Shown here piece by piece: positions 1 to 64,000 of a DNA stretch of 64,000 nt. Position 1 is the first letter of the stretch; each line of letters opens with the position of its first letter. This DNA comes from Oceanibacterium hippocampi (lineage in GTDB: Bacteria; Pseudomonadota; Alphaproteobacteria; Sneathiellales; Sneathiellaceae). The notes under the pieces were generated by a model. It saw only the letters and a list, made by a program, of their open reading frames with translations. It made no database searches and was not told the origin of the DNA. The stretch spans positions 2,062,335-2,126,334 of the forward strand of contig NZ_FWFR01000001.1 of assembly GCF_900172325.1 (NCBI RefSeq), in the 5' to 3' direction. Both the position numbers and the translations under genes were made by a program.

Positions 1-466
1 GGCCATTCGCTCCATCATCCGCCCGACGGCGTCCGTCGAGGCAATTGCCCCGTCAAATCGCAAGTCGCCACAAATTCCGCACATAATAACGATCCCGCCA
101 CATCACAGTAATAATCGTGTCAATCTTTCCAAACGAAAGCGTACGAAGCGCTCTCGAAGAAAGACGTCCTGAAAAATGCGCAGAACAGTTCACTGAACAT
201 CGCGCATGGATGAACGGATTTGACGACGATAAAGTTCCACCGAAGAGCTGCGATTTTCGGACGCGCCCCGGTGACCGGTATGGGGTGGAAGATCGTGATT
301 TTTTATTGAAATGGTAGTGTTGAATATATACGCTTGTTCATCTTCACACTATGAATCCGTTTCGAACGCTTGGATGTCGGCAGGTGCGATCGCGCGCGCG
401 AAGCGTCGGCGCCGCGTCCGAACGGCGCGGGGCGGGGCATCCGGCCGTGGCCGTGGTTGGCGGCCG
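1..466. other. Intergenic region at the window edge, no gene recognised
   Basis: This stretch downstream of glnS is clearly more A+T-rich between about 60 and 350 than the surrounding genes. The longest open frame (117-317, plus strand, GTG start, 66 codons) has no convincing ribosome binding site and matches no family I recognise. A short inverted repeat at 449-465 (GGCCG / CGGCC) could help end the leftward glnS transcript. Nothing else is supported. Confidence 0.5.
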
Positions 467-2164
467 TCAGCCGCCCTTTGACTGGATCTTTGCCCAGCTG
501 TCGCGCAGGCCGACCGTGCGGTTGAAAACCGGACGGCCGTCCGCCGTCGTCTCCGGATCGCGGCAGAAATAGCCGAGCCGCTCGAACTGGACGGCCTTGC
601 CGACGGTGCTCTCGGCGAGCGAGGGCTCGAGCCGGCAATCGTTCAGCACGACCAGCGAATCGGGATTGAGGTCGGCCAGGTAGTCGCCCTCGGCGCCGGG
701 GTCGGGGCGGTTGAACAGATGGTCGTAGAGCCGTACGTCCGCGCGAACGGCATGGCTGGCGGAGACCCAGTGCAGGGTGCCCTTGACCTTGCGGCCGTCC
801 GGGGCGTCGCCGCCCTTGGTCGCCGGATCGTAGGTGCAGCGCAGTTCGACGATTTCCCCGGCCGCATCCTTCACGACCCTGGTGCAGGTCAGAAAATAGG
901 CGTAGCGAAGCCGGACCTCGCGTCCCGGGGCGAGCCGGAAGAACTTGCGCGGCGGATCCTCCATGAAATCGTCGCGCTCGATATAGAGTTCGCGCGAGAA
1001 CGGCACCTCGCGGCTTCCGGCCTCCGGATCGTTGGGGTTGTTGATGGCGGTCAGGGTCTCGGTCTCGCCTTCCGGGTAATTCTCGATCACGACCTTGAGC
1101 GGGTTGAGCACCGCCATGCGCCGCTCCGCCGAATTGTTCAGCGTTTCCCGGATGCAGTAATCGACGAAGGACATCTCGACCGTGCTGTCCGACTTGGTGA
1201 CGCCGACCTTGTGCGCGAGGTCGCGGAGCGCCTCGGGCGGGACCCCGCGCCGCCGCATGGCCGAGAGTGTCGGCATCCGCGGATCGTCCCAGCCGCTGAC
1301 GTGGCCTTCCTCGACAAGCTGGATCAGCCGGCGCTTGGAGAGCACGGTATGGGTCAGCTTGAGGCGCGCGAATTCATACTGCCGGGGCCGGCTCGGGGTC
1401 GGCAGGTTCTCGATCAGCCAGTCGTAAAGCGGGCGGTGATCCTCGAATTCGAGCGTGCAGACCGAATGGGTGATCCCTTCGATCGCATCCGACTGGCCGT
1501 GCGCGAAATCGTAGGTCGGGTAGATGTGCCAGGCGGTCCCGGTGCGCGGATGCGGCGCGTTCAGGATGCGGTAGAGGACCGGGTCGCGAAGATTGATGTT
1601 GCCCGACGTCATGTCGATCCGCGCCCGCAGCACGCGGGCGCCGTTCGGGAATTCGCCGGCGCGCATGCGGCGGAAGAGGTCGAGATTCTCCGCCACGCCG
1701 CGGTCGCGGTAGGGGCTTTCGCGGCCGGGTTCGGTCAGGGTGCCGCGGTACTCACGGATCTGCTCCGCGTCGAGATCGTCGACATAGGCCTTGCCGGCGC
1801 TGATCAGATGCTCGGCCCAGGCATAGAGCTGCTCGAAATTGTCGGAGGCGAAGTAGAGATGCTCGCCCCAGTCGAAGCCGAGCCAGGCGACGTCCGCCTT
1901 GATCGCCTCGATATAGCGCGCTTCCTCCTTCGTCGGATTGGTGTCGTCGAAGCGGAGATGGCAGCGTCCGCCGAAACTCTCGGCGATCCCGAAGTTGAGG
2001 CAGATCGACTTGGCGTGGCCGAGATGCAGATAGCCGTTCGGTTCCGGCGGAAAGCGGGTGACGACCTGGCCGACCCGGCCCGCCTCGAGATCGCCGCGCA
2101 CGATCTCGCGGATGAAATCTGTCAATTCGTCCCGGCTACCGACGCCGGTCTCGGCTTGGCTCAT
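467..2164 (-). CDS. glnS: Glutaminyl-tRNA synthetase
   Basis: This cytosolic class I aminoacyl-tRNA synthetase charges tRNA-Gln directly with glutamine. The 565-residue product has the family's usual length. It shows the HIGH-type motif HLGH at residues 47-50 inside the [13 protein letters not shown] signature, a KMSKS-type loop VLSKR near residue 275, and the C-terminal anticodon-binding beta-barrels. Many alphaproteobacteria rely on the indirect GatCAB route, so a full GlnRS is informative; a tRNA-Gln(CUG) gene lies at 32799-32872. No partner gene follows closely on either side. Identification is secure. Confidence 0.95.
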
Positions 2165-2261
2165 CGACTGCGCTCCTGATCGCGGACGAGGGCGTCCGCG
2201 GCGATTGGCGTCCTTCTCTGTCCGATGCGCTGGCCAAGGTCAAGGGGCTGCCGGCGGCGGT

Positions 2262-2667
2262 TCAGCCGGGCGCGTTCAGTCCCAGCCATTCGCGGGCCCC
2301 CGCCAGGCTGCGGAATGCGGCGAATTCGCGATCGGACGCGCCTTCGAGATTAGGTGCCGTACATGCGCGCGACGGCGAAGGCGAAATCCTCGCTGAGTAC
2401 GGAGGCGCTTCTGCCCGGTCCGATGGCGGCGAGCAGGCTGCTCATCTCGACGGCAAGCCGCCTCGCGCCGACGGAATCGAACTCTGTCTCGTCGATCGCC
2501 ATCGCGGCGTCCTTCTCGACAATCGACAGGATCATCGTCGGGCCGCCCGGTGTGGTCAGTTCGGCGATGCGCCGCAACGCCAGGCGAAACTCGGAGAGCT
2601 TGCCCGGTCCGTGATAGCGGACGAGAAACCCGTCCGGATTGCTGCTGATGCGGCTGATTTCGAACAA
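2262..2667 (-). pseudogene. Frameshifted paralogue of the small alpha/beta protein at 2797-3207
   Basis: The reading frame opens at a TTG (2667; TTG-TTC-GAA-ATC, MFEIS) and stops at TAA after about 105 codons (2350). The next frame continues without a break with LEGASDREFAAFRSLAGA and ends at TGA 2262. Joined, it gives about 134 residues that align end to end with the neighbour at 2797-3207 (136 residues): MYGT-N-LEG against MFSGYVEG across the break, then REFA.FR / REFAVFR and WLGL / WLGI. Removing one T beside the TAA restores the frame, so this is a one-base insertion, a sequencing error or, less likely, a programmed shift. Shared pieces include PGGPT(M/L)ILS and IGPGR. The fold resembles small STAS/SpoIIAA-like alpha/beta proteins, but I do not assign a function. 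Confidence 0.7.
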
Positions 2668-2796
2668 CTGATTACCCCTGTCGGATCTCGCGGCCGGACT
2701 GCCCGGCCGAAGCGTCCCGGACGGCCGCCGTCGGCGCGCCCGATGTTCTGATATACCGTGTGGCTGGTTGCTTTACGCGCGCGGCTCCCATCCGGA

Positions 2797-3207
2797 TCAA
2801 CCTGCCGGCGGGATATCGATGCCGAGCCACCGCCGGGCCGAAGCGACCTCGCGAAACACCGCGAATTCGCGCCGGCTGACCCCCTCGACGTAACCGCTGA
2901 ACATGCGCCCGGTCGCAAAGGGAAAATCGTTCACGAGAACGGCGGCGCCGCGTCCCGGCCCGATGATCTCGAGCGGGCGGCGAAGCGTCGCCGCGAGGGC
3001 GCGCGCCGCGCCCGCATCGATCTCCGCATGGCGGGCGATCATGTCGGCCTCGTTATCAAAGGTCGAGAGAATCAGGGTCGGTCCGCCCGGCACGGCCAAG
3101 TCGGCGACGGCTTCCACCGCCGCGCTCAGGTCGGCAATCTCGAAAGCGCCATGAAAACGGATATGGAAACCGTCAGGGGCACGGCGGAGCCGTGTGATCT
3201 CGAACAA
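2797..3207 (-). CDS. Small alpha/beta protein, possibly STAS/SpoIIAA-like, intact member of a tandem pair
   Basis: The product is about 136 residues if it starts at the TTG at 3207, which I prefer: AAAGAGG lies six bases upstream, and the start TTG-TTC-GAG-ATC matches the TTG-TTC-GAA-ATC of the neighbouring paralogue. A longer reading would add about 23 residues absent from the paralogue. Visible pieces are an N-terminal strand-rich half (FEITRLRRAPDGFHIRFHG), the segment PGGPTLILS, a central IGPGRGAAVLVND and a C-terminal AVFREVASARRWLG. The closing segment is reminiscent of SpoIIAA/STAS-like proteins of the SEC14 type, which bind small hydrophobic or regulatory ligands. There is no signal peptide or membrane helix. 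Function unknown. Confidence 0.6.
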   Translation of the reverse strand: MFEITRLRRAPDGFHIRFHGAFEIADLSAAVEAVADLAVPGGPTLILSTFDNEADMIARHAEIDAGAARALAATLRRPLEIIGPGRGAAVLVNDFPFATGRMFSGYVEGVSRREFAVFREVASARRWLGIDIPPAG

Positions 3208-3343
3208 GCGGAACCTCTTTCGCCCTGCCGGGGATGCCGTGTCGGCCACGCTCACCGGGAACCGGATACACGCCAACGATGCATATCTAATACAAAATAT
3301 ACATGTTGGAAGACGTGTCGGCGCAAATTTCCCGGTGGTCGGC

Positions 3344-4519
3344 CTAGCTGCCGGGCCGCCTGACGACGATGACCAGAAGCCCGGCCACGACCAGGGCGGC
3401 CGCGGCGATCAGGGTCGGCGGGGTAAAGCTGTCGGTGAAGCGGTAGGCGTAGCCGGCGAAAGTCGGGCCGATCATCTGCCCGACGCCGAAAACCGCCGTC
3501 ATGACCGCCATGACCCGGCGCTGGTCGCCGGTCGTGAGTTCGCCGGCGCGGATGAAGCCGATCGCCGTCAGCCCCATGATCGTGCCGCCAAGCAGAAAGG
3601 CCGACAGCAGAACGGCGATGCCGCTGGTCGCGACGGTCGAGAGGACGACACCGACGGCCTGGGCGAAACAGGCGAGGGCGAAGCTCCGGTCGTTGCCGTG
3701 GCGCCGCCCGATCCAGGCCCAGAACGCGACCGAGGGAATCGCGGCGAGGCCGACGACCAGCCAGACGACCGGTTCGAGCGCCCGGATCTCCGGCGATACC
3801 CGCACGATCGTCGACAGGAAGGTCGCGGTGATGACATAGCCGAAGCCGAACAGCCCGTAGGCGGCGATCAGCGCCTTGAGCCGCCGGTCGACCTTCGCCG
3901 GAGCGCCGGCGCTCGCGGCCGCCGGCAGGCCGTCGGGCGCGTCCGGCACGAGGCGGGTGACGAGGATGAAGGCGAGCAATGCGAGGGCGCCGCTCGCCAG
4001 CCACTGCACGTGCCAGTCGAGGCCGGCGCCGCCGAGGATCGCGATCAGCACGGCGGACAGGGCGATGCCGCTGCCGACGCCGGCGAAATGCACGGTGCTG
4101 AGCCCGGCCCTGCCGGCCAGCGCCAGGCGATGCAGGACCAGCGCCGACGAGAAGACCAGCACGAAGGCGCTGGCGAAACCGCCGATGAAACGGAGAGACA
4201 GGAACAGCGGCATCGAGCCGACCAGACCCATCGCCCCGGTCGAGAGCGCGCTGGCGAGCAGGCCGCCAAGGAACCAGGCACGCCGTCCGCCCGGCAGCCG
4301 GCCGATGGAGGCGGCCATCGCGCCGAGCAGGTAGCCGAGGAAGTTGGCCGAGGCGAGCAGGCCGGCCTGGGCCTCGTCGAGACCGAGTCCGGCGACCATG
4401 TAGGGCAGGATCGGCGTATGCACGAAACGGCCGATCCCCATGGCCGCGGCGAGCGCCAGCAAGCCGCCGATTGCAATCCCGAGAGGGCGGGCTCGACCGC
4501 CGGTTGCGCTTTCGATCAT
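3344..4519 (-). CDS. YbfB/YjiJ-type MFS transporter
   Basis: This inner-membrane major facilitator superfamily permease has 391 residues and about twelve hydrophobic segments. The N-terminal helix carries GIGRFVHTPILPYM, a hallmark of the YbfB/YjiJ branch, and the loop between helices 2 and 3 reads GRLPGGRRAW, an MFS motif-A-like turn. Substrate unknown; the branch is usually annotated as drug or metabolite export. It is transcribed leftward, about 120 bp downstream of lacI and on the same strand, but the left copy of the 31-bp direct repeat (4562-4592) separates them, so co-regulation is doubtful. Confidence 0.85.
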   Translation of the reverse strand: MIESATGGRARPLGIAIGGLLALAAAMGIGRFVHTPILPYMVAGLGLDEAQAGLLASANFLGYLLGAMAASIGRLPGGRRAWFLGGLLASALSTGAMGLVGSMPLFLSLRFIGGFASAFVLVFSSALVLHRLALAGRAGLSTVHFAGVGSGIALSAVLIAILGGAGLDWHVQWLASGALALLAFILVTRLVPDAPDGLPAAASAGAPAKVDRRLKALIAAYGLFGFGYVITATFLSTIVRVSPEIRALEPVVWLVVGLAAIPSVAFWAWIGRRHGNDRSFALACFAQAVGVVLSTVATSGIAVLLSAFLLGGTIMGLTAIGFIRAGELTTGDQRRVMAVMTAVFGVGQMIGPTFAGYAYRFTDSFTPPTLIAAAALVVAGLLVIVVRRPGS

Positions 4520-4561
4520 CGCGGCAAGTTAGCGTGTCTCGCCGCGATCCGAGCGGAAAAT

Positions 4562-4592
4562 TTCGCGCCATGACGGGCAGAACTGCTTTCCG
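4562..4592 (+). repeat. Left copy of a 31-bp imperfect direct repeat
   Basis: The segment matches 13653-13683 at 28 of 31 positions in the same orientation. It includes an uninterrupted 19-base identity, CGGGCAGAACTGCTTTCCG. The two copies lie 9091 bp apart and enclose exactly lacI and the ABC/catabolic operon. This is what insertion-site duplications or attL/attR pairs look like, though a dispersed genomic repeat family would look the same in one window. Confidence 0.65.
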
Positions 4593-4637
4593 CAGGCCGA
4601 TGAAATCCAGCCTGCCGGGACGGCGCAGTGAGCCCGC

Positions 4638-5648
4638 TCAGGCCGACACGCGTTTCACGAAGGGCCGCTCCAGCATGGTGACCATCTCGACCGGCCGGTG
4701 AAGCCGGAAATCCTCGAGCAGGTCCGCGATGGTCTGCGCCACCACGTCCGGAAAGCCGCCGTGGGTGGTGAGCGGGGGGGAGAGATAGCCGGCCGATTCC
4801 ATGTCGCCGATGCCGACCACCGCGATATCCGCGGGGATGCGGAGGCCGTGCGCCCGGACCGCGGCCATCGCGCCGAGCGCCAGTTCGTCACTGCCGGTCT
4901 GCAGCGAGCGGAAGACGATACCGTCACGGAGGGCCCGCTCGACGCTCTCGAAGCCCGCCTTGTAGCGGTAGGCCGAATCCCAGACGAGTCGTTCGTCGAG
5001 GACTATTCCCCGTTCCGCGTGGGCATCGCAATAGCCGCGATAGCGCTCGCTGCCGGACGCCGACCCCCTGATGCGGCCGAGATAGGCGGCGGGTCCCGGG
5101 TAGGTCTGCAACAGGAATTCGGTCGAGGTCCGGGTCGCCCGCCGGTCGTCGTAGATGATCGACGGTATGCCGTGCCTCTGCAGCGACAGGCCGACGGCGA
5201 TGACCGGAAGCGCGTTGTCGCGGACCCGCGTAGAGAGCGTCTCGATCGCCTCCTCGTTGAGCTGGTCGCTGGTCGCGACGATGATCCCGTGAAGCCGCAT
5301 GGCGTCGGCCCGCGCCAGGATGTTGGCCAGCCGGCTGGCGCTGTGCCCGAGGTTGTAGAGCAGCAGGTCGAGCCCGATGGCTTCCAGCGCAGGCTGGACA
5401 TGCTTGGTCAGGGAGGCATAGACGCCCTGCTCGATATCGCCGACCAGCAGGGCCACGGTGTTGCTGCGCCCGCGGCGCAGGCCCTGGGCCATGTGGTTCG
5501 GCTGGAACCCCAGCTCGCTGATCGCGGCCATCACTTTCGACCGCGTTTCCTGGGTGACGACGCCGCGCCCGCTGAGCACGCGGGAGACGGTCGCGGACGA
5601 AACGCCCGCCCGTTTCGCGACGTCGAGAATTCCGGATACTTTCTTCAT
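4638..5648 (-). CDS. LacI-family transcriptional regulator
   Basis: This 336-residue DNA-binding regulator has the classic LacI N-terminal helix-turn-helix (DVAKRAGVSSATVSRVL, residues 9-25), the hinge helix (PNHMAQGLRRGRS) and a periplasmic-binding-protein-like effector domain. The gene is divergent from the ABC-transporter operon that starts at 5761. The 112-bp gap holds two GTAAACGTTTAC-type operators, so it most likely represses both directions and is released by a substrate or metabolite of the operon. LacI proteins usually sense sugars, but the operon encodes no sugar enzymes, so the effector is open. Confidence 0.93.
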   Translation of the reverse strand: MKKVSGILDVAKRAGVSSATVSRVLSGRGVVTQETRSKVMAAISELGFQPNHMAQGLRRGRSNTVALLVGDIEQGVYASLTKHVQPALEAIGLDLLLYNLGHSASRLANILARADAMRLHGIIVATSDQLNEEAIETLSTRVRDNALPVIAVGLSLQRHGIPSIIYDDRRATRTSTEFLLQTYPGPAAYLGRIRGSASGSERYRGYCDAHAERGIVLDERLVWDSAYRYKAGFESVERALRDGIVFRSLQTGSDELALGAMAAVRAHGLRIPADIAVVGIGDMESAGYLSPPLTTHGGFPDVVAQTIADLLEDFRLHRPVEMVTMLERPFVKRVSA

Positions 5649-5694
5649 CGAACTTGACAGGCCCCTTGAACGCTATCTAGCATCCAGACTGCAC

Positions 5695-5710
5695 ATGTAA
5701 ACGTTTACTT
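5695..5710. promoter_or_regulatory. LacI-type operator 1
   Basis: The perfect 12-bp palindrome GTAAACGTTTAC occupies 5697-5708 inside ATGTAAACGTTTACTT. This is the AACGTT-centred form bound by LacI/GalR-family proteins. It lies about 50 bp upstream of the lacI start. Confidence 0.8.
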
Positions 5711-5714
5711 CCAG

Positions 5715-5730
5715 ATGAAAACGTTTACAT
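5715..5730. promoter_or_regulatory. LacI-type operator 2
   Basis: The site reads ATGAAAACGTTTACAT, a 16-bp palindrome with one mismatched pair. Its centre (5722/5723) is exactly 20 bp from the centre of operator 1, close to two helical turns, so both sites face the same side of the DNA. It lies about 30 bp before the ATP-binding gene. Confidence 0.78.
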
Positions 5731-5760
5731 GTTCGCAAGTTTATTGATCGTGAAGTGCGC

Positions 5761-6582
5761 ATGACAGAACAAACTGCACATCCATCGCCGGCGGCCTCCG
5801 GGTCCGCCACGAACGGCGCCATCGTGCTGGACCAGGTCGGCAAGACCTATGGCAGCGGGGAGGGGGCGGTCGAGGCGATCCGCTCGATCTCGCTGACCTT
5901 CGCGCAGGGCCAGTCGGTTGCGATCGTCGGGCCGAGCGGCTGCGGCAAGAGCACCCTGATGCGGATGATCGCCGGTCTCGACGACCTGACCGCCGGCTCG
6001 ATCCGAATCGGCGACCGCCAGGTGACCGGGCCGGTGCGCGACATCGGCGTCGTCTTCCAGCGCGACCTGCTACTCGACTGGCGCAGCGTCCTCGACAATG
6101 TCCTCCTGCCCGCGGAAATCAGGGGCATGGACATGGCCGCGGCGTCGAAGCGCGCGATGGCCCTGCTCGAGGAACTCGATGTCGCGGGCTTTGCCAAGCA
6201 TTACCCGTGGCAGCTTTCCGGCGGCATGCGCCAGCGAGTCGCCATCGCCCGGGCGCTGCTGCCGAGCCCGCATCTGATGTTCCTCGACGAGCCCTTCAGC
6301 GCGCTCGACGCTATGACGCGCGACCAGATGAACGTCCTGCTGCAGCAGATCCAGGCGGCGGAGCATGTCACGACCCTGCTGATCACCCACAGCATCCTGG
6401 AAGCGGTCTTCGTGGCCGACAGGGTGCTGGTGATGTCGGGTCGGCCGGGCGCCATCCTGGACGACATCACCGTCGATTTCCCGCGCCCCCGCAAGCTCGA
6501 GCTGCGGGAAACCCCGGCCTTCACCGCGATCGTCGGCCGGATCCGCGAACAGTTCGTCAAGACCGGAGACCTCGTCGGATGA
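5761..6582 (+). CDS. ABC transporter ATP-binding protein (nitrate/sulfonate/taurine class)
   Basis: This cytoplasmic ATPase powers the importer whose permease and binding protein follow. It has 273 residues with Walker A GPSGCGKST (57-65), Q-loop Gln near 100, signature LSGGMRQR (152-159), Walker B LMFLDE (172-177) and an H-loop in LLITHS. The layout matches SsuB/TauB-type subunits. ATG at 5761 is taken as the start; a GTG six bases upstream is in frame. The stop overlaps the permease start (ATGA), which implies translational coupling. It is the first gene of the LacI-controlled operon. Confidence 0.93.
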   Translation: MTEQTAHPSPAASGSATNGAIVLDQVGKTYGSGEGAVEAIRSISLTFAQGQSVAIVGPSGCGKSTLMRMIAGLDDLTAGSIRIGDRQVTGPVRDIGVVFQRDLLLDWRSVLDNVLLPAEIRGMDMAAASKRAMALLEELDVAGFAKHYPWQLSGGMRQRVAIARALLPSPHLMFLDEPFSALDAMTRDQMNVLLQQIQAAEHVTTLLITHSILEAVFVADRVLVMSGRPGAILDDITVDFPRPRKLELRETPAFTAIVGRIREQFVKTGDLVG

Positions 6583-7430
6583 AGGCTGGCTCGATTCCCG
6601 CGTCGCAATCCGCCACCGGGCGGGCCGCGCCCGGCCTCGCGGCCCGCGCTCGGCGTCATTTCGCGGTCCTGTTCCCGCCGCTGCTGAGCGCCGTGATCGG
6701 CCTCGGGCTCTGGGAAGGCGTCGTTCGCTGGCTCGAGATGCCGAGCTTTGTGCTGCCGCCGCCCTCGAGCGTCGTCTTCGTGATGATCGAATACTGGGGC
6801 TATCTGGTGAGCCAGCTCGCCTGGACCGTGATGGCCGCCGCGGTGGGCGTGCTGATCGGGATCAGCCTTGGCATCATCGCCGGTGCCGGCATCGCGATGT
6901 CCGGGATCATCGACCGCATGCTGACGCCCTGGCTGGTCATCATCCACGCGATCCCGAAGGTCGTGGTCGCGCCGCTGTTCCTGATCTGGTTCGGGTTCGG
7001 CGTGCAGAGCGAAATCTTCTTCGTCGTCACCTTCACTTTCTTTCCCGTGGTCGTCGCGACGATCACCGGGTTGAAGTCGGCCGATCCGGAAGTCCTGCTG
7101 CTCGTCCGCTCGATGGGCGCCGATCGCGGCCAGGTGCTGCGCAAGATCCTGTTTCCCTCGGCCATGCCGACAATTCTCTCGGGTGTGAAACTCTCGGTCT
7201 CGCTCGCCCCTGTGGGCGCGGTGATTGGCGAGTTCGTCGCCTCCAACCAGGGCCTCGGCCATCTGCTGATCCGTGCGGTCGGCGACATGGACACCGCGCT
7301 CGCCTTCGCGGCGGTGACCCTGTTCTCGATCTTCGGCGTGCTGCTGTGGCGCGCCGCGGAGTTTGTCGAAGGCAAGCTGCTGCCGTGGCACCCGAGCCAG
7401 CGCGGCGATCTCGCGTCGAACCGGAAATAA
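6579..7430 (+). CDS. ABC transporter permease (SsuC/TauC class)
   Basis: This inner-membrane subunit has 283 residues and about six transmembrane segments. It carries the binding-protein-dependent permease fold seen in SsuC/TauC, including LPPPSSV near the first periplasmic segment and the cytoplasmic coupling (EAA-type) loop around RSMGADRGQVLRKILFPS. The ATG overlaps the preceding stop. It pairs with the ATPase upstream and the binding protein downstream. Confidence 0.92.
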   Translation: MKAGSIPASQSATGRAAPGLAARARRHFAVLFPPLLSAVIGLGLWEGVVRWLEMPSFVLPPPSSVVFVMIEYWGYLVSQLAWTVMAAAVGVLIGISLGIIAGAGIAMSGIIDRMLTPWLVIIHAIPKVVVAPLFLIWFGFGVQSEIFFVVTFTFFPVVVATITGLKSADPEVLLLVRSMGADRGQVLRKILFPSAMPTILSGVKLSVSLAPVGAVIGEFVASNQGLGHLLIRAVGDMDTALAFAAVTLFSIFGVLLWRAAEFVEGKLLPWHPSQRGDLASNRK

Positions 7431-7452
7431 GCAACAGACAATACAGGAGAGA

Positions 7453-8475
7453 ATGATGAGGCAAATCCGAGACCTTCTTCCCCGCCTGGCCACCGGCCTC
7501 CGCCGAGGTGCCGCCCTGGGCGTGCTGCTTGCCGCGACCGCGACGGTAAGCGCGCCCGCGCAGGCCGAATCCGTCAAGATGACGCTGCTGCTGGACTGGG
7601 CCTGGCTGCCCTACCATTCGCCGTTCCTGATCGCGAAGGACAAGGGCTACTACAGCGATGCCGGCCTCGACGTGACCATCGAGCAGGGCCGGGGCTCGGC
7701 CAACACGGCGGTCCTGCTGTCGCAGAACAAGGCCGAGATGGCGCATCTGAACATCACCAATGCCGCGCAGCTGATCGGCAAGGGTGGCGACATCAAGGTC
7801 GTCGGCATCTACCAGCACAAGTCCGGCGCTTCCTTCGTCGGCATCAAGGGCAAGGTGAAGCTCGACGGTCCGGAATCCCTGATCGGGCCGCGGATCGGCA
7901 GCACGCCGGGCGGCTCGGACGCGCTCAGCCTGAAGATCTTCAGCAAGGCGACGGGCATGGATCTCGCCAAGCTCGACATCGTCTCGTTGGAAGGCAACGC
8001 CAAGACCGCGGCGCTCTTCGGCGGCAAGATCGACGTCGTCAGCGGCGATGCGCCGGCCTTCAACTCCTACGTCCAGGCGACCGGGCAGGAGCCTGAAACC
8101 CTGCTGCTGGCCGACCACGGCCTGCCGCTCATCGGCTTCGGCTTCGCCGCCAACAGCGACTTCATGAAGGATCATCCGGAGGCGGTCGCGAAGTTTCTCG
8201 CGGCGACGAAGAAGGGCTTCCAGGATGCGATCGCCGACCCGGCCGCGGCCTGTGCCTTCATGGCCGAAACGGTTCATCTGTCCGGCGAGCAGAGCCGCTG
8301 CGTCAACTACGTGAACGGCCTGCTCGCGCTCTCGACGCCGCCGACCTCGGCCGACTGGGGCAAGCAAAGCGCGGAGGAATGGACGGCCCTGACCTCGGTG
8401 CTGCGCGATGTCGGCGAACTCGAGTCCGACAAGCCGATCGAGCATTTCTACACCAACGAGTTCGTTCCTCAATGA
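7453..8475 (+). CDS. NMT1/THI5-like ABC substrate-binding protein
   Basis: This periplasmic solute receptor has about 340 residues. It starts at the tandem ATGATG at 7453, preceded by AGGAGAGA. A Sec signal peptide ends near APAQAES (about residues 1-37). The mature N terminus, LLDWAWLPYHSPFLIAKDKG, has the pattern of NMT1/THI5-type receptors for thiamine precursors, riboflavin, pyrimidines and related heterocycles. The ligand cannot be read from sequence; its setting with an oxidoreductase, aldehyde dehydrogenase and two hydrolase-fold proteins favours a nitrogenous heterocycle, amine or amide (inference). The stop overlaps the next start (ATGA). Confidence 0.88.
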   Translation: MMRQIRDLLPRLATGLRRGAALGVLLAATATVSAPAQAESVKMTLLLDWAWLPYHSPFLIAKDKGYYSDAGLDVTIEQGRGSANTAVLLSQNKAEMAHLNITNAAQLIGKGGDIKVVGIYQHKSGASFVGIKGKVKLDGPESLIGPRIGSTPGGSDALSLKIFSKATGMDLAKLDIVSLEGNAKTAALFGGKIDVVSGDAPAFNSYVQATGQEPETLLLADHGLPLIGFGFAANSDFMKDHPEAVAKFLAATKKGFQDAIADPAAACAFMAETVHLSGEQSRCVNYVNGLLALSTPPTSADWGKQSAEEWTALTSVLRDVGELESDKPIEHFYTNEFVPQ

Positions 8476-10121
8476 AACCTGGTCCAACCAGTGTCAGTGG
8501 GCGTAAACGCCCCGACGTGATTGTCGTCGGCGGCGGGCACAACGGGCTGGTCGCCGCCTGTTACCTGGCGGCGGCCGGCCTGAAGGTCCTCGTTCTGGAA
8601 GCCACCGACCGCCTCGGCGGTCCGGTGGCGACCGTCGAGTTCATGCCGGGCTACTTCTCGACGATCAGCAACTCGCCGGGTTCGCTCGAACCCAAGATCG
8701 TCGAGGATCTGGGTCTGGAGCGCTTCGGCCTTCGTTTCGTGCGCCCGGACCCGACGCTCGTCCATCCGCTGGAAGATGGCCGCCTCTATGTCGGCTGGCG
8801 CGATCCGGCGCGGAACAACGCCCAACTCGACGCCTTCGCGCCGGGCGAGGCGGCGCGCTACCAGGCGCTCTTCAAGTATATCCAGGATTTCGCCGACCGC
8901 CTCGGGATCTCGCTGTTCGAGCCGCCGCCGTCGCTGCAGCACCTGGTGCGCAACCTGACGCGCCTGGAAGACCAGGAAGCCTTCAGCCGCATCCTGTTCG
9001 GCAGCGCGCGCGACCTGATGGACGAGTTCGGCCTGGCGCCGGAAACCCAGGCGCTCATCGGTCCGCTCGCTGTCGTCGGCGGCCAGGTCAGCCCCTCGAC
9101 CCCCGGGACGCCCTTCAACCTCCTGATGCGGCCGCTCTCGCTCGCCTCGATCAAGAGCGATGCCGAGTACGACCCCCGGCGCATGCCGCTGCGCGGCTCG
9201 ACCGGCCTGCCGGTCGGCGGCATGGGCGCGATCATCGCCGCCATGCAGAGCAGCCTCGAGCAGCAGGGCGGCGAGATCCGCACCGGCGAGCGGGTCGACC
9301 TGTTGCGTGTCCGCGACGGGCGGATCAGCGGCGTGGTGACCGCCGACGGCGAGGAAATCGACGCGCCGCTGGTGATCTCCGCGATCAATCCGCGCACCAC
9401 CGTCGGCCTGCTCGACGACAGCGCCGACTGGGGTCCGCTGCGCGGCAAGCTCGAACGCAAGCAGATGCGGGGCAGGGCCTTCAAGGTCGTGCTCGCCCTC
9501 GACGGCATGCCGCGCTACGCGGCGGCGGCCGACGACGCCGAGGCGAAACGCCTCGCCACGGCGCAATTCCGGATCGCGCCGAGCCTCGATTATCTTGAGG
9601 AAGGCCATACCGACATGCTGCTCGGCCGCCTGTCGGAGAAACCGGTCATCTGGGGGCTCTGTCCCTCCATGACCTCGCCGATGCTGGCGCCCGAGGGTCG
9701 CCATGTCCTCAGCATGAATATCGGCAACGCCCCCTATCGCCTGAAGCAGGGGACCTGGGACGAGCAGCGCGACGTGCTGGCCAGGCGGGCCATCGCGGCG
9801 CTCGCCGAATGGATGCCGAACGTGCCGGACCTGGTCTCCGACTACCGCTGCATCGACCCGGTCGAGTTCGAGCGTCGCTACGGGCTGGTCGAGGCCAACA
9901 TCACGCACGGCGACACGATGCCGTGGAACAGTTTCTGGATGCGCCCGATGGCCGGGCTGCATGCCTACCGGACCCCGACGCCCGGCCTCTATCTGAGTGG
10001 CAACGGCACCTGGCCGGGCAACTACGTCTCGGGCATCGCCGGCCACAACACGGCCCAGGCGGTGCTCCAGGACCTCAGGGCCGAAGGATCCCGGCTCGCG
10101 GCACAGTTCAGCGAGTCCTGA
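8472..10121 (+). CDS. FAD-dependent oxidoreductase, phytoene-desaturase/PYROXD2-like
   Basis: The 549-residue flavoprotein begins with a Rossmann dinucleotide fold, VIVVGGGHNGLVAACYLA, followed by VLEATDRLGG. The middle has the carotenoid-desaturase-like GLPVGGMGAIIAAM segment, and the C-terminal FAD contact reads GLYLSGNGTWPGNYVSGIAG. Relatives include amine oxidases and carotenoid desaturases; no carotenoid genes occur here. In this operon it probably oxidises the imported compound or an early intermediate, possibly to an aldehyde used by the ALDH downstream (inference). It overlaps the binding-protein stop by four bases. Confidence 0.85.
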   Translation: MKPGPTSVSGRKRPDVIVVGGGHNGLVAACYLAAAGLKVLVLEATDRLGGPVATVEFMPGYFSTISNSPGSLEPKIVEDLGLERFGLRFVRPDPTLVHPLEDGRLYVGWRDPARNNAQLDAFAPGEAARYQALFKYIQDFADRLGISLFEPPPSLQHLVRNLTRLEDQEAFSRILFGSARDLMDEFGLAPETQALIGPLAVVGGQVSPSTPGTPFNLLMRPLSLASIKSDAEYDPRRMPLRGSTGLPVGGMGAIIAAMQSSLEQQGGEIRTGERVDLLRVRDGRISGVVTADGEEIDAPLVISAINPRTTVGLLDDSADWGPLRGKLERKQMRGRAFKVVLALDGMPRYAAAADDAEAKRLATAQFRIAPSLDYLEEGHTDMLLGRLSEKPVIWGLCPSMTSPMLAPEGRHVLSMNIGNAPYRLKQGTWDEQRDVLARRAIAALAEWMPNVPDLVSDYRCIDPVEFERRYGLVEANITHGDTMPWNSFWMRPMAGLHAYRTPTPGLYLSGNGTWPGNYVSGIAGHNTAQAVLQDLRAEGSRLAAQFSES

Positions 10122-10149
10122 CCGTCTCCGACCAAGGAACAAGAAAATC

Positions 10150-11121
10150 ATGCTGATCGACGGACTGCAATGCGGGCACTTCACCCGCGAGACTTTCGAG
10201 GAGCTCCGGCGGGGTGACGTGACCTGCGTGACAATCACCGCCGGATTCTGGGAGGGAACGCTGGAGTCGCTCGATTCAATCGGGCGGTGGCGCGACCTGG
10301 TGCGCGAGAACGCCGATCTTGTGATGCTGGCGACCACCGCCGAGGATATCGAGGAGGCGTCCCGGACCGGGCGTACGGCGCTCGTCATGGGGTTCCAGAA
10401 CTCGAACCTTCTGGAAGGCCGCATCCGCTTCGTCGAGCTTTTCGCCGAGCTCGGCGTCCGGGTCATCCAGCTGACCTACAACAACCAGAACGAACTGGCG
10501 GGAAGCTGCTACGAGACCGAGGATTCCGGGCTGGCGCGCTTCGGCCGCGAGGTCATCGACGAGATGAACCGGCACGGGATCCTGGTCGACCTTTCCCATG
10601 TCGGCAATCGCTCGACCCTCGATGCGGTATTGCATTCGAAAAAGCCGGTGGCGGTCACCCACGCCAACCCGGATTCGCTGTTCAGCCACAAGCGGAACAA
10701 GACCGACGACGTCCTGAAGGCGCTTGTCGACAACGGCGGCGTGATCGGCTGCGCGACCTATCGCAACATCACCGGCGACTATTACTGCAGCACCGTGAAG
10801 GCCTGGGCCGAGCTGGTCGCGCGGACCGTCGACATCGCCGGCATCGACCATGTCGCGATCGGCACCGACCGCAGCCACAATCACACCAAGCCGGATTACG
10901 ACTGGATGCGCCAGGGACGTTGGACGCGCGGTATCGATTATGGCGCCGGCTCAGCAGCTCGGCCGGGCAAGGTCCCGCCGGCCGACTGGTTCAAGTCGGT
11001 CAGCGACCTGAACCTGATTCCCGGCGGCCTTGCCGAGGTCGGCTTCTCGCCGGAGGAGGTCGAGAAGATCACCAGCGGCAACTGGCTGCGGGTCTATCGC
11101 GAGGTCTTCCGCAAGGCCTGA
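10150..11121 (+). CDS. M19 membrane-dipeptidase-like hydrolase
   Basis: The 323-residue TIM-barrel protein belongs to the renal/membrane dipeptidase family. Seen are the central DLSHVG, the following VTHANPDSLFSHKRNKTD (the family's SHS...HPRN..D segment, with Ala in place of Ser) and the C-terminal barrel with the metal-site His/Asp in VAIGTDRSHNH. Canonical members open with an N-terminal H-x-D zinc pair (DGHNDLP); here that position reads IDGLQCGHF, so the first zinc ligands are missing or altered. It may be a divergent amidohydrolase with one metal or a different reaction. No signal peptide is present, so it is cytoplasmic. A dipeptide or amide bond of the imported compound is a reasonable target (inference). 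Confidence 0.82.
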   Translation: MLIDGLQCGHFTRETFEELRRGDVTCVTITAGFWEGTLESLDSIGRWRDLVRENADLVMLATTAEDIEEASRTGRTALVMGFQNSNLLEGRIRFVELFAELGVRVIQLTYNNQNELAGSCYETEDSGLARFGREVIDEMNRHGILVDLSHVGNRSTLDAVLHSKKPVAVTHANPDSLFSHKRNKTDDVLKALVDNGGVIGCATYRNITGDYYCSTVKAWAELVARTVDIAGIDHVAIGTDRSHNHTKPDYDWMRQGRWTRGIDYGAGSAARPGKVPPADWFKSVSDLNLIPGGLAEVGFSPEEVEKITSGNWLRVYREVFRKA

Positions 11122-11165
11122 CCGCCGCGCCCGAATTTCATACGACGAGCTCTGGGACATTCTCC

Positions 11166-12590
11166 ATGCACCTGAACGAATTCTACATCGACGGCCAATG
11201 GGTCGCCCCGGCCGAGCCGCGCCACGTCGCGGTCATCAACCCGGCCACGGAGGAAGCGATCTGCGAAGTGGCACTCGGCAATGCCGCCGACGTCGATCGG
11301 GCGGTCGCGGCCGCCCGCCGCGCCTTCCCGGCCTTTTCCGCCTGGACCCGCGAACAGCGGCTGGACCTGCTCGCGCGGATCCGGGAGGGCTTCCTCGCGC
11401 GCCAGGACGAACTCGCGAAGACGATCTCCCGGGAAATGGGGGCGCCGCTCAAATTCTCGCTTTCCGCCCAGGCGGCCTCCGGCCCGAACCAGCTCGAGGA
11501 AACGATCCGCGTGCTCGAGGGCTTCGCCTTCGAGACGATGCGCGGGACGACCCGGGTGGTCCGCGAACCGATTGGCGTCTGCGGCCTGATCACGCCCTGG
11601 AACTGGCCGGTCAACCAGCTCATCTGCAAGGTCGCGCCGGCGCTCGCCGCCGGCTGCACGATGGTCCTGAAGCCGAGCGAGGTGTCGCCGCTGAGCGCGC
11701 TGATCGTGGCGGAGATCCTGCATGACGCCGGGGTGCCGGCCGGCGTGTTCAACCTGGTCAACGGCGACGGCCCAGGCGTCGGCGAGTCGCTGGCCGCCCA
11801 TCCTGGCGTCGACATGGTGTCCTTCACCGGCTCGACCCGCGCCGGCGTCCTGGTGGCTAAGGCAGCGGCCGATACGGTGAAGCGGGTCGCCCAGGAACTC
11901 GGCGGCAAGGCGCCCAACATCCTGCTGCCCGATACCGACTGGGAACGCTCGGTGACGCTCGGCATCGCCCGCTGTTTCGGAAACAGCGGCCAGTCCTGCA
12001 GCGCGGCGACGCGCCTGCTGGTGCCGAGGGAGCAGCATGACGCGGTCGCCGAGATTGCCGGCCGGGTCGCCAACACCTATCGCGTCGGCGATCCGGAGGC
12101 CGAGGACACCCAGCTCGGCCCGCTGGTCAGCCAGGCCCAGTTCGACAAGGTCCAGCGCCTGATCGAACGCGGCATCGCGGAAGGCGCCCGCCTGGTCGCC
12201 GGCGGTCCGGGCCGTCCCGACGGGCTCGAGCGCGGCTACTACGTCCGGCCGACGATCTTCGCCGACGTCCACAACGACATGGCGATCGCCCGGGAGGAGA
12301 TTTTCGGCCCGGTGCTGGTGATCATCCCCTATGACAGCGTCGAGCAGGCGATCGAGATCGCCAACGACACGCCCTACGGGCTGAACGCCTATGTCCAGGG
12401 CGCCGACATGGAACGCGCCCGCCGGGTCGCCGCCGCACTCCGCGCCGGGGCCGTCCACATCAACTATCCGCCGATGGACCGGGGCGCGCCGTTCGGCGGC
12501 TACAAGCAGTCCGGCAATGGCCGTGAGTGGGGCGAATGGGGTCTCTCCGAGTTCCTCGAAACCAAGGCGATCGTCGGCTACGGCGCCTGA
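11166..12590 (+). CDS. NAD(P)-dependent aldehyde dehydrogenase
   Basis: The 474-residue cytosolic enzyme oxidises an aldehyde to the acid. The cofactor and catalytic features are complete: TPWNWPVNQ, FTGSTRAG, the general-base Glu in VAQELGGKAPN and the nucleophile Cys in FGNSGQSCSAA. The C-terminal EEIFGPVL and NDTPYGLNAYVQ segments are also intact. It is the fifth gene of the LacI-controlled operon, about 44 bp behind the dipeptidase-like gene. The exact aldehyde is unknown. Confidence 0.93.
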   Translation: MHLNEFYIDGQWVAPAEPRHVAVINPATEEAICEVALGNAADVDRAVAAARRAFPAFSAWTREQRLDLLARIREGFLARQDELAKTISREMGAPLKFSLSAQAASGPNQLEETIRVLEGFAFETMRGTTRVVREPIGVCGLITPWNWPVNQLICKVAPALAAGCTMVLKPSEVSPLSALIVAEILHDAGVPAGVFNLVNGDGPGVGESLAAHPGVDMVSFTGSTRAGVLVAKAAADTVKRVAQELGGKAPNILLPDTDWERSVTLGIARCFGNSGQSCSAATRLLVPREQHDAVAEIAGRVANTYRVGDPEAEDTQLGPLVSQAQFDKVQRLIERGIAEGARLVAGGPGRPDGLERGYYVRPTIFADVHNDMAIAREEIFGPVLVIIPYDSVEQAIEIANDTPYGLNAYVQGADMERARRVAAALRAGAVHINYPPMDRGAPFGGYKQSGNGREWGEWGLSEFLETKAIVGYGA

Positions 12591-12615
12591 CGGGGACGGG
12601 AAGAGGGGCCGGACA

Positions 12616-13587
12616 ATGGACAAGATACTGCTCGACGTGCACTGCCACCTGGTGCCGCTCACGCCGGCGCTGACCGAGGGCATCGGGGGCGTTGCCTGGG
12701 ACGGCGGCCGGGCGCCGCTCACGATCGACGGCTACACGCTCGCCTCGCCCGATGTCTATCGCGTCGAGGCGCTGCTCGACTGGATGGATGCGAACGCGGT
12801 CGGGCGGGCATGGATTTCCGTGCCGCCGCCGCTCTATCGTCTCGGTCTCGACGAGGCCCGGGCGGTCGAATGGACCGGCCGCCTCAACCAGGGCCTGGCC
12901 GATGTCGCCGGCCGGCATGGCGATCGTCTGACCCCCATGTTCCATCTGCCGGTGCAGCATCCGGCGGCGGCCGCGTCTCTGGCGCGCGAATGGTCGGCGC
13001 GGGAAAAGCCGATCTTCGCGATGCCCGCCGGGTCGGCGGCGGACGGGATCGTTCTCTCCGGCGAGGCCTATGTCCCGCTCTGGCAGGCCCTCGACGCGGT
13101 CGACGCCTTCCTCTTCCTGCATCCCTGCAAGGGCTGCGATCCGCGCTACGAGCCTTTCTACCTGCACAACCTGGCCGGCAGCCCCATCGAGACCGCGCTG
13201 GCCGCCGCCCATCTGTCGCTCTCCGGCATCCTCGATCGTCATACACGGATCACCTTCTGTCTCGCCCATGCCGGCGGTGCGACGGCGGCGATTGCCGGCC
13301 GGCTCGAGCGCGGCCAACTGACCGGCCGGCCCGGGGCCGACACCGGGGCCCGGAAGCCGCGCCAGGCGCTCCGCAATGTCTGTATCGACTGCATCAGCCA
13401 CGATGCCGCGGCACTCGGTTTCGCCGCCTCGATGCACGGCGAGGACAATGTCTTCTTCGGCTCGGACTGGCCTTTCGCGATGGGACTGCCGGAGCCGCAC
13501 AGCCAGCTCGGCGAGGTCGCGCCGGCGCTCAAGCGGAAGATGTTCGAGGGCAACCCCCGCCGGCTGCTGTCGAAATTCGGTCTCTGA
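12616..13587 (+). CDS. Amidohydrolase-2/ACMSD-superfamily metal-dependent hydrolase
   Basis: The 323-residue TIM-barrel protein has the superfamily's N-terminal metal pair (VHCHLVP), a central His in LFLHPCKGC, the conserved NLAGSPIETALAAAHLSLSG segment, a further His in CLAHAGG and the late catalytic Asp in GSDWPFAM. Relatives include ACMSD-type decarboxylases and lactone or amide hydrolases. It is the last gene of the operon; the right-hand direct repeat begins 66 bp later. The reaction is probably hydrolysis or decarboxylation in the pathway that the importer feeds. Confidence 0.85.
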   Translation: MDKILLDVHCHLVPLTPALTEGIGGVAWDGGRAPLTIDGYTLASPDVYRVEALLDWMDANAVGRAWISVPPPLYRLGLDEARAVEWTGRLNQGLADVAGRHGDRLTPMFHLPVQHPAAAASLAREWSAREKPIFAMPAGSAADGIVLSGEAYVPLWQALDAVDAFLFLHPCKGCDPRYEPFYLHNLAGSPIETALAAAHLSLSGILDRHTRITFCLAHAGGATAAIAGRLERGQLTGRPGADTGARKPRQALRNVCIDCISHDAAALGFAASMHGEDNVFFGSDWPFAMGLPEPHSQLGEVAPALKRKMFEGNPRRLLSKFGL

Positions 13588-13634
13588 TCGCGGCGGCCGG
13601 CGGCCCGGCCAGCCTGTTACATCTAGCGTACAAC

Positions 13635-13650
13635 GCGGGTTCGATCCCGC
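13635..13650 (+). other. tRNA T-arm remnant
   Basis: GCGGGTTCGATCCCGC is a perfect tRNA T-stem/loop: five paired bases around the consensus loop TTCGATC. No matching anticodon arm, D arm or acceptor 5' strand could be found upstream, so this is a fragment and not a gene. It lies two bases before the right copy of the 31-bp direct repeat, where a tRNA-derived attachment-site scar would be expected. Confidence 0.45.
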
Positions 13651-13652
13651 CA

Positions 13653-13683
13653 TTCGTGACATGGCGGGCAGAACTGCTTTCCG
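13653..13683 (+). repeat. Right copy of the 31-bp imperfect direct repeat
   Basis: The segment matches 4562-4592 at 28 of 31 positions in direct orientation, with the same 19-base identical core. Together the two copies bracket the lacI/ABC/catabolic module. No integrase or transposase lies between them. Confidence 0.65.
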
Positions 13684-15339
<1,656 letters not shown>

Positions 15340-15356
15340 CCCCTGACACCGCGCCC

Positions 15357-15383
15357 GACGGGCCGGAGCGTCTCCGGCCCGTC
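15357..15383. terminator. Bidirectional hairpin terminator between gdhA and the GST gene
   Basis: GACGGGCCGGAG and its exact reverse complement CTCCGGCCCGTC form a 12-bp perfect stem with a three-base loop. It lies 18 bp after gdhA and 18 bp before the end of the convergent GST gene. There is no T tract, as is common for terminators in G+C-rich proteobacteria. Confidence 0.75.
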
Positions 15384-15400
15384 CGCGCTTGCGGGCCTCC

Positions 15401-16003
15401 TCAGGTCGCGGCGGCGACCTTGTATGCCGGCCGCGCCTCGAGCCTGTCCGCATAGGCCGAGAGGTTCGGCAAGGCGCTGAAGTCGGCTCCGAAGCGCCGG
15501 GTGACGATGACCGCATGCCCGGTGACTGTGTCCGCCACGGTGAAATCGTCGGCGAGATACGCGCGCCCTTCCATGTGCGCTTCAGCCGCTGCGAGCGCCT
15601 TGTTGATGAGCTTCATCGCCCTGGCCGCCAGTTCCGGGTTCCGGCGCTCCGGCGGCAGCAGGACCGTTTCGACGACGTAGTTGTTCACCGGGGGCATGAT
15701 CATGCCCTCGGCATATTGCAGCCATTGCAGGTATGGCGCGAAATTCGCCGCGTCGGGGCCGGGAACAAGCGAAGGGGCATACTTGGCGCCCAGGTATTGG
15801 GCGATCGCCGTGCTTTCGGTGATCGTGATGTCGCCGTCGATCAGCGTCGGCACGCGGCCGTTCGGATTGATGCGGGTATAGTCCGGGCCGCGCATCTCCT
15901 TCTGGCCGAGCGTGAACCGCTCCAGTTCGTATTGGAGGCCAATCTCCTCCAGCAGCCAGACCGTGCGAACCGCACGCGAGCGGGGGGCAAAATACACTTT
16001 CAT
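15401..16003 (-). CDS. Glutathione S-transferase family protein
   Basis: The 200-residue cytosolic protein has an N-terminal thioredoxin fold (MKVYFAPRSRAVRTVWLLEE, NPNGRVPTLIDGD, ITESTAIAQYL) and a helical C-terminal domain ending ADTVTGHAVIVTRRFG. The cis-Pro (VPTL) and the glutathione-binding ES pair are present; the N-terminal Ser/Arg region, not a Cys, would be the catalytic site. The second ATG (16003) is preferred because AGGA then lies seven bases upstream; an ATG at 16009 is too close to it. It follows the SDR gene on the same strand. Confidence 0.88.
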   Translation of the reverse strand: MKVYFAPRSRAVRTVWLLEEIGLQYELERFTLGQKEMRGPDYTRINPNGRVPTLIDGDITITESTAIAQYLGAKYAPSLVPGPDAANFAPYLQWLQYAEGMIMPPVNNYVVETVLLPPERRNPELAARAMKLINKALAAAEAHMEGRAYLADDFTVADTVTGHAVIVTRRFGADFSALPNLSAYADRLEARPAYKVAAAT

Positions 16004-16094
16004 GGGCATTTCCTGTTCTGTCGATTGGGGAGGGAATCCGGATCCCTCCGGTTTCTGCGGGCGCTGTCGCGGGACATGTCGGGCCGCGACCCTG

Positions 16095-16877
16095 CTAGAT
16101 ACGGGTATCCGTGGCATGGTTCCACCATGCCTGGTCCGTCCAGGCGCGCAGGTCGAGCTCGTGCGTCCAGACCGAGCGGTGCTGATGGGCGATATGCCAG
16201 TAGGTCTCCGCGACATGCTCGGGCAGCAGCAGGCCGTCATCGGCCCCCTTCATCGACCGCAGCGCCGCGAAACGTTCCGGGCCGAGCATCTTGCCGAGCG
16301 TGTCCGGCGCATCGACCGCGCCGTCGATCACGATATGGGCGATGTGAACGCCCCGGGGAGCGAATTCCGCGTTCAGTGTCTGGCACAGCATCCGGCGCCC
16401 GGCCATCGCCGCGGCGTGCGCGTGCTGGCCCGCGTTGCCACGCATCGCCGCGGTCGAGGCGGTGACCAGAACGGTCCCGCTGCCACGCGCCGCCATCAGG
16501 GGGCAGACCGCCTGCGCCGCGCGAAACAGGCCGAACGTGGCCATTCGCCAGCAGCGCTCGAACACCTTCGCGCTGGTCTCCGGCAGCGACCGGTCGCCGA
16601 TCTGCGCACCGATGTTGTAGACCAGCGCGTGGATCGGGCCGACATCCCGCTCGACCTCGTCGACGAGGGCCTCGATCTCGCCCGGTTCGACCGCGTTCAG
16701 CAGGCGGCCCGTCGCGGCGCCGCCGGCGGCCCGAATGTCGCTGACCAGCCGATCGAGCCCTTCCGTGTCCGACCGCCGGCCGAGAACCGCATGATATCCG
16801 CCGGCCGCGAAACGCGCACCGACCGTTCCGCCGATCCCTGCACCGGCGCCGATGACCAGGCACACCTTGTCCATCAC
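16095..16877 (-). CDS. SDR-family protein lacking the catalytic Tyr-Lys pair
   Basis: The 260-residue Rossmann protein has the SDR cofactor loop LVIGAGAGIGG and a plausible substrate-side Ser (VTASTAAM). Where the family has Y-x-x-x-K, this protein reads HAAAM within GQHAHAAAMAGRRML, so both catalytic residues are replaced. It may be a cofactor-binding pseudo-enzyme, or catalysis may use another acid. The C terminus, WTHELDLRAW, is shared by a subgroup of unstudied SDRs. It lies 177 bp downstream of the BKACE gene on the same strand and could be the tail of that operon. Confidence 0.82.
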   Translation of the reverse strand: MMDKVCLVIGAGAGIGGTVGARFAAGGYHAVLGRRSDTEGLDRLVSDIRAAGGAATGRLLNAVEPGEIEALVDEVERDVGPIHALVYNIGAQIGDRSLPETSAKVFERCWRMATFGLFRAAQAVCPLMAARGSGTVLVTASTAAMRGNAGQHAHAAAMAGRRMLCQTLNAEFAPRGVHIAHIVIDGAVDAPDTLGKMLGPERFAALRSMKGADDGLLLPEHVAETYWHIAHQHRSVWTHELDLRAWTDQAWWNHATDTRI

Positions 16878-17054
16878 GATCCCTCCGTTTTCCGGCTAAC
16901 CTAGCCACACAGGAGGCGTGGCGTAACCGGTACGGTCTGCGAAGGAGATGTGCCGAACGACCGGGTTCACCAGGGTGCAACGCGATCGGGCGCGATCGGT
17001 TGAATGCGCCGTTCGGCCGCGTCGCCGCCCGAACGGCTCCTGCCCTGTCCCTCC

Positions 17055-17990
17055 TCAGAAGCCGACGTTCGCCGCGCCCTTCGTCTGGAGCATCGCGCGT
17101 GCGTCGTCCGCTGTCGCGACCTCGAGGGAGAGTTCTTCCAGGATACGCCGGATCTTCGCCACCTGCTCGGCATTGCTTTTCGCGAGCACGCCCTTGCCGA
17201 GGAACAGGCTGTCTTCCAGGCCGACCCGGACATTGCCGCCGAACAGCAGGCTCTGGGTCGCGAAGCGCATCTGGTGCCGCCCGGCGGCAAGCACGGAGAG
17301 ATAATAGTCCTGGCCGAACAGCCGGTCCGCGGTGGCGCGGAAGGCGGCGAGATTCTCGAGGTCGGGGCCCTGGCCGCCCAGAATGCCGAAGATGCCCTGC
17401 ACGAAGAAGGGCGGCTCGACGATCTTCCGGTCGACGAAATGGGCCAGGTTGTAGAGATGCCCGCTGTCGTAGCATTCGAACTCGAAGCGCGAGCCGCCCT
17501 CGTCGCCGAGGCGGCGCATCGCCATCTCGATCTGGGCAAAGGTATTCGGCAGGATGAAGTCGCGGGTGCTCTCGAGATAGGGGCGTTCCCAGTCGTGCAG
17601 GAAGCGGTCGTATTTCGCAGCCGCGCCCGAGATGTTGAAGTTGAGCGAGCCCATGTTCATCGACGCGACCTCGGGCTTGAGCGAGGCGGCGGCGGCGAGG
17701 CGCTCTTCCATGGTCATGCCGAGGCCACCGCCGGTGGTGATGTTGATGATCGCGTCGGAGCGATCGCGGATCGAGGGGAGAAAGCGCCGGAAGACTGCCG
17801 GGTCCTGCGTCGGTCGCCCGGTCTCCGGAACGCGGGCATGCAGATGGACCATCGCCGCGCCGGCGGCGGCCGCAGCGACCGCGTCGTCGGCGATCTCCTC
17901 GGGTGTCACGGGCAGGTGCGGCGACATGGTCGGCGTGTGGATCGACCCGGTTATCGCGCAGGTGATGATGACTTTCTTGGCTTCGCGCAT
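17055..17990 (-). CDS. Beta-keto acid cleavage enzyme (BKACE, DUF849 family)
   Basis: The 311-residue TIM-barrel zinc enzyme belongs to the Kce/BKACE family, which converts a beta-keto acid plus acetyl-CoA into acetoacetate plus a new acyl-CoA. The metal motif HLHAR (MVHLHARVPETGR), the TTGGG segment and SMNMGSLNFN are diagnostic. It follows the CitE-type lyase by 33 bp on the same strand. If that lyase releases a beta-keto acid and acetyl-CoA, BKACE uses exactly those two products (inference). The substrate R group cannot be read from sequence. Confidence 0.92.
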   Translation of the reverse strand: MREAKKVIITCAITGSIHTPTMSPHLPVTPEEIADDAVAAAAAGAAMVHLHARVPETGRPTQDPAVFRRFLPSIRDRSDAIINITTGGGLGMTMEERLAAAASLKPEVASMNMGSLNFNISGAAAKYDRFLHDWERPYLESTRDFILPNTFAQIEMAMRRLGDEGGSRFEFECYDSGHLYNLAHFVDRKIVEPPFFVQGIFGILGGQGPDLENLAAFRATADRLFGQDYYLSVLAAGRHQMRFATQSLLFGGNVRVGLEDSLFLGKGVLAKSNAEQVAKIRRILEELSLEVATADDARAMLQTKGAANVGF

Positions 17991-18023
17991 GTTCTGTTCC
18001 CTCCGTTCGTTGCCGGCCCGCCC

Positions 18024-18887
18024 TCAGTTTCCCGAGGGTTCGACCGCGCGCAGGATCCGCTCGGCGTTACGCTGGTGCGGCATGTCGATCATCCGGCCGT
18101 CGAGCAGCGCGACGCCTTCGCCGCTCGCGTCGAGCGCGGCGATGACGCGCCGCGCCCAGTCGACCTGGGCCTCGCTCGGGGTGAAGGCCTCGTTGATCGC
18201 CGACACCTGCGCCGGGTGGATGGCGAGCTTGCCATCGAAGCCCGCCCGGTACGCCGCGGTCGCCTCGGCCCTGCAGCCATCGAGATCGCGGACGTCGGTG
18301 AAGGCGGTGTCGAAGGCGAGCACGCCGGCCTCCCGCGCGGCCAGGAGGCAGAGATCCCGGGCGAGCGCGAAGACCCCCTCGTAGCGACCCTCGACGCGAT
18401 TCGCGAAGGCGCCGATGTCGGCGGAAATATCTTCCGCGCCCCAGGTCAGGCCATAGAGACGGGGATGCGACCAGTCGCTTCGCATCAGGTTGCGGACCGC
18501 CCGCGCCGTCTCGGTCGCGACCGGCAGGAGGCGGACCGTTTCCGCCGGCAGGCCGGCCGCCGCCATGGCGTCCGAGGCGACCCGGATATCGTCGAGCGAG
18601 CCGCATTTCGGCAGCATGACGACTTCCGGCGGGGCCGCCGCGAGGATCGCGATGTCGGCTTCGAAGTAGCCGGATTCGAGGCTGTTCACCCGAACGAAGC
18701 GGCGGGCGGGCAAAGGCGTCGCGAGCGCAGCGGCGGTGATGTCGCGAGCCGCCGCCTTGCGGTCCGGATGGACCGAATCCTCCATGTCGAAGATCACCGC
18801 GTCCGTCCCGCTCTCGGCCGAACGCGCGATCTTGCGCTCGCTGTCGCCGGGGACGAAGAGGATCGACCTGACGGGACGGCTCGTCAT
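18024..18887 (-). CDS. HpcH/HpaI/CitE-family CoA-ester lyase
   Basis: The 287-residue TIM-barrel, Mg-dependent lyase carries the CitE-type motifs FVPGDSERK, AVIFDMEDSV and the Mg-ligand region in LYGLTWGAEDISADIG. Relatives cleave malyl-CoA, citramalyl-CoA, citryl-CoA or HMG-like thioesters. Its start overlaps the stop of the MaoC gene by four bases (ATGA). MaoC plus CitE pairs act in itaconate breakdown (itaconyl-CoA hydratase and citramalyl-CoA lyase); here the neighbours are a branched-acyl-CoA dehydrogenase and an MCC-type carboxylase, so a 3-hydroxy-3-alkyl-glutaryl-CoA substrate is my preferred reading (inference). Confidence 0.9.
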   Translation of the reverse strand: MTSRPVRSILFVPGDSERKIARSAESGTDAVIFDMEDSVHPDRKAAARDITAAALATPLPARRFVRVNSLESGYFEADIAILAAAPPEVVMLPKCGSLDDIRVASDAMAAAGLPAETVRLLPVATETARAVRNLMRSDWSHPRLYGLTWGAEDISADIGAFANRVEGRYEGVFALARDLCLLAAREAGVLAFDTAFTDVRDLDGCRAEATAAYRAGFDGKLAIHPAQVSAINEAFTPSEAQVDWARRVIAALDASGEGVALLDGRMIDMPHQRNAERILRAVEPSGN

Positions 18888-19339
18888 GCCTGCGGCCGCT
18901 TGTGCATCAGCGCCGTCCGCTTGCAGCTGCCGACCAGTTCATCGTTCTGATTGAACGCCTCGTGCAGCAGCACGACGATACCGTTGGTCGGGCGCGACTT
19001 GCTTTCGCGCGTCTCCAGAACGGTCGTCCGGGAATGCAGCGTGTCGCCATGGAATACCGGGCGCGGGAAATTCACGTCCGTCATGCCGAGATTGCCGACG
19101 GTCGTGCCGATGGTGGTTTCCGAGACGCCCATGCCGATCATCAGGCCGAGCGTGAAGACGCTGTTCACGATCGGCTTGCCGAACTCGGTCTTCTCGGCGA
19201 AGTGGAAATCGATATGCAGCGGCTGCGTGTTCAGCGTCGCGTTGCAGAACCACATGTTGTCGGATTCGGTCACCGTCCGGCGCGCCGCATGCTCGATGAC
19301 CTTGCCGACGGTGAATTCCTCGAACCAGAGTCCGGCCAT
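18884..19339 (-). CDS. MaoC-family acyl-CoA hydratase
   Basis: The 151-residue single hotdog-fold protein is an (R)-type enoyl-CoA hydratase relative. The hydratase-like segment TQPLHIDFHFAEKT followed by PIVNSVFTLGL covers the usual catalytic Asp/His region, and VNFPRPVFHGDTL is the conserved second half. It sits between the acyl-CoA dehydrogenase and the CitE-type lyase, where it would hydrate the unsaturated (probably carboxylated) CoA ester. In the classical leucine and citronellol pathways this step uses a crotonase-fold enzyme; none is present here. Confidence 0.9.
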   Translation of the reverse strand: MAGLWFEEFTVGKVIEHAARRTVTESDNMWFCNATLNTQPLHIDFHFAEKTEFGKPIVNSVFTLGLMIGMGVSETTIGTTVGNLGMTDVNFPRPVFHGDTLHSRTTVLETRESKSRPTNGIVVLLHEAFNQNDELVGSCKRTALMHKRPQA

Positions 19340-19378
19340 TGTCTTGTCTCCGCAGTTTCGTTGGGGTTTCGATTGTCG

Positions 19379-20599
19379 TCAGGCGCCGGATTCCATCCCG
19401 CGCAGGAGCTCTTCCGCGATGATCAGCTTGCGCACCTGGGTGGTGCCGGCGCCGATCTCGAGCAGCTTGATCGAGCGGTAGAGGCGGTTGATCTCGGATT
19501 CCCAGATGTAGCCGGAGCCGCCATGGATCTGCATCGCGTCGTCGAGTACCTTGTGGCAGGCTTCGGCCGCATAGAGCACCGAGGCCGCTGTGACCTTGTG
19601 AAGCTCGCCACGGCCACCGGCACCGGGTTCCATCGCGCGGCATTCGGCGAGCGTCCGGTAAGTGAAGGTCCGCGTCGTCTCGACCGCCACATACATGTCC
19701 GCCAGCAGGGCCTGAATCATCTGGAACGAGCCGATCGGCTGGCCGAACTGCCTTCGCGTCTTGGCATAGTCGAGGGAAAGCTCGAAGGCCCGCTCGGCGA
19801 CGCCGAGACACAGCGGCGCGATCATCGCGCGTTCCATGTCGAGTCCGCCCATGACCACGGCCACGCCGCCGTTCTCTACGCCGACGAGGTTCTTCGCCGG
19901 GACCCGGCAGTCGTCGAACACGAGCTCGGCGGTCTGGCTGCCGCGATAGCCCATCTTGGTCAGCTTCTGGGCGACCTTGAAGCCGGGGAAACCCTTCTCG
20001 ACGATGAAGGCTGAGATGCCCTTGGCGCCGAGTTCGGGGGCCGTCTTCGCATAGACCAGGAGGACGTCGGCGACCGGGCCGTTCGTGATGTAGAGCTTCG
20101 AGCCGTTGAGGATATAGTCGTCGCCATCGCGGCGCGCGGTGGTCCGCATGGAGCCGAGCGCGTCGGATCCTGAGCCTGGCTCGGTCAGGCCGAGGGCGCC
20201 GATCTTGCGGCCGGCGATCATGTCCGGCACGTATCGTCGGCGCTGCTCCTCGTTGGCGTTCCGGTAGAGATTGTCGAGCACGATGTTGTCGTGGACGATG
20301 TAGCTCAGCGCGAGCGCATGGTTCCAGCGTCCGAAGGCCTGCGCGACCGCGCCGGCGGCCATGTAGTCGAGGCCCACGCCGCCGTGGACCTCCGGCACCG
20401 TCATGCCGAAGAAACCTGCCTCGGCGATCTTCGGGAAAGCCTCGTCGGGCCACCATTCGTCCGCATCCATCCTCGGCGCGAGGGGGTAGAGTTCGCGGCG
20501 CGCGAACAGGTCCGCCTGGTCGAGGATCTGCTGCTGATCCGCGTCCAGCGCGTAGCGATCCGGCATCGTGTCGTTCGGAAGATGGTAGCCGCGTCCCAT
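19379..20599 (-). CDS. Acyl-CoA dehydrogenase with an isovaleryl-CoA-dehydrogenase-type active site
   Basis: The 406-residue FAD enzyme oxidises an acyl-CoA to the 2-enoyl-CoA. ATG 20599 is chosen because GGGAGGA lies six bases before it. FAD and substrate motifs are GLTEPGSGSDA and ITNGPVADV. The medium-chain catalytic Glu position (YEGT in MCAD) reads IGAGTTQVR, with Ala in place of Glu, while GLDMERAMIA carries a Glu at the site used by isovaleryl-CoA dehydrogenase. This pairing indicates a branched-chain acyl substrate. It is the first gene of the leftward operon, divergent from tetR. Confidence 0.9.
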   Translation of the reverse strand: MGRGYHLPNDTMPDRYALDADQQQILDQADLFARRELYPLAPRMDADEWWPDEAFPKIAEAGFFGMTVPEVHGGVGLDYMAAGAVAQAFGRWNHALALSYIVHDNIVLDNLYRNANEEQRRRYVPDMIAGRKIGALGLTEPGSGSDALGSMRTTARRDGDDYILNGSKLYITNGPVADVLLVYAKTAPELGAKGISAFIVEKGFPGFKVAQKLTKMGYRGSQTAELVFDDCRVPAKNLVGVENGGVAVVMGGLDMERAMIAPLCLGVAERAFELSLDYAKTRRQFGQPIGSFQMIQALLADMYVAVETTRTFTYRTLAECRAMEPGAGGRGELHKVTAASVLYAAEACHKVLDDAMQIHGGSGYIWESEINRLYRSIKLLEIGAGTTQVRKLIIAEELLRGMESGA

Positions 20600-20884
20600 G
20601 CCGCGTCCTCCCTTGATTACAAGAAACCCAACCGGCCTCGCTTGCCCGCAAATCGCGCGCTGCGCCGGCTTTTTCAGGACTATAAGTGAGTAGGATTTAC
20701 TTTGTCCAGAGGGTGACGCTTTCGTGGTGCAGTGCAAAAAGATCCCTGAAACACTGCCAGAATCTGGATACAAGCGCCGATATCATTCTCTCGTTCGTAT
20801 CTGTGAAAAGAGCCATTGACAAGAAACGTAAGTCCCATTCACCATTGCCGCGTGATTGATCTGAGAAGCCAAGCGGAGGACGTC
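20600..20884. promoter_or_regulatory. Divergent control region between the ACAD operon and tetR
   Basis: This 285-bp gap is more A+T-rich than its flanks. A near-palindrome spans AAGTGAGTAGGATTTACTTT (20684-20703; outer AAGT/ACTT pairs exactly) and is a candidate TetR operator. A TTGACA hexamer at 20816-20821 could serve rightward transcription, but no good -10 box stands at the right distance. Both assignments are tentative. Confidence 0.4.
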
Positions 20885-21589
20885 TTGGGCGTTGAGGCGG
20901 GGAAAAGGGCGGGTCGACAGAGCCGCAAGGTGCGAATGGCCGGCATCGAGGCTGCCGCAAGGTCGACCTTCGCCGAAAAGGGCTTCGACGAGGCGTCGAT
21001 GGCCGAGATCGCCACCCGGGCCGGGATCTCCGAAGCGGCCATCTACAAGTATTTCGACGGCAAGCGGCATCTGCTGCTGACTGTGCTGGAGAGCTGGTAC
21101 CGCGACATGGTGGCGGACAACCGCGCGAAGGTCGCCGGCGTCGAGGGCACCCGCGCCCGTATCCAGGTGATGATCTGGCAGCATCTCAGGACGATCCGGG
21201 AAAATCCCGATCTCTGCCGCCTGTTCTACGGCGAGGTGCGCAGCCAGCCCGGCTACCGGCAAAGCGAACTGTACGAGCTCAACCGCCAGGTGACCGGACT
21301 GATGGTCGGCATCCTGAACGACGGCATCGAGGCCGGCGATCTGCGCGACGATATCCCGGTGCGGCTGATTCGCGACGTCGTGTTCGGGGGCATCGAGCAT
21401 CATGTCGCGGGCTTTCTGGCCGGGCGAGGCGAGCTCGACTGCGATGCGATCGCCACGACGCTCACCAGCCTTGTCGTCGACGGGATCGGTGCCGTGCGCA
21501 GCCCGGACGCGGCCGATGGAGCGGTCGCACGGCTTGAACGGATCGCGACGCGGTTCGAAACCCTTCTCGGCCCGAAGGTGAAGCGATGA
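20885..21589 (+). CDS. TetR-family transcriptional regulator
   Basis: The 234-residue regulator has an N-terminal TetR helix-turn-helix (ARSTFAEKGFDEASMAEIA followed by AGISEAAIYKYFDGK) and a helical C-terminal ligand domain. The TTG at 20885 is preferred because GCGGAGGA lies four bases upstream; a longer reading to 20816 adds unstructured residues. It overlaps the biotin carboxylase start by four bases and is divergent from the ACAD operon, so it probably controls both units in response to an acyl-CoA or the free acid, as AtuR (also TetR family) does for citronellol catabolism. Confidence 0.9.
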   Translation: MGVEAGKRAGRQSRKVRMAGIEAAARSTFAEKGFDEASMAEIATRAGISEAAIYKYFDGKRHLLLTVLESWYRDMVADNRAKVAGVEGTRARIQVMIWQHLRTIRENPDLCRLFYGEVRSQPGYRQSELYELNRQVTGLMVGILNDGIEAGDLRDDIPVRLIRDVVFGGIEHHVAGFLAGRGELDCDAIATTLTSLVVDGIGAVRSPDAADGAVARLERIATRFETLLGPKVKR

Positions 21590-23076
21590 CGACCGCAGCC
21601 ACAAGACAGTTCACGAAGATTCTGGTCGCCAACCGTGGCGAGATCGCCTGCCGGATCATCGGCACCCTGCAGCGCTTGGGGATCCGCTCGGTGGCGATCT
21701 GCCATGCGCTCGATCATCGGGCCCGGCACGCCCGTATGGCGGATGAGGTGCACGCGATCACCGGCGAGACCCCGGTCGCGGCCCATCTCGACATCGCGCA
21801 GATCGTAGAGATCGCGCGCCGGAGCGGTGCCGAGGCGATCCACCCGGGCTACGGCTTCCTGTCGGAGAACGCGGATTTCGCGGCGGCGGTCGCCGATGCC
21901 GGGCTTGTCTTCATCGGCCCCGACGCCGAGACGATCCGCCTGATGGGCGACAAGATCACGTCGCGCCGTTTCGCCGAGACGCACGGTGTCCCGGTGGCGC
22001 CGTCGGCGGTCCCGACCGACGATCTCGATGCCTTCCTGGGCGACGCGGCGGCGATCGGCTTCCCGCTGCTGATCAAGGCGGCGGCCGGGGGCGGCGGCAA
22101 GGGCATGAGCATCGTGGACGATCGCTCGGAGCTTGCCGACAAGGCGGCGCTCGCGGCCAGCGAGGCGAAGCGCTATTTTGCCGACAGCCGCATCTATGCC
22201 GAGCGCTACATCGCCGAGCCGCGCCATATCGAAGTGCAGGTCTTCGGCGACGGTGCCGGCAATGCCGTTCACCTGATCGAGCGGGAATGTTCGGTCCAGC
22301 GGCGCTTCCAGAAGATCATCGAGGAGGCGCCGGCGGTCGGGCTGTCAGAGAAACTCCGCCGCGAGATCTGGGATGCCGCGGTTCGTCTGGCCCGCGCCGC
22401 GCGGTACCGCAATGCCGGCACGGTCGAGTTCATCCTCGCCCCGGACGGCGCGTTCTATTTCCTCGAGATGAACACCCGGCTGCAGGTCGAGCACCCGGTG
22501 ACGGAAATGGTGACAGGGCTCGATCTCGTGGAGCTGCAGCTCGCGGTCGCCGGCGGCGCGAGCCTGCCGTCCCAGGACGATATCAGGACCAGCGGCCACG
22601 CGATCGAGTGCCGCATCTGCGCCGAGGATCCGGATCGGGACTTCCTGCCGGAAACCGGCCGCGTGCTGCGGCTGGCCGAGCCCTCCACGAACCTCGCGCG
22701 TTTCGACAGCGGCCTCGTCGCGGGGCAGACGGTGAGCGCCAGTTTCGATCCGATGCTGGCCAAGCTGATCGTTCACGGCGGCACCCGTGACGAGGCGATC
22801 GCGCGGGCCGGCGAGGCGCTCCGCGAAACCGCGATTCTGGGCGTGGTGACCAATCTCGACTACTTGGCGCGAATCGTCGGTCATCCGGCCTTCCGCGACG
22901 GTGCCCTGCACACCGGTTTTCTCACCGAGCATGCGGCGGCGCTCGCGACACCTCCGGCAGACGATGAGGCCCGGACGGCGGCCCTGCTGGTGGCGTTCGT
23001 GTCCTCGCCCGAACTGCGCCGACAGGTGTTCGATGTCCCGGAGCCCTATGCCGCGATGGGTGGCTGGAGGAATTGA
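21586..23076 (+). CDS. Biotin carboxylase subunit of an acyl-CoA carboxylase
   Basis: The 496-residue ATP-grasp enzyme carboxylates biotin on its partner carrier protein. It shows KILVANRGEIACRII at the N terminus, the glycine-rich loop AAGGGGKGM, EVQVFGD, ERECSVQRRFQKIIEE and the catalytic EMNTRLQVEHPVTE. MCC alpha chains are about 660 residues with biotin-transfer and carrier domains fused; here the chain stops after GGWRN, and those domains are encoded by the next gene in another frame. The start overlaps the tetR stop. Confidence 0.92.
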   Translation: MTTAATRQFTKILVANRGEIACRIIGTLQRLGIRSVAICHALDHRARHARMADEVHAITGETPVAAHLDIAQIVEIARRSGAEAIHPGYGFLSENADFAAAVADAGLVFIGPDAETIRLMGDKITSRRFAETHGVPVAPSAVPTDDLDAFLGDAAAIGFPLLIKAAAGGGGKGMSIVDDRSELADKAALAASEAKRYFADSRIYAERYIAEPRHIEVQVFGDGAGNAVHLIERECSVQRRFQKIIEEAPAVGLSEKLRREIWDAAVRLARAARYRNAGTVEFILAPDGAFYFLEMNTRLQVEHPVTEMVTGLDLVELQLAVAGGASLPSQDDIRTSGHAIECRICAEDPDRDFLPETGRVLRLAEPSTNLARFDSGLVAGQTVSASFDPMLAKLIVHGGTRDEAIARAGEALRETAILGVVTNLDYLARIVGHPAFRDGALHTGFLTEHAAALATPPADDEARTAALLVAFVSSPELRRQVFDVPEPYAAMGGWRN

Positions 23077-23078
23077 CG

Positions 23079-23579
23079 ATGGTGATCCAGCTGCGCCTCG
23101 ACGGCGCTGACCATGAACTCGACATCGTGTCGCGGACACCCGAATTGGTCGTTCGCCTCGACGGCAGGCTGCACCGGCTGGGCCCGGCGATGCCGGATGG
23201 TGCCGGCGCGCGCCTTCTCGTCGACGACCGGCAGGTCGCCTACGAAGCGGCAGCGGACGGCGGGGCGGTCTACGTGCGCTGCGCCGGGCGACATTTCCGT
23301 GTCGAGATTCCCGACCCGCGCGACGCCGCCGGAGCCGGCGGCGGCAACGCCGACGAGATCGTGGCGCCGATGCCTGGGGTGGTGGTCCGCCTCGCGCGCG
23401 CAGCGGGCGACGAAGTCGCGGCGGGCGACACGGTGCTCACCATCGAGAGCATGAAACTGCAAATGAACCTGACCGCGCAGCGCGGCGGGCGGATCGCCCG
23501 GATCGTGGCCCGGCAGGACCAGACCTTCGACAAGGGCGATGTGCTCGCCGTTCTGGAATCCGTAGAGGCTGCCGAGTAA
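23079..23579 (+). CDS. Biotin carboxyl carrier subunit, split from the alpha chain
   Basis: The 166-residue protein has an N-terminal beta-rich segment resembling the biotin-transfer domain of MCC/PCC alpha subunits and a C-terminal biotinyl domain. The domain starts at IVAPMPGVVVRL and is biotinylated at the Lys of ESMKL (the more common form is EAMKM). The ATG lies two bases after the biotin carboxylase stop; a GGAGG inside the end of that gene is eight bases upstream. The break coincides with a domain boundary, so gene fission is likely. Its last base pairs overlap the next start (TAATG). Confidence 0.88.
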   Translation: MVIQLRLDGADHELDIVSRTPELVVRLDGRLHRLGPAMPDGAGARLLVDDRQVAYEAAADGGAVYVRCAGRHFRVEIPDPRDAAGAGGGNADEIVAPMPGVVVRLARAAGDEVAAGDTVLTIESMKLQMNLTAQRGGRIARIVARQDQTFDKGDVLAVLESVEAAE

Positions 23580-25186
23580 TGCGTAGAATAGTTTCGTCGA
23601 TTTCCACCACGGATCCGGATTTCCGCCGCAACGATGCCCACTACCGTCGCATCGTGGAGGACTTCCGCGCCCGTCAGCAGGCCGCACGCTACGACCGGCC
23701 CGAGCGCGATCTCGCGCGGCTCGAACGGCAGGGCAAGATGCGACCGCGCGAGCGGCTGGAGAAACTGCTGGATCCCGGCACGCCGTTTCTCGAACTCTCG
23801 ACGCTCGCCGCCAACATGGACTATGACGGCGAGGCGCCTGGCGCCAGCGCGATCACCGGTATCGGCATCATTGCGGGGCGCGAGGTCGCGATCCGCGCCG
23901 ACGACAGTTCGGTCAAGGGCGGCGCCTGGTATCCGCTGACGATCAAGAAGATCGTCCGCCTGCTCGACATCGCGCTCGAGAACCGGCTGCCGGTCGTGCA
24001 TCTCTGCGACAGCGCCGGCGGCTTTCTGCCACTGCAATCCGATCTTTTCGCCGACCGCCACATGGCCGGGCGGATCTTCCGCAACCAGTGCCAGTTGTCG
24101 AAACTGGGCGTGCAGCAGCTTTCGCTCGTCTTCGGCCATTGCACCGCGGGCGGCGCCTATGTGCCGGCCCTGTCGGACTATTCGGTGATCGTCAAGGGAA
24201 CCGGGGCGGTGTTCCTCGGTGGCCCACCGCTTGTGAAGGCGGCGACCGGCGAGGAGGTCGGCGTCGAGGAACTCGGTGGCGCCGAGATGCATACCTCGGT
24301 CTCCGGCACCTGCGACTATTACGCGGCCAGCGAGGACGAGGCGATCGCGATCGGCCGGGAGATCGTCTCGCAATGGCGGCGCCAGCCGAAATGGGCCTGC
24401 CAGCGCGATCCGATCGAGGATCCCTATTTCGATCCCGAGGAACTGTACGGGATCCTGCCCGACAGCCCGAAGGCGGTCTTCGACATGCGCGAGGTCATCG
24501 CCCGGATGGTCGACGGCAGCCGTTTCCACGAATACCAGCCGAATTACGGCACGGCGCTGGTCTGCGGCTTCGCGAACATCTGGGGCTGGAAGGTCGGGAT
24601 CATTGCCAACAACGGGGTCCTGTTCAACGATTCCTCCCTGAAGGCCGCCCATTTCATCGAACTCTGCAATCAGAACGAGACGCCGCTCGTCTTCCTGCAA
24701 AACATCACCGGCTACATGGTCGGACGCGACTACGAGCGGGCCGGGATCACCAAGGACGGCGCCAAGATGATCATGGCGCAGAGCTGCTCGCGGACGCCGA
24801 AATTCACCGTGATGTGCAACAGCTCCTACGGCGCCGGCAATTACGGCATGTGCGGGCGGGCCTTCGATGCGCGCTTCCTGTTCGGCTGGCCGACCTACCA
24901 GGTCGGCACGATGGGCGGCGAGCAGGCGGTCAACACGCTGGTCGAGGTCAAGGCGGCGCAGATGCGGCGCAACGGCGAGGAGATCGACCAGGCGGTGCTC
25001 GACGGGGTGCGCGACGAAACGCGCCGCGCCTACGAACACCAGCTCTCGGCCTACTTCGCGACGTCCCGGATCTGGGACGACGGGCTGCTCGATCCCGTCG
25101 ATACACGAAACGCGCTCGGGATGGCGATCACCGCCTCGCTGAACGCACCGCTGGGAGAGCCCGGGTATGGCGTTTTCCGCTTGTGA
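23579..25186 (+). CDS. Carboxyltransferase beta subunit, methylcrotonyl/geranyl-CoA carboxylase type
   Basis: The 535-residue subunit transfers CO2 from biotin to an acyl-CoA. It has two crotonase-like halves. The MCC-type features are VEELGGAEMHTSVSG, NNGVLFN, LQNITGYMVGRDYE.AGI.KDGAKM, SSYGAGNYGMCGRAF and the C-terminal SRIWDDGLLDP.DTR..LG. These fit MCC or geranyl-CoA carboxylase (gamma-carboxylation of a 3-methyl-enoyl-CoA) better than propionyl- or acetyl-CoA carboxylases. Substrate chain length is not determinable by eye. Confidence 0.92.
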   Translation: MRRIVSSISTTDPDFRRNDAHYRRIVEDFRARQQAARYDRPERDLARLERQGKMRPRERLEKLLDPGTPFLELSTLAANMDYDGEAPGASAITGIGIIAGREVAIRADDSSVKGGAWYPLTIKKIVRLLDIALENRLPVVHLCDSAGGFLPLQSDLFADRHMAGRIFRNQCQLSKLGVQQLSLVFGHCTAGGAYVPALSDYSVIVKGTGAVFLGGPPLVKAATGEEVGVEELGGAEMHTSVSGTCDYYAASEDEAIAIGREIVSQWRRQPKWACQRDPIEDPYFDPEELYGILPDSPKAVFDMREVIARMVDGSRFHEYQPNYGTALVCGFANIWGWKVGIIANNGVLFNDSSLKAAHFIELCNQNETPLVFLQNITGYMVGRDYERAGITKDGAKMIMAQSCSRTPKFTVMCNSSYGAGNYGMCGRAFDARFLFGWPTYQVGTMGGEQAVNTLVEVKAAQMRRNGEEIDQAVLDGVRDETRRAYEHQLSAYFATSRIWDDGLLDPVDTRNALGMAITASLNAPLGEPGYGVFRL

Positions 25187-25255
25187 ACGGCTGTCCTCGA
25201 CAGTCCGGCTCTCCGGCCGGTTCCGACGCGGCGCACGGCTAGGAAAGGGGGATCG

Positions 25256-26122
25256 ATGTCCATCCAGGATTATGTGAACCTGCTGGTAATCGGCCTGAGC
25301 CAGGGGTGCGCCTACGGGCTCGTGGCCCTCGGGTTCGTCCTGATCTACAAGGCGACCGAGATCGTGAACTTCTCCCATGGCGAGTTCATGATGCTGGGCG
25401 CCTTCGCCGCCATCCCGCTGATCGCCCTGTTCGGGTTCTGGCTCGGCATCGTCTGCGCCCTGCTGGCGATGGCCGTCGTCGGCTTCCTGCTCGACGCGCT
25501 GGTGATGCGACGGATCATCGGTGAAAGCCAGGCCAGCGTGTTCATCGTCACGGTCGCCTTCGGCTTCATATTCCGCGCGCTCGCCGGCATGATCTGGGGG
25601 TGGCAGCCGGTCCCGTTCCCGGCCTACCTGACCGGCTCGATCGAGTTCGCGGGCTTCACGCTGCAGGCCAACCGCCTGGCGGTCGTCGCCGTGACCCTCG
25701 TCCTCTGCGGGTCGCTTTTCCTGTTCTTCTCCCGCAGCAAGCTCGGCATCGCCATGCAGGCGATCAGCCAGAACCAGCTCGCCGCCTACTACATGGCAAT
25801 TCCGGTCAAGCGGGTGGTGTCGCTCGTCTGGGCGCTCGGCGCGGTCATCGCCGCGGTGGCCGGGATCTTCAATGCCCCCTTTACCCAGGTCGACACCAGT
25901 ATCGGCGCGCTCGGCCTCAAGGCGCTGGCCGGCGCGATCATCGGCGGCTTCGGATCGATTCCCGGGGCGCTGCTCGGCTGCCTGCTGATCGGCGTCATCG
26001 AACCGTTCGCCGACCTTTTCGTGCCGACCCTCAAGGGGGTGTCGGCATACGTGATCATGCTCGCGGTACTGTTCGTGCGCCCCGACGGGCTCATCGCGCA
26101 AACCTTCGCCAAGAAGGTCTGA
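25256..26122 (+). CDS. Branched-chain-type ABC permease LivH
   Basis: The 288-residue inner-membrane permease of the hydrophobic amino acid transport (HAAT) family has about eight transmembrane segments, the LivH-type opening GLSQGCAYGLVALGFVLIYKA and the cytoplasmic motif GLKALAGAIIGGFGSIPGALLG. GAAAGGGGGA precedes the ATG. It begins the transporter half of the operon, 69 bp after the carboxyltransferase. Confidence 0.93.
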   Translation: MSIQDYVNLLVIGLSQGCAYGLVALGFVLIYKATEIVNFSHGEFMMLGAFAAIPLIALFGFWLGIVCALLAMAVVGFLLDALVMRRIIGESQASVFIVTVAFGFIFRALAGMIWGWQPVPFPAYLTGSIEFAGFTLQANRLAVVAVTLVLCGSLFLFFSRSKLGIAMQAISQNQLAAYYMAIPVKRVVSLVWALGAVIAAVAGIFNAPFTQVDTSIGALGLKALAGAIIGGFGSIPGALLGCLLIGVIEPFADLFVPTLKGVSAYVIMLAVLFVRPDGLIAQTFAKKV

Positions 26123-26126
26123 GACG

Positions 26127-27203
26127 ATGCAGATACTCTTCAAGACCAGCTACGACCAGGACATCGATCATCTGCCCCACCGGGCCGAACTGCTGCGGGT
26201 CGGCCTTGCGCTGGCGCTCGCGATCGCGGCCCCGCTGCTCGTCGGAAGCTACATCCTCTCGCAACTCGGCCTGCTCATGGTCTATGCGATCGCCGGGGTC
26301 GGCCTGATGATGCTGACCGGCTTCACCGGCCAGGTAAGCTTCGGCCATGCCGCCTTCCTCGGGCTCGGCGCCTATGCCCATGCCATCCTCATGTCGAAGG
26401 GTGTGCCGTTCGGACTGGCGCTACCGTGCGCGGTCGCGATCTCCACCGTGATCGGCGCCGTGCTCGGGCGCTCGGCCTCGAAGATGCACGGTTTCTACCT
26501 TGCGATCGCGACCCTGGTCTTCGCCGTTCTGTTCGAGACCCTGCTGGGTGAATGGGAAGGCATGACCGGTGGTTACGCCGGAATGTTCGTGCCGGCATTC
26601 GAGCTGTTCGGTCTCGATTTCGGGAGCGGCTGGCGGCAGTATTACGTCGATCTGGCCTTCCTGGTAGTGGTCCTGCTGGCGGCCGCGAACGTCCTACGCG
26701 GGCCGACAGGGCGCGCCTTCGTGGCGATCCGCGATTCCGAGCTCTCGGCCCGCTGTCTCGGCGTTGACATCGCCCGGACGAAAATCCTGTCCTTCGCGCT
26801 GAGCGCCGGGATCACCGGCCTGGCGGGCGCGTTGCTCGCGCATCATCTCCAGTATCTCTCGCCCGAGACCTTCAGCGTCATGGAATCCCTGCGCCTGCTG
26901 CTGATGATCGTGGTCGGCGGGCTCGGGACGCTGCTCGGACCGATACTCGGGGCGACGTTCATCATGATCCTGCCGCTCATCATACGCGGCATGCGCGACC
27001 TGCTGCCGTCGGCGATCAGCGAGCAGGCCGGTCTCGAGCCGCTGGTCTTCGGCCTGATCATCGTCCTGTTCATCCTATTCGAGCCGACCGGAATGGCGGG
27101 GCGATGGACCAAGATCCGGCGCTTTATCGAGACCTTTCCCTACTATCGCGCGGATTCCTTCGAGCGGCAGAAGCGCTACGTGAAGACGGAGCGGATGCGA
27201 TGA
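26127..27203 (+). CDS. Branched-chain-type ABC permease LivM
   Basis: The 358-residue permease is the partner of LivH. After an approximately 20-residue cytoplasmic tail (YDQDIDHLPHRAELL) it has repeated transmembrane segments, including GLMMLTGFTGQVSFGHAAFLGLGAY, the LivM hallmark, and IVVGGLGTLLGPILGA. The ORF begins four bases after the livH stop and overlaps livG by four bases. Confidence 0.93.
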   Translation: MQILFKTSYDQDIDHLPHRAELLRVGLALALAIAAPLLVGSYILSQLGLLMVYAIAGVGLMMLTGFTGQVSFGHAAFLGLGAYAHAILMSKGVPFGLALPCAVAISTVIGAVLGRSASKMHGFYLAIATLVFAVLFETLLGEWEGMTGGYAGMFVPAFELFGLDFGSGWRQYYVDLAFLVVVLLAAANVLRGPTGRAFVAIRDSELSARCLGVDIARTKILSFALSAGITGLAGALLAHHLQYLSPETFSVMESLRLLLMIVVGGLGTLLGPILGATFIMILPLIIRGMRDLLPSAISEQAGLEPLVFGLIIVLFILFEPTGMAGRWTKIRRFIETFPYYRADSFERQKRYVKTERMR

Positions 27204-27964
27204 GCAGACTTGTCGTCGAGAACCTGTCGATCCGTTTCGGCGGGCTGCTGGCGGTGGAGGATGTCTCCTTCAGTGTCGAACCGGGCGAGATCTTCGCCGT
27301 GATCGGGCCGAACGGCGCCGGCAAGTCCACCGTCTTCAATCTCATCAGCCGGCTGTACGAGCCGAGCGGCGGCGCCATCCGCTATGGCGACGCCGACCTC
27401 CTGCGCTACCGGGCGCACCAGATCACCGGGCTCGGCGTGGCGCGCACCTTCCAGAATATCGAGCTCTTCGAGAATGCGACGGTGCTCGACAACCTGCTGG
27501 TCGGCCGGCACCACAGGATGCGCCGGAACCTGCTGCGCGAGATGATCTTTCCGCCCGCGCAGCGGCGCGAAGAACATGACGCGCGGCTCAAGGTCGAGCA
27601 GGTGATCGACCTTCTCGACCTTGCCCATCTGCGCTACGAGCGGATCCGCGACCTGCCATACGGCGCCCGCAAGAATGTCGAGATCGCCCGGGCGCTCTGC
27701 TCGGAGCCGAGCCTGCTACTACTCGATGAACCGGCCTCGGGCCTCAACCACGAGGAAACCGACGATCTGGCCTTCTGGCTCGAGGACATCCGGGCCGATC
27801 TCGGCGTCACCCTGGTCATGGTCGAGCATGACATGGGCCTCGTTAACCGCATGGCCGACCGCGTGCTGGCGCTCCACAACGGCCGCGTGCTGGCGCTCGG
27901 GTCGCCGGAAGAGGTGCGCGGCCACCCGGCCGTGCAGGAAGCCTATCTGGGAGGAGTCGCATGA
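27200..27964 (+). CDS. HAAT-family ATP-binding protein LivG
   Basis: The 254-residue ATPase has Walker A GPNGAGKST, a LivG-type Q-loop region GLGVARTFQN, signature LPYGARKNVEIARAL (the usual form is LSYG), Walker B LLLLDEPASGL and H-loop MVEHDMGLV. ATG 27200 overlaps the livM stop; the extra upstream codons in the same frame lie inside livM and are not used. It pairs with LivF. Confidence 0.93.
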   Translation: MSRLVVENLSIRFGGLLAVEDVSFSVEPGEIFAVIGPNGAGKSTVFNLISRLYEPSGGAIRYGDADLLRYRAHQITGLGVARTFQNIELFENATVLDNLLVGRHHRMRRNLLREMIFPPAQRREEHDARLKVEQVIDLLDLAHLRYERIRDLPYGARKNVEIARALCSEPSLLLLDEPASGLNHEETDDLAFWLEDIRADLGVTLVMVEHDMGLVNRMADRVLALHNGRVLALGSPEEVRGHPAVQEAYLGGVA

Positions 27965-28734
27965 CCGAGGCGATGCTCCAGGTCAGCAATCTCGAGACCT
28001 ATTACGGCCCCATCATGGCGATCTGCGGCGTCAGCCTGGAGGTGCGGCAGGGCGAGATCGTGGCTGTGCTGGGCGCCAACGGCGCGGGCAAGACGACGTT
28101 GCTCAAGACGATCTCAGGCGCGCTCAACTGCCGCAAGGGCGACGTCCTCCTCGAAGGCAAGGCCATCCAGAACCGCGATCCCAACTGGGTCGCCGCCCAG
28201 GGACTGGCCCACGTGCCCGAGGGGCGCGAGGTCTTTCCCTTCCTGAGCGTGCGGGACAACCTGATGCTCGGTGCCTATCGACGCTCCGACGGCGACACCA
28301 TCTCCGCCGACCTGGAGACGATGTACCGGTATTTCCCGGCGCTGAAGGAGAATGCCGGCAAGCTGGCCGGCTATCTCTCGGGCGGGCAGCAGCAGATGCT
28401 GGCGATCGCGCGCGGATACATGTCGCGACCGAGGCTGATGGTTCTCGACGAACCCAGCCTCGGGCTCTCGCCGGTCCTCGTCCAGTCGATCTTCCACATC
28501 ATCCGCCGCCTGAACGAGGAGGAGGGGCTGACGATCCTGCTGGTCGAGCAGAATGCCGCGGTGGCGCTGGAGACCTCGCGTCGTGCCTACGTGATGGAAG
28601 TGGGTGGCATCGTCATGGACGGCCCATCCGCCGAATTGGCCCGCAGCGACGACATCAAGGAATTCTATCTCGGTCAGAAGGAAACCGGCGTCCGCGGCAC
28701 GCGGCGCTGGAAGAAGCGAAAGACATGGCGATGA
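27961..28734 (+). CDS. HAAT-family ATP-binding protein LivF
   Basis: The 257-residue second ATPase has Walker A GANGAGKTT, VPEGREVFPFLSV (LivF-specific), signature LSGGQQQMLAIARG, Walker B LMVLDEPSLGLSP and H-loop LLVEQNA. It overlaps livG by four bases. Its C terminus is about 20 residues longer than usual and basic (RGTRRWKKRKTWR), ending just before the acyl-CoA synthetase gene. Confidence 0.93.
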   Translation: MTEAMLQVSNLETYYGPIMAICGVSLEVRQGEIVAVLGANGAGKTTLLKTISGALNCRKGDVLLEGKAIQNRDPNWVAAQGLAHVPEGREVFPFLSVRDNLMLGAYRRSDGDTISADLETMYRYFPALKENAGKLAGYLSGGQQQMLAIARGYMSRPRLMVLDEPSLGLSPVLVQSIFHIIRRLNEEEGLTILLVEQNAAVALETSRRAYVMEVGGIVMDGPSAELARSDDIKEFYLGQKETGVRGTRRWKKRKTWR

Positions 28735-28744
28735 GGGCGCGGCG

Positions 28745-30589
28745 ATGACGCAGCACACGATTCCCACGCGGCCGCTCACCATCCACCGGATCGACGGCTG
28801 CGACACGACGCCCAAGCTGTTCCTGAAGAAGGCGGCCGAACGCGGCGACCGGGTCGCCATGCGGGAGAAGGACTTCGGGCTCTGGCAGAGCTACAGCTGG
28901 CGCGAGTTCCACGACCGCGCCATGCGCGTCGCCCATGGCCTGCGCGCGCTCGGCCTGCAGAAGGGCGACGTGGTCAGCATCCTTTCCGAAGATTGCAAGG
29001 AGTGGGTCTGGGTCGACATGGGGGTAATGCTGGCCGGCGGTGTCGTCAGCGGCATATACCCGACCTTGCAGGCGCCACAGATGCAATATTGTCTGACCGA
29101 CAGCCGCACGCGTTTTCTCTTCGTGGAGAACGAGGAGCAACTCGACAAGTTCCTCGCCGTCCGCGACTCGCTGCCCGACATCGCCGGCGTCTTCTTTTTC
29201 GATCCGAAGGGCCTGCGGGGCTTTAGCGATCGCCTGGTGAAGCCGTGCGATGCGCTGCTCGAAGCCGGACGCACGGCATGGGATGCCAATCCCGGCGAGG
29301 TCGAGGCGATCGCGGCGGCGGGCGAGCCGGAGGAGACCGCCGTCATCGTCTACACCTCCGGTACCACGGGTCAGCCGAAGGGCGCCATGATCCCGCACCG
29401 GATGTTGATCCACCAGATGACGGCGACGCCGGATCATTATCCGCTCGGGCCCGATGACGAGATCCTGACCTATCTGCCGCTCTGCCATCTCGCCGAGCGC
29501 CTGTTCTCGCTCACCCTGCCACTGACGACCGGGGCGACGATCAACTTCGCGGAAAGCCCGGCCTCGGTGCCCGCCAATCTCCAGGAACTGTCGCCGACCG
29601 TGATCTTCGGCGTGCCGAGGATCTGGGAGAAATCCTATTCCCGGGTCGTGACGTTGATGTCAGAGGCGACCTGGATCGGGCGCAAGCTCTACGACGCCGC
29701 GCTTGCCGTCGGTTACCGCCGCGCCGATGCGCTGATCGCCGGAAAGCAGCCGGCGGCGTTCGACGCACTGCTGTTCCGTCTCGCGGACCTGCTGGTATTC
29801 CGGAACATCAAGCAGCTTCTGGGTCTCGACCGGGCCCGCTTCATGGTTTCGGGCGCGGCGCCGATTTCCGAGAGCCTGCTGCGCTGGTACCTGGCGATCG
29901 GCCTGCCGATCGCGGAACTCTACGGCCAGACGGAAACCGGTATCGCGACGATTACCCGTTCGGGAAGTTTCCGACCCGGGACGGTCGGCCTCACGCTGCC
30001 CGGCGTCGATATCCGGATCGCGGAAACCGGCGAGATCCTGATCCGCTCGGACGGCCAGTTCTCGGGCTATCTCAACCAGCCCGAGAAAACGGCCGAGACC
30101 ATCGTCGACGGCTGGGTCCATACCGGCGATGTCGGCGTCGTCGACACGGACGGCAGTCTACGCATCACCGACCGCATCAAGGACATCATCATCACGGCGG
30201 GCGGCAAGAACATCACGCCGAGCCAGATCGAGAACGAGTTGAAATACTCGGCCTACATCTCCGACAGCGTCGTGATCGGCGACCGCAGGAAATTCCTGAC
30301 CGCACTCATCATGATCGACAAGGAGAATGTCGAGCATTTCGCCCAGACACGCGGCATCCCGTTCACGGATTACCGCTCGCTGTGCGCGCGCCCGGAGATC
30401 GTCTCGCTGATCGAGCAGGAAATCGCCGGCGTCAACAAGCGCTTTTCCTCGGTCGAGCAGGTCAAACGGTTTCGCCTGATCGACATTCTGCTGACCGCGG
30501 AGGACGAGGAACTGACCCCGACGATGAAGCTCAAGCGCAACGTCGTCAGCCAGAAATACAAGAAACTGATCGACGAGATGTATGCCTGA
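28745..30589 (+). CDS. AMP-forming acyl-CoA synthetase (long-chain FadD-like)
   Basis: The 614-residue cytosolic or membrane-associated enzyme activates a carboxylic acid to its CoA thioester through an acyl-adenylate. It has the P-loop YTSGTTGQPKGAM, the YGQTETG adenine-binding motif, the hinge region DRIKDIIITAGGKNI and a C-terminal domain with LTPTMKLKRN. The length and the large lid insertion resemble FadD15-type long-chain synthetases. Placed directly behind the importer, it probably activates the imported acid. Confidence 0.92.
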   Translation: MTQHTIPTRPLTIHRIDGCDTTPKLFLKKAAERGDRVAMREKDFGLWQSYSWREFHDRAMRVAHGLRALGLQKGDVVSILSEDCKEWVWVDMGVMLAGGVVSGIYPTLQAPQMQYCLTDSRTRFLFVENEEQLDKFLAVRDSLPDIAGVFFFDPKGLRGFSDRLVKPCDALLEAGRTAWDANPGEVEAIAAAGEPEETAVIVYTSGTTGQPKGAMIPHRMLIHQMTATPDHYPLGPDDEILTYLPLCHLAERLFSLTLPLTTGATINFAESPASVPANLQELSPTVIFGVPRIWEKSYSRVVTLMSEATWIGRKLYDAALAVGYRRADALIAGKQPAAFDALLFRLADLLVFRNIKQLLGLDRARFMVSGAAPISESLLRWYLAIGLPIAELYGQTETGIATITRSGSFRPGTVGLTLPGVDIRIAETGEILIRSDGQFSGYLNQPEKTAETIVDGWVHTGDVGVVDTDGSLRITDRIKDIIITAGGKNITPSQIENELKYSAYISDSVVIGDRRKFLTALIMIDKENVEHFAQTRGIPFTDYRSLCARPEIVSLIEQEIAGVNKRFSSVEQVKRFRLIDILLTAEDEELTPTMKLKRNVVSQKYKKLIDEMYA

Positions 30590-30631
30590 GGACCTTCCCG
30601 GGCCGCATCTCCAATACGGAGGAGGAACGTT

Positions 30632-31798
30632 ATGAAGTTGTTTGCTTTCCTGCTGAGCGGGGTCGTCGCGCTCGGCGTCCAGTCCGTGAGCGCCGAGACG
30701 CGCGGCGTGACGGACGATACCATCAAGATCGGCACCGTCACTGATCTGTCCGGACCGCTTGCCAGTTGGGGCGTCGCCGCGACCAACGGTCAGCGGATGC
30801 GCTACGAGGAGGTCAACGAGAACGGCGGCATCAATAGCCGCAAGATCGACTTCATCGTCGAGGACATGCAGTACCAGATCCCGATGGCGGTCCAGGCGGC
30901 CGCCAAGCTGATGACCTCGGACGAGGTTTTCGCTTTCGTGGCCAATCTTGGCACGCCGCCCAACAACGCGATCATGAAGCGGACCCTCGATGCCGGATTC
31001 CCGTACATCTTCCCGCTGTCGGCGGGCCTCTCGATGTCCGAGCCGGCATATCCGCTGAAGAAGCCCTACCTGCTGAACGACCGTGACACGATGCGCGGCG
31101 CCGTCCGCTATTTCGCGGAGACCAAGGGCGTCAAGAAGATCTGCTATCAGGTCATGGCCAATGATTACGGTACCGAGGTCGAAAGCGGCATCAAGATGGC
31201 GGCCGAGACCCTCGGCCTCGAAATCACCGCCTTCGGTCGTCACAAGCCGACCGAAACCGAATTCACGGCGGCCGTCCTGCAGCTCCGCAATTCGGGCTGT
31301 GAAGCGCTCTTCATCGGCTCGGTCAGCCGTGACGCGACGCAGATCTACACGACCGTCCGCGGTGCCGGTTGGGACGTCCCGGTGATTTCCAGTCTCGGCT
31401 CGCTGGTCCCGCCGGTCGCCGAGAACGCTGCAATGGAGGGCTTCTATACCGCGGCGCCGTTCCACCTGATCGATTTCGAGGGGGCCAAGGACAGCGCTCC
31501 GCATGTTTATGAATGGTATCAGGACTACAAGGCGCGTTTCGGGGCGAACCCCTCTGCGCAGGCAGTGATCGGCTACACCATGGCCGATGTCACCGTGAAG
31601 GCGCTGGAGAAGGCCGGGAAGGATCTCACGGTCGACAGCTTCATCGCCGCCTTCGATTCGATCGAGAGCTACAACGATCCCTTCGGCGGACCCGAAGTGT
31701 CCTTCAAGGGCGCGACCCATTACGGCGCCCAGTATTCCGTGCTCTCCCAGGTGCGGGACGGCAAGTGGGTCGTGGTAAGCCAGAGCCTGCCCTTCTGA
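30632..31798 (+). CDS. HAAT-family periplasmic substrate-binding protein
   Basis: The 388-residue receptor has a signal peptide (about residues 1-21, ending VSAETRG) and a LivJ-type fold opening IKIGTVTDLSGPLASWG, followed by VEDMQYQIPMAVQAA. A strong GGAGGAGGAA ribosome site stands before the ATG. In this operon it comes after the synthetase and not beside the permeases. HAAT receptors also bind aromatic acids, amides and short branched acids, so an amino acid ligand is not implied. Confidence 0.92.
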   Translation: MKLFAFLLSGVVALGVQSVSAETRGVTDDTIKIGTVTDLSGPLASWGVAATNGQRMRYEEVNENGGINSRKIDFIVEDMQYQIPMAVQAAAKLMTSDEVFAFVANLGTPPNNAIMKRTLDAGFPYIFPLSAGLSMSEPAYPLKKPYLLNDRDTMRGAVRYFAETKGVKKICYQVMANDYGTEVESGIKMAAETLGLEITAFGRHKPTETEFTAAVLQLRNSGCEALFIGSVSRDATQIYTTVRGAGWDVPVISSLGSLVPPVAENAAMEGFYTAAPFHLIDFEGAKDSAPHVYEWYQDYKARFGANPSAQAVIGYTMADVTVKALEKAGKDLTVDSFIAAFDSIESYNDPFGGPEVSFKGATHYGAQYSVLSQVRDGKWVVVSQSLPF

Positions 31799-31883
31799 CG
31801 GGTTGCGGCGCGATCGGCTCGACCCGATCGCGCCGCGTTCCGTATCCCCGAACAGGAGAATTGCGAGCCATGACGGGATTGCC

Positions 31884-32663
31884 ATGAGCGAGACACGCCG
31901 GGCGCCTGAGCGCGTGGTGGTCGTCGGCGGAACCGCCGGAATCGGGCTGACCACTGCGCGTCGGCTTCTCGCCACGGGGACGCGTGGCCTGGCGCTGTTC
32001 GGGCGTTCTCCCGAGCGGGGAGAGGCCGCACGGGACCGGCTGTCCGCGGATTTTCCGGAGGTGCATGTCACCTTCATCCGCTGCGACGCCGGCGAGGCCG
32101 AGGCGACGGAACGGGCGATGGCGCAAGCCGCGCGATCGCTCGGCGGAATCGACGCGCTCGTCAGCAGCGCAGGCGGCGACGTCCTGCCGAAGCTGCTGAA
32201 GGATATTCCGACGGCCGAGGTGATGTCGGTGATCGGGGCGATTGCCGGCTGCGTGATCGTGCCGGCGCGGGCCGTCTATCCGGTCATGAAGGCGCAGGGG
32301 ACGGGTGCCATCGTCTGCTTCGCCTCCGATGCCTGCAAGGTCGCGACCCCCGGGGAGAGCCTTGTCGGCGCTGCCATGGCGGCGATCGCCATGTTCTGCC
32401 GCGGCATGGCGATAGAAGCGAAACGGGACGGCGTTCGGGTGAATTGCATCACGCCGAGCATCGTGCGCGGCACGCCTCTCTACGACCGGCTCCAGGAAGA
32501 CGAATTCAGCCGCCGCCTGTTCGCCAAGGCCGAGCAGATGGCCAGCCTCGGTGTCGCCACCGCCGACGACATCGCCAATCTTGCCTGTTTCCTCGTCTCC
32601 GATGAGGCAGCCCGGTTGACGGGCCAGACGATCAGCGTCACCGGCGGCATCTCGGCCGCCTGA
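31884..32663 (+). CDS. SDR-family protein lacking the canonical Tyr-Lys pair
   Basis: The 259-residue Rossmann protein has VVVVGGTAGIGLTTARRLL as its cofactor loop and the conserved DxxN-like and PG-like C-terminal segments (VNCITPSIVRGTPL, VSDEAARLTGQTISVTGG). The Y-x-x-x-K site reads VGAAM within ESLVGAAMAAIAMF, so the catalytic pair is replaced, as in the SDR at 16095-16877, although the two are not close paralogues. It is the last gene of the TetR/Liv operon, 85 bp behind the binding protein. Cofactor binding is plausible; activity is uncertain. Confidence 0.82.
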   Translation: MSETRRAPERVVVVGGTAGIGLTTARRLLATGTRGLALFGRSPERGEAARDRLSADFPEVHVTFIRCDAGEAEATERAMAQAARSLGGIDALVSSAGGDVLPKLLKDIPTAEVMSVIGAIAGCVIVPARAVYPVMKAQGTGAIVCFASDACKVATPGESLVGAAMAAIAMFCRGMAIEAKRDGVRVNCITPSIVRGTPLYDRLQEDEFSRRLFAKAEQMASLGVATADDIANLACFLVSDEAARLTGQTISVTGGISAA

Positions 32664-32798
32664 CGTCCCGATTGCCTCCGAAACCTTCGAAATCGCTGCA
32701 GGTGACCGGGCCCGCCGGACGCCTGCCTGCGTGCGCGCACAGGCATCTGCATGACGGCGCGCGGTGGCGTTGCAAATTCATCGATGAAAACCGGGGGA

Positions 32799-32872
32799 TG
32801 GCTGGGGCGCCAGGATTCGAACCTGGGATCACGGGATCAGAACCCGTTGCCTTACCGCTTGGCCACGCCCCA
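32799..32872 (-). tRNA. tRNA-Gln (anticodon CUG)
   Basis: The minus strand folds into a complete 74-base cloverleaf: acceptor TGGGGCG/CGCCCCA, anticodon stem ACGGG/CCCGT around loop TTCTGAT (anticodon CTG), T arm CCAGG-TTCGAAT-CCTGG, discriminator G and encoded CCA. It reads CAG codons. It lies in the 421-bp gap between the SDR (ends 32663) and ppx (starts 33085); I see no other feature in that gap. Confidence 0.95.
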
Positions 32873-33084
32873 TCCCTCGGCGCGGGACCGAACCTTTGCC
32901 CGCGCGAAGGCGATCCGTCTAGCAATACCGCCGGAGAATGTCAATCACGCTCCGTCGGTTTTGCGCGTCAACGAATGCTGCTATGTTTCATCGCGATGAC
33001 GGTGACGGTCGGCGCCCACTGGCGCGGATCCATGGCGGGAGCCGTCAGGAACAGGTACCGGACAGGTCGGGAGTATTCAGTCGG

Positions 33085-34107
33085 ATGGACGTGGCGTCGC
33101 GATCGCAGGATTCGGGGGTGGAAATCCGCTCGGCCGATACCCGGCGCGAGGTCTATGCGGCGCTCGATCTCGGCACCAACAACTGCCGCCTGCTGATCGC
33201 CTGCGCCGAACCCGGCGGGTTCCGCGTCATCGACGCCTTTTCCCGGATCGTCCGGCTTGGCGAGGGAATCGGCGATGGCGGCGACCTGTCGCGCGAGGCG
33301 ATCGACCGGACGCTGGCGGCACTCCGCATCTGCATGTCGAAGATTCGCCGCAACCGGGTGACCCATCTGCGCGCCGTCGCCACCGAGGTCTGCCGACGGG
33401 CCGGCAACAGCGCCGCCTTCATCGAACGGGTGCGCAAGGAAATCGGCCTCGAACTCGACGTCATCACGACGCGGGAAGAGGCGCAGCTGGCGCTCGACGG
33501 CTGTTCGCCGCTGCTCGACCCGGAGAACGGCCATGCGCTGGTCTTCGACATCGGCGGCGGCAGTACCGAACTGATGTTTCTCCGCCAGGACGCCGGAGGC
33601 GCGACGCTGAAGGCGTGGCTGTCGCTGCCGCACGGCGTGGTCACGCTGTCCGAGCGCTTTGGCGGCTACGCGATCGATGCCGAGGCCTACCGGGCGATGC
33701 AGGAAGAGATCATGCCCGTGCTGCGCGCCTTCGAGGCGGAGCACGAGGTCGCCGCGACCCTTGGCGACGGCGGCCTGCAGGTCCTCGGCACGTCCGGCAC
33801 GGTGACCACGCTGGCCGGCATCCATCTCGACCTGGCCCGCTATGACCGCTCCCGTGTCGACGGCCTGTGGATCGATTTCCCGACCATCATCGGGATCTGC
33901 CGGCGGCTCGCCACCAGCGACTACGAGCTTCGCCGCCGGCATCCCTGCATCGGCCGCGAGCGCGCCGACCTGGTGGTCGCCGGCTGCGCCATCCTGGAGG
34001 CGATGCACCGGCTCTGGCCGGCCAAGCGGCTGCGTGTCGCCGACCGGGGCGTCCGCGAGGGCATTCTTTTCGAACTCATGCGCAACGGCGCGGTACCGAC
34101 GGTCTGA
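33085..34107 (+). CDS. ppx: Ppx/GppA family phosphatase (exopolyphosphatase-like)
   Basis: The 340-residue cytosolic ASKHA-fold enzyme hydrolyses polyphosphate and/or pppGpp. The first phosphate loop is ALDLGTNNCRLL, the second FDIGGGSTELMF, followed by LGTSGTVTTLAGI. ATG 33085 is the likely start because the alignable sequence begins about 30 residues later; an upstream reading to 32938 adds low-complexity residues. It lacks the long C-terminal HD-type domain of E. coli Ppx, as is usual in alphaproteobacteria. It lies four bases before rlmE. Confidence 0.88.
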   Translation: MDVASRSQDSGVEIRSADTRREVYAALDLGTNNCRLLIACAEPGGFRVIDAFSRIVRLGEGIGDGGDLSREAIDRTLAALRICMSKIRRNRVTHLRAVATEVCRRAGNSAAFIERVRKEIGLELDVITTREEAQLALDGCSPLLDPENGHALVFDIGGGSTELMFLRQDAGGATLKAWLSLPHGVVTLSERFGGYAIDAEAYRAMQEEIMPVLRAFEAEHEVAATLGDGGLQVLGTSGTVTTLAGIHLDLARYDRSRVDGLWIDFPTIIGICRRLATSDYELRRRHPCIGRERADLVVAGCAILEAMHRLWPAKRLRVADRGVREGILFELMRNGAVPTV

Positions 34108-34111
34108 CAAC

Positions 34112-34912
34112 ATGGCGAATGACGGCAAGGGCGGGCGTTCATCGACCCGGTTCGGCGGGCGTGGGCTGGCGACCCGGGTCAAGACCGCGAAGGGGCGCAA
34201 GATCTCCTCGAAGCGTTGGCTGCAGCGCCAGCTCAACGATCCCTTCGTCGCCGAGGCGCGGCGACAGGGCTATCGTTCGCGGGCGGCCTTCAAGCTGCTG
34301 CAGCTCGACGACCGTTTCCAGATCCTCAAGCCGGGTGCCCGCGTCGTCGACCTGGGCGCCGCGCCCGGCGGCTGGACCCAGGTGGCGATTGCCCGGACCG
34401 GCGCCGACAAGGGCGAAGGCGAGGGCGGCGGCGATGTCATCGCCATCGACATCCTGGAGATGGAATCGCTTGCCGGCGCCCGGTTCCTGAAGCTCGACTT
34501 CACCGCCGAGGGGGCCGAGGAAAAGGTCCTCGCGCTGATCGACGGACCGGTCGATGCGGTGATTTCCGACATGGCCGCGTCGGCGACAGGGCACCGGCCG
34601 ACCGATCACCTGCGGATCATCGCGCTTTGCGAACTCGCCTTCGATTTCGCCTGCAAGGTGCTTGCGCCGGGCGGCGCCTTCATCGCCAAGGTGCTGAAGG
34701 GCGGCACCGAGGACCAGTTGCTGAAGTTGCTGAAACAGGATTTCCGCGAGGTCCGCCACGCCAAGCCGGAGGCGAGCCGGGCCGATTCGGCGGAAACATA
34801 CGTTGTGGCACTGGGCTTCCGCGGCAAGCCCGGCGCCAGCGCGAGCGACCGGCAGGACGACAATGACAGCGGCAACGACGATGCCGGACGAGACGAGGAG
34901 AGCGGGGCGTGA
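34112..34912 (+). CDS. rlmE: 23S rRNA 2'-O-methyltransferase RlmE (FtsJ/RrmJ)
   Basis: This enzyme methylates U2552 of 23S rRNA in the assembled large subunit with SAM. It has 266 residues, longer than E. coli RrmJ (about 209), with a basic Gly-rich N-terminal extension and an acidic tail (DDNDSGNDDAGRDEES). The K-D-K-E tetrad is complete: AAFKLLQL, SDMAASATG, IAKVLKGG and AETYVVALG. The SAM motif is VDLGAAPGGWTQVA. A Gly/Glu-rich insert (GEGEGGGD) sits after the first methylase strand. It overlaps the next gene by four bases. Confidence 0.93.
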   Translation: MANDGKGGRSSTRFGGRGLATRVKTAKGRKISSKRWLQRQLNDPFVAEARRQGYRSRAAFKLLQLDDRFQILKPGARVVDLGAAPGGWTQVAIARTGADKGEGEGGGDVIAIDILEMESLAGARFLKLDFTAEGAEEKVLALIDGPVDAVISDMAASATGHRPTDHLRIIALCELAFDFACKVLAPGGAFIAKVLKGGTEDQLLKLLKQDFREVRHAKPEASRADSAETYVVALGFRGKPGASASDRQDDNDSGNDDAGRDEESGA

Positions 34913-35601
34913 CGAACAACGAGCCGGTGCCGGCGGACCTGGAGCCGACGGCGTTTCTGGATCTTGACGAGCCGAAGGTCGCCGCGTTTGCCGACGAGGC
35001 GACGGCCGGCGCCCGGGATGCCACCGACCGCGCGGTCCGGCTCTACTACGCGGTGCGCGACCGGATCCGCTACGATCCCTACACCATCGAGCTTTCGGTG
35101 CGGGGGCTCAGTGCCTCGCGCTGCGTCGAGCGCGGCGTCGGCTGGTGCGTCTCCAAGGCGGCGCTGCTCGCCGCGGTCGCCCGCCATGCCGGCATTCCGG
35201 CCCGGGTCGGTTACGCGGACGTGAAGAACCACATCGCGACCGAGCGGCTGACCGAGCAGATGGGGACGGACGTCTTCTACTGGCACGGTTACACGGCGCT
35301 CTACCTGGAAGGCCGCTGGGTCAAGGCGACGCCGGCCTTCAACATCGGGCTCTGCGAGAAATTCGGCATCAGGCCGCTGGAATTCGACGGCAGCGACGAT
35401 TCGCTGTTTCACCCCTTCGATCAGGAGGGCAGGCGCCACATGGAATATCTGAACGATCGCGGCAGCTTCGACGACGTGCCGCTCGAGGCGATCATGGAGA
35501 CCTTCCGCGAGGTCTATCCGCGCATCGTCGCGGGCCAGACGGCGGGCGACTTCGCCGCCGAGGCGGAGGCCGAGCGGCGCGCCGCCGGGCAGGCCGGTTG
35601 A
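34909..35601 (+). CDS. Transglutaminase-like cysteine protease family protein
   Basis: The 230-residue protein has a GTG start overlapping rlmE. The transglutaminase core is visible: RIRYDPYTIE, the nucleophile Cys in RGVGWCVSKAALLAA, PARVGYADV and the His segment WHGYTALYLEGRWVKATPAFN. The third catalytic position (Asp in many members) is within KATPAFN and may be Asn. No signal peptide is seen, so it is probably cytoplasmic. Substrate unknown. It overlaps the following hotdog gene by four bases. Confidence 0.85.
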   Translation: MTNNEPVPADLEPTAFLDLDEPKVAAFADEATAGARDATDRAVRLYYAVRDRIRYDPYTIELSVRGLSASRCVERGVGWCVSKAALLAAVARHAGIPARVGYADVKNHIATERLTEQMGTDVFYWHGYTALYLEGRWVKATPAFNIGLCEKFGIRPLEFDGSDDSLFHPFDQEGRRHMEYLNDRGSFDDVPLEAIMETFREVYPRIVAGQTAGDFAAEAEAERRAAGQAG

Positions 35602-36413
35602 CCGCCGCCAGGCCGGTGGGCCGCTGGGCGCCGGTCAGCCTCGTCGCCTTCAACACGGCCACCGAATCGGAGAACCGTATCCACGACGATTCCGTCGCCC
35701 GAAAGTTCGGCTTTCGCGGCGGCCTCGTGCCCGGCGTCGACGTCCATGCCTACATGACGCAACTGCCGGTCGCTGCCTGGGGCTTGGAATGGCTGCGGCG
35801 GGGGACGATCTTCGCGCGCTTCCGCGAGCCGGTCTACGACGGCGAGACGGTCACCGTGAGCGGCAGCGCGGTCGGCGACGAAACCGTGGAACTGAGCGTG
35901 GAATCGACCGGCCGGGTTTGCGCCACCGGGCGCGCCATCCTGCCGGACGGGGTCGGGGTCGCGCCGGTGATCGCCGACTATCCGGAGGCGCCGCTGCCGG
36001 CCGACCCGCCGCCGGCGAGCGAGGCCAGCCTGCCGGCGGGCGCGATCCTCGGCAGCCTGTCCGAGATCTTCCGGGCGGCCGAGGCGCCGGCCTACCTGGA
36101 CGCCGTGCGCGACGCGCAGCCGCTCTACCGCCGGGAAGGGGTCGCGCACCCCGGCTTCCTGATCCGCCGCGCCAACGACATCCTGAAGCTGAATGTCCGC
36201 CTCGGCCCCTGGATCCATGTCGAGAGCGAGGTCCGTCATTTCGGCCTGGTTCGCGACGGCGAGGCGATCCTGACCCGGGGCCGGGTGGTCGGCACCTTCG
36301 AGCGCAAGGGGCACCGTTTCGTGACCCTGGACGTCGCGCTCTTTTCCGACGGCGGCCGGCCGCTCATCGCGGCCCGCCACACCGCGATCTACGCACCGCG
36401 CGGCGTCGCCTGA
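35598..36413 (+). CDS. MaoC-like/double-hotdog acyl-dehydratase-type protein
   Basis: The 271-residue protein starts at a TTG overlapping the preceding stop (TTGA). The N-terminal half has HDDSVARKFGFRGGLVPGVDVHAYM, which resembles the substrate-gate helix of MaoC-type hotdog domains. The C-terminal half has a second hotdog-like segment (RRANDILKLNVRLGPWIHVESEVRHFG). The catalytic Asp/His pair of true hydratases is not obvious, so it may be a thioester-binding protein. It is the last gene of the ppx-rlmE run. Confidence 0.7.
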   Translation: MTAARPVGRWAPVSLVAFNTATESENRIHDDSVARKFGFRGGLVPGVDVHAYMTQLPVAAWGLEWLRRGTIFARFREPVYDGETVTVSGSAVGDETVELSVESTGRVCATGRAILPDGVGVAPVIADYPEAPLPADPPPASEASLPAGAILGSLSEIFRAAEAPAYLDAVRDAQPLYRREGVAHPGFLIRRANDILKLNVRLGPWIHVESEVRHFGLVRDGEAILTRGRVVGTFERKGHRFVTLDVALFSDGGRPLIAARHTAIYAPRGVA

Positions 36414-36513
36414 GCCGCCAGCCATCGGCGATGCGCATGGCTGCCATTCGGCGGCCAATTGATGCTGGCCGGTCGTCAACTTCCATGCCATAAACTGCGC
36501 GCAAATTCCCTGA

Positions 36514-37986
<1,473 letters not shown>

Positions 37987-38010
37987 GCCCGGCCCGAGGG
38001 TGACGGCCGG

Positions 38011-39324
38011 ATGATCCCCGCCGCGCGGCTGGCCGCGCTCATCGAGCTGCTGGACGGGGTGCAGGGCGCGGCCCTGCCCGCCGACCGCGTTGCCCAGCGC
38101 TATTTCCGCGAGCGCCGTTTCATCGGCTCCAAGGATCGCAACTGGATCGGCGATGCGCTGTTCGCGGTCGGCCGCGATCTCGGCCGCCTGCGCTGGCGTC
38201 TCGACCGTCTCGGCCGGGCGCCGGACGGCCGCGCGCTGGTGCTGGCCCAGCGCCATGCGGAAGGCGACGAGCGGTCGCTGCTGGAAAGCCAGTTCTCCGG
38301 CGAACGCTATACGCCGGCGGCCCTTGATGCCGACGACCGGGCGCTGCTCGACGGCCTCGACGGGCTGACCGGCCCGGCGGCGGAGGCGATGCCCGGCTGG
38401 GCGCGCGACAATTATCCGGACTGGATGGAGGCGCCGCTTCGCGCCCGCTTCGGCGCCGACCTCGGTCAGGCGATGGCGGCCTACGGCGAACGCGCGCCGC
38501 TCGGCCTGCGCGTCAATCTTCTGAAGGCGTCCCGCGAGAAGGCGGCCGCCGCGCTGGCGGAGGAGGGGATCGAGACCACGCCGATGGCACGCTCGCCCCT
38601 CGGCCTGGTTGCCGGCAGGGCCGCGCTTGGCGCCAGTCCCGCCTATCGGCGCGGGCTGGTCGAGGTCCAGGACGAGGCCTCCCAGCTCTGTGCGCTCGCC
38701 TGCGCCGCCCGGCCGGGCGAGCAGGTCGTCGATTTCTGCGCCGGGGCCGGCGGCAAAAGCCTGGCGCTTGCCGCGGCGATGGCCAACAAGGGGCAGATCC
38801 ACGCCTTCGACATCGATGCCCGCGCGCTCGGCGAACTGAAGAAGCGGGCCGACCGGGCCGGTATCCGCAACCTGCAGACCCGGCGGATCGCCGCCGAGGA
38901 CGACCGGTCGGGCGAACCGCTGCCGGCCGATCTCGCGGGCCGCGCCGACCTGGTGCTGGTCGACGCGCCCTGCTCGGGCAGCGGCACCTGGCGACGCAAC
39001 CCGTTCGCCCGCTGGCAGCTAGAGGCGGCCGACGTCGAGCGCCAGGCGACCCGCCAAGCGGCCCTGCTCGACCGCGCATCGGCCCTGGTTCGTCCGGGCG
39101 GGCGGCTGTTCTACGCGGTCTGCTCGGTGTTCCCGGTGGAAGGCGAGGCGGTCGTCGCCGCCTTTCTCGCTGCAAACCCGGACTTCCGGCCGCGGCCGCT
39201 CGACGGTGACTGGCTGGCGGAAACCGGGCTCAAAGGGTCCGGCGAGGATGGCGCGGCGCTGGTCCTGCTGCCCCATGTCCACGGCACCGACGGCTTCTTC
39301 GTCGCCGCCTTCGAGCGCGCCTGA
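38011..39324 (+). CDS. rsmB: 16S rRNA m5C967 methyltransferase-type protein (RsmB/NSUN family)
   Basis: The 437-residue SAM-dependent enzyme has an N-terminal NusB-like helical region and a C-terminal methyltransferase. The motifs are VDFCAGAGGKSLALA, FDIDARALGELKKRA, the catalytic DAPCSGSGTWRRNP and the second Cys in YAVCSVFPVEGE. It is 24 bp behind guaB, an order common in alphaproteobacteria. Confidence 0.9.
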   Translation: MIPAARLAALIELLDGVQGAALPADRVAQRYFRERRFIGSKDRNWIGDALFAVGRDLGRLRWRLDRLGRAPDGRALVLAQRHAEGDERSLLESQFSGERYTPAALDADDRALLDGLDGLTGPAAEAMPGWARDNYPDWMEAPLRARFGADLGQAMAAYGERAPLGLRVNLLKASREKAAAALAEEGIETTPMARSPLGLVAGRAALGASPAYRRGLVEVQDEASQLCALACAARPGEQVVDFCAGAGGKSLALAAAMANKGQIHAFDIDARALGELKKRADRAGIRNLQTRRIAAEDDRSGEPLPADLAGRADLVLVDAPCSGSGTWRRNPFARWQLEAADVERQATRQAALLDRASALVRPGGRLFYAVCSVFPVEGEAVVAAFLAANPDFRPRPLDGDWLAETGLKGSGEDGAALVLLPHVHGTDGFFVAAFERA

Positions 39325-39465
39325 GCAGCGACCGGGGGGACACGGGCGCCAATGCGGCGACGGTCACAGATTCGCGAGGAATTGCCGGGCGACGGTCATG
39401 CGCCCTTGCCATTCGGGGCGGGCGGGCGAATTCTATCGCAATCGACACCGACCGGAGAGAGAACG

Positions 39466-39930
39466 ATGCGCGTGACTGGTTTCCTGACCGCCGCCCTGGC
39501 CTCGGCCTGGATCGTGGCGGGCGCCGCCTCGGGCGCCGCCGCGATGGGCAGCGCCAAACCCGGCAACAACGATGCTGACTTCACCTCGGCGCAGGAGGCG
39601 GTCGATGCCGGCCGCTACGCGGACGCGATCGAGCATCTGAAGCAGGCCGTCGCCAAGCGTGACGACAATGCCGACTATTACAACCTGCTCGGCTTCGCGA
39701 GCCGAAAGATCGGCGATTTCGAGAATGCCTTCGCCTATTACGAGAAGGCGCTGAGCCTCGAGCCGGACCACAAGGCGGCCCACGAATATATCGGCGAGGC
39801 TTATCTGGAGACCGGCAAGCTGGCCGAGGCCGAGTCCCACCTGGCCCGGCTCGACAAGATCTGCACCTTCGGCTGCGCCGAGTATACCGAGCTCAAGGAA
39901 CGGATCGCCGCCTACAAGGCGACTCACTAG
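39466..39930 (+). CDS. Exported tetratricopeptide-repeat protein
   Basis: The 154-residue protein begins with a Sec signal peptide (cleavage likely near SGAAAMG, residues 1-26). Two to three TPR units follow (ADAIEHLKQAVAKRDDNADYYNLLG, FENAFAYYEKALSLEPDHKAAHEYIG, LAEAESHLARLDKIC). A Cys pair occurs near the C terminus (KICTFGCAEY). It is probably a periplasmic scaffold. CGGAGAGAGAACG precedes the ATG. It stands alone between rsmB and guaA. Confidence 0.85.
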   Translation: MRVTGFLTAALASAWIVAGAASGAAAMGSAKPGNNDADFTSAQEAVDAGRYADAIEHLKQAVAKRDDNADYYNLLGFASRKIGDFENAFAYYEKALSLEPDHKAAHEYIGEAYLETGKLAEAESHLARLDKICTFGCAEYTELKERIAAYKATH

Positions 39931-39964
39931 CGGCGGCCCCGGCCCCGCGGGGTGACCCGATAGC

Positions 39965-39979
39965 CGCCCCGCCGGGGCG
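39965..39979. terminator. Short G+C hairpin before guaA
   Basis: CGCCCC-GCC-GGGGCG forms a six-pair stem with a three-base loop, 35 bp after the TPR gene. It has no T tract. It could terminate the upstream transcript or lie in the guaA leader. Confidence 0.4.
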
Positions 39980-40039
39980 ACCTTCGGGGCGTGGCGGAAT
40001 TCGGCTGGACAGCCGGCGGGCAGCTTGCTAAATGCCCGC

Positions 40040-41587
40040 ATGAACGAACGCATCCTGATCGTCGATTTCGGCTCTCAAGTGACCCAACTCATCGCGCGGC
40101 GTGTGCGCGAATGCGGCGTCTACAGTGAAATCGTCCCATTCCAGAACGCCGAAGCGGCGCTCCGCGAAGCCCCGCCGGTGGCCGTCATCCTGTCCGGCGG
40201 CCCGGCCTCGGTCACCCTCGACACCACGCCCAGAGCGCCGGCCATGGCCTTCGAACTCGGCGTGCCCGTCCTTGCCATCTGCTACGGCGAGCAGGCGATG
40301 TGCGCCCAGCTCGGCGGCCGGGTCGAGGCCGCGGACCATCGCGAGTTCGGCCGGGCCTTCGTCGATATCCAACGCGACTGCGCGCTGTTCGACGGCGTCT
40401 GGCAGGCCGGCGAGCGTCACCAGGTCTGGATGAGCCACGGCGACCGGGTGATCGCGATCCCGGACGGTTTCGAGGTCGTCGCGACATCCGACAACGCGCC
40501 CTTCGCCGCGATCGCCGACGAGCGCCGCCGGCTCTACGGCGTGCAGTTCCACCCCGAGGTGATGCACACGCCCGACGGGGCCCGCCTGATCGGGAACTTC
40601 GCCCGCAGGATTGCCGGTTGCGAGGGCGAGTGGACGATGGCCGCCTTTCGCGACGAGGCGATTGCCCGGGTTCGTGAACAGGTCGGCAAGGAGCGGGTGA
40701 TCTGCGGCCTGTCGGGAGGCGTTGATTCCTCCGTCGTCGCGGTCCTGCTGCACGAGGCGATCGGCGACCAGCTTACCTGCGTGTTCGTCGATACCGGCGT
40801 GCTCAGGGCCGGCGAGCCGGAGCAGGTGGTGAGCCTTTTCCGCGATCATTACAACATCCCGCTCGTCCATCGCGATGCCGCCGACCTGTTCATCGACCGG
40901 CTCGAAGGGGTGGCCGACCCGGAGAAGAAACGGAAGATCATCGGCTCGACCTTCATCGACGTGTTCGAGGAAGAGGCGAAGAAGATCGGCGGCGCCCGCT
41001 TCCTCGCCCAGGGCACGCTCTACCCGGACGTCATCGAATCGGTTTCCTTCACCGGCGGCCCGAGCGTCACCATCAAGTCGCACCACAACGTCGGCGGTCT
41101 CCCGGAACGGATGAACATGGCGCTGGTCGAGCCGCTCCGCGAGCTGTTCAAGGACGAGGTGCGCGAGCTTGGCCGCGAGCTCGGGCTTGCCGCCGACTTC
41201 GTCGACCGCCATCCGTTCCCGGGCCCGGGGCTTGCCATCCGGCTGCCCGGCGCGATCGACCGGGAGCGGCTGGAGATCCTGCGCCGGGCGGACCTGATCT
41301 ATCTCGACGAGATCCGCAAGGCCGGCCTCTACGACGCCATCTGGCAGGCCTTCGCGGTGCTGCTGCCGGTGCGCACCGTGGGCGTGATGGGCGACGAACG
41401 CTCCTACGAATATGTCTGCGCGCTCCGCGCCGTGACCTCGACCGACGGCATGACGGCCGACTATTACCCCTTCGACCATGCCTTCCTCGGCCGCGTCTCC
41501 AGCCGCATCATCAATGAGGTGCGCGGCGTCAACCGGGTCGTCTACGACGTCACCTCGAAGCCGCCTGGAACGATCGAGTGGGAGTGA
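40040..41587 (+). CDS. guaA: GMP synthase (glutamine-hydrolysing)
   Basis: The enzyme converts XMP to GMP using ATP and glutamine. The 515-residue product has an N-terminal class I amidotransferase domain (nucleophile Cys in AICYGEQAM, then GVQFHPEV with the catalytic His/Glu), the ATP-pyrophosphatase loop [12 protein letters not shown] and the C-terminal dimer domain ending [11 protein letters not shown] 40040 ([13 protein letters not shown]) is the family start; a TTG fifteen bases upstream is in frame. Confidence 0.96.
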
Positions 41588-41654
41588 TCCGCACCGTTCC
41601 GATCGTTGGCTTCTGCTGCAGCCGTCCGCCAGGCCGCCATTGAATCGGCATCGC

Positions 41655-42221
41655 TCAGGCCGCTGATCTGTTCTGCGTTTTCGCCAGCGACTTCTGCATC
41701 CTGACGCACTTGAACCGGGACTGATCCGCGAACGTCAGCTCCATGGCCGCTTCGGTTCGATAGCCCAACGCCTCGTAAAGCGCGACGCCGGAGAGCGTGG
41801 CAGTCAGTTGGAGCGTATCGACACCATGTTCGAGGGCGTCCCGTTCGGTCCGCGACATGATCGCCGAAGCGATGCCGCAGCGCGTGGCGGCGGGATCGAC
41901 AAACACGCTGCGGACGATCGCCACGCCGGGAGCCGCATCGTCGGCGGCGGTCGCATCGGCATAGCCCGGCCGCGAACGAGACCAGCCGCCGCTTCCGAGG
42001 ATCGCGCCGTGACGGTCCTCGGCCACGAGATAATGTCCTTCTCCGACCACGGCATCGTCCATCGTTCCGCACAGAGCGAGGAGGTTGGCGATCTCGTTGG
42101 ATTTGTAGAACGCGCCGCCGATCTCCCAGATCGAGCGTTCCTGCATGGCCCGTATCGCCGGGATGTCGGCCGGGTGGGCGAGCCGGATGACGTGATGGAA
42201 TGCGGTTGTTTCAGTCGACAT
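41655..42221 (-). CDS. GNAT-family N-acetyltransferase
   Basis: The 188-residue protein opens IRLAHPADIPAIRAMQERS, typical of GNAT strand 1/helix 1, and has the acetyl-CoA loop region VDPAATRCGIASAIMSRTE followed by ALYEALGYRTEAAME. The pantetheine-binding loop is Q/R-x-x-G-like (RCGIAS). Acceptor unknown. It is convergent with guaA, and the hairpin at 42295 separates it from the AhpD-like gene upstream. Confidence 0.87.
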   Translation of the reverse strand: MSTETTAFHHVIRLAHPADIPAIRAMQERSIWEIGGAFYKSNEIANLLALCGTMDDAVVGEGHYLVAEDRHGAILGSGGWSRSRPGYADATAADDAAPGVAIVRSVFVDPAATRCGIASAIMSRTERDALEHGVDTLQLTATLSGVALYEALGYRTEAAMELTFADQSRFKCVRMQKSLAKTQNRSAA

Positions 42222-42294
42222 GGTCTTTCCTGCGCGAGACGGTTCGCGGTTTGCCCGAACGCTTCGTTCGATCCGCCGGGATCAGAAATTCGGT

Positions 42295-42317
42295 CCCGCC
42301 GGGCTGGTCCCGGCGGG
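42295..42317. terminator. Hairpin between the AhpD-like and GNAT genes
   Basis: CCCGCCGGG-CTGGT-CCCGGCGGG forms a perfect nine-pair stem with a five-base loop, 18 bp past the stop of the leftward AhpD-like gene. The leftward continuation is mildly T-rich (AATTTCTG). It is a likely terminator for that gene. Confidence 0.6.
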
Positions 42318-42335
42318 GTTGCCGAAGGCTTCGTG

Positions 42336-42779
42336 TCAGTCACCGCCGAACTCGGCCTTGAAGGTCTCGAAGTCGATCTGCATGCCGTTGAGGATTGCGC
42401 TCCAGTGCCGGGTCAGCCCGGCCTGGGCCACCGCTTCCGCGATCTCCTCGTCCGTCGCGCCGAGTTCGCGGGCGAACCTGGTGTCGAGCCAGATGCAGTA
42501 CCGGCACGGGATCTGCGCGGCGACGGCGATGTTGATCAGCGACTTGATTTTCGGATCGAGTGCGCCCTTCTCGACTTCCAGGGACTTCGTGAGTTCCCAG
42601 GCGGCCGCGATGCCCTGCTTGGGATAGACCTTCATGTATTCGGGGGTCACGCCGTAGACCGCCTCGATATCCTTGTAGGTTTCCTCGAGGGACGGCCTGT
42701 CCTGGGCCGCCGCAATCGAGGCTCCGAAGGCGACGATGGATGCTGCGGTGAGCACGGCGCGAGTCTGGAAGAGTTTCAT
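42336..42779 (-). CDS. Exported carboxymuconolactone-decarboxylase/AhpD-like protein
   Basis: The 147-residue protein has a clear signal peptide (MKLFQTRAVLTAASIVAFGA, cleavage near IAAAQD). The CMD/AhpD core follows, with the redox pair CRYC in IPCRYCIWLDTRFARELGA. AhpD-type proteins use this CxxC to reduce peroxiredoxin disulfides or act as thiol peroxidases. Most members are cytoplasmic, so a periplasmic one is notable. No peroxiredoxin or thioredoxin partner is adjacent. Confidence 0.85.
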   Translation of the reverse strand: MKLFQTRAVLTAASIVAFGASIAAAQDRPSLEETYKDIEAVYGVTPEYMKVYPKQGIAAAWELTKSLEVEKGALDPKIKSLINIAVAAQIPCRYCIWLDTRFARELGATDEEIAEAVAQAGLTRHWSAILNGMQIDFETFKAEFGGD

Positions 42780-42961
42780 TGTTCGCGACTTTCAGATTGC
42801 TGGTTTCATAGGTATGGGAATGGGGCCGGACAGCTTCGGTGTCTGCCCCGCAGACCCGACCCTCCGGCAGGAGAATCGGGCCGTGCCGGTCGACGGGCGA
42901 GCACCTGACGGCACCCGCCCGCCTTGTTCGGCCATGATCGGCCGAGGCGTTCGTCGATGCG

Positions 42962-43117
42962 CTAGAGCCGGCGCTCGACCTCCGGTCGCGTTCGTCGGAG
43001 CCCGATGTCCCTCAGGAGATAGTCGTCGAACTCGAAGAACCTCAGTTCGCGTTCGGCGCGATGCCGCCTGATCGCGGCCCGCCAGCGTCCGAACATCGAT
43101 AGCAGGATCGTCACCAT
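42962..43117 (-). CDS. DUF1127-type small Arg-rich protein
   Basis: A 51-codon gene. The ATG (43117) lies three bases after the TTC38-like stop, so translation is probably coupled. It begins MVTILLSMFGRWRAAIRRHR, continues AERELRFFEFDDYLLRDIGL and ends RRTRPEVERRL. The pairing of an Arg-rich helix with the L-x-x-L/F-D-D-x-x-L-x-D-I-G-L segment is the DUF1127 (YjiS-like) signature. In alphaproteobacteria such proteins are small RNA-binding or phosphate- and carbon-metabolism-linked regulators. The divergent LysR at 44681 may regulate the pair. Confidence 0.8.
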   Translation of the reverse strand: MVTILLSMFGRWRAAIRRHRAERELRFFEFDDYLLRDIGLRRTRPEVERRL

Positions 43118-43120
43118 CGT

Positions 43121-44458
43121 TCAGGCCGCCCTCTGTTCCGGTGCCGCGTTCGCGCGGGCACGGTTCAGGAAGGACCTGTTGACAGGGCTGTGAGGCTTCA
43201 GTGCCAGGCGCTCACTGGCGAGAGCTTCGGCCATGCCGGTCATGTTCCCTCGCAATGCCGCTTCCGTCAGCGTCCAGTCGATGATGTCGCGCTGGGCGTG
43301 GCTGCCGCCGAAGGAATTGGCGATGAAACGCGCACCGTGCAGCAGGTCTGCCGCCGTCCGGTAGTCGCCGCGCCAGAACGCCGCAAAGCCTTCGACCAGT
43401 GGCAGGGCGGTCCGTGTGCCCCACGTCGCCGCCTCGGATGTCGCCGCGCCAGCGCGGTACGCAGTGAGGATGCGATCGACATCCTTGTGGCGGTCGGCGC
43501 CCAGATAGGCCATCGCCGCATGCCAGTCGTTGAACGGATAGGTGCGGCCGTCCGCATGGCTGTCCCAGGCGGATGCCAGTTCCTGCCAACGGTCGCCGAC
43601 GTCGTGGCCTGACAGGTGCAGCCGCCAGAGCAGTGCCGAGGCATCGACCATGTCGAGTGCGACCTGGCTGCGATCCTGCCTGATCGGCCCGTCATAGAGC
43701 GCCAGGACCGCGTCGGCCTGGCCGAGTTCGAAATGGCAGAGCGAGCGGTGCCACCAGTTGTGCACCTGGAAGAAGTTGTCATCTCCCGACCAGTGCGGCT
43801 CACGCGCGATCATCCAGCCGAGGCCGTCTTCGGCGCGACCCTGCATCTCCATGACATGGGCGACCGCATGGTGGGCCCAGCAGTCGAGCGGCTGGAGGTG
43901 CAGTGCCTGGCGGCCGACGTCTTCAGCCCTCCGGTAGTCGCCGGTCTCCTCCAGGCCGAAAGCAAGCATCCCGAGCAGGATCGAGTAGCCGGGCGTATCC
44001 GCCGACCACTTCGGTAGCACGCGCCCGATCCGGTCACGCAGGCCGCGCGTTCCGGCGCGGTAGAAATCCATCAGGTGGCCCGACTGCAACGCCACGATGT
44101 CACGCGAATGGTCCGCGTTATGACGGTCGAGAGCGATTGCCGCCGCGGTCCATTCTCCAGCGAGCAGGAGGTCCAGAGCGACGACATGGGACGCTTCGCG
44201 ATCAGACAGGCGAAGCGCCTTCACCGTGCCCAGGGTGGCCTTTGCCATGGTCGTCGCCTCGGGCTCGGTCGCGAGACCGAACAGGTACGCCTTGAGGATG
44301 TACGCCATCGCGAACTCCGGGGCGGCGTCAATGGCGCGGTCCGCCAGGGCAACGGGATCGCCACGGTAGATGTTGAAGGCATTGACGGCCGCCTCGTAAA
44401 GGTCCGCGGCCTCGGCGGTGGCGCCGGTTAGTTCATTGCCTTGCGCATCGATCATCAT
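43121..44458 (-). CDS. Tetratricopeptide-repeat protein 38-like protein
   Basis: The 445-residue cytosolic alpha-solenoid matches the TTC38 family found in bacteria and animals. Family features include AVNAFNIYRGDPVALADRAI, PEFAMAYILKAYLFGLAT, TPGYSILLGMLAFGLEETGDY, AHHAVAHVMEMQGR and VHNWWHRSLCHFE. The His-rich motifs are conserved in the family, but no reaction is known. It starts at the second of two ATGs read leftward from 44458 and ends three bases before the DUF1127-type gene. It is divergent from the LysR gene. Confidence 0.9.
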   Translation of the reverse strand: MMIDAQGNELTGATAEAADLYEAAVNAFNIYRGDPVALADRAIDAAPEFAMAYILKAYLFGLATEPEATTMAKATLGTVKALRLSDREASHVVALDLLLAGEWTAAAIALDRHNADHSRDIVALQSGHLMDFYRAGTRGLRDRIGRVLPKWSADTPGYSILLGMLAFGLEETGDYRRAEDVGRQALHLQPLDCWAHHAVAHVMEMQGRAEDGLGWMIAREPHWSGDDNFFQVHNWWHRSLCHFELGQADAVLALYDGPIRQDRSQVALDMVDASALLWRLHLSGHDVGDRWQELASAWDSHADGRTYPFNDWHAAMAYLGADRHKDVDRILTAYRAGAATSEAATWGTRTALPLVEGFAAFWRGDYRTAADLLHGARFIANSFGGSHAQRDIIDWTLTEAALRGNMTGMAEALASERLALKPHSPVNRSFLNRARANAAPEQRAA

Positions 44459-44503
44459 GATCGCTGTTTCCTTCCATTGGATCTAAAGGTTCGCTGCCCG
44501 CAA

Positions 44504-44539
44504 ACAATCGGTGGACCGGCCATGGGTCCGGCGGATTGT
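44504..44539. promoter_or_regulatory. Nested inverted repeat in the TTC38-LysR control region
   Basis: Outer arms ACAATC/GATTGT enclose inner arms GGACC/GGTCC around a seven-base centre. The structure could be a LysR recognition region or a leader hairpin of the leftward transcript. It lies 46 bp from the TTC38-like start. Confidence 0.45.
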
Positions 44540-44559
44540 CTGACGGTTTCGAGGTCGAG

Positions 44560-44577
44560 ATTGACCGGTCCGTCAAT
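44560..44577. promoter_or_regulatory. Candidate LysR binding site
   Basis: ATTGAC-CGGTCC-GTCAAT is a perfect inverted repeat with six-base arms and a six-base centre, the dyad size typical of LysR-family recognition sites. It lies about 104 bp upstream of the LysR start and 102 bp upstream of the divergent TTC38-like gene, midway in the shared control region. Confidence 0.55.
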
Positions 44578-44680
44578 TCCCGTCGCCGAAGCTGCAGACG
44601 AGGCAGGCAATAAATCCTCGCAAGCGGCCAATCCAACGAGTAGTTTCAATCGCCGCTATTTGCGTTGCTCATGGACAGTC

Positions 44681-45553
44681 ATGGATCTGGACCTGCTCAG
44701 GACTTTTGTCGCCATCTGCGATACGAAGAGCTTCACGGCGGCCGCACGTCAGGTCGGCCGCACGCAATCCGCCGTCAGTCTGCAAATGAAGCGGCTGGAA
44801 GGATCGTTGGGCCGACCGCTGTTCCAGCGCGGGTCGCCCGGAGTGGTCCTGACCGAGCACGGCGTGATGCTTGGTCCGAATGCGCGCCGTATCCTGGCTG
44901 CTGTCAGCGAAACCCTGGCTTCCTTCGACAGGGCGACCGTCGAAGGCGTTTTCGTGATCGGCATGCCGGACGATTATGCACCGCGGGTTCTTGTGCCGAC
45001 TCTGCAGGCCTTTGGCGCGCTCTTTCCGCTGGCTTCGGTCGATATCGTGATCGATGAGTCGCGCGCGCTGGTCAAGCGGCTGGCCGAAGGCTCTGTGGAT
45101 CTGGCCTTCGTGACGGAGGACGAGGGGCCGATGTCGGGGGGACCGACAGCCTTTGTGGACGAGATGGTGTGGGTCACTTCACGCAGCGGGGATGTTCATC
45201 TTCGGGATCCGTTACCCATCGCAGTGTGGGACGACGACCAAGACAGCTACGCCAGCCATATGCGCACACGACTGGAGGAATTGGCGCGCCCTTACCGGAT
45301 TGTCGTCCTTGCGCGCAGCATGACCGGTTTGAGAGGCGCGGTTGGCTCCGGCCTTGCCGCCAGCGCCATGATGCGCAGCAGCGTGACCGGGGAGATGCGC
45401 GAACTGACCGAGCGCGACGGCTTCCCGCCACTTGCACGATTGTCCGTCCGGCTCGAGAAAGCCCATATGAAGAAGTCCGCAGCGGTGGATGCGTTGGAGC
45501 AGGCGCTGCTCGCCGCCGTGGCGGGCGATGCCGCCGAACGTGCGGAAGGCTAG
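44681..45553 (+). CDS. LysR-family transcriptional regulator
   Basis: The 290-residue regulator has the N-terminal winged helix-turn-helix (DLDLLRTFVAICDTKSFTAAARQVGRTQSAVSLQMKRLE) and a periplasmic-binding-like effector domain. ATG 44681 gives the standard LysR N terminus; upstream in-frame codons have no homologous counterpart. It is divergent from the TTC38-like/DUF1127-type pair with dyads in the gap, so it probably controls that pair and itself. Confidence 0.92.
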   Translation: MDLDLLRTFVAICDTKSFTAAARQVGRTQSAVSLQMKRLEGSLGRPLFQRGSPGVVLTEHGVMLGPNARRILAAVSETLASFDRATVEGVFVIGMPDDYAPRVLVPTLQAFGALFPLASVDIVIDESRALVKRLAEGSVDLAFVTEDEGPMSGGPTAFVDEMVWVTSRSGDVHLRDPLPIAVWDDDQDSYASHMRTRLEELARPYRIVVLARSMTGLRGAVGSGLAASAMMRSSVTGEMRELTERDGFPPLARLSVRLEKAHMKKSAAVDALEQALLAAVAGDAAERAEG

Positions 45554-45600
45554 TTTCCCGGGCGCGCGGCGTGCCGCTGTCTGCTGCGCACGGCTGGTTG

Positions 45601-46161
45601 ATGGCGATTCCGGACCGGGTCGAAGCTGACTTGCAGCGATACATTGTCATAACCGGCTGCTCGGGCGGCGGGAAGTCGACCCTGCTCGCCGAATTGTCCC
45701 GACGTGGCCATGCCGTTGTCGAGGAACCGGGCCGGCGGATTGTCGCGGAGGAGACCCGGGCAGGGGGTGTCGCGCTGCCGTGGCTCGACATGGCCGCCTT
45801 CGCGCGGCGTGCCGCCGAGGTCGCGCTCGCGGACCGCGCGACCGTGCCCGCCGGGCCGTCCCCGGTCTTCTTCGATCGCGGCCTGATCGACGCCGCCGCC
45901 GCCCTCGAACATGCGACCGGGGAGCCGGCCCCGGTCGCGCTGGGGGCGGCGCACCGCTATCACCGCCGCGTATTCTTCACCCCGCCCTGGCCGGAGATCT
46001 ACCGGAGAGACGGGGAACGGCGACACAACCTGGCGTCCGCCATCGCCGAGTATGACCGCCTGATCGACGCCTATGCGGCGCTCGGCTACGAGCCCGTGAT
46101 CTTGCCGAAGCTGCCGGTCGCGGATCGTGCCGATTTCCTTCTCGGCGCCCTTTGCCGATAG
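45601..46161 (+). CDS. P-loop ATPase/kinase-like protein (AAA_28 type)
   Basis: The 186-residue protein has Walker A ITGCSGGGKSTLL at residues about 17-29, a strand ending VFFDRGLIDAAA (Walker-B-like) and an Arg in YRRDGERRHN typical of small kinase-like P-loop proteins. There is no transmembrane segment. It may phosphorylate a small molecule. It follows LysR by 47 bp on the same strand and is convergent with the rhodanese gene. Confidence 0.8.
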   Translation: MAIPDRVEADLQRYIVITGCSGGGKSTLLAELSRRGHAVVEEPGRRIVAEETRAGGVALPWLDMAAFARRAAEVALADRATVPAGPSPVFFDRGLIDAAAALEHATGEPAPVALGAAHRYHRRVFFTPPWPEIYRRDGERRHNLASAIAEYDRLIDAYAALGYEPVILPKLPVADRADFLLGALCR

Positions 46162-46189
46162 CCTGCCGGTCAGACGCGGCGTGCGGGCA

Positions 46190-46627
46190 TCAGGGGCGGA
46201 TTGTCCGCTCAGACACTGCCGGCTCCGGCTCCGGCTCGGTGGCGAAGGTGAGGCCCTCGTCGGCCCAGCCGGTCAGGCCGCCGATCATGATCTTGACCGG
46301 CCGGCCCAGGCTCGCCAGCCTGTAGGCTGCGCGATCGGCGCCGTTGCAATGCGGCCCCGCGCAATAGACGACGAACAGCGTGTCCATCGGCCATGCCGCC
46401 ATGCGGGCCTCCGATATCTCGCGGTGCGGCAGGTGAAGGGCGCCGGGAACATGTCGGCGGCGGAAGGCCGTGGCCGAACCGACGACGTGGAGCAGGACGA
46501 AATCCGGCTCCCCGACGCGCAGCGCTTCGGCCACGTCGGCACAATCGGTCTCGAACGACAGGCGGCGCCCGAAATGCTCCCGCGCCAGCGCGGCCGGGGC
46601 AGGCGGGATTTGCGTCACGATGCTCAT
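46190..46627 (-). CDS. Rhodanese-like sulfurtransferase
   Basis: The 145-residue single-domain rhodanese has LLHVVGSATAFRRRHVPGALHLPH (the family's D-V-R...H-I-p-G-A segment, with a variant first half) and the active-site loop VVYCAGPHCNGAD, carrying the catalytic Cys and a second Cys five residues later. It ends IMIGGLTGWADEGL. It may carry sulfane sulfur or act in redox defence. It lies 64 bp behind the MBL-fold gene. Confidence 0.88.
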   Translation of the reverse strand: MSIVTQIPPAPAALAREHFGRRLSFETDCADVAEALRVGEPDFVLLHVVGSATAFRRRHVPGALHLPHREISEARMAAWPMDTLFVVYCAGPHCNGADRAAYRLASLGRPVKIMIGGLTGWADEGLTFATEPEPEPAVSERTIRP

Positions 46628-46691
46628 GCAGGTCTCCAGTGTTGGCGATAGCCGTTGCGGGTTGTCGCGTCGGAATTCGTTACGTGATGCG

Positions 46692-47429
46692 TCATAGAGC
46701 GATACGGAGCCCGTCGCGGGCCGCCTCGAAAGGCGGCGCGAGCGGTCGGCCGATCATGTCGGGGCTCATGTGGGTGAGCACGATCCGGCGCGCTTCCAGC
46801 CGTCCGAGATTGGCCGTCAGGCTGGCATGATCGAGGTGCAGTTTCACCCGCTTTTCGTGGAAATAGGCCTCGGCGATGAACAGGTCGGTGTCGCGGGCGA
46901 GATCGACCAGGCTGTCCGTCCATTCGGTGTCCCCGGTATAGGCAATGGTGCGGCCCTCGACGGTGACGCGGTAGCCGTGGAACGGGCCGCCCGCATTGCC
47001 GTGATTGACCTCGAAGGCATCGACCTCGAGCGCCCCGACCTGTTGGCCGGCGCCGGCCACGAGCTCGATGAAGTGGAGCGGGAAGCGGGGCGTGGTGGCG
47101 GACGAGCCGGGGAACATCAGCTCCGTCAACTGGCGGTAGCGATCCTCGATCCCGGCCGGGCCGGCCACGGTCAGGGGGGCTGTTCGCCGCGAATGGAACT
47201 GCGCGTCCAGCATGAAGAAGGGCAGGCCGCCGAAATGGTCGGCGTGGAAATGGGTGACCAGGATCGACTGGATGGCATTGAGGTCGATCTGCTGCTGCCG
47301 GAGGGCGATCAGCGACGAGGCGCCGCAGTCGATCAGGAAGTTCGCTTCGCGTCCGCTGAGGTGGAAGCAGGTGTTGAACCTGCCGCCGGATCCGAACGCG
47401 TCGCCGCTGCCGATGAAATGGACCTGCAT
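46692..47429 (-). CDS. MBL-fold metallo-hydrolase
   Basis: The 245-residue hydrolase opens VHFIGSGDAFGSGGRFNTC and has the dinuclear metal motif THFHADHFGG, a further His in VNHGNAGGPFHGY and Asp in IAYTGDTEWTDS, with the last His in VLTHMSPDM. The architecture resembles RNase Z/AtsA-type members rather than beta-lactamases. ATG 47429 is chosen with GGAGAAAGCAG before it. It is the third leftward gene after the PNPOx-like and LysE genes. Confidence 0.88.
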   Translation of the reverse strand: MQVHFIGSGDAFGSGGRFNTCFHLSGREANFLIDCGASSLIALRQQQIDLNAIQSILVTHFHADHFGGLPFFMLDAQFHSRRTAPLTVAGPAGIEDRYRQLTELMFPGSSATTPRFPLHFIELVAGAGQQVGALEVDAFEVNHGNAGGPFHGYRVTVEGRTIAYTGDTEWTDSLVDLARDTDLFIAEAYFHEKRVKLHLDHASLTANLGRLEARRIVLTHMSPDMIGRPLAPPFEAARDGLRIAL

Positions 47430-47470
47430 CTGCTTTCTCCGGATGGGGGGTGTCGATGTGCCGGGGAACC

Positions 47471-48067
47471 TCAGCCGGTCCACATCGGGATTACCGAGGC
47501 GGCAAGGAGCAGGCCGAGCACCGCGTTGAGCAGGCGCCACTGGCGTTCCGAGCGCAGCAGGCGCCCGAGGGCGTGGCCGGTCGAGCACCAGAGCAGCATG
47601 GAACCGGCGGCGAAGACCAGGAAGGTCCCGCCGATCAGCGCGGCCTGGCCGGCCGGGTCCGCGGCAAGATGGGCGAAGGAGGACGAGGCGCCGATCGTCA
47701 CGGCCCAGGCCTTCGGATTGTACCAGACGAGGCCCGCCGCACCCCACAGGCCGATCGGCCGTGATGCCGGCCCGGCGTCGGAAGGCGAGCCGCCGGTCGC
47801 CACCCGCCATGCCAGGAAGAGCAGGTAAGCCGTCCCGAGCACCCGGACAGAGAGCTCGAGCGCCGGCACCGCCATCAGCAGGGCCGCGAGGCCGAGCGCG
47901 GAGGCCACCGCCATCGTTCCCATTCCGGCCGCCACGCCGGCGACGTAGGGCAGGGAGCGCCGCAATCCGTAGCGCATGCCGGACGCGGTGGCGAGCGTGG
48001 TCGCGCCGCCCGGGCTGCCGGTCGCGGCGGCGACGAAGATCAGGAAGGCGAGATGCTGTTCGTCCAT
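47471..48067 (-). CDS. LysE-family amino-acid exporter
   Basis: The 198-residue inner-membrane protein has about six hydrophobic segments and the LysE/RhtB-type opening FLIFVAAATGSPGGATTLATASGMRYG, with the aromatic-Pro turn WYNPKAW mid-protein. An ATTGTATC octamer (48074-48081) lies seven bases upstream of the start, linking it to the MocR sites described below. It lies 34 bp behind the PNPOx-like gene. Confidence 0.87.
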   Translation of the reverse strand: MDEQHLAFLIFVAAATGSPGGATTLATASGMRYGLRRSLPYVAGVAAGMGTMAVASALGLAALLMAVPALELSVRVLGTAYLLFLAWRVATGGSPSDAGPASRPIGLWGAAGLVWYNPKAWAVTIGASSSFAHLAADPAGQAALIGGTFLVFAAGSMLLWCSTGHALGRLLRSERQWRLLNAVLGLLLAASVIPMWTG

Positions 48068-48073
48068 CGATCT

Positions 48074-48081
48074 ATTGTATC
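48074..48081. promoter_or_regulatory. MocR-box-like octamer before lysE
   Basis: ATTGTATC lies in the 34-bp gap between the PNPOx-like and LysE genes. It is the exact complement of GATACAAT found at 48638 and 51135. Confidence 0.5.
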
Positions 48082-48101
48082 AGCGCAGATGTGAGAGAAT
48101 A

Positions 48102-48599
48102 TCAAACATATTTGTCTGATCCGGAGTCAATATCATGGACGTGCGGCTGCACGCCGTAGGTGCGATAGGCGGCCTGCATGCGCGCCTCTTCGCTGCGCCC
48201 GGGGAAGAGGCTGTAGCTCGGCGCCCATATCCGGGAGATGCGGGCGATATGCACGAGGATGACGTGACGGATCGGGAAGGCATCGCCGGCCTTCGCCAAC
48301 AGGTCGCGTCCGAGCGTCGCGAAATCGGCTTCGCCGGGCCCGATGATTCGCGCCGTGCCGGTGATCTTGAAGCCACGCTGGCGGAAAACGTCGACCATGG
48401 CGACGCAGACCTTGGGGTTTGCCCGGGCATTCCGGACGCTTGCCGGCGAGGCGATATCGGCGATGACCAGGGAATTCCCGTCCAGCGTCGCGAAAATCTC
48501 CTTCGGCGACACGTTGGGCAGGCCGTCGGCCGATACCGTGGCGAGCCAGCAGAGCACGGCCCGGTCCATCTCGCTTCGCATCGCTTCGTTCATCGGCAT
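48102..48599 (-). CDS. PNPOx-fold (pyridoxamine 5'-phosphate oxidase-like) flavoprotein
   Basis: The 165-residue split-barrel protein has RAVLCWLATVSADGLPNVSPKEIFATLDG, the usual flavin-contact N terminus, and ITGTARIIGPGEADF. A true PdxH is longer with a PLP-binding C terminus; this belongs to the short family with flavin- or F420/heme-binding relatives. It begins at ATG 48599 after GGAGAAG. It is divergent from the cupin gene, and the gap carries two GATACRAT-type sites. Confidence 0.82.
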   Translation of the reverse strand: MPMNEAMRSEMDRAVLCWLATVSADGLPNVSPKEIFATLDGNSLVIADIASPASVRNARANPKVCVAMVDVFRQRGFKITGTARIIGPGEADFATLGRDLLAKAGDAFPIRHVILVHIARISRIWAPSYSLFPGRSEEARMQAAYRTYGVQPHVHDIDSGSDKYV

Positions 48600-48637
48600 C
48601 GATCTTCTCCGCGGCGCGCTCCAGATTGCCTGTCGAT

Positions 48638-48694
48638 GATACAATATCTCCGACAACAACAATACGACGATATGGACATATGATGCATTGTATC
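48638..48694. promoter_or_regulatory. Inverted pair of MocR-box octamers in the PNPOx/cupin control region
   Basis: GATACAAT (48638-48645) and its exact complement ATTGTATC (48687-48694) face each other 41 bp apart in an A+T-rich 135-bp divergent promoter region. They lie about 39 bp from the PNPOx-like start and 40 bp from the cupin start, so both directions could be controlled. Confidence 0.6.
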
Positions 48695-48734
48695 GTAGAA
48701 AGGTCAATAGATCTGACCTAATGAGGTGACCCAG

Positions 48735-49202
48735 ATGCCTGATGTCGTCGCAATTGATGCCGCTGCCGTGCCGCCGCGGACGAAGCCGTCGAATTATCCG
48801 GCCCCTTTCGCGGTGAGGATGGGGGGGCGCGTCAAGCGCCAGCTTGGCGATGTCTTCGGGCTCACGAATTTCGGCGTCAACCTGACGATCCTCGAACCCG
48901 GGGCGGCCTCGGCGCTGCAGCATCAGCACAGCTGCCAGGACGAGTTCATCTACGTTCTCGAGGGCGAACTGGTCCTCGTCTCCGGCGCGACGGAAACCTT
49001 GCTTCGGCCGGGCATGTGCGCCGGTTTCAAGGCGGGGGAGGCGCCCCACCATCTCGAGAACCGCGCGGGGGCCGAGGCCCGTTACCTGGAGATCGGCGAT
49101 CGTTCGGAGGGCGACGAGGTCAGCTATCCTGCCGACGATCTAATTGCCGTCATGGAGGGCGGCGCCTGGCGGTTCCGGCACAAGGACGGAACGTCTTACT
49201 GA
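48735..49202 (+). CDS. Cupin-domain protein
   Basis: The 155-residue beta-barrel has the cupin motif 1 as [19 protein letters not shown] (two His, one Glu) and motif 2 around [18 protein letters not shown]. It lacks further domains. It may bind a metal and a small organic acid, as a lyase or dioxygenase-like enzyme. ATG 48735 follows GAGG; a GTG nine bases upstream is in frame. It is followed by the beta-hydroxyacid dehydrogenase. Confidence 0.87.
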
Positions 49203-49245
49203 CGGCGGATCGCCGCAACCTGGATCCAGACTGAGGGAGGAACAT

Positions 49246-50142
49246 GTGAAGACGGGATTCATCGGGCTCGGGGTCATGGGCCAGCCTATGGCGCTCAACC
49301 TGGCGCGGGCCGGACAGCCGCTTGTCGTCTGGAACCGCTCGCCGCAGAAATGCGAACCGCTCCGGGAAGCGGGGGCCGAGGTCGCGGGCAGCCCGGCGGA
49401 GGTCTTTCGCCAGGCGCGGGTCGTCATCCTGATGATGGTCGACAGCGACGCGACCGACGCGGTGCTGGCGCGTGGAACGCCGGCTTTCGCCGATAACGTC
49501 GCCGGCCATGTCATCGTCAGCATGGGGACGAACTCGGCCGACTATTCGCGCGGTCTCGACGGGGATATCCGTGCCGCCGGCGGCTGCTATGTCGAGGCGC
49601 CGGTGTCCGGCTCGCGCATTCCGGCCGAGGAGGGCGAGCTTGTCGCCATGCTGGCCGGAGACCCCGAGGCAACGGCGGAAGTGCTGCCGCTGCTCGCGCC
49701 GATGTGCCGGCAGACGGTGGCTTGCGGCGCCGTGCCGTCGGCGCTCCTGATGAAGCTTTCGGTGAACCTTTTCCTCATCACCATGGTGACGGGCCTGGCC
49801 GAATCCTTCCATTTCGCCGAATGTCACGGTCTGGATCTGGAACGCTTCGTGAAGGTCCTGAACGCCGGACCGATGTCGAGCGCGGTATCGCGGATCAAGC
49901 TGCAGAAACTGCTCGAGGGCGACTACGCGGCGCAGGCCCTGATCGCCGATGTCTGGAAGAACAGCCGTCTCGTGGCCGATGCCGCCCGCAGCGCGTGCGT
50001 GGCGGCGCCGCTGCTCGAGGCCAGCGATGCGCTTTATGCGGAAACCGCCGGGCTGGGTTACGGGCATGAGGACATGGCTGCCGTCGTCAAGGCGATCGCG
50101 AGTCGGACGTCGCTGCGGCGAAATCCCGCGCCGCACGCCTAG
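49246..50142 (+). CDS. NAD(P)-dependent beta-hydroxyacid dehydrogenase (HIBADH family)
   Basis: The 298-residue enzyme oxidises a beta-hydroxy acid or reduces its aldehyde/keto form. It begins at GTG 49246 (GGGAGGAAC upstream) with [22 protein letters not shown], and has the substrate-phosphate loop VEAPVSGS and the catalytic Lys in [11 protein letters not shown]. Relatives include glyoxylate/succinic-semialdehyde reductases. It follows the cupin gene by 43 bp. Confidence 0.9.
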
Positions 50143-50212
50143 ATGGATAGCCGGATCGCCCCGTGATATCCCGGGGTGAGGAACCGGGCTGCGCGGGGAG
50201 GGACCGTTGCCT

Positions 50213-51115
50213 ATGACCGATCGATCGTGCCATGCCGCGTGGCTTTCCCGGTCGGGAGAAACGGGGCAGTTGGGCGCGGCCGGATCCCTCTTTCCGTGGT
50301 GGAGCTTCGCCAAGACACTGCTCGCGATCTGCGCGCTCCGCCTGGCCGAACAGGGTCGGATCGACCTCGACCGGCCTTCCGCCGAAGCGCCTTTCACGCT
50401 CCGGCAACTGCTGCAGCACAGGGCCGGTGTCCCGAACTACGGGCAACTCCCGAGCTATCACGAGGCGGTCGCGCGTGGCGACCCGCCCTGGTCGCGGGAG
50501 ACGCTGCTCGCGGCGGTCGGCGCGGACCAGCCCGAGTTCCCGCCCGGGACCGGCTGGTCCTACAGCAATGTCGGCTACATGCTTGTCCGCGAGGCCGTCG
50601 AACGGGCCTGCGAATGCCCCCTGGCCGGGGCGCTGAAGCAGCTGGTCCTCGACCGGGTGGAGGTGCCCTCGGTCCGCGTCGCGGTGGAGCGCGGCGACCT
50701 CGCCGAGGTCCACTGGCCGGATGTCCGGCCCTATGATCCGGGCTGGGTCTATCATGGCTGCGTGGTCGGTTCCGCCGTCGATGCCGCGAAGGTGCTGGCG
50801 GCGCTGTTCGCGGGCCAGATCCTCGGTCCGGCCAGTGTCAGCGCCATGCTGGCCCGTCATGACCTTGGCGGCGCGCTGCCGGATCGACCTTGGACCGCCT
50901 GCGGCTACGGCCTCGGTCTGATGTCGGGCGAGATGGGCGCCGCGGGCCGCGCCATCGGCCATTCCGGCGGGGGACCGGGCTGCGTGAACGCGGTCTATCA
51001 TTTTCCCGACCTGGCGGATCCGGTCACCGTGGCGGTCTTCACCGACGGTGTGGCCGAGGGCGTGGCGGAGTTCGCGGCCCGCGACATCGCGTTGCACGGG
51101 GAACTCCAAGGCTAG
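50213..51115 (+). CDS. Serine hydrolase of the beta-lactamase/class C type
   Basis: The 300-residue protein carries the S-x-x-K motif as SFAK (residues 31-34), YSN (in TGWSYSNVGYM) and the third motif HSGGGPG. It lacks a signal peptide and is shorter than AmpC, so it is more likely an intracellular esterase/amidase than an antibiotic resistance enzyme. ATG 50213 is preferred with GGGGAGGGA nine bases before; a TTG at 50207 is possible. It lies between the dehydrogenase and the MocR gene. Confidence 0.83.
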   Translation: MTDRSCHAAWLSRSGETGQLGAAGSLFPWWSFAKTLLAICALRLAEQGRIDLDRPSAEAPFTLRQLLQHRAGVPNYGQLPSYHEAVARGDPPWSRETLLAAVGADQPEFPPGTGWSYSNVGYMLVREAVERACECPLAGALKQLVLDRVEVPSVRVAVERGDLAEVHWPDVRPYDPGWVYHGCVVGSAVDAAKVLAALFAGQILGPASVSAMLARHDLGGALPDRPWTACGYGLGLMSGEMGAAGRAIGHSGGGPGCVNAVYHFPDLADPVTVAVFTDGVAEGVAEFAARDIALHGELQG

Positions 51116-51134
51116 CGGGCGCGCCCCTTCTGAT

Positions 51135-51142
51135 GATACAAT
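51135..51142. promoter_or_regulatory. MocR-box octamer upstream of the MocR gene
   Basis: GATACAAT, with the same leading GAT as the copy at 48635 (GATGATACAAT). A second half (ATTGTTCA) lies six bases further, giving an imperfect dyad, ACAAT-N6-ATTGT. It lies 27 bp before the GTG start, consistent with autoregulation. Confidence 0.55.
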
Positions 51143-51168
51143 CGGGTGATTGTTCATTGGAGAATGGC

Positions 51169-52521
51169 GTGTCAGTTCAAAACTCGATCCAGTTGTCTCT
51201 CCCCGAAGGCAAGGGTCCGCTGCATGAGAGGCTGGCCGACGCGGTCGAACAGCTGATATCCGGGGGGCGTTACGGCCGGGGCGACCGGCTGCCGACGCAT
51301 CGCGAGCTCGCCCGCGGCGCGAACGTGGCCATCGGGACGGTGACCAAGGCCATCGATCTCCTCGAGCGGCGCGGTGTGGTGCGCGGCGAGACCGGTCGCG
51401 GCACCTTCGTCAACCTGCCGGTCGCGGCCGACGACGAGCTCGTCGATCTCAATTTCAATGTCCCGCTCCCGGTCGTCGACGAGGCGCAGTTCCGCGCGGC
51501 GGCAAGCCTTGCCGCGAGCCGGCTGGGCAGCGTGCCGAACGGCGGCTATCCGGAACCCGGCGGCGGCCGCGAGCAGCGCATGGTGGTCGCCGCCTGGCTT
51601 GCCGCGATGCGGCTGGAGGTCGATCCCAACGACCTGCTGATCACCATCGGCGGCCAGCACGGGATCCATCTGGCGATGGCCGACCTTGCCGGCACGACGA
51701 AGTCGGTGGCGACCGAGGCCGCAACATTCTCGGGCGCGATCGCCGCCGCCCGGAATCTTTCCCTCGACCTGCTGTCGGTCGACCATGACGGGCAGGGCAT
51801 GCTCCCCGCGGATCTGCACCGGGTGCTCGCGACAACGGGCTGCAAGGCAGTTTACCTGACCCCGGTCTGCCAGAACCCCTTCGGCTTCGAGATGGGAGCG
51901 GAAAGGCGCCAGGAGATCCTCGACATCTGCCGTCGGCACGACGCCTATATCATCGAGGACGACATCTACAGCCTCTACGCCGCGTCGAAGGCGAAGCCCT
52001 TTCACGAACTGGCGCCGGACCGGGTCTATTATCTCAACGGGTTGTCGAAATCGCTCACGCCCCTGGTTCGGGTCGGGCTGTTGATCCCGCCGCGCGAACG
52101 GCGGACGGCGATCGCTTCCCGCGTGCGGGCGGAGGTCTGGGGCGCCTCGCCCTTCGACCTCGAGGTTGCCCGCGCCCTGGTCGAGGGCGAGGCCCATCTG
52201 AAGGCCCGGGACATCCTCCAGCCCGAGGCCAGGCACCGGGTCGCGCTGGCGAGCCGCCTGCTTGGCCTGGACGGGGTGCCGATGCCGCAGGGCGCGCCGC
52301 ACCTGTGGCTGCCGATGACGACCGCATCGGCGGAGAACCTGGCGCGGCGCGCGCTCGAGCGGGGTGTCCGCGTGACGCCCCCCGACGCCACCGCGGTCGG
52401 CGGGGACAAGTCCGGCGGCGTGCGTCTCTGCCTGATGTCGCCGTCCCAGAGGGCGAGCCTCGAACGCGCGCTGCGGATCATCGCGGACCTCCTGCAAAGT
52501 CCCTCGGCCGAGGTCGTCTGA
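51169..52521 (+). CDS. MocR/PdxR-family transcriptional regulator with aminotransferase domain
   Basis: The 450-residue protein joins an N-terminal GntR winged helix (LHERLADAVEQLISGGRYGRGDRLPTHRELARG, about residues 16-80) to a fold-type I aminotransferase domain. The PLP Lys lies in YYLNGLSKSLTPLVRVG and the Asn/Asp/Tyr cluster in VCQNPFGFEMG and YIIEDDIYS. GTG 51169 is preferred with GGAGA before it. Such regulators sense PLP or an amino compound bound to PLP and control neighbours; the recurring GATACRAT octamers are its likely sites. Confidence 0.9.
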   Translation: MSVQNSIQLSLPEGKGPLHERLADAVEQLISGGRYGRGDRLPTHRELARGANVAIGTVTKAIDLLERRGVVRGETGRGTFVNLPVAADDELVDLNFNVPLPVVDEAQFRAAASLAASRLGSVPNGGYPEPGGGREQRMVVAAWLAAMRLEVDPNDLLITIGGQHGIHLAMADLAGTTKSVATEAATFSGAIAAARNLSLDLLSVDHDGQGMLPADLHRVLATTGCKAVYLTPVCQNPFGFEMGAERRQEILDICRRHDAYIIEDDIYSLYAASKAKPFHELAPDRVYYLNGLSKSLTPLVRVGLLIPPRERRTAIASRVRAEVWGASPFDLEVARALVEGEAHLKARDILQPEARHRVALASRLLGLDGVPMPQGAPHLWLPMTTASAENLARRALERGVRVTPPDATAVGGDKSGGVRLCLMSPSQRASLERALRIIADLLQSPSAEVV

Positions 52522-52554
52522 CAGGGTCGGTCGTGCGTTGCACTGTTGCGGGTA

Positions 52555-52591
52555 AAATCGTATCTATTGTACTATATTCAGGATACGATTT
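52555..52591. promoter_or_regulatory. Perfect 10-bp inverted repeat before the SDR gene (candidate MocR operator)
   Basis: AAATCGTATC and its exact reverse complement GATACGATTT are separated by 17 bases. The core GATACGAT differs from the other GATACAAT copies by one base. It lies 21 bp upstream of the SDR start and 34 bp after the MocR stop. Confidence 0.7.
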
Positions 52592-52611
52592 GTCGAAGGG
52601 GACGGGTGCGA

Positions 52612-53358
52612 ATGCAGAAGAAGCCTTGCCTGCTCGTGACTGGCGGCGGCCGCGGGATCGGCGCCGCGATCGTGCGCCTCGCGGTCGCGAAAGGCCACGA
52701 CGTCTGTTTCAGCTATCTGCGCGACGAGGCGGCGGCCGAGGGCCTGATCGCCAGCCTCGGACGCGATGGCGATCGTGTGCGGTGTCTGCGGGGCGACGTC
52801 GTGGAAGCCGGTTTCGCGACCCGCTTCTTCGATTTCGCCGAGGACGTCTTCGGGCCGGTGACGATGCTCGTCAACAATGCCGGCGTCACGGGGCCGATCG
52901 GAGCCTTCCGCGACACCCGCGTCGAGACCCTGCGCCGGACCGTCGACACCAACCTGCTCGGGCCGATGATGCTGGCGCAGGAAGCTGTCCGGCGGTGGGA
53001 GGCGGCAGAGATCCCGGGGCGGATGGTCAATGTCTCGTCGATTGCCTCAACGCTCGGCGCACCGCACGAATATGTGCATTACGCGGCCACCAAGGCAGCG
53101 ATCGAGGCCATGACGGTCGGGCTCGGCAAGGAGGTCGCGGCGAAGGGGATACGGGTCAATGCCGTGGCGCCCGGCACGGCCTTCACGGATATCCATGCGG
53201 CCGCCGGCGAGCCCGACCGGCCGGCGAGGGTGGTGAGCCGCATCCCGATGGGCCGGATCGGCGAGCCGGACGAAATCGCCGGGGCCGTCATGTGGCTGCT
53301 GTCTGATGAGGCCTCTTACGTGACCGCAACGGTCCTGAGGGTCTCGGGCGGCCTCTAG
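52612..53358 (+). CDS. SDR-family oxidoreductase with complete active site
   Basis: The 248-residue enzyme has LLVTGGGRGIGAAIVRLA as its cofactor loop, NNAGVTGP, the Ser in VNVSSIASTLG and the canonical YAATK (Y-x-x-x-K). The ending ASYVTATVLRVSGGL is typical. It probably reduces a carbonyl in the MocR-linked pathway. ATG 52612 is the start, just behind the perfect inverted repeat. Confidence 0.9.
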   Translation: MQKKPCLLVTGGGRGIGAAIVRLAVAKGHDVCFSYLRDEAAAEGLIASLGRDGDRVRCLRGDVVEAGFATRFFDFAEDVFGPVTMLVNNAGVTGPIGAFRDTRVETLRRTVDTNLLGPMMLAQEAVRRWEAAEIPGRMVNVSSIASTLGAPHEYVHYAATKAAIEAMTVGLGKEVAAKGIRVNAVAPGTAFTDIHAAAGEPDRPARVVSRIPMGRIGEPDEIAGAVMWLLSDEASYVTATVLRVSGGL

Positions 53359-53387
53359 AGACTGGCCTGAAGGCCAGGGAGCGAGAG

Positions 53388-54065
53388 ATGCATATCGGAC
53401 TGCTGCTGTATCCCCGGCTGACCCAGCTCGACCTGACCGGTCCGCTGGAGGTCTTCGCACGCATGCCCGATGCGCAGGTATCCCTGGTCTGGAAAAGCCT
53501 CGATCCGGTCCCGTGCGACAGCGGATTCCGCATCGTCCCGACGGTTCGCTTCGCGGACTGCCCCGACCTGGATGTCCTTTGCGTGCCGGGCGGCCCAGGC
53601 CAGATCGAGCTGATGTCGGATCGGTCCACGCTCGACTTCATCCGCTCGAAGGCCGAGACCTGCAGGCTCGTGACTTCGGTCTGCACGGGCTCGCTGGTGC
53701 TGGCGGTGGCCGGCCTGCTCAAGGGCAGGAAGGCGACATGCCACTGGTCGTCGCTGGATCAGCTCGCCCTGTTCGGCGCGATCCCGGTCGACGCGCGCGT
53801 GGTACGCGACGGCAACCTGATCAGCGGCGCCGGCGTCACCTCCGGGATCGACTTCGCGCTGACGGTCGTGGCCGAGCTTTGCGGCGAGGCGACGGCGAAG
53901 GAGATCCAGTTGCAGATGGAATACGATCCAGCGCCGCCGTTCGCGGGCGGTACGCCGCGGACCTCCGATCCCGCCATCCATGCGTCGGTGAGCGGCAAGA
54001 TCGCGCCCTTCATCGCGAGGCGGCGAGAAGTATCCGAGGCCGCGGCGAGGGCACTGGCCGGCTGA
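53388..54065 (+). CDS. DJ-1/PfpI-family protein, isonitrile-hydratase-like
   Basis: The 225-residue protein has the DJ-1 elbow Cys in VTSVCTGSLVLA and a preceding acid in PGGPGQIEL. The extended C terminus, EIQLQMEYDPAPPFAGG, is shared with isonitrile hydratases (InhA). It lacks the AraC-type DNA-binding tail of GATase1-like regulators. It may hydrate a carbon-nitrogen triple bond or act as a glyoxalase-like enzyme. It follows the SDR gene by 29 bp. Confidence 0.83.
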   Translation: MHIGLLLYPRLTQLDLTGPLEVFARMPDAQVSLVWKSLDPVPCDSGFRIVPTVRFADCPDLDVLCVPGGPGQIELMSDRSTLDFIRSKAETCRLVTSVCTGSLVLAVAGLLKGRKATCHWSSLDQLALFGAIPVDARVVRDGNLISGAGVTSGIDFALTVVAELCGEATAKEIQLQMEYDPAPPFAGGTPRTSDPAIHASVSGKIAPFIARRREVSEAAARALAG

Positions 54066-54099
54066 GACCCAGGCTGCGCGGGAACCGGGAACGGACGCG

Positions 54100-55326
54100 T
54101 CAGTCGACGGCCCGGCGCGGCCGCCGCCTGTCCCTCGGCAGCAGGATCGCGAACAGCGTCGCGAGCGAGCCGCCGATACCCAGCACCGCGAAGGCCCAGC
54201 CCCAGTTCCGGGGCGTGTCGAGTCCCGGATTGGTGAGATCGAGGATCCATCCGAACACCAGGGGCGAGACGGCGCCGGCGCCGAAGCCGAGGATCGAACG
54301 CAGCGCCAGCATGCTGCCCAGATGACGCGGCGCCACGGATTCCGTCATCGCCGTCGACAGCACACCGGAATCGGCGATGGTGGCGAAGCCGTAGAGCGCG
54401 GCGAGCACCAGCACCACCGCCGGGCCCCAGCCGATGCTCCACCCGAAGACATAGGAAAGCGCCGCGCCGGCAAGCGCCATCGTCACGAGGATGAGCTTGC
54501 GGCCGAAGCGGTCGGACAGGCCGCCGCTGATCAGCGTGGCCAGCGCGCCGGAGAAGTGAAGGATGCAGGCGATCACGATGCCGAGCGTCGCAGCGGACCA
54601 GTCGATCCGCCCGGCGAGCGAGATCGTCAGGAATGCCGGCGCCCAGGCCCACATTCCGAGCAGTTCCCAGCAATGGCTCGTATAGCCCGCGGTCAGCAGG
54701 ACGGACGGGCGCGAGGCCAGTGACTCGCGGAAGCGGGTTTCACCCTCCGCCACCGGCTCCCGGCGGTGGATCCGGTTGGGCTCGCGTCGCAACGCGGCGA
54801 GGGCGGCGGCGAACCCGGCGCAGAGGAAAAGCGCGACCAGGGCCCAGGTCCAGCGGTAGCCGATGACGGGGATGCAGGCCGCCGCGAGCGCGATTGCCAC
54901 GCAGTATCCGAGCGAGGAGCCGGCGAGAACCAGCCCCATGGCCCAGCCGCGCGAGGCGGACGGGACCTTGTCCGCGACGAGCATCAGGGCCGGGGTGTAG
55001 GAGCCGCCGAGCGTCAGGCCGACGAGGCCGTAGAGGACGAGCGCGCTTTCGTGCGATCGGGCGGCGAATGCGAAGATCAGGAAGGAGACCAGCGAGCAGG
55101 CGTTCGACGCGAGGAACACGCGCTTCGCGCCGAGATGGTCGGACAGCCACGAGGTGACCAGCAGCGAGATGGCATAGGCGAGATTGAAGACGGACTGGAC
55201 CGCGCCGGCTTCGGCGCCCGACATTCGCCACTCGCCCAGCAGGAACGGCAGGCTCCCCGCATAGATCATCATGGCGATGCTGGCGGTGAAGCGGCTGGCC
55301 GTCAGCAGCAGCAGGAACCGGTTCAT
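54100..55326 (-). CDS. MFS transporter
   Basis: The 408-residue inner-membrane permease has about twelve transmembrane segments. The motif-A-type loops are WLSDHLGAKRVF between helices 2 and 3 and GGLSDRFGRKLIL in the second half. Substrate is unknown; the neighbouring aminotransferase suggests an amino or keto acid (inference). It is convergent with the DJ-1/PfpI gene. Confidence 0.88.
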   Translation of the reverse strand: MNRFLLLLTASRFTASIAMMIYAGSLPFLLGEWRMSGAEAGAVQSVFNLAYAISLLVTSWLSDHLGAKRVFLASNACSLVSFLIFAFAARSHESALVLYGLVGLTLGGSYTPALMLVADKVPSASRGWAMGLVLAGSSLGYCVAIALAAACIPVIGYRWTWALVALFLCAGFAAALAALRREPNRIHRREPVAEGETRFRESLASRPSVLLTAGYTSHCWELLGMWAWAPAFLTISLAGRIDWSAATLGIVIACILHFSGALATLISGGLSDRFGRKLILVTMALAGAALSYVFGWSIGWGPAVVLVLAALYGFATIADSGVLSTAMTESVAPRHLGSMLALRSILGFGAGAVSPLVFGWILDLTNPGLDTPRNWGWAFAVLGIGGSLATLFAILLPRDRRRPRRAVD

Positions 55327-55398
55327 GGCGCTCCGTTCCCCCTCAGCCTGGCGCCGGCCGGGCCGCGATCATGCCGACGGGCTGCACGGCCGGTCCGT

Positions 55399-56616
55399 TC
55401 AGGCGGCGCTGCGGCCGCCGGCGGCGCCGGCCCGCAATGCCACTTCCAGCAGGCCGCAGAGCGTCCCGATGCCGTTCGCGATGGCCTCTTCATGCAGGAG
55501 GGAGAAGCTCAGTCGCAAGTTGTTCGCGCCGCTGCCGTCGGTGAAGAAGGCGCGCCCCGGGACGAAGGCGATGTTCAGTTCCATCGCCTTCGCGAGCAGG
55601 ACATCGCTGTCGAGGTCGGGCGGCAGGGTCAGCCAGACGAACAGGCCACCGGCCGGCCTGGTGAAGCCGACGCCGGCCGGGGCATGGCGGTCGAGCGCCG
55701 CCAGCATCGCATCGCGGCGCCCGGCATAAAGGGCGCGCGCCCGTTGCACCGCCCCGTCGAAGGAGGTGCTGGCGATGCGGTGGACGACCTGCTGGTTGAT
55801 CGTCGCCGTGTGCAGGTCGGCGGCCTGCTTGATGAGGGTCAGGCGGCGAATGAGCGCGGCCGGTCCGCAGACCCAGCCGACCCGCAGCCCGGGCGACAAC
55901 GTCTTCGAGAAAGTCCCGCAGTAAAGCGTTCTCGCGGCGTCGATGGAACCGCTGTCGGCAATGTCGAGCGCCGCCATCGACGGCAGGCTCTCGCCCTCGT
56001 AGCGGAGGTCGGCATAGGCGGCGTCCTCGACCACGATCGCGCCGGCGCGGCGGGCGAAGGCGAGGGCGGCCTCCCGTTCCCGGACCGTCAGCGTCTCGCC
56101 GCTCGGGTTGGCGAAATCGGGGACGAGGTACACGAGCTTCGCCGGCCCGGATTCACTGACCGCGTCGGCATGGAAGCGCATCGCGACGAAGGCCGGGTCG
56201 AAGGCGGAGAAGGATTGCAGGGCGCCCAGATAGGTCGGTGCCGCGGTGACGAGCGCATCGCCCGGGTCCAGGAAGAGCTTGCCGATCAGGTCGAGCGCCT
56301 GCTGCGAGCCATGGGTGACGAGGACATGCTCCTCCGTGCAGGCCACGCCGCGCGCGGTCATCATCCGGGCGATCCACTGGCGGAGCGGCGGATAGCCTTC
56401 GCTGGTGGAATATTGCAGGCTCGCGCCGCTGTCCGTCAGCGCCTCGGCATAGGCCTCGCGGAAGGCCGCGACATCGAACAGCGACGGCTCGGGAATGCCG
56501 CCGGCGAATGACGTCATGCCCGGTCGCTCGATGACCTTCAGCAGTTCGCGGATCTCCGAGGCGCGCATGCGGTGCGCGCGACGGGAGAGGGGATAGTCGG
56601 GGCGGTCGAACGTCAC
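55399..56616 (-). CDS. PLP-dependent aminotransferase (2-aminoadipate/LysN-like)
   Basis: The 405-residue fold-type I aminotransferase has the PLP Lys in YCGTFSKTLSPGLRVGW, the Asp of VVEDAAYADL and the PLP-phosphate region LVTHGSQQALDL. The N terminus, MTSFAGGIPEPSLFDVAAF, is typical of LysN-type transaminases that are close to the MocR domain but lack the DNA-binding half. It lies 72 bp upstream of the MFS gene on the same strand, so the two may be cotranscribed. Confidence 0.88.
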   Translation of the reverse strand: MTFDRPDYPLSRRAHRMRASEIRELLKVIERPGMTSFAGGIPEPSLFDVAAFREAYAEALTDSGASLQYSTSEGYPPLRQWIARMMTARGVACTEEHVLVTHGSQQALDLIGKLFLDPGDALVTAAPTYLGALQSFSAFDPAFVAMRFHADAVSESGPAKLVYLVPDFANPSGETLTVREREAALAFARRAGAIVVEDAAYADLRYEGESLPSMAALDIADSGSIDAARTLYCGTFSKTLSPGLRVGWVCGPAALIRRLTLIKQAADLHTATINQQVVHRIASTSFDGAVQRARALYAGRRDAMLAALDRHAPAGVGFTRPAGGLFVWLTLPPDLDSDVLLAKAMELNIAFVPGRAFFTDGSGANNLRLSFSLLHEEAIANGIGTLCGLLEVALRAGAAGGRSAA

Positions 56617-56685
56617 GGTCGTGTTCCTCGAGCGGTTGGATGCGCCGGCGGGCGGTGCGCGCGCCGGGGCGATCCGGGGTTTCGG

Positions 56686-57672
56686 TCAGGCATTCCCGTC
56701 CGCCGGCGATCGCCACGGATTGGCCCCGTCGACGAGCCACGACACGGTGTCGCGCCAGAAGCGGACTTCATGGGCCGAGTGGAACAGGCCGAAATGGCCT
56801 GTCGGACCGGCGGTGAAATAATCCGGTCCGAGATGCACCAGCGTCTTCGGGGCGTTCCGGTAGTAGCTCAGGCCCCGGCGCACGGCGGGCGGCGTCGCGT
56901 AGATGTCGTCATGTGTCGCGATGGCGAGCAGGGGGGCGGTGACGGCGTCGAAGCGGGCGAGGATCTCGGCCCGACGGGATGCGGGGTAGCTCGCCTCCAT
57001 CCGCGCCCGGCGGAAACTCCACTCGTTCGCGACGCCGGCCGGCAGGTCTTCCAGCCAGCCCAGCCGCCGGCCGGGGAAGTAGCCGCACAGGGCGGTGACG
57101 AGGGGCATCGCCAGATGCCACTTCACGAACAGCCGGAGCCGCTGGCGGGCCGCGTAGTCCGGCCAGTAGGCGTACTGGGCGCCGACCGTCAGGATCCGCT
57201 CGACCGCGCCGGCACTTGCCGCCAGGCCCGGCAGGAACCCGCCGATGCTGTGGCCGACGACCGCGATCCGGCCATCGGGATCGCGGGCGCGCAGGAAGCG
57301 CACCGCGGCGTCGAAATCGTACTCGCCCCAGTCGCGCCAGCGATAGCCGCAGCCTCTGAGCGATGCCGGGCGGGACGCGCCGATCCCCCGGTAATCGTAG
57401 GTCAGCGCGTTCAGGCCGTGCCGGGTGAGAAAGCGGGCGTAGCGGTGATAGTAGCTCGCGAGAACGCCGGTCGCAGGATTGACGATGACCGTCCGGGATG
57501 CCGTGCCGGGTCGGGCCGGCCAGAATTCGCCGCGCAGCCTGACCCCGTCGCTGCAGGCGAATTCGACCGGGATCGCCCCGGCGGCAGCCTGCTGCGGTTG
57601 CGCCGTTGCCGTCGCAGGCGCCCGGTCCGGGCCGCCGTCCTGCCGTATCCTGTCCGGAATCCCGTGCGTCAT
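56686..57672 (-). CDS. Alpha/beta hydrolase
   Basis: The 328-residue hydrolase has the nucleophile elbow GHSIGG (in IAVVGHSIGGFLPGLA), an oxyanion region TYDYRGIGASRP, the acid in ATHDDIYATP and the late His in GPTGHFGLFH. No signal peptide is present. It resembles ORF-type esterases/lipases of unknown substrate. ATG 57672 is the start; the continuing leftward-open frame into LigD is a shadow. Confidence 0.86.
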   Translation of the reverse strand: MTHGIPDRIRQDGGPDRAPATATAQPQQAAAGAIPVEFACSDGVRLRGEFWPARPGTASRTVIVNPATGVLASYYHRYARFLTRHGLNALTYDYRGIGASRPASLRGCGYRWRDWGEYDFDAAVRFLRARDPDGRIAVVGHSIGGFLPGLAASAGAVERILTVGAQYAYWPDYAARQRLRLFVKWHLAMPLVTALCGYFPGRRLGWLEDLPAGVANEWSFRRARMEASYPASRRAEILARFDAVTAPLLAIATHDDIYATPPAVRRGLSYYRNAPKTLVHLGPDYFTAGPTGHFGLFHSAHEVRFWRDTVSWLVDGANPWRSPADGNA

Positions 57673-57711
57673 GTTGGCCCCGGTGTCGCCTCGCTTCCGG
57701 CGATGGCGGCG

Positions 57712-57772
57712 CAATGAGACAGTATTGCTGACATAAATACATTTTTCCGGAATGGTATCAAGCGTCTCATTG
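57712..57772 (-). promoter_or_regulatory. Promoter flanked by a 9-bp inverted repeat, upstream of the alpha/beta hydrolase
   Basis: On the minus strand TTGATA (57756-57761) and TATTTA (57734-57739) are spaced 16 bases and form a sigma-70-like promoter in an A+T-rich patch. The inverted repeat CAATGAGAC (57712-57720) and GTCTCATTG (57764-57772) brackets it exactly, so a regulator could grip both edges. Confidence 0.5.
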
Positions 57773-57815
57773 TCGGGAATACAAAATTTCCCCGGCGACG
57801 CCCGGTGCGACCGCA

Positions 57816-60260
57816 TCAGGCGCCGACTGCCTCGTGCATCGCCCGGGTGATAGACTGGCGCCAGCCGGACGCCGCCTTCCACGGATCGTCCGTCTCGATC
57901 CGCTCCAGGACATCGGCGACGCGGAAACCGCGGGCCGATTCCAGGGTCGCGAGCTCGTCCCAGGCGACCGGCATTGCCACCGGGCCGCCTTCCCGGGCGC
58001 GCGTCGAATAGGGCGCGATCGCCGTGGCGCCGCGCCGGTTGCGGAGCCAGTCGATGAAGATGCGGCCCTTGCGCTTCGCCTTGGAGGCGGTCGCCGTGTA
58101 GCGCTTCGGCGCGTCCCCGGCGAGGGTCCGCGCGAAGGCCTCGGCGAACCGCCCGACATCCGCCGCCGTCGCCCGGCGGACCAGCGGGACGGTGACGTGA
58201 ATGCCCTTGCCGCCGGTCACCAGCGGCAGGCTTTCCAGGCCGATGTCGGCGAGCCGGCCGTGCATGTCGAACGCGGCGGCCCTGACCTCGGAAAAGGCGA
58301 GGCCCTCGTCCGGGTCGAGGTCGAAGACCAGCCGTTCGGGCCGCTCCAGCGCATCGATTCGCGACCACCAGAGATGGAACTCGAGCGTCCCCATCTGGAC
58401 CGCGGAAACGAGGCCCGCGGCATCCCGCACATACATGTAGCTTTCCGTCTCGCCGGAGCTTTCCTCGATCGCCACACGGCGGATCGGATCGGGGAAGCCG
58501 GTGCCGGCATGTTTCTGGAAGAAGCAGGATTTCCGCCGGCCCTGTGGGCAGCGGACCAGCGACAGCGGCCGCCCGGCGACATGCGCCAGCATGCGGTCGG
58601 CGACCCGTTCGTAGTAGCGGGCAAGCGCGATCTTCGTCAGGCCCTGTTCGGGATAGACGGCCCGGTCCGGATGGGTGATTCGGATCCCGGCCACCAAATG
58701 ACCGTCCGCATCCTGCGTTCGCCCGGGCGTTTCCATGCGCACCTCGCGGGCGTCCTTGTCCTCGCGCAGCCCCAGGAAGACCCCGTGCCGGACATGGCCG
58801 TCGGCGGTGAACTCGGTGAAATCCACCTCGGCGACCTGCTTCGGCGTGACCCAGCGGGCGTGCCGGGCGATCGCCGCCGGCACCTTGTCGAACGGCGCGG
58901 TCTTGCGGGCGAGGGGCTTCAGCGCCGCCGCGACCTGTTCCATGACAGCCCCGGAGAAGCCGGTGCCGACGCGGCCGCGATAGCGGAGGGCGCCGTTCTC
59001 GAAGCTGCCGAGCAGCAGCGAGGCGAAGGGGCGGCCGCGCTTGTCCGACGGCGAGTAGCCGCCGATGACGAATTCCTGTCGCCGGGTGCATTTGACCTTC
59101 CGCCAGGCGCCATTCCGCCGCCCGGAATAGGGCGCGTCCGCGCGCTTGGAGACGATGCCCTCCTGTCCGGCCCGGCAGATCGACCGGAAGACCTCGGGCC
59201 CGCTGCCGCGCACATGCTCGCTGTAGCGCAGCACGCCGGACCGCCCGGCGCTTTCGAGGAGGGTGGCAAGGCGTTCCTTCCGTTCGATCAGCGGGCGTTT
59301 CCGGAGGTCCTCGCCGTCCAGCGAGAGCAGGTCGAAGGCGTAGAAGCGCAGGCTGCCGCCGGATTTGAGCGCCGCCTGCAGGGCCGAGAAGGTCGACGAT
59401 CCCGACTGGCCGGCAGCGACCACCTCGCCGTCGATCAGCGCCCGCCCGCATTCGAGGTCGGCGGCGGCGTCGGCGATCCCGGCGAACCGGTCGGTCCAGT
59501 CGTGGCCGCCGCGCGTGTAGCAGCGCACCGTCCCGCCGCCGATCGCGACCAGGCAGCGGTAGCCGTCGAACTTCACCTCGTGCAGCCAGTCGTCCCCGGC
59601 CGGGGCCTCGGAGACGAGGCGCGCGAGTTGCGGTGCCTCGAAGCCCGGTCGTTCCCCGACGTCGGGTTCCGCGTTCCGGGCGATGGCATCCATGCCGCGT
59701 TCGCTCGCCACGCTTTTCGTCTCCCGCTCGATCAGGGGCCGGCCCGAGATTCGGGCGGCATCGTCGTCGGCCTTGATCAGGAGCCAGTTCTCGCGCTTCT
59801 CGCGCTTCCTTGCCGCCATGCGGACGAGGATCCACTCGCCCTTCATCCGTTCGCCGTGGGCGATGAAATGCAGCTTGCCCCCGGACAGGCCGGCGTCGGG
59901 ATCGCCCTTCGGTTCCCAGGCGCCGGTGTCCCAGAGCATGACGGTGCCGGCGCCGTACTCGCCCTCCGGGATCACGCCCTCGAAATCGCCGTAGGAGAGC
60001 GGGTGATCCTCGGTGCGGACGGCGAGGCGCTTGTCCGCCGGGTCGAGGCTCGGCCCCTTGGTCACCGCCCAGCTTTTCAGGACGCCGTCCCATTCGAGCC
60101 GGAGGTCGTAGTGCAGCCGGCGCGCGTCGTGCTTCTGGACGAGGAAGGCGAGCTTCCGCGTGCGCCGCCGTCCGCGCCGGCCCGGCGGCTCGGCGGTCCG
60201 CGCGAAATCGCGGCGCGCGTTGTAGGCGTCGAGCGGCCGCGAGGGGGTGCGCCCGCTCAT
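57816..60260 (-). CDS. ligD: DNA ligase D (NHEJ)
   Basis: The 814-residue repair enzyme has, in order, an N-terminal 3'-phosphoesterase (HYDLRLEWDGVLKSWAV, residues about 1-160), an ATP-dependent ligase (KFDGYR at about residue 229 is the K-x-D-G motif) and a C-terminal primase/polymerase (WWSRIDALERPERLVFDLDPDEG). This PE-Lig-Pol order is the Pseudomonas type; mycobacteria use Pol-PE-Lig. It repairs double-strand breaks with Ku, which overlaps its start by four bases. Confidence 0.95.
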   Translation of the reverse strand: MSGRTPSRPLDAYNARRDFARTAEPPGRRGRRRTRKLAFLVQKHDARRLHYDLRLEWDGVLKSWAVTKGPSLDPADKRLAVRTEDHPLSYGDFEGVIPEGEYGAGTVMLWDTGAWEPKGDPDAGLSGGKLHFIAHGERMKGEWILVRMAARKREKRENWLLIKADDDAARISGRPLIERETKSVASERGMDAIARNAEPDVGERPGFEAPQLARLVSEAPAGDDWLHEVKFDGYRCLVAIGGGTVRCYTRGGHDWTDRFAGIADAAADLECGRALIDGEVVAAGQSGSSTFSALQAALKSGGSLRFYAFDLLSLDGEDLRKRPLIERKERLATLLESAGRSGVLRYSEHVRGSGPEVFRSICRAGQEGIVSKRADAPYSGRRNGAWRKVKCTRRQEFVIGGYSPSDKRGRPFASLLLGSFENGALRYRGRVGTGFSGAVMEQVAAALKPLARKTAPFDKVPAAIARHARWVTPKQVAEVDFTEFTADGHVRHGVFLGLREDKDAREVRMETPGRTQDADGHLVAGIRITHPDRAVYPEQGLTKIALARYYERVADRMLAHVAGRPLSLVRCPQGRRKSCFFQKHAGTGFPDPIRRVAIEESSGETESYMYVRDAAGLVSAVQMGTLEFHLWWSRIDALERPERLVFDLDPDEGLAFSEVRAAAFDMHGRLADIGLESLPLVTGGKGIHVTVPLVRRATAADVGRFAEAFARTLAGDAPKRYTATASKAKRKGRIFIDWLRNRRGATAIAPYSTRAREGGPVAMPVAWDELATLESARGFRVADVLERIETDDPWKAASGWRQSITRAMHEAVGA

Positions 60261-61153
60261 GCCGCCTTCGGGCCCGACTTCCGCGCGCGGCCGGATTTCG
60301 ACGCCGGTTTCGCCTTCGACGCCGGTTTCGCCTTCGACCCGGATTTCGACCGGGGCGAGGATTTCGTCGTCTCCAGGCTCTTCTTCAGCGCCGACATCAG
60401 GTCGACGACATTGTCGCCGCTCGTCTCGCGCCGATCGTCCCCGGCGGTCACCTTTCGGGACTTGCGGCTGCCGCGCTTGCGCTCGATCAGGTCGCGGAGC
60501 GCGTCGGCGTAGTGGTTCCGGAACGACGTCGCGTCGAACGGCGCGGTCTTCTTCCCGATCAGCGTGGTCGCGACCTCGAGCAGTTCCTTGTCGGACTTCT
60601 TCGCCCGGATGTCGGCGAACAGCGGCTCGGCCTCGCGGATCTCCTCGGCATAGCGCAGGGTCTCGAGCAGCAGCCCGTCACCGCAGGGCCGGACGGCGGC
60701 GAGATATTCCTTGCCGCGAAGCGCCAGCTGGCCGAGGCCGATCTTCTCCGATTCCCTGAGGGCATCGCGCACGACATTGTAGGCGTCCATGGCGAGCTCG
60801 TCGGTCGGCACGAGGTAATAGGGCTTGTCGTAATAGAGCGGGGCGATCTCGCAGGCGCCGACGAACTGCACCAGTTCGAGTGTCCGCTTCGTCTCCAGCC
60901 GGATCGCCTCGATCTCGTCAGGGTCGAGCAGGACGTAATTGTCCTTCTCGTATTCGAAGCCCTTCACGATGTCGTCGCGGTCGACCGGGCCGATGCCCTC
61001 GACGACCTTCCGGTAATGCACCGGCTTGCCGCTCGGCTCGTGGATCTGGCGGAACGACAGGGACGCGCCGGATTTCGTCGCGCTGTACATCTCGACCGGG
61101 ATCGAGACGAGCGAGAGACGGAGCTGGCCCTTCCAGAGGGAACGCGGCGCCAT
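60257..61153 (-). CDS. Ku protein (NHEJ)
   Basis: The 298-residue dimer-forming end-binding protein begins SLWKGQLRLSLVSIPVEMYSA and has the Ku core (VEGIGPVDRDDIVKGFEYEKDNYVLLD). A long Lys/Ser/Pro-rich C-terminal tail (GSKAKPASKAKPASKSGRAR) binds DNA in related proteins. The DNA of the tail is a tandem 18-bp repeat. The bacterial Ku-LigD operon completes a non-homologous end-joining unit. Confidence 0.95.
   Translation of the reverse strand: MAPRSLWKGQLRLSLVSIPVEMYSATKSGASLSFRQIHEPSGKPVHYRKVVEGIGPVDRDDIVKGFEYEKDNYVLLDPDEIEAIRLETKRTLELVQFVGACEIAPLYYDKPYYLVPTDELAMDAYNVVRDALRESEKIGLGQLALRGKEYLAAVRPCGDGLLLETLRYAEEIREAEPLFADIRAKKSDKELLEVATTLIGKKTAPFDATSFRNHYADALRDLIERKRGSRKSRKVTAGDDRRETSGDNVVDLMSALKKSLETTKSSPRSKSGSKAKPASKAKPASKSGRARKSGPKAA
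60297..60350. repeat. Tandem 18-bp repeat in the Ku tail
   Basis: Two identical copies of TTCGACGCCGGTTTCGCC (60297-60332) and a degenerate third copy (60333-60350) encode the repeating KAKPASK-type tail of Ku. Such units change number easily. Confidence 0.8.
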
Positions 61154-61337
61154 GGGGCACTCCCGGGATTGTTGATCGACAGGCGGTTGTCCGCCCGTGA
61201 AACGATCCCGGCGCGTGTTGGTTCCGTGGGGAGGAGTTAGGAAAGGGGAACGGTTCGCGCGCTCAACTTCCTCCGGGGCTTGGCGTCCCGCCTGATCCCG
61301 CTATGATCGCGGCACATCGGCGACTTCACCGGGGGAC

Positions 61338-62537
61338 ATGGGCGTGCACGCTCTGGACGGCATCAAGGTTCTGGATCTTTCGCGCGTGCTGGCCGGGCCG
61401 TGGTGCGCGCAGACGCTGGCCGATCTCGGCGCCGACGTGTGGAAGGTCGAGGCGCCGGGCACCGGCGACGACACGCGGACCTGGATGCCGCCGGAGATCG
61501 GCGGGGAATCGACCTATTATCTCTGCGCCAACCGCTCCAAGCGCTCGATCGCGGTCGATTTCCGCACCGCGGCGGGGCAGGAGATCGTCCGCCGCTTCGC
61601 CCGCGAGGCGGACGTGGTGGTGGAGAATTTCCGCCACGGCGCGCTGGAACGCTACGGCCTCGACCATGCCTCGCTCGCCGCGCTCAACCCGCGCCTGATC
61701 TATTGCTCGATCTCCGGCTACGGCCGCACCGGATCGCGCGCCACCGAGCCCGGCTACGACTTCGCCATCCAGGCGGAAAGCGGCCTGATGTCGATCACCG
61801 GCGATCCGGACGGCGAGCCGATGAAGCTCGGCGTCGCGATCGCCGACGTCGCGACCGGCATGAACGCGGTGCAGGCGATCCTGGCGGCGCTGTTCGCCCG
61901 CGAGCGAAGCGGCGAGGGACAGTTCATCGACATGTCGCTGCTCGACAGTGCCGTCTCGCTGCTCGCCAACGTCGCCTCGGGCCACCTGGCGACCGGCGGC
62001 GCGCCGGGCCGTTTCGGCAACGCGCATGCGACCGTCGCACCCTACCAGATCTTCCCGAGCGCGGACGGCAGCTTCGCGCTCGCCGTCGGCAACGACCGGC
62101 AGTTCGCCATCCTGTGCGGCAAGGTGATCGGCCGGCCGGAACTGGCCGAGGATCCGCGCTTCCTCACCAACCGCAAGCGGGTCGACAACCGGGAGGCGCT
62201 GATCCCGATCCTGCGCGAGCATTTCATGACCCGGCCGACCGCCCACTGGATCGCCGCGCTGAAGGCGGCCGGCGTGCCGTCCGGCCAGGTGCGGACGGTG
62301 CCCGAGGTCTTCGCCGCGCCCGAGATCGCCGAGCGCGGCCTGACCGCCGAGGTCGCGGACAAGCGGCACGGGACGCTCAGGCTCATGCGGTCGCCGCTGC
62401 AACTGCGCGGCACGCCGACGCGGGCGCCTTCCGCGCCGCCCCGCCTCGGCGAGCATACCGACGAGCTGTTGCGCGAGGTGCTGGGCGCCAGCGCGGACGA
62501 GATCGCCGAGTGGCGGCGGAACGGCGCCGTTGCCTGA
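61338..62537 (+). CDS. CaiB/BaiF-family CoA-transferase
   Basis: The 399-residue class III CoA-transferase moves CoA between acids. It has LDLSRVLAGPWCAQTLADLGADVWKVE at the N terminus and the catalytic Asp region QFIDMSLLDSAVSLL. Relatives include formyl-CoA and carnitine-CoA transferases. ATG 61338 follows a GGGGG ribosome site. It stands alone, divergent from Ku and convergent with mscL. Confidence 0.9.
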   Translation: MGVHALDGIKVLDLSRVLAGPWCAQTLADLGADVWKVEAPGTGDDTRTWMPPEIGGESTYYLCANRSKRSIAVDFRTAAGQEIVRRFAREADVVVENFRHGALERYGLDHASLAALNPRLIYCSISGYGRTGSRATEPGYDFAIQAESGLMSITGDPDGEPMKLGVAIADVATGMNAVQAILAALFARERSGEGQFIDMSLLDSAVSLLANVASGHLATGGAPGRFGNAHATVAPYQIFPSADGSFALAVGNDRQFAILCGKVIGRPELAEDPRFLTNRKRVDNREALIPILREHFMTRPTAHWIAALKAAGVPSGQVRTVPEVFAAPEIAERGLTAEVADKRHGTLRLMRSPLQLRGTPTRAPSAPPRLGEHTDELLREVLGASADEIAEWRRNGAVA

Positions 62538-62583
62538 GGGCGCCGCCGCCTGATCCGGGCGGGTTCCGGGCGTCACCGCCGCC

Positions 62584-62604
62584 GGGAGCGCCCGTGGCGC
62601 CCCC
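62584..62604. terminator. Candidate bidirectional terminator between the CoA-transferase and mscL
   Basis: GGGAGCGCC-CGT-GGCGCCCCC forms nine stem positions with a single A-C mismatch and a three-base loop. It lies 46 bp past the CoA-transferase and 11 bp past the mscL end, between convergent genes. Confidence 0.5.
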
Positions 62605-62615
62605 GGACGGGCGGA

Positions 62616-63017
62616 TCAGCGCTTGGCGAGAAGGTCGCGGATTTCCTCCAGCAGGACTTCCTGCTTCGGCGGGGCGGCCGGCTCCTTGGGCGCGGCCTCT
62701 TCCTTCTTCTTCAGGGTGTTCATCGCCTTGATGATCAGGAACAGGGCCCAGGCGACGATCACGAAGCTGATGACATTGTTGATGAACAGCCCGTAACTGA
62801 TTGCCACCTCGGCGATATCGGCGGCCTCGTTCCCCTCTTTCAGGACGATTTTCAGGTTGGAAAAGTCGACCCCGCCGAGCAGCAGGCCGATCGGCGGCAT
62901 GAGGACATCGTTCACCAGCGACTTGACGATGGTGCCGAACGCACCGCCGAGAATGAAGCCGACAGCCAGATCGACCACGTTGCCACGCATGGCAAAGTCT
63001 TTGAATTCCTTGAGCAT
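62616..63017 (-). CDS. mscL: Large-conductance mechanosensitive channel
   Basis: The 133-residue inner-membrane channel opens under hypo-osmotic stress. It starts [20 protein letters not shown], continues with the first transmembrane helix [20 protein letters not shown] and PPIGLLLGG, has a second helix, and ends with a cytoplasmic charged bundle ([14 protein letters not shown]). The usual length is matched. It is a monocistronic gene. Confidence 0.95.
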
Positions 63018-63186
63018 TCTTGTTTCCCTGTTATTGCGCCAGCCATTGTCGAGCGTCGTGACCGCCCTGTCTATGTCGATAGAAGCAGGTTGCGCCCAGG
63101 CCCGAGCGTAACGCCTTGGCGGGAATACGTCGATGCGCCATGCGCTATCGGTCCGGGCCGGCGTTCCGGGCGGCCGCCTCGCTGTG

Positions 63187-64000
63187 TCAGCGTGCCGGCA
63201 GCGCCCCGAGCACGCCCAGGATCTGGGTGTTGATGTGGGGGATCGCGACCAGGTCGCCGAAATGCCCGCGGGTCAGCGGGCCGATGACCCGGAGCCTGTC
63301 GGACGGCGTGCCCGAGCGGTCGACGGCCCGGCATTCGTCGTCGATATCGACGCCGGCGCCGGACGGATCGGGGCGGATCAGGCCGCGCGCGGCGAGCGCC
63401 GCGATCAGCGGGTTACCGCTGGCGCCGATGTCCGCGTTCGGGCCGGTGCAGTTGACCACGCCCCGGACCCGGAGCGACGAGGCGGCGTCCCCGCCGCGTG
63501 GACGATAGCGGATCGCCAGCTGCCCGCCCTCGGCGTTCACCGCCTCGACCCGGGCGCGCAGGAAGGCGAGCCGGCCGTCCGCCTCGGCGCGGCGCAGGAT
63601 GGCGGCGATCTGGGGCGCGATGCGGAAGCGGTGGACGTCGTAGAAGGCGCGCAGGTGGCGCAGCGTGCGCCGGCGCTCGTGATCGGACAGGTTGCGCCAG
63701 AGGAGCGGCGCGGCGTCCCGGAGGTCGTCGAAGGCCGACTGCCAGCCTTCGCCCCTGGCCTCGAGTTCGGCGATCTCCTCGCGGGCCCGCCGCAGGCTGA
63801 TCCGGGCCCGGTCGGGGATGCCGTGGCGGCGGATGAAGCCCGGCGGCTTGAGCGCCATTTTCGCCAGCCGTTCCGCCGCCGGCGGCAGCACGCCCTGTTC
63901 GCGGGGCCGGAGGCCGCGGCGGGAGATCACCGTGATCCGCGCCCGCCGACCGGAGCGGAGCAGGGTTGCCGCGACGTCCGCCGTGGTCAGCGCGGAGCCG
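63187..64000 (-). CDS. FAD/NAD(P)-binding protein (YdhS-like), truncated by the window edge
   Basis: The minus-strand frame stays open to the last base of the window, so the N terminus is missing. The visible part begins [20 protein letters not shown], an FAD/NAD(P)-binding segment, followed by [14 protein letters not shown] and later GVVNCTGPN and [20 protein letters not shown]. This matches the 'FAD-NAD(P)-binding' (HI0933/YdhS-like) family, whose function is largely unknown. A GTG at 63930 is an internal residue and not the start. Confidence 0.8.

Follow-up and report, generated by a model that had tools for sequence, protein, structure and literature searches.

Introduction

To our knowledge, an operator has been defined for only a few MocR regulators, and most are without a known effector. 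Operators of this family have been described as direct repeats spaced by two or three helical turns (PMC5320631). PdxQ/PdxW-type regulons include PNPOx-family oxidases, LysE/DMT transporters, aminotransferases, and PhzF proteins (Suvorova & Rodionov 2016, PMC5320631), and their operators consist of two to four repeated boxes (PMC5320631). EhuR/EnuR (EutR, ectoine catabolism) acts at the operator ATTGT-n6-ACAAT (PMC8739950), with operators overlapping promoter elements (PMC8739950).

The MocR protein and its position in the family

The window, i.e., the whole 64-kb stretch of DNA analyzed here, contains a putative regulator gene of this family:

51169..52521, plus strand: mocR, putative regulator with a GntR winged helix and a fold-type-I aminotransferase domain; GTG start, predicted

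The encoded protein exhibits the N-terminal GntR domain fused to an aminotransferase domain that characterizes the MocR/GabR subfamily (PF00392 at residues 20-82 and PF00155, Aminotran_1_2, at residues 93-435, both over cut-off). The PLP-site lysine, aspartate, and asparagine and the carboxylate-binding arginine are kept in 15 of 15 orthologues, within the motifs LSKxLTP (VSK in one), EDD(I/L)Y, (Q/H)NP, and VR(L/I) (arginine), and the protein would be expected to carry PLP. One additional match (L010/L047, a single contig) was left out because it lacks the N-terminal DNA-binding region.

The best NCBIfam match of the window MocR is EhuR/EnuR (NF052286), but its score of 296.2 bits is far under the family cut-off of 480, and the PdxR model (NF052282) gave 160.5 bits against a cut-off of 320. 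The tree places the gene in a clade with a support of 100/100, deep and separate from EhuR/EnuR. The window MocR is a new orthologous group, near EhuR/EnuR but outside it. As judged by Pfam gene content, with a true ehuR locus (L091) as the comparison, no ectoine genes (ehuABCD, eut, doe) are present at 46-58 kb.

Genes adjoining the regulator

The genes to either side of mocR include four predicted target units:

46190..46627, minus strand: rhodanese-domain protein (PF00581), which may end the lysE operon
46692..47432, minus strand: metallo-beta-lactamase-fold hydrolase (PF12706/PF00753), separated by a gap of ~40 nt from lysE and probably co-transcribed with it
47471..48067, minus strand: lysE-type exporter (PF01810), predicted target
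48102..48602, minus strand: PNPOx-fold protein (PF01243), predicted target
48735..49202, plus strand: cupin (PF07883), predicted target and first gene of its operon
49246..50142, plus strand: 3-hydroxyisobutyrate-dehydrogenase-family gene (PF03446, PF14833), cupin operon
50213..51115, plus strand: serine beta-lactamase-fold hydrolase (PF00144), cupin operon
52612..53358, plus strand: SDR oxidoreductase (PF13561), predicted target
53388..54065, plus strand: DJ-1/PfpI family gene (PF01965), downstream of SDR

As in PdxQ-type regulons, a PNPOx gene and a LysE/DMT-type transporter gene appear under one MocR, both adjoining boxes (below). In contrast to those regulons, no further vitamin B6 gene is found in the cluster, and the commonest target of the clade is the cupin, which neighbors the MocR gene in 8 of 15 loci, a word that is absent from the text of PMC5320631. 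Rhodanese homologues occur in two orthologous loci (L007 and L011). The enzyme set varies among orthologous loci, such that a substrate is not nameable from gene content.

Distribution of the octamer GATACRAT

Exactly six copies of GATACRAT are found within the window, all inside one 4.5-kb stretch; dinucleotide shuffles of the whole window average 1.55 copies and never exceed 5. At the genome's own rate, ~0.06 copies would be expected in the 4.5-kb stretch, and the Poisson probability of at least six copies there is 5e-11 (rate taken from the whole genome). A recount bore out the positions given in the original prediction (48074, 48638, 48687, 51135, 52557, and 52582) and its placement of every copy in a non-coding gap, six of six lying between genes although the intergenic share of the window is only ~5.95 kb. 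The genome scan proposed with that prediction returned 68 copies in 4.83 Mb, the 62 outside the cluster being divided into 41 coding and 21 intergenic; exact copies spaced by 60 bp or less were seen nowhere in the genome outside this cluster. Since the word was picked after being seen, the window counts alone are biased, a selection effect removed by out-of-sample tests on orthologous loci. In one such test, a matrix built from other loci only ranked the six window sites 1-6 among ~128,000 positions. The six boxes, with two weaker companions, are as follows:

48074..48081, minus strand: box 1, GATACAAT, 6 nt upstream of the lysE ATG (48067); matrix rank 1-4
48638..48645, plus strand: box 2, GATACAAT, in the divergent gap between the PNPOx start (48602) and the cupin start (48735)
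48661..48668, plus strand: weak companion box, AATACGAC, 23 bp downstream of box 2 in the same direction; matrix score only 5.5
48687..48694, minus strand: box 3, GATACAAT, in the same PNPOx/cupin gap as box 2, which it faces
51135..51142, plus strand: box 4, GATACAAT, 26 nt before the mocR GTG (51169); includes TACAAT, a possible -10
52557..52564, minus strand: box 5, GATACGAT, in the gap between the mocR stop (52521) and the SDR ATG (52612)
52566..52573, minus strand: tentative weak companion, AGTACAAT, 9 bp from box 5; matrix score 7.7
52582..52589, plus strand: box 6, GATACGAT, in the mocR/SDR gap, 22 nt before the SDR start

Conservation of the box among MocR orthologues

With the window left out, no octamer is more enriched than GATACAAT in the intergenic DNA of 14 orthologous loci (19 copies versus 0.51 expected), and 12 of the 14 contain it. 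It is also the top octamer upstream of 15 mocR orthologues, some of them close relatives, in 8 loci versus 0.06 expected (Bonferroni 2e-12). Two held-out orthologous loci (L046 and L052) carried boxes in the predicted gaps; in L046 these occupy the corresponding cupin/PNPOx gap (8484, minus strand, and 8502, plus strand). Another orthologous locus, L003, has an exact box at the equivalent spot before lysE (4235). Upstream boxes are only degenerate for the L004 and L009 orthologues, and none was found directly upstream of the L007 orthologue. In total, ~30 natural copies of the box occur in the 15 loci of the clade.

Chance clustering, or a mobile or repetitive sequence, is an exceedingly improbable source of the boxes. 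A pair elsewhere in the genome (L027) does form the apparent inverted ends of an IS-like element of 1.26 kb, but the six window boxes have flanks unlike each other, with no conserved flank, and the same word tops the octamers of 14 other loci. Enrichment of the octamer at orthologous loci and in mocR upstream regions contradicts both the chance and the IS-repeat explanations.

Occurrence of the box also follows the regulator. Where a locus lacks this MocR, none of 25 cupin homologues lies within 400 nt of a box, as compared to 4 of 8 where it is present (Fisher p 0.0017), an absence that favors the regulon reading of the original prediction. GATACRAT is very probably the operator half-site of the MocR encoded at 51169-52521, and the boxes the predicted operators of a local regulon. 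A literature search for the literal word GATACAAT returned nothing on bacterial regulators.

Box spacing and promoter-like sequence

Clade-wide, same-direction companion boxes at 22±1 bp number 11 versus 1.2 expected (null 99% maximum 6), and those at 32±1 bp number 8, also above the null 99% maximum; no exact distance beats its null, such that the signal appears only when pooled over ±1 bp, a pooling chosen after the exact-distance result was known. These distances match the two- and three-turn direct repeats described for the family. Across the clade, the boxes display the MocR-type arrangement of two to four boxes, direct and/or inverted, at two or three turns. Within the window alone, no box has a strong partner in the same direction at 22 or 32 bp (the partners at 48661 and 52566 being weak). 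Phylogenetic footprinting, held-out orthologues, and helical spacing together support the prediction that the octamer marks a MocR regulon.

Alternatively, the octamer might serve chiefly as a -10 element common to these promoters (TACAAT, in some cases with an extended TG) rather than as an operator. GATACAAT includes TACAAT, which is close to a -10 hexamer, at both mocR and lysE; several mocR genes show TGATACAAT ~20-30 nt before the start codon, and two paralogous MocR genes have GATACAAT at a similar position. However, GA precedes TACAAT in 8 of 11 loci (mocR upstream regions), T precedes G in only 12 of 31 sites, and the GATACGAT copies are unlike a -10. Boxes also occur in both orientations within single gaps and in triplets (L003 and L005), and they have companions in phase at 22 and 32 bp. 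With only 68 genome copies, 21 of them intergenic and outside the cluster, the octamer is no general promoter element. Taken together, we consider this explanation improbable. A generic -10 was rejected as the main cause, while it could account for conservation of the mocR and lysE copies.

Comparison with the operators of related regulators points to a shared core in a different arrangement. Window boxes have the ACAAT/ATTGT core in common with EhuR/EnuR operators and may likewise overlap promoter elements, but the EhuR/EnuR palindrome ATTGT-n5-8-ACAAT occurs neither in the window nor in any clade locus, and some clade loci instead contain a convergent TACAAT-n6-7-ATTGTA, the opposite arrangement. 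The Caulobacter MocR (L012-L017), a member of the same family that is 35-38% identical to the window MocR, has a divergent lysE next door in most cases and an ACAAT half-site core; its operator is the divergent ATTGTCAC-n-GTGACAAT, with TGACAAT half-sites as compared to ATACAAT in the window clade.

Specificity and extent of the predicted regulon

The shared core also bears on which protein reads the boxes. Several MocRs, or a paralogue, might do so as a cross-talking set with a common ACAAT half-site core, which we regard as rather unlikely. Consistent with such a set, GATACAAT precedes two same-genome MocR paralogues, by 22 nt in L131/L028 and by 8 nt in L136/L036, GTTACAAT or TGTCACAAT is found close to the starts of other paralogues, and EnuR operators also contain ACAAT. 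Yet in the genomes covered here the boxes cluster next to this MocR, exact pairs are absent elsewhere in this genome, and the recognition-helix residues of this clade are unlike those of other MocRs. With respect to the original prediction, a single regulator for at least four promoters is reasonable, with a target set that is probably wider, while the box at paralogous MocRs qualifies exclusivity through potential cross-talk.

Weaker boxes would add an operon of hydrolase, aminotransferase, and MFS transporter genes to the regulon:

54100..55326, minus strand: MFS transporter (PF07690), last gene of the candidate operon
55399..56616, minus strand: class I/II aminotransferase (PF00155), candidate operon
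56686..57672, minus strand: alpha/beta hydrolase (PF12146), first gene of the candidate operon
57736..57785, no strand assigned: candidate degenerate operator upstream of the hydrolase operon, with AATACATT (57736, plus), GATACCAT (57752, minus), and AATACAAA (57778, plus)

Of the 26 octamers that score highest across the 64-kb window, 3 lie in this gap. Alpha/beta hydrolase homologues are found in L006, L020, L046, and L052, the homologous operons of L006, L020, and L052 have boxes, and an aminotransferase gene adjoins boxes in L007, L008, and L022. The regulon probably extends to the operon at 57672-54100 via these three weaker boxes.

Discussion

Judged from the DNA alone, the local regulon would comprise lysE (with the metallo-beta-lactamase-fold and rhodanese genes), PNPOx, the cupin operon, mocR itself, and SDR-PfpI. 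Binding of the MocR to the boxes is predicted to involve one monomer per GATACRAT half-site, with a PLP-carrying dimer occupying box pairs two or three turns apart or inverted, by analogy to GabR and EnuR. Bound boxes would overlap or flank promoters. At mocR and lysE, whose promoter or start codon carries a box, repression would be the most likely outcome. An amino compound, presumably an amine or amino acid, may react with PLP and alter binding, such that degradation and export genes are switched together. One regulator and one shared effector for at least four promoters, as first proposed, is a reasonable inference.

The find is fairly ordinary for the MocR family and changes no general picture. 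Nevertheless, the window MocR now has a specific 8-bp candidate box and a target set, and a related outgroup differs from it in both box and geometry. This makes it well suited to studying how MocR winged helices select DNA and a route to the substrate of an uncharacterized cupin/aminotransferase/exporter pathway.

More speculatively, and with limited likelihood in our estimation, the clade may have exchanged the operator geometry of the EnuR-like outgroup for another, with a cross-talking network over a mobile amino-compound pathway. Back-to-back ATTGT-n6/7-ACAAT would have given way to GATACAAT boxes spread out as direct repeats of two or three turns and as face-to-face pairs. The half-site in such a scheme embeds a -10-like hexamer and is common to some MocR paralogues, and the undescribed pathway would consist of cupin, hydrolase, aminotransferase, SDR, and transporters.

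Recurrence of the octamer in orthologous MocR loci

The octamer GATACRAT was originally predicted to mark promoters controlled by the cluster's one MocR (GntR/aminotransferase-type) regulator, and the six claimed sites are real, as the 64-kb window contains exactly six copies (1.55 expected from shuffles), each between genes.

48074, minus strand: box before lysE
48638, plus strand, and 48687, minus strand: facing boxes 49 bp apart in the PNPOx/cupin gap, which holds a weak third box
51135, plus strand: box before mocR
51169–52521, plus strand: MocR gene
52557, minus strand, and 52582, plus strand: back-to-back boxes 25 bp apart in the SDR gap, which holds a weak third box
57672 to 54100, minus strand: hydrolase-aminotransferase-MFS genes, outside the coordinates of the original prediction
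57816–61153, minus strand: genes for bacterial end-joining (LigD and Ku), immediately beside the cluster

A scan of the 4.83-Mb source genome returned 68 copies; at the rate outside the cluster (41 coding, 21 intergenic), at least six within 4.5 kb has a probability of 5e-11, and no exact pair at most 60 bp apart occurs elsewhere in the genome. Since the word was selected after the sequence had been read, these counts by themselves overstate the case, and the octamer was therefore tested on sequences new to the original prediction.

Close relatives of MocR were absent from 25 genomes of its own family, and 385 genomes of the class yielded one besides itself. A scan of GTDB contigs detected 11 relatives (48–75% identity); a Sphingomonas plasmid (L020) and genomes G119 (L022), G1043 (L046), and G1277 (L052) supplied more orthologues. 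The 15 usable members formed one clade (support 100/100), well separated from EhuR and from the lysE-linked MocRs of Caulobacter, among others.

When all octamers in intergenic DNA of 14 loci, the window left out, were ranked against a first-order Markov expectation, GATACAAT came first (19 copies versus 0.51 expected, in 12 of 14 loci), and the next octamers by z-score overlap it. Within 160 nt around mocR starts GATACAAT again ranked first (8 of 15 loci versus 0.06 expected; Bonferroni 2e-12), with some of these regions from proteins 64–75% identical and thus partly nonindependent; it also lies near the mocR start in three loci with proteins 51–55% identical (L005, L006, L008). Flanks of 31 intergenic sites added nearly no information, save a lack of G just ahead of the box, which thus consists of the octamer alone. 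A window-free matrix placed the window's six sites at ranks 1 to 6, and L046 and L052, fetched once the box had been defined, carry it in their cupin/PNPOx and MFS/mocR gaps.

Architecture of the predicted operators

Same-direction companions of the 31 exact boxes, allowing partners up to two mismatches and counting some pairs from both ends, were enriched at 22 ± 1 bp (11 versus 1.2 expected; 99% maximum of the null, 6), with eight at 32 ± 1 bp; no exact single distance exceeded the null, the signal lying in the ±1-bp pools. These spacings fit the direct repeats, two or three helical turns apart, of MocR operators (Suvorova and Rodionov, PMC5320631). Five clade loci contain a face-to-face TACAAT-n6/7-ATTGTA or near form. 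The back-to-back ATTGT-n5-8-ACAAT arrangement, published for the EnuR operator (PMC8739950), was found in no clade locus and in four of six Caulobacter outgroup loci.

The probable regulator and its predicted targets

As all loci share MocR by design, co-occurrence alone is circular. Cupin homologs served as a control: where this MocR is missing, 0 of 25 loci have a box within 400 nt of the cupin homolog, and where it is present, 4 of 8 do (p 0.0017). The nearest named relative is EnuR (296 bits; cut-off 480), whose operator has the same ACAAT core (PMC8739950), and the Caulobacter outgroup uses GTGACAAT and differs visibly in its recognition region (PPQRD...LGTVTRAY versus PTHRE...IGTVTKAI). 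The box might also serve a paralog: among the few isolated intergenic GATACAAT copies elsewhere in the source genome, two lie 22 nt (L028:2970; G000:C7:417369) and 8 nt (L036:3077; G000:C16:713676) before start codons of other MocR genes. At L036 an equally oriented CATACAAT stands 36 bp upstream, and an EamA gene is divergent. MocR 51169–52521, the original choice, nonetheless fits best. It would constitute a new orthologous group, with a defined box, within a well-described regulator family; identity as EhuR or PdxR was ruled out, both cut-offs being missed.

Recurrent clade neighbors were cupin (8 loci), SDR (7, including looser relatives), aminotransferase and alpha/beta hydrolase (5 each), rhodanese and PNPOx (3 each), MFS transporters, lysE, HIBADH (3-hydroxyisobutyrate-dehydrogenase family), and PhzF. 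The gap upstream of the hydrolase-aminotransferase-MFS genes holds three of the window's 26 top-scoring octamers (57736, 57752, 57778), and this promoter is therefore probably also regulated. LigD and Ku look unrelated to the cluster. Aminotransferase, dehydrogenases, hydrolases, and LysE/MFS transporters point to a pathway that may degrade or export a small amino compound.

MocR retains the family domain plan and PLP-site residues. The paired-box, PLP-dimer model derives from the GabR/EnuR family; by this analogy a PLP-loaded MocR dimer would bind paired boxes, and an amino compound would alter binding. Boxes at mocR and lysE contain a -10-like TACAAT, where bound MocR would block the promoter, and repression is the likeliest sign of regulation at both; −10 function could lie behind part of the conservation of these two copies.

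Distribution and additional occurrences

Distant Proteobacteria and the conjugative Sphingomonas plasmid also carry cluster genes (46190–57672), in mosaic combinations; together with the lack of MocR in the 25 other family genomes, this suggests horizontal transfer. The mocR genes of the Caulobacter group (L012, L013, L015, L017), most of which diverge from lysE, have just before the start a palindrome of the type ATTGTCAC-n-GTGACAAT, likely the operator of another MocR group. Elsewhere in the source genome (L027:2835–4099), two GATACAAT copies lie within inverted sequences TTGGATATTGTATCC and GGATACAATATCCAA, 1.26 kb apart, the probable termini of an IS-like element.
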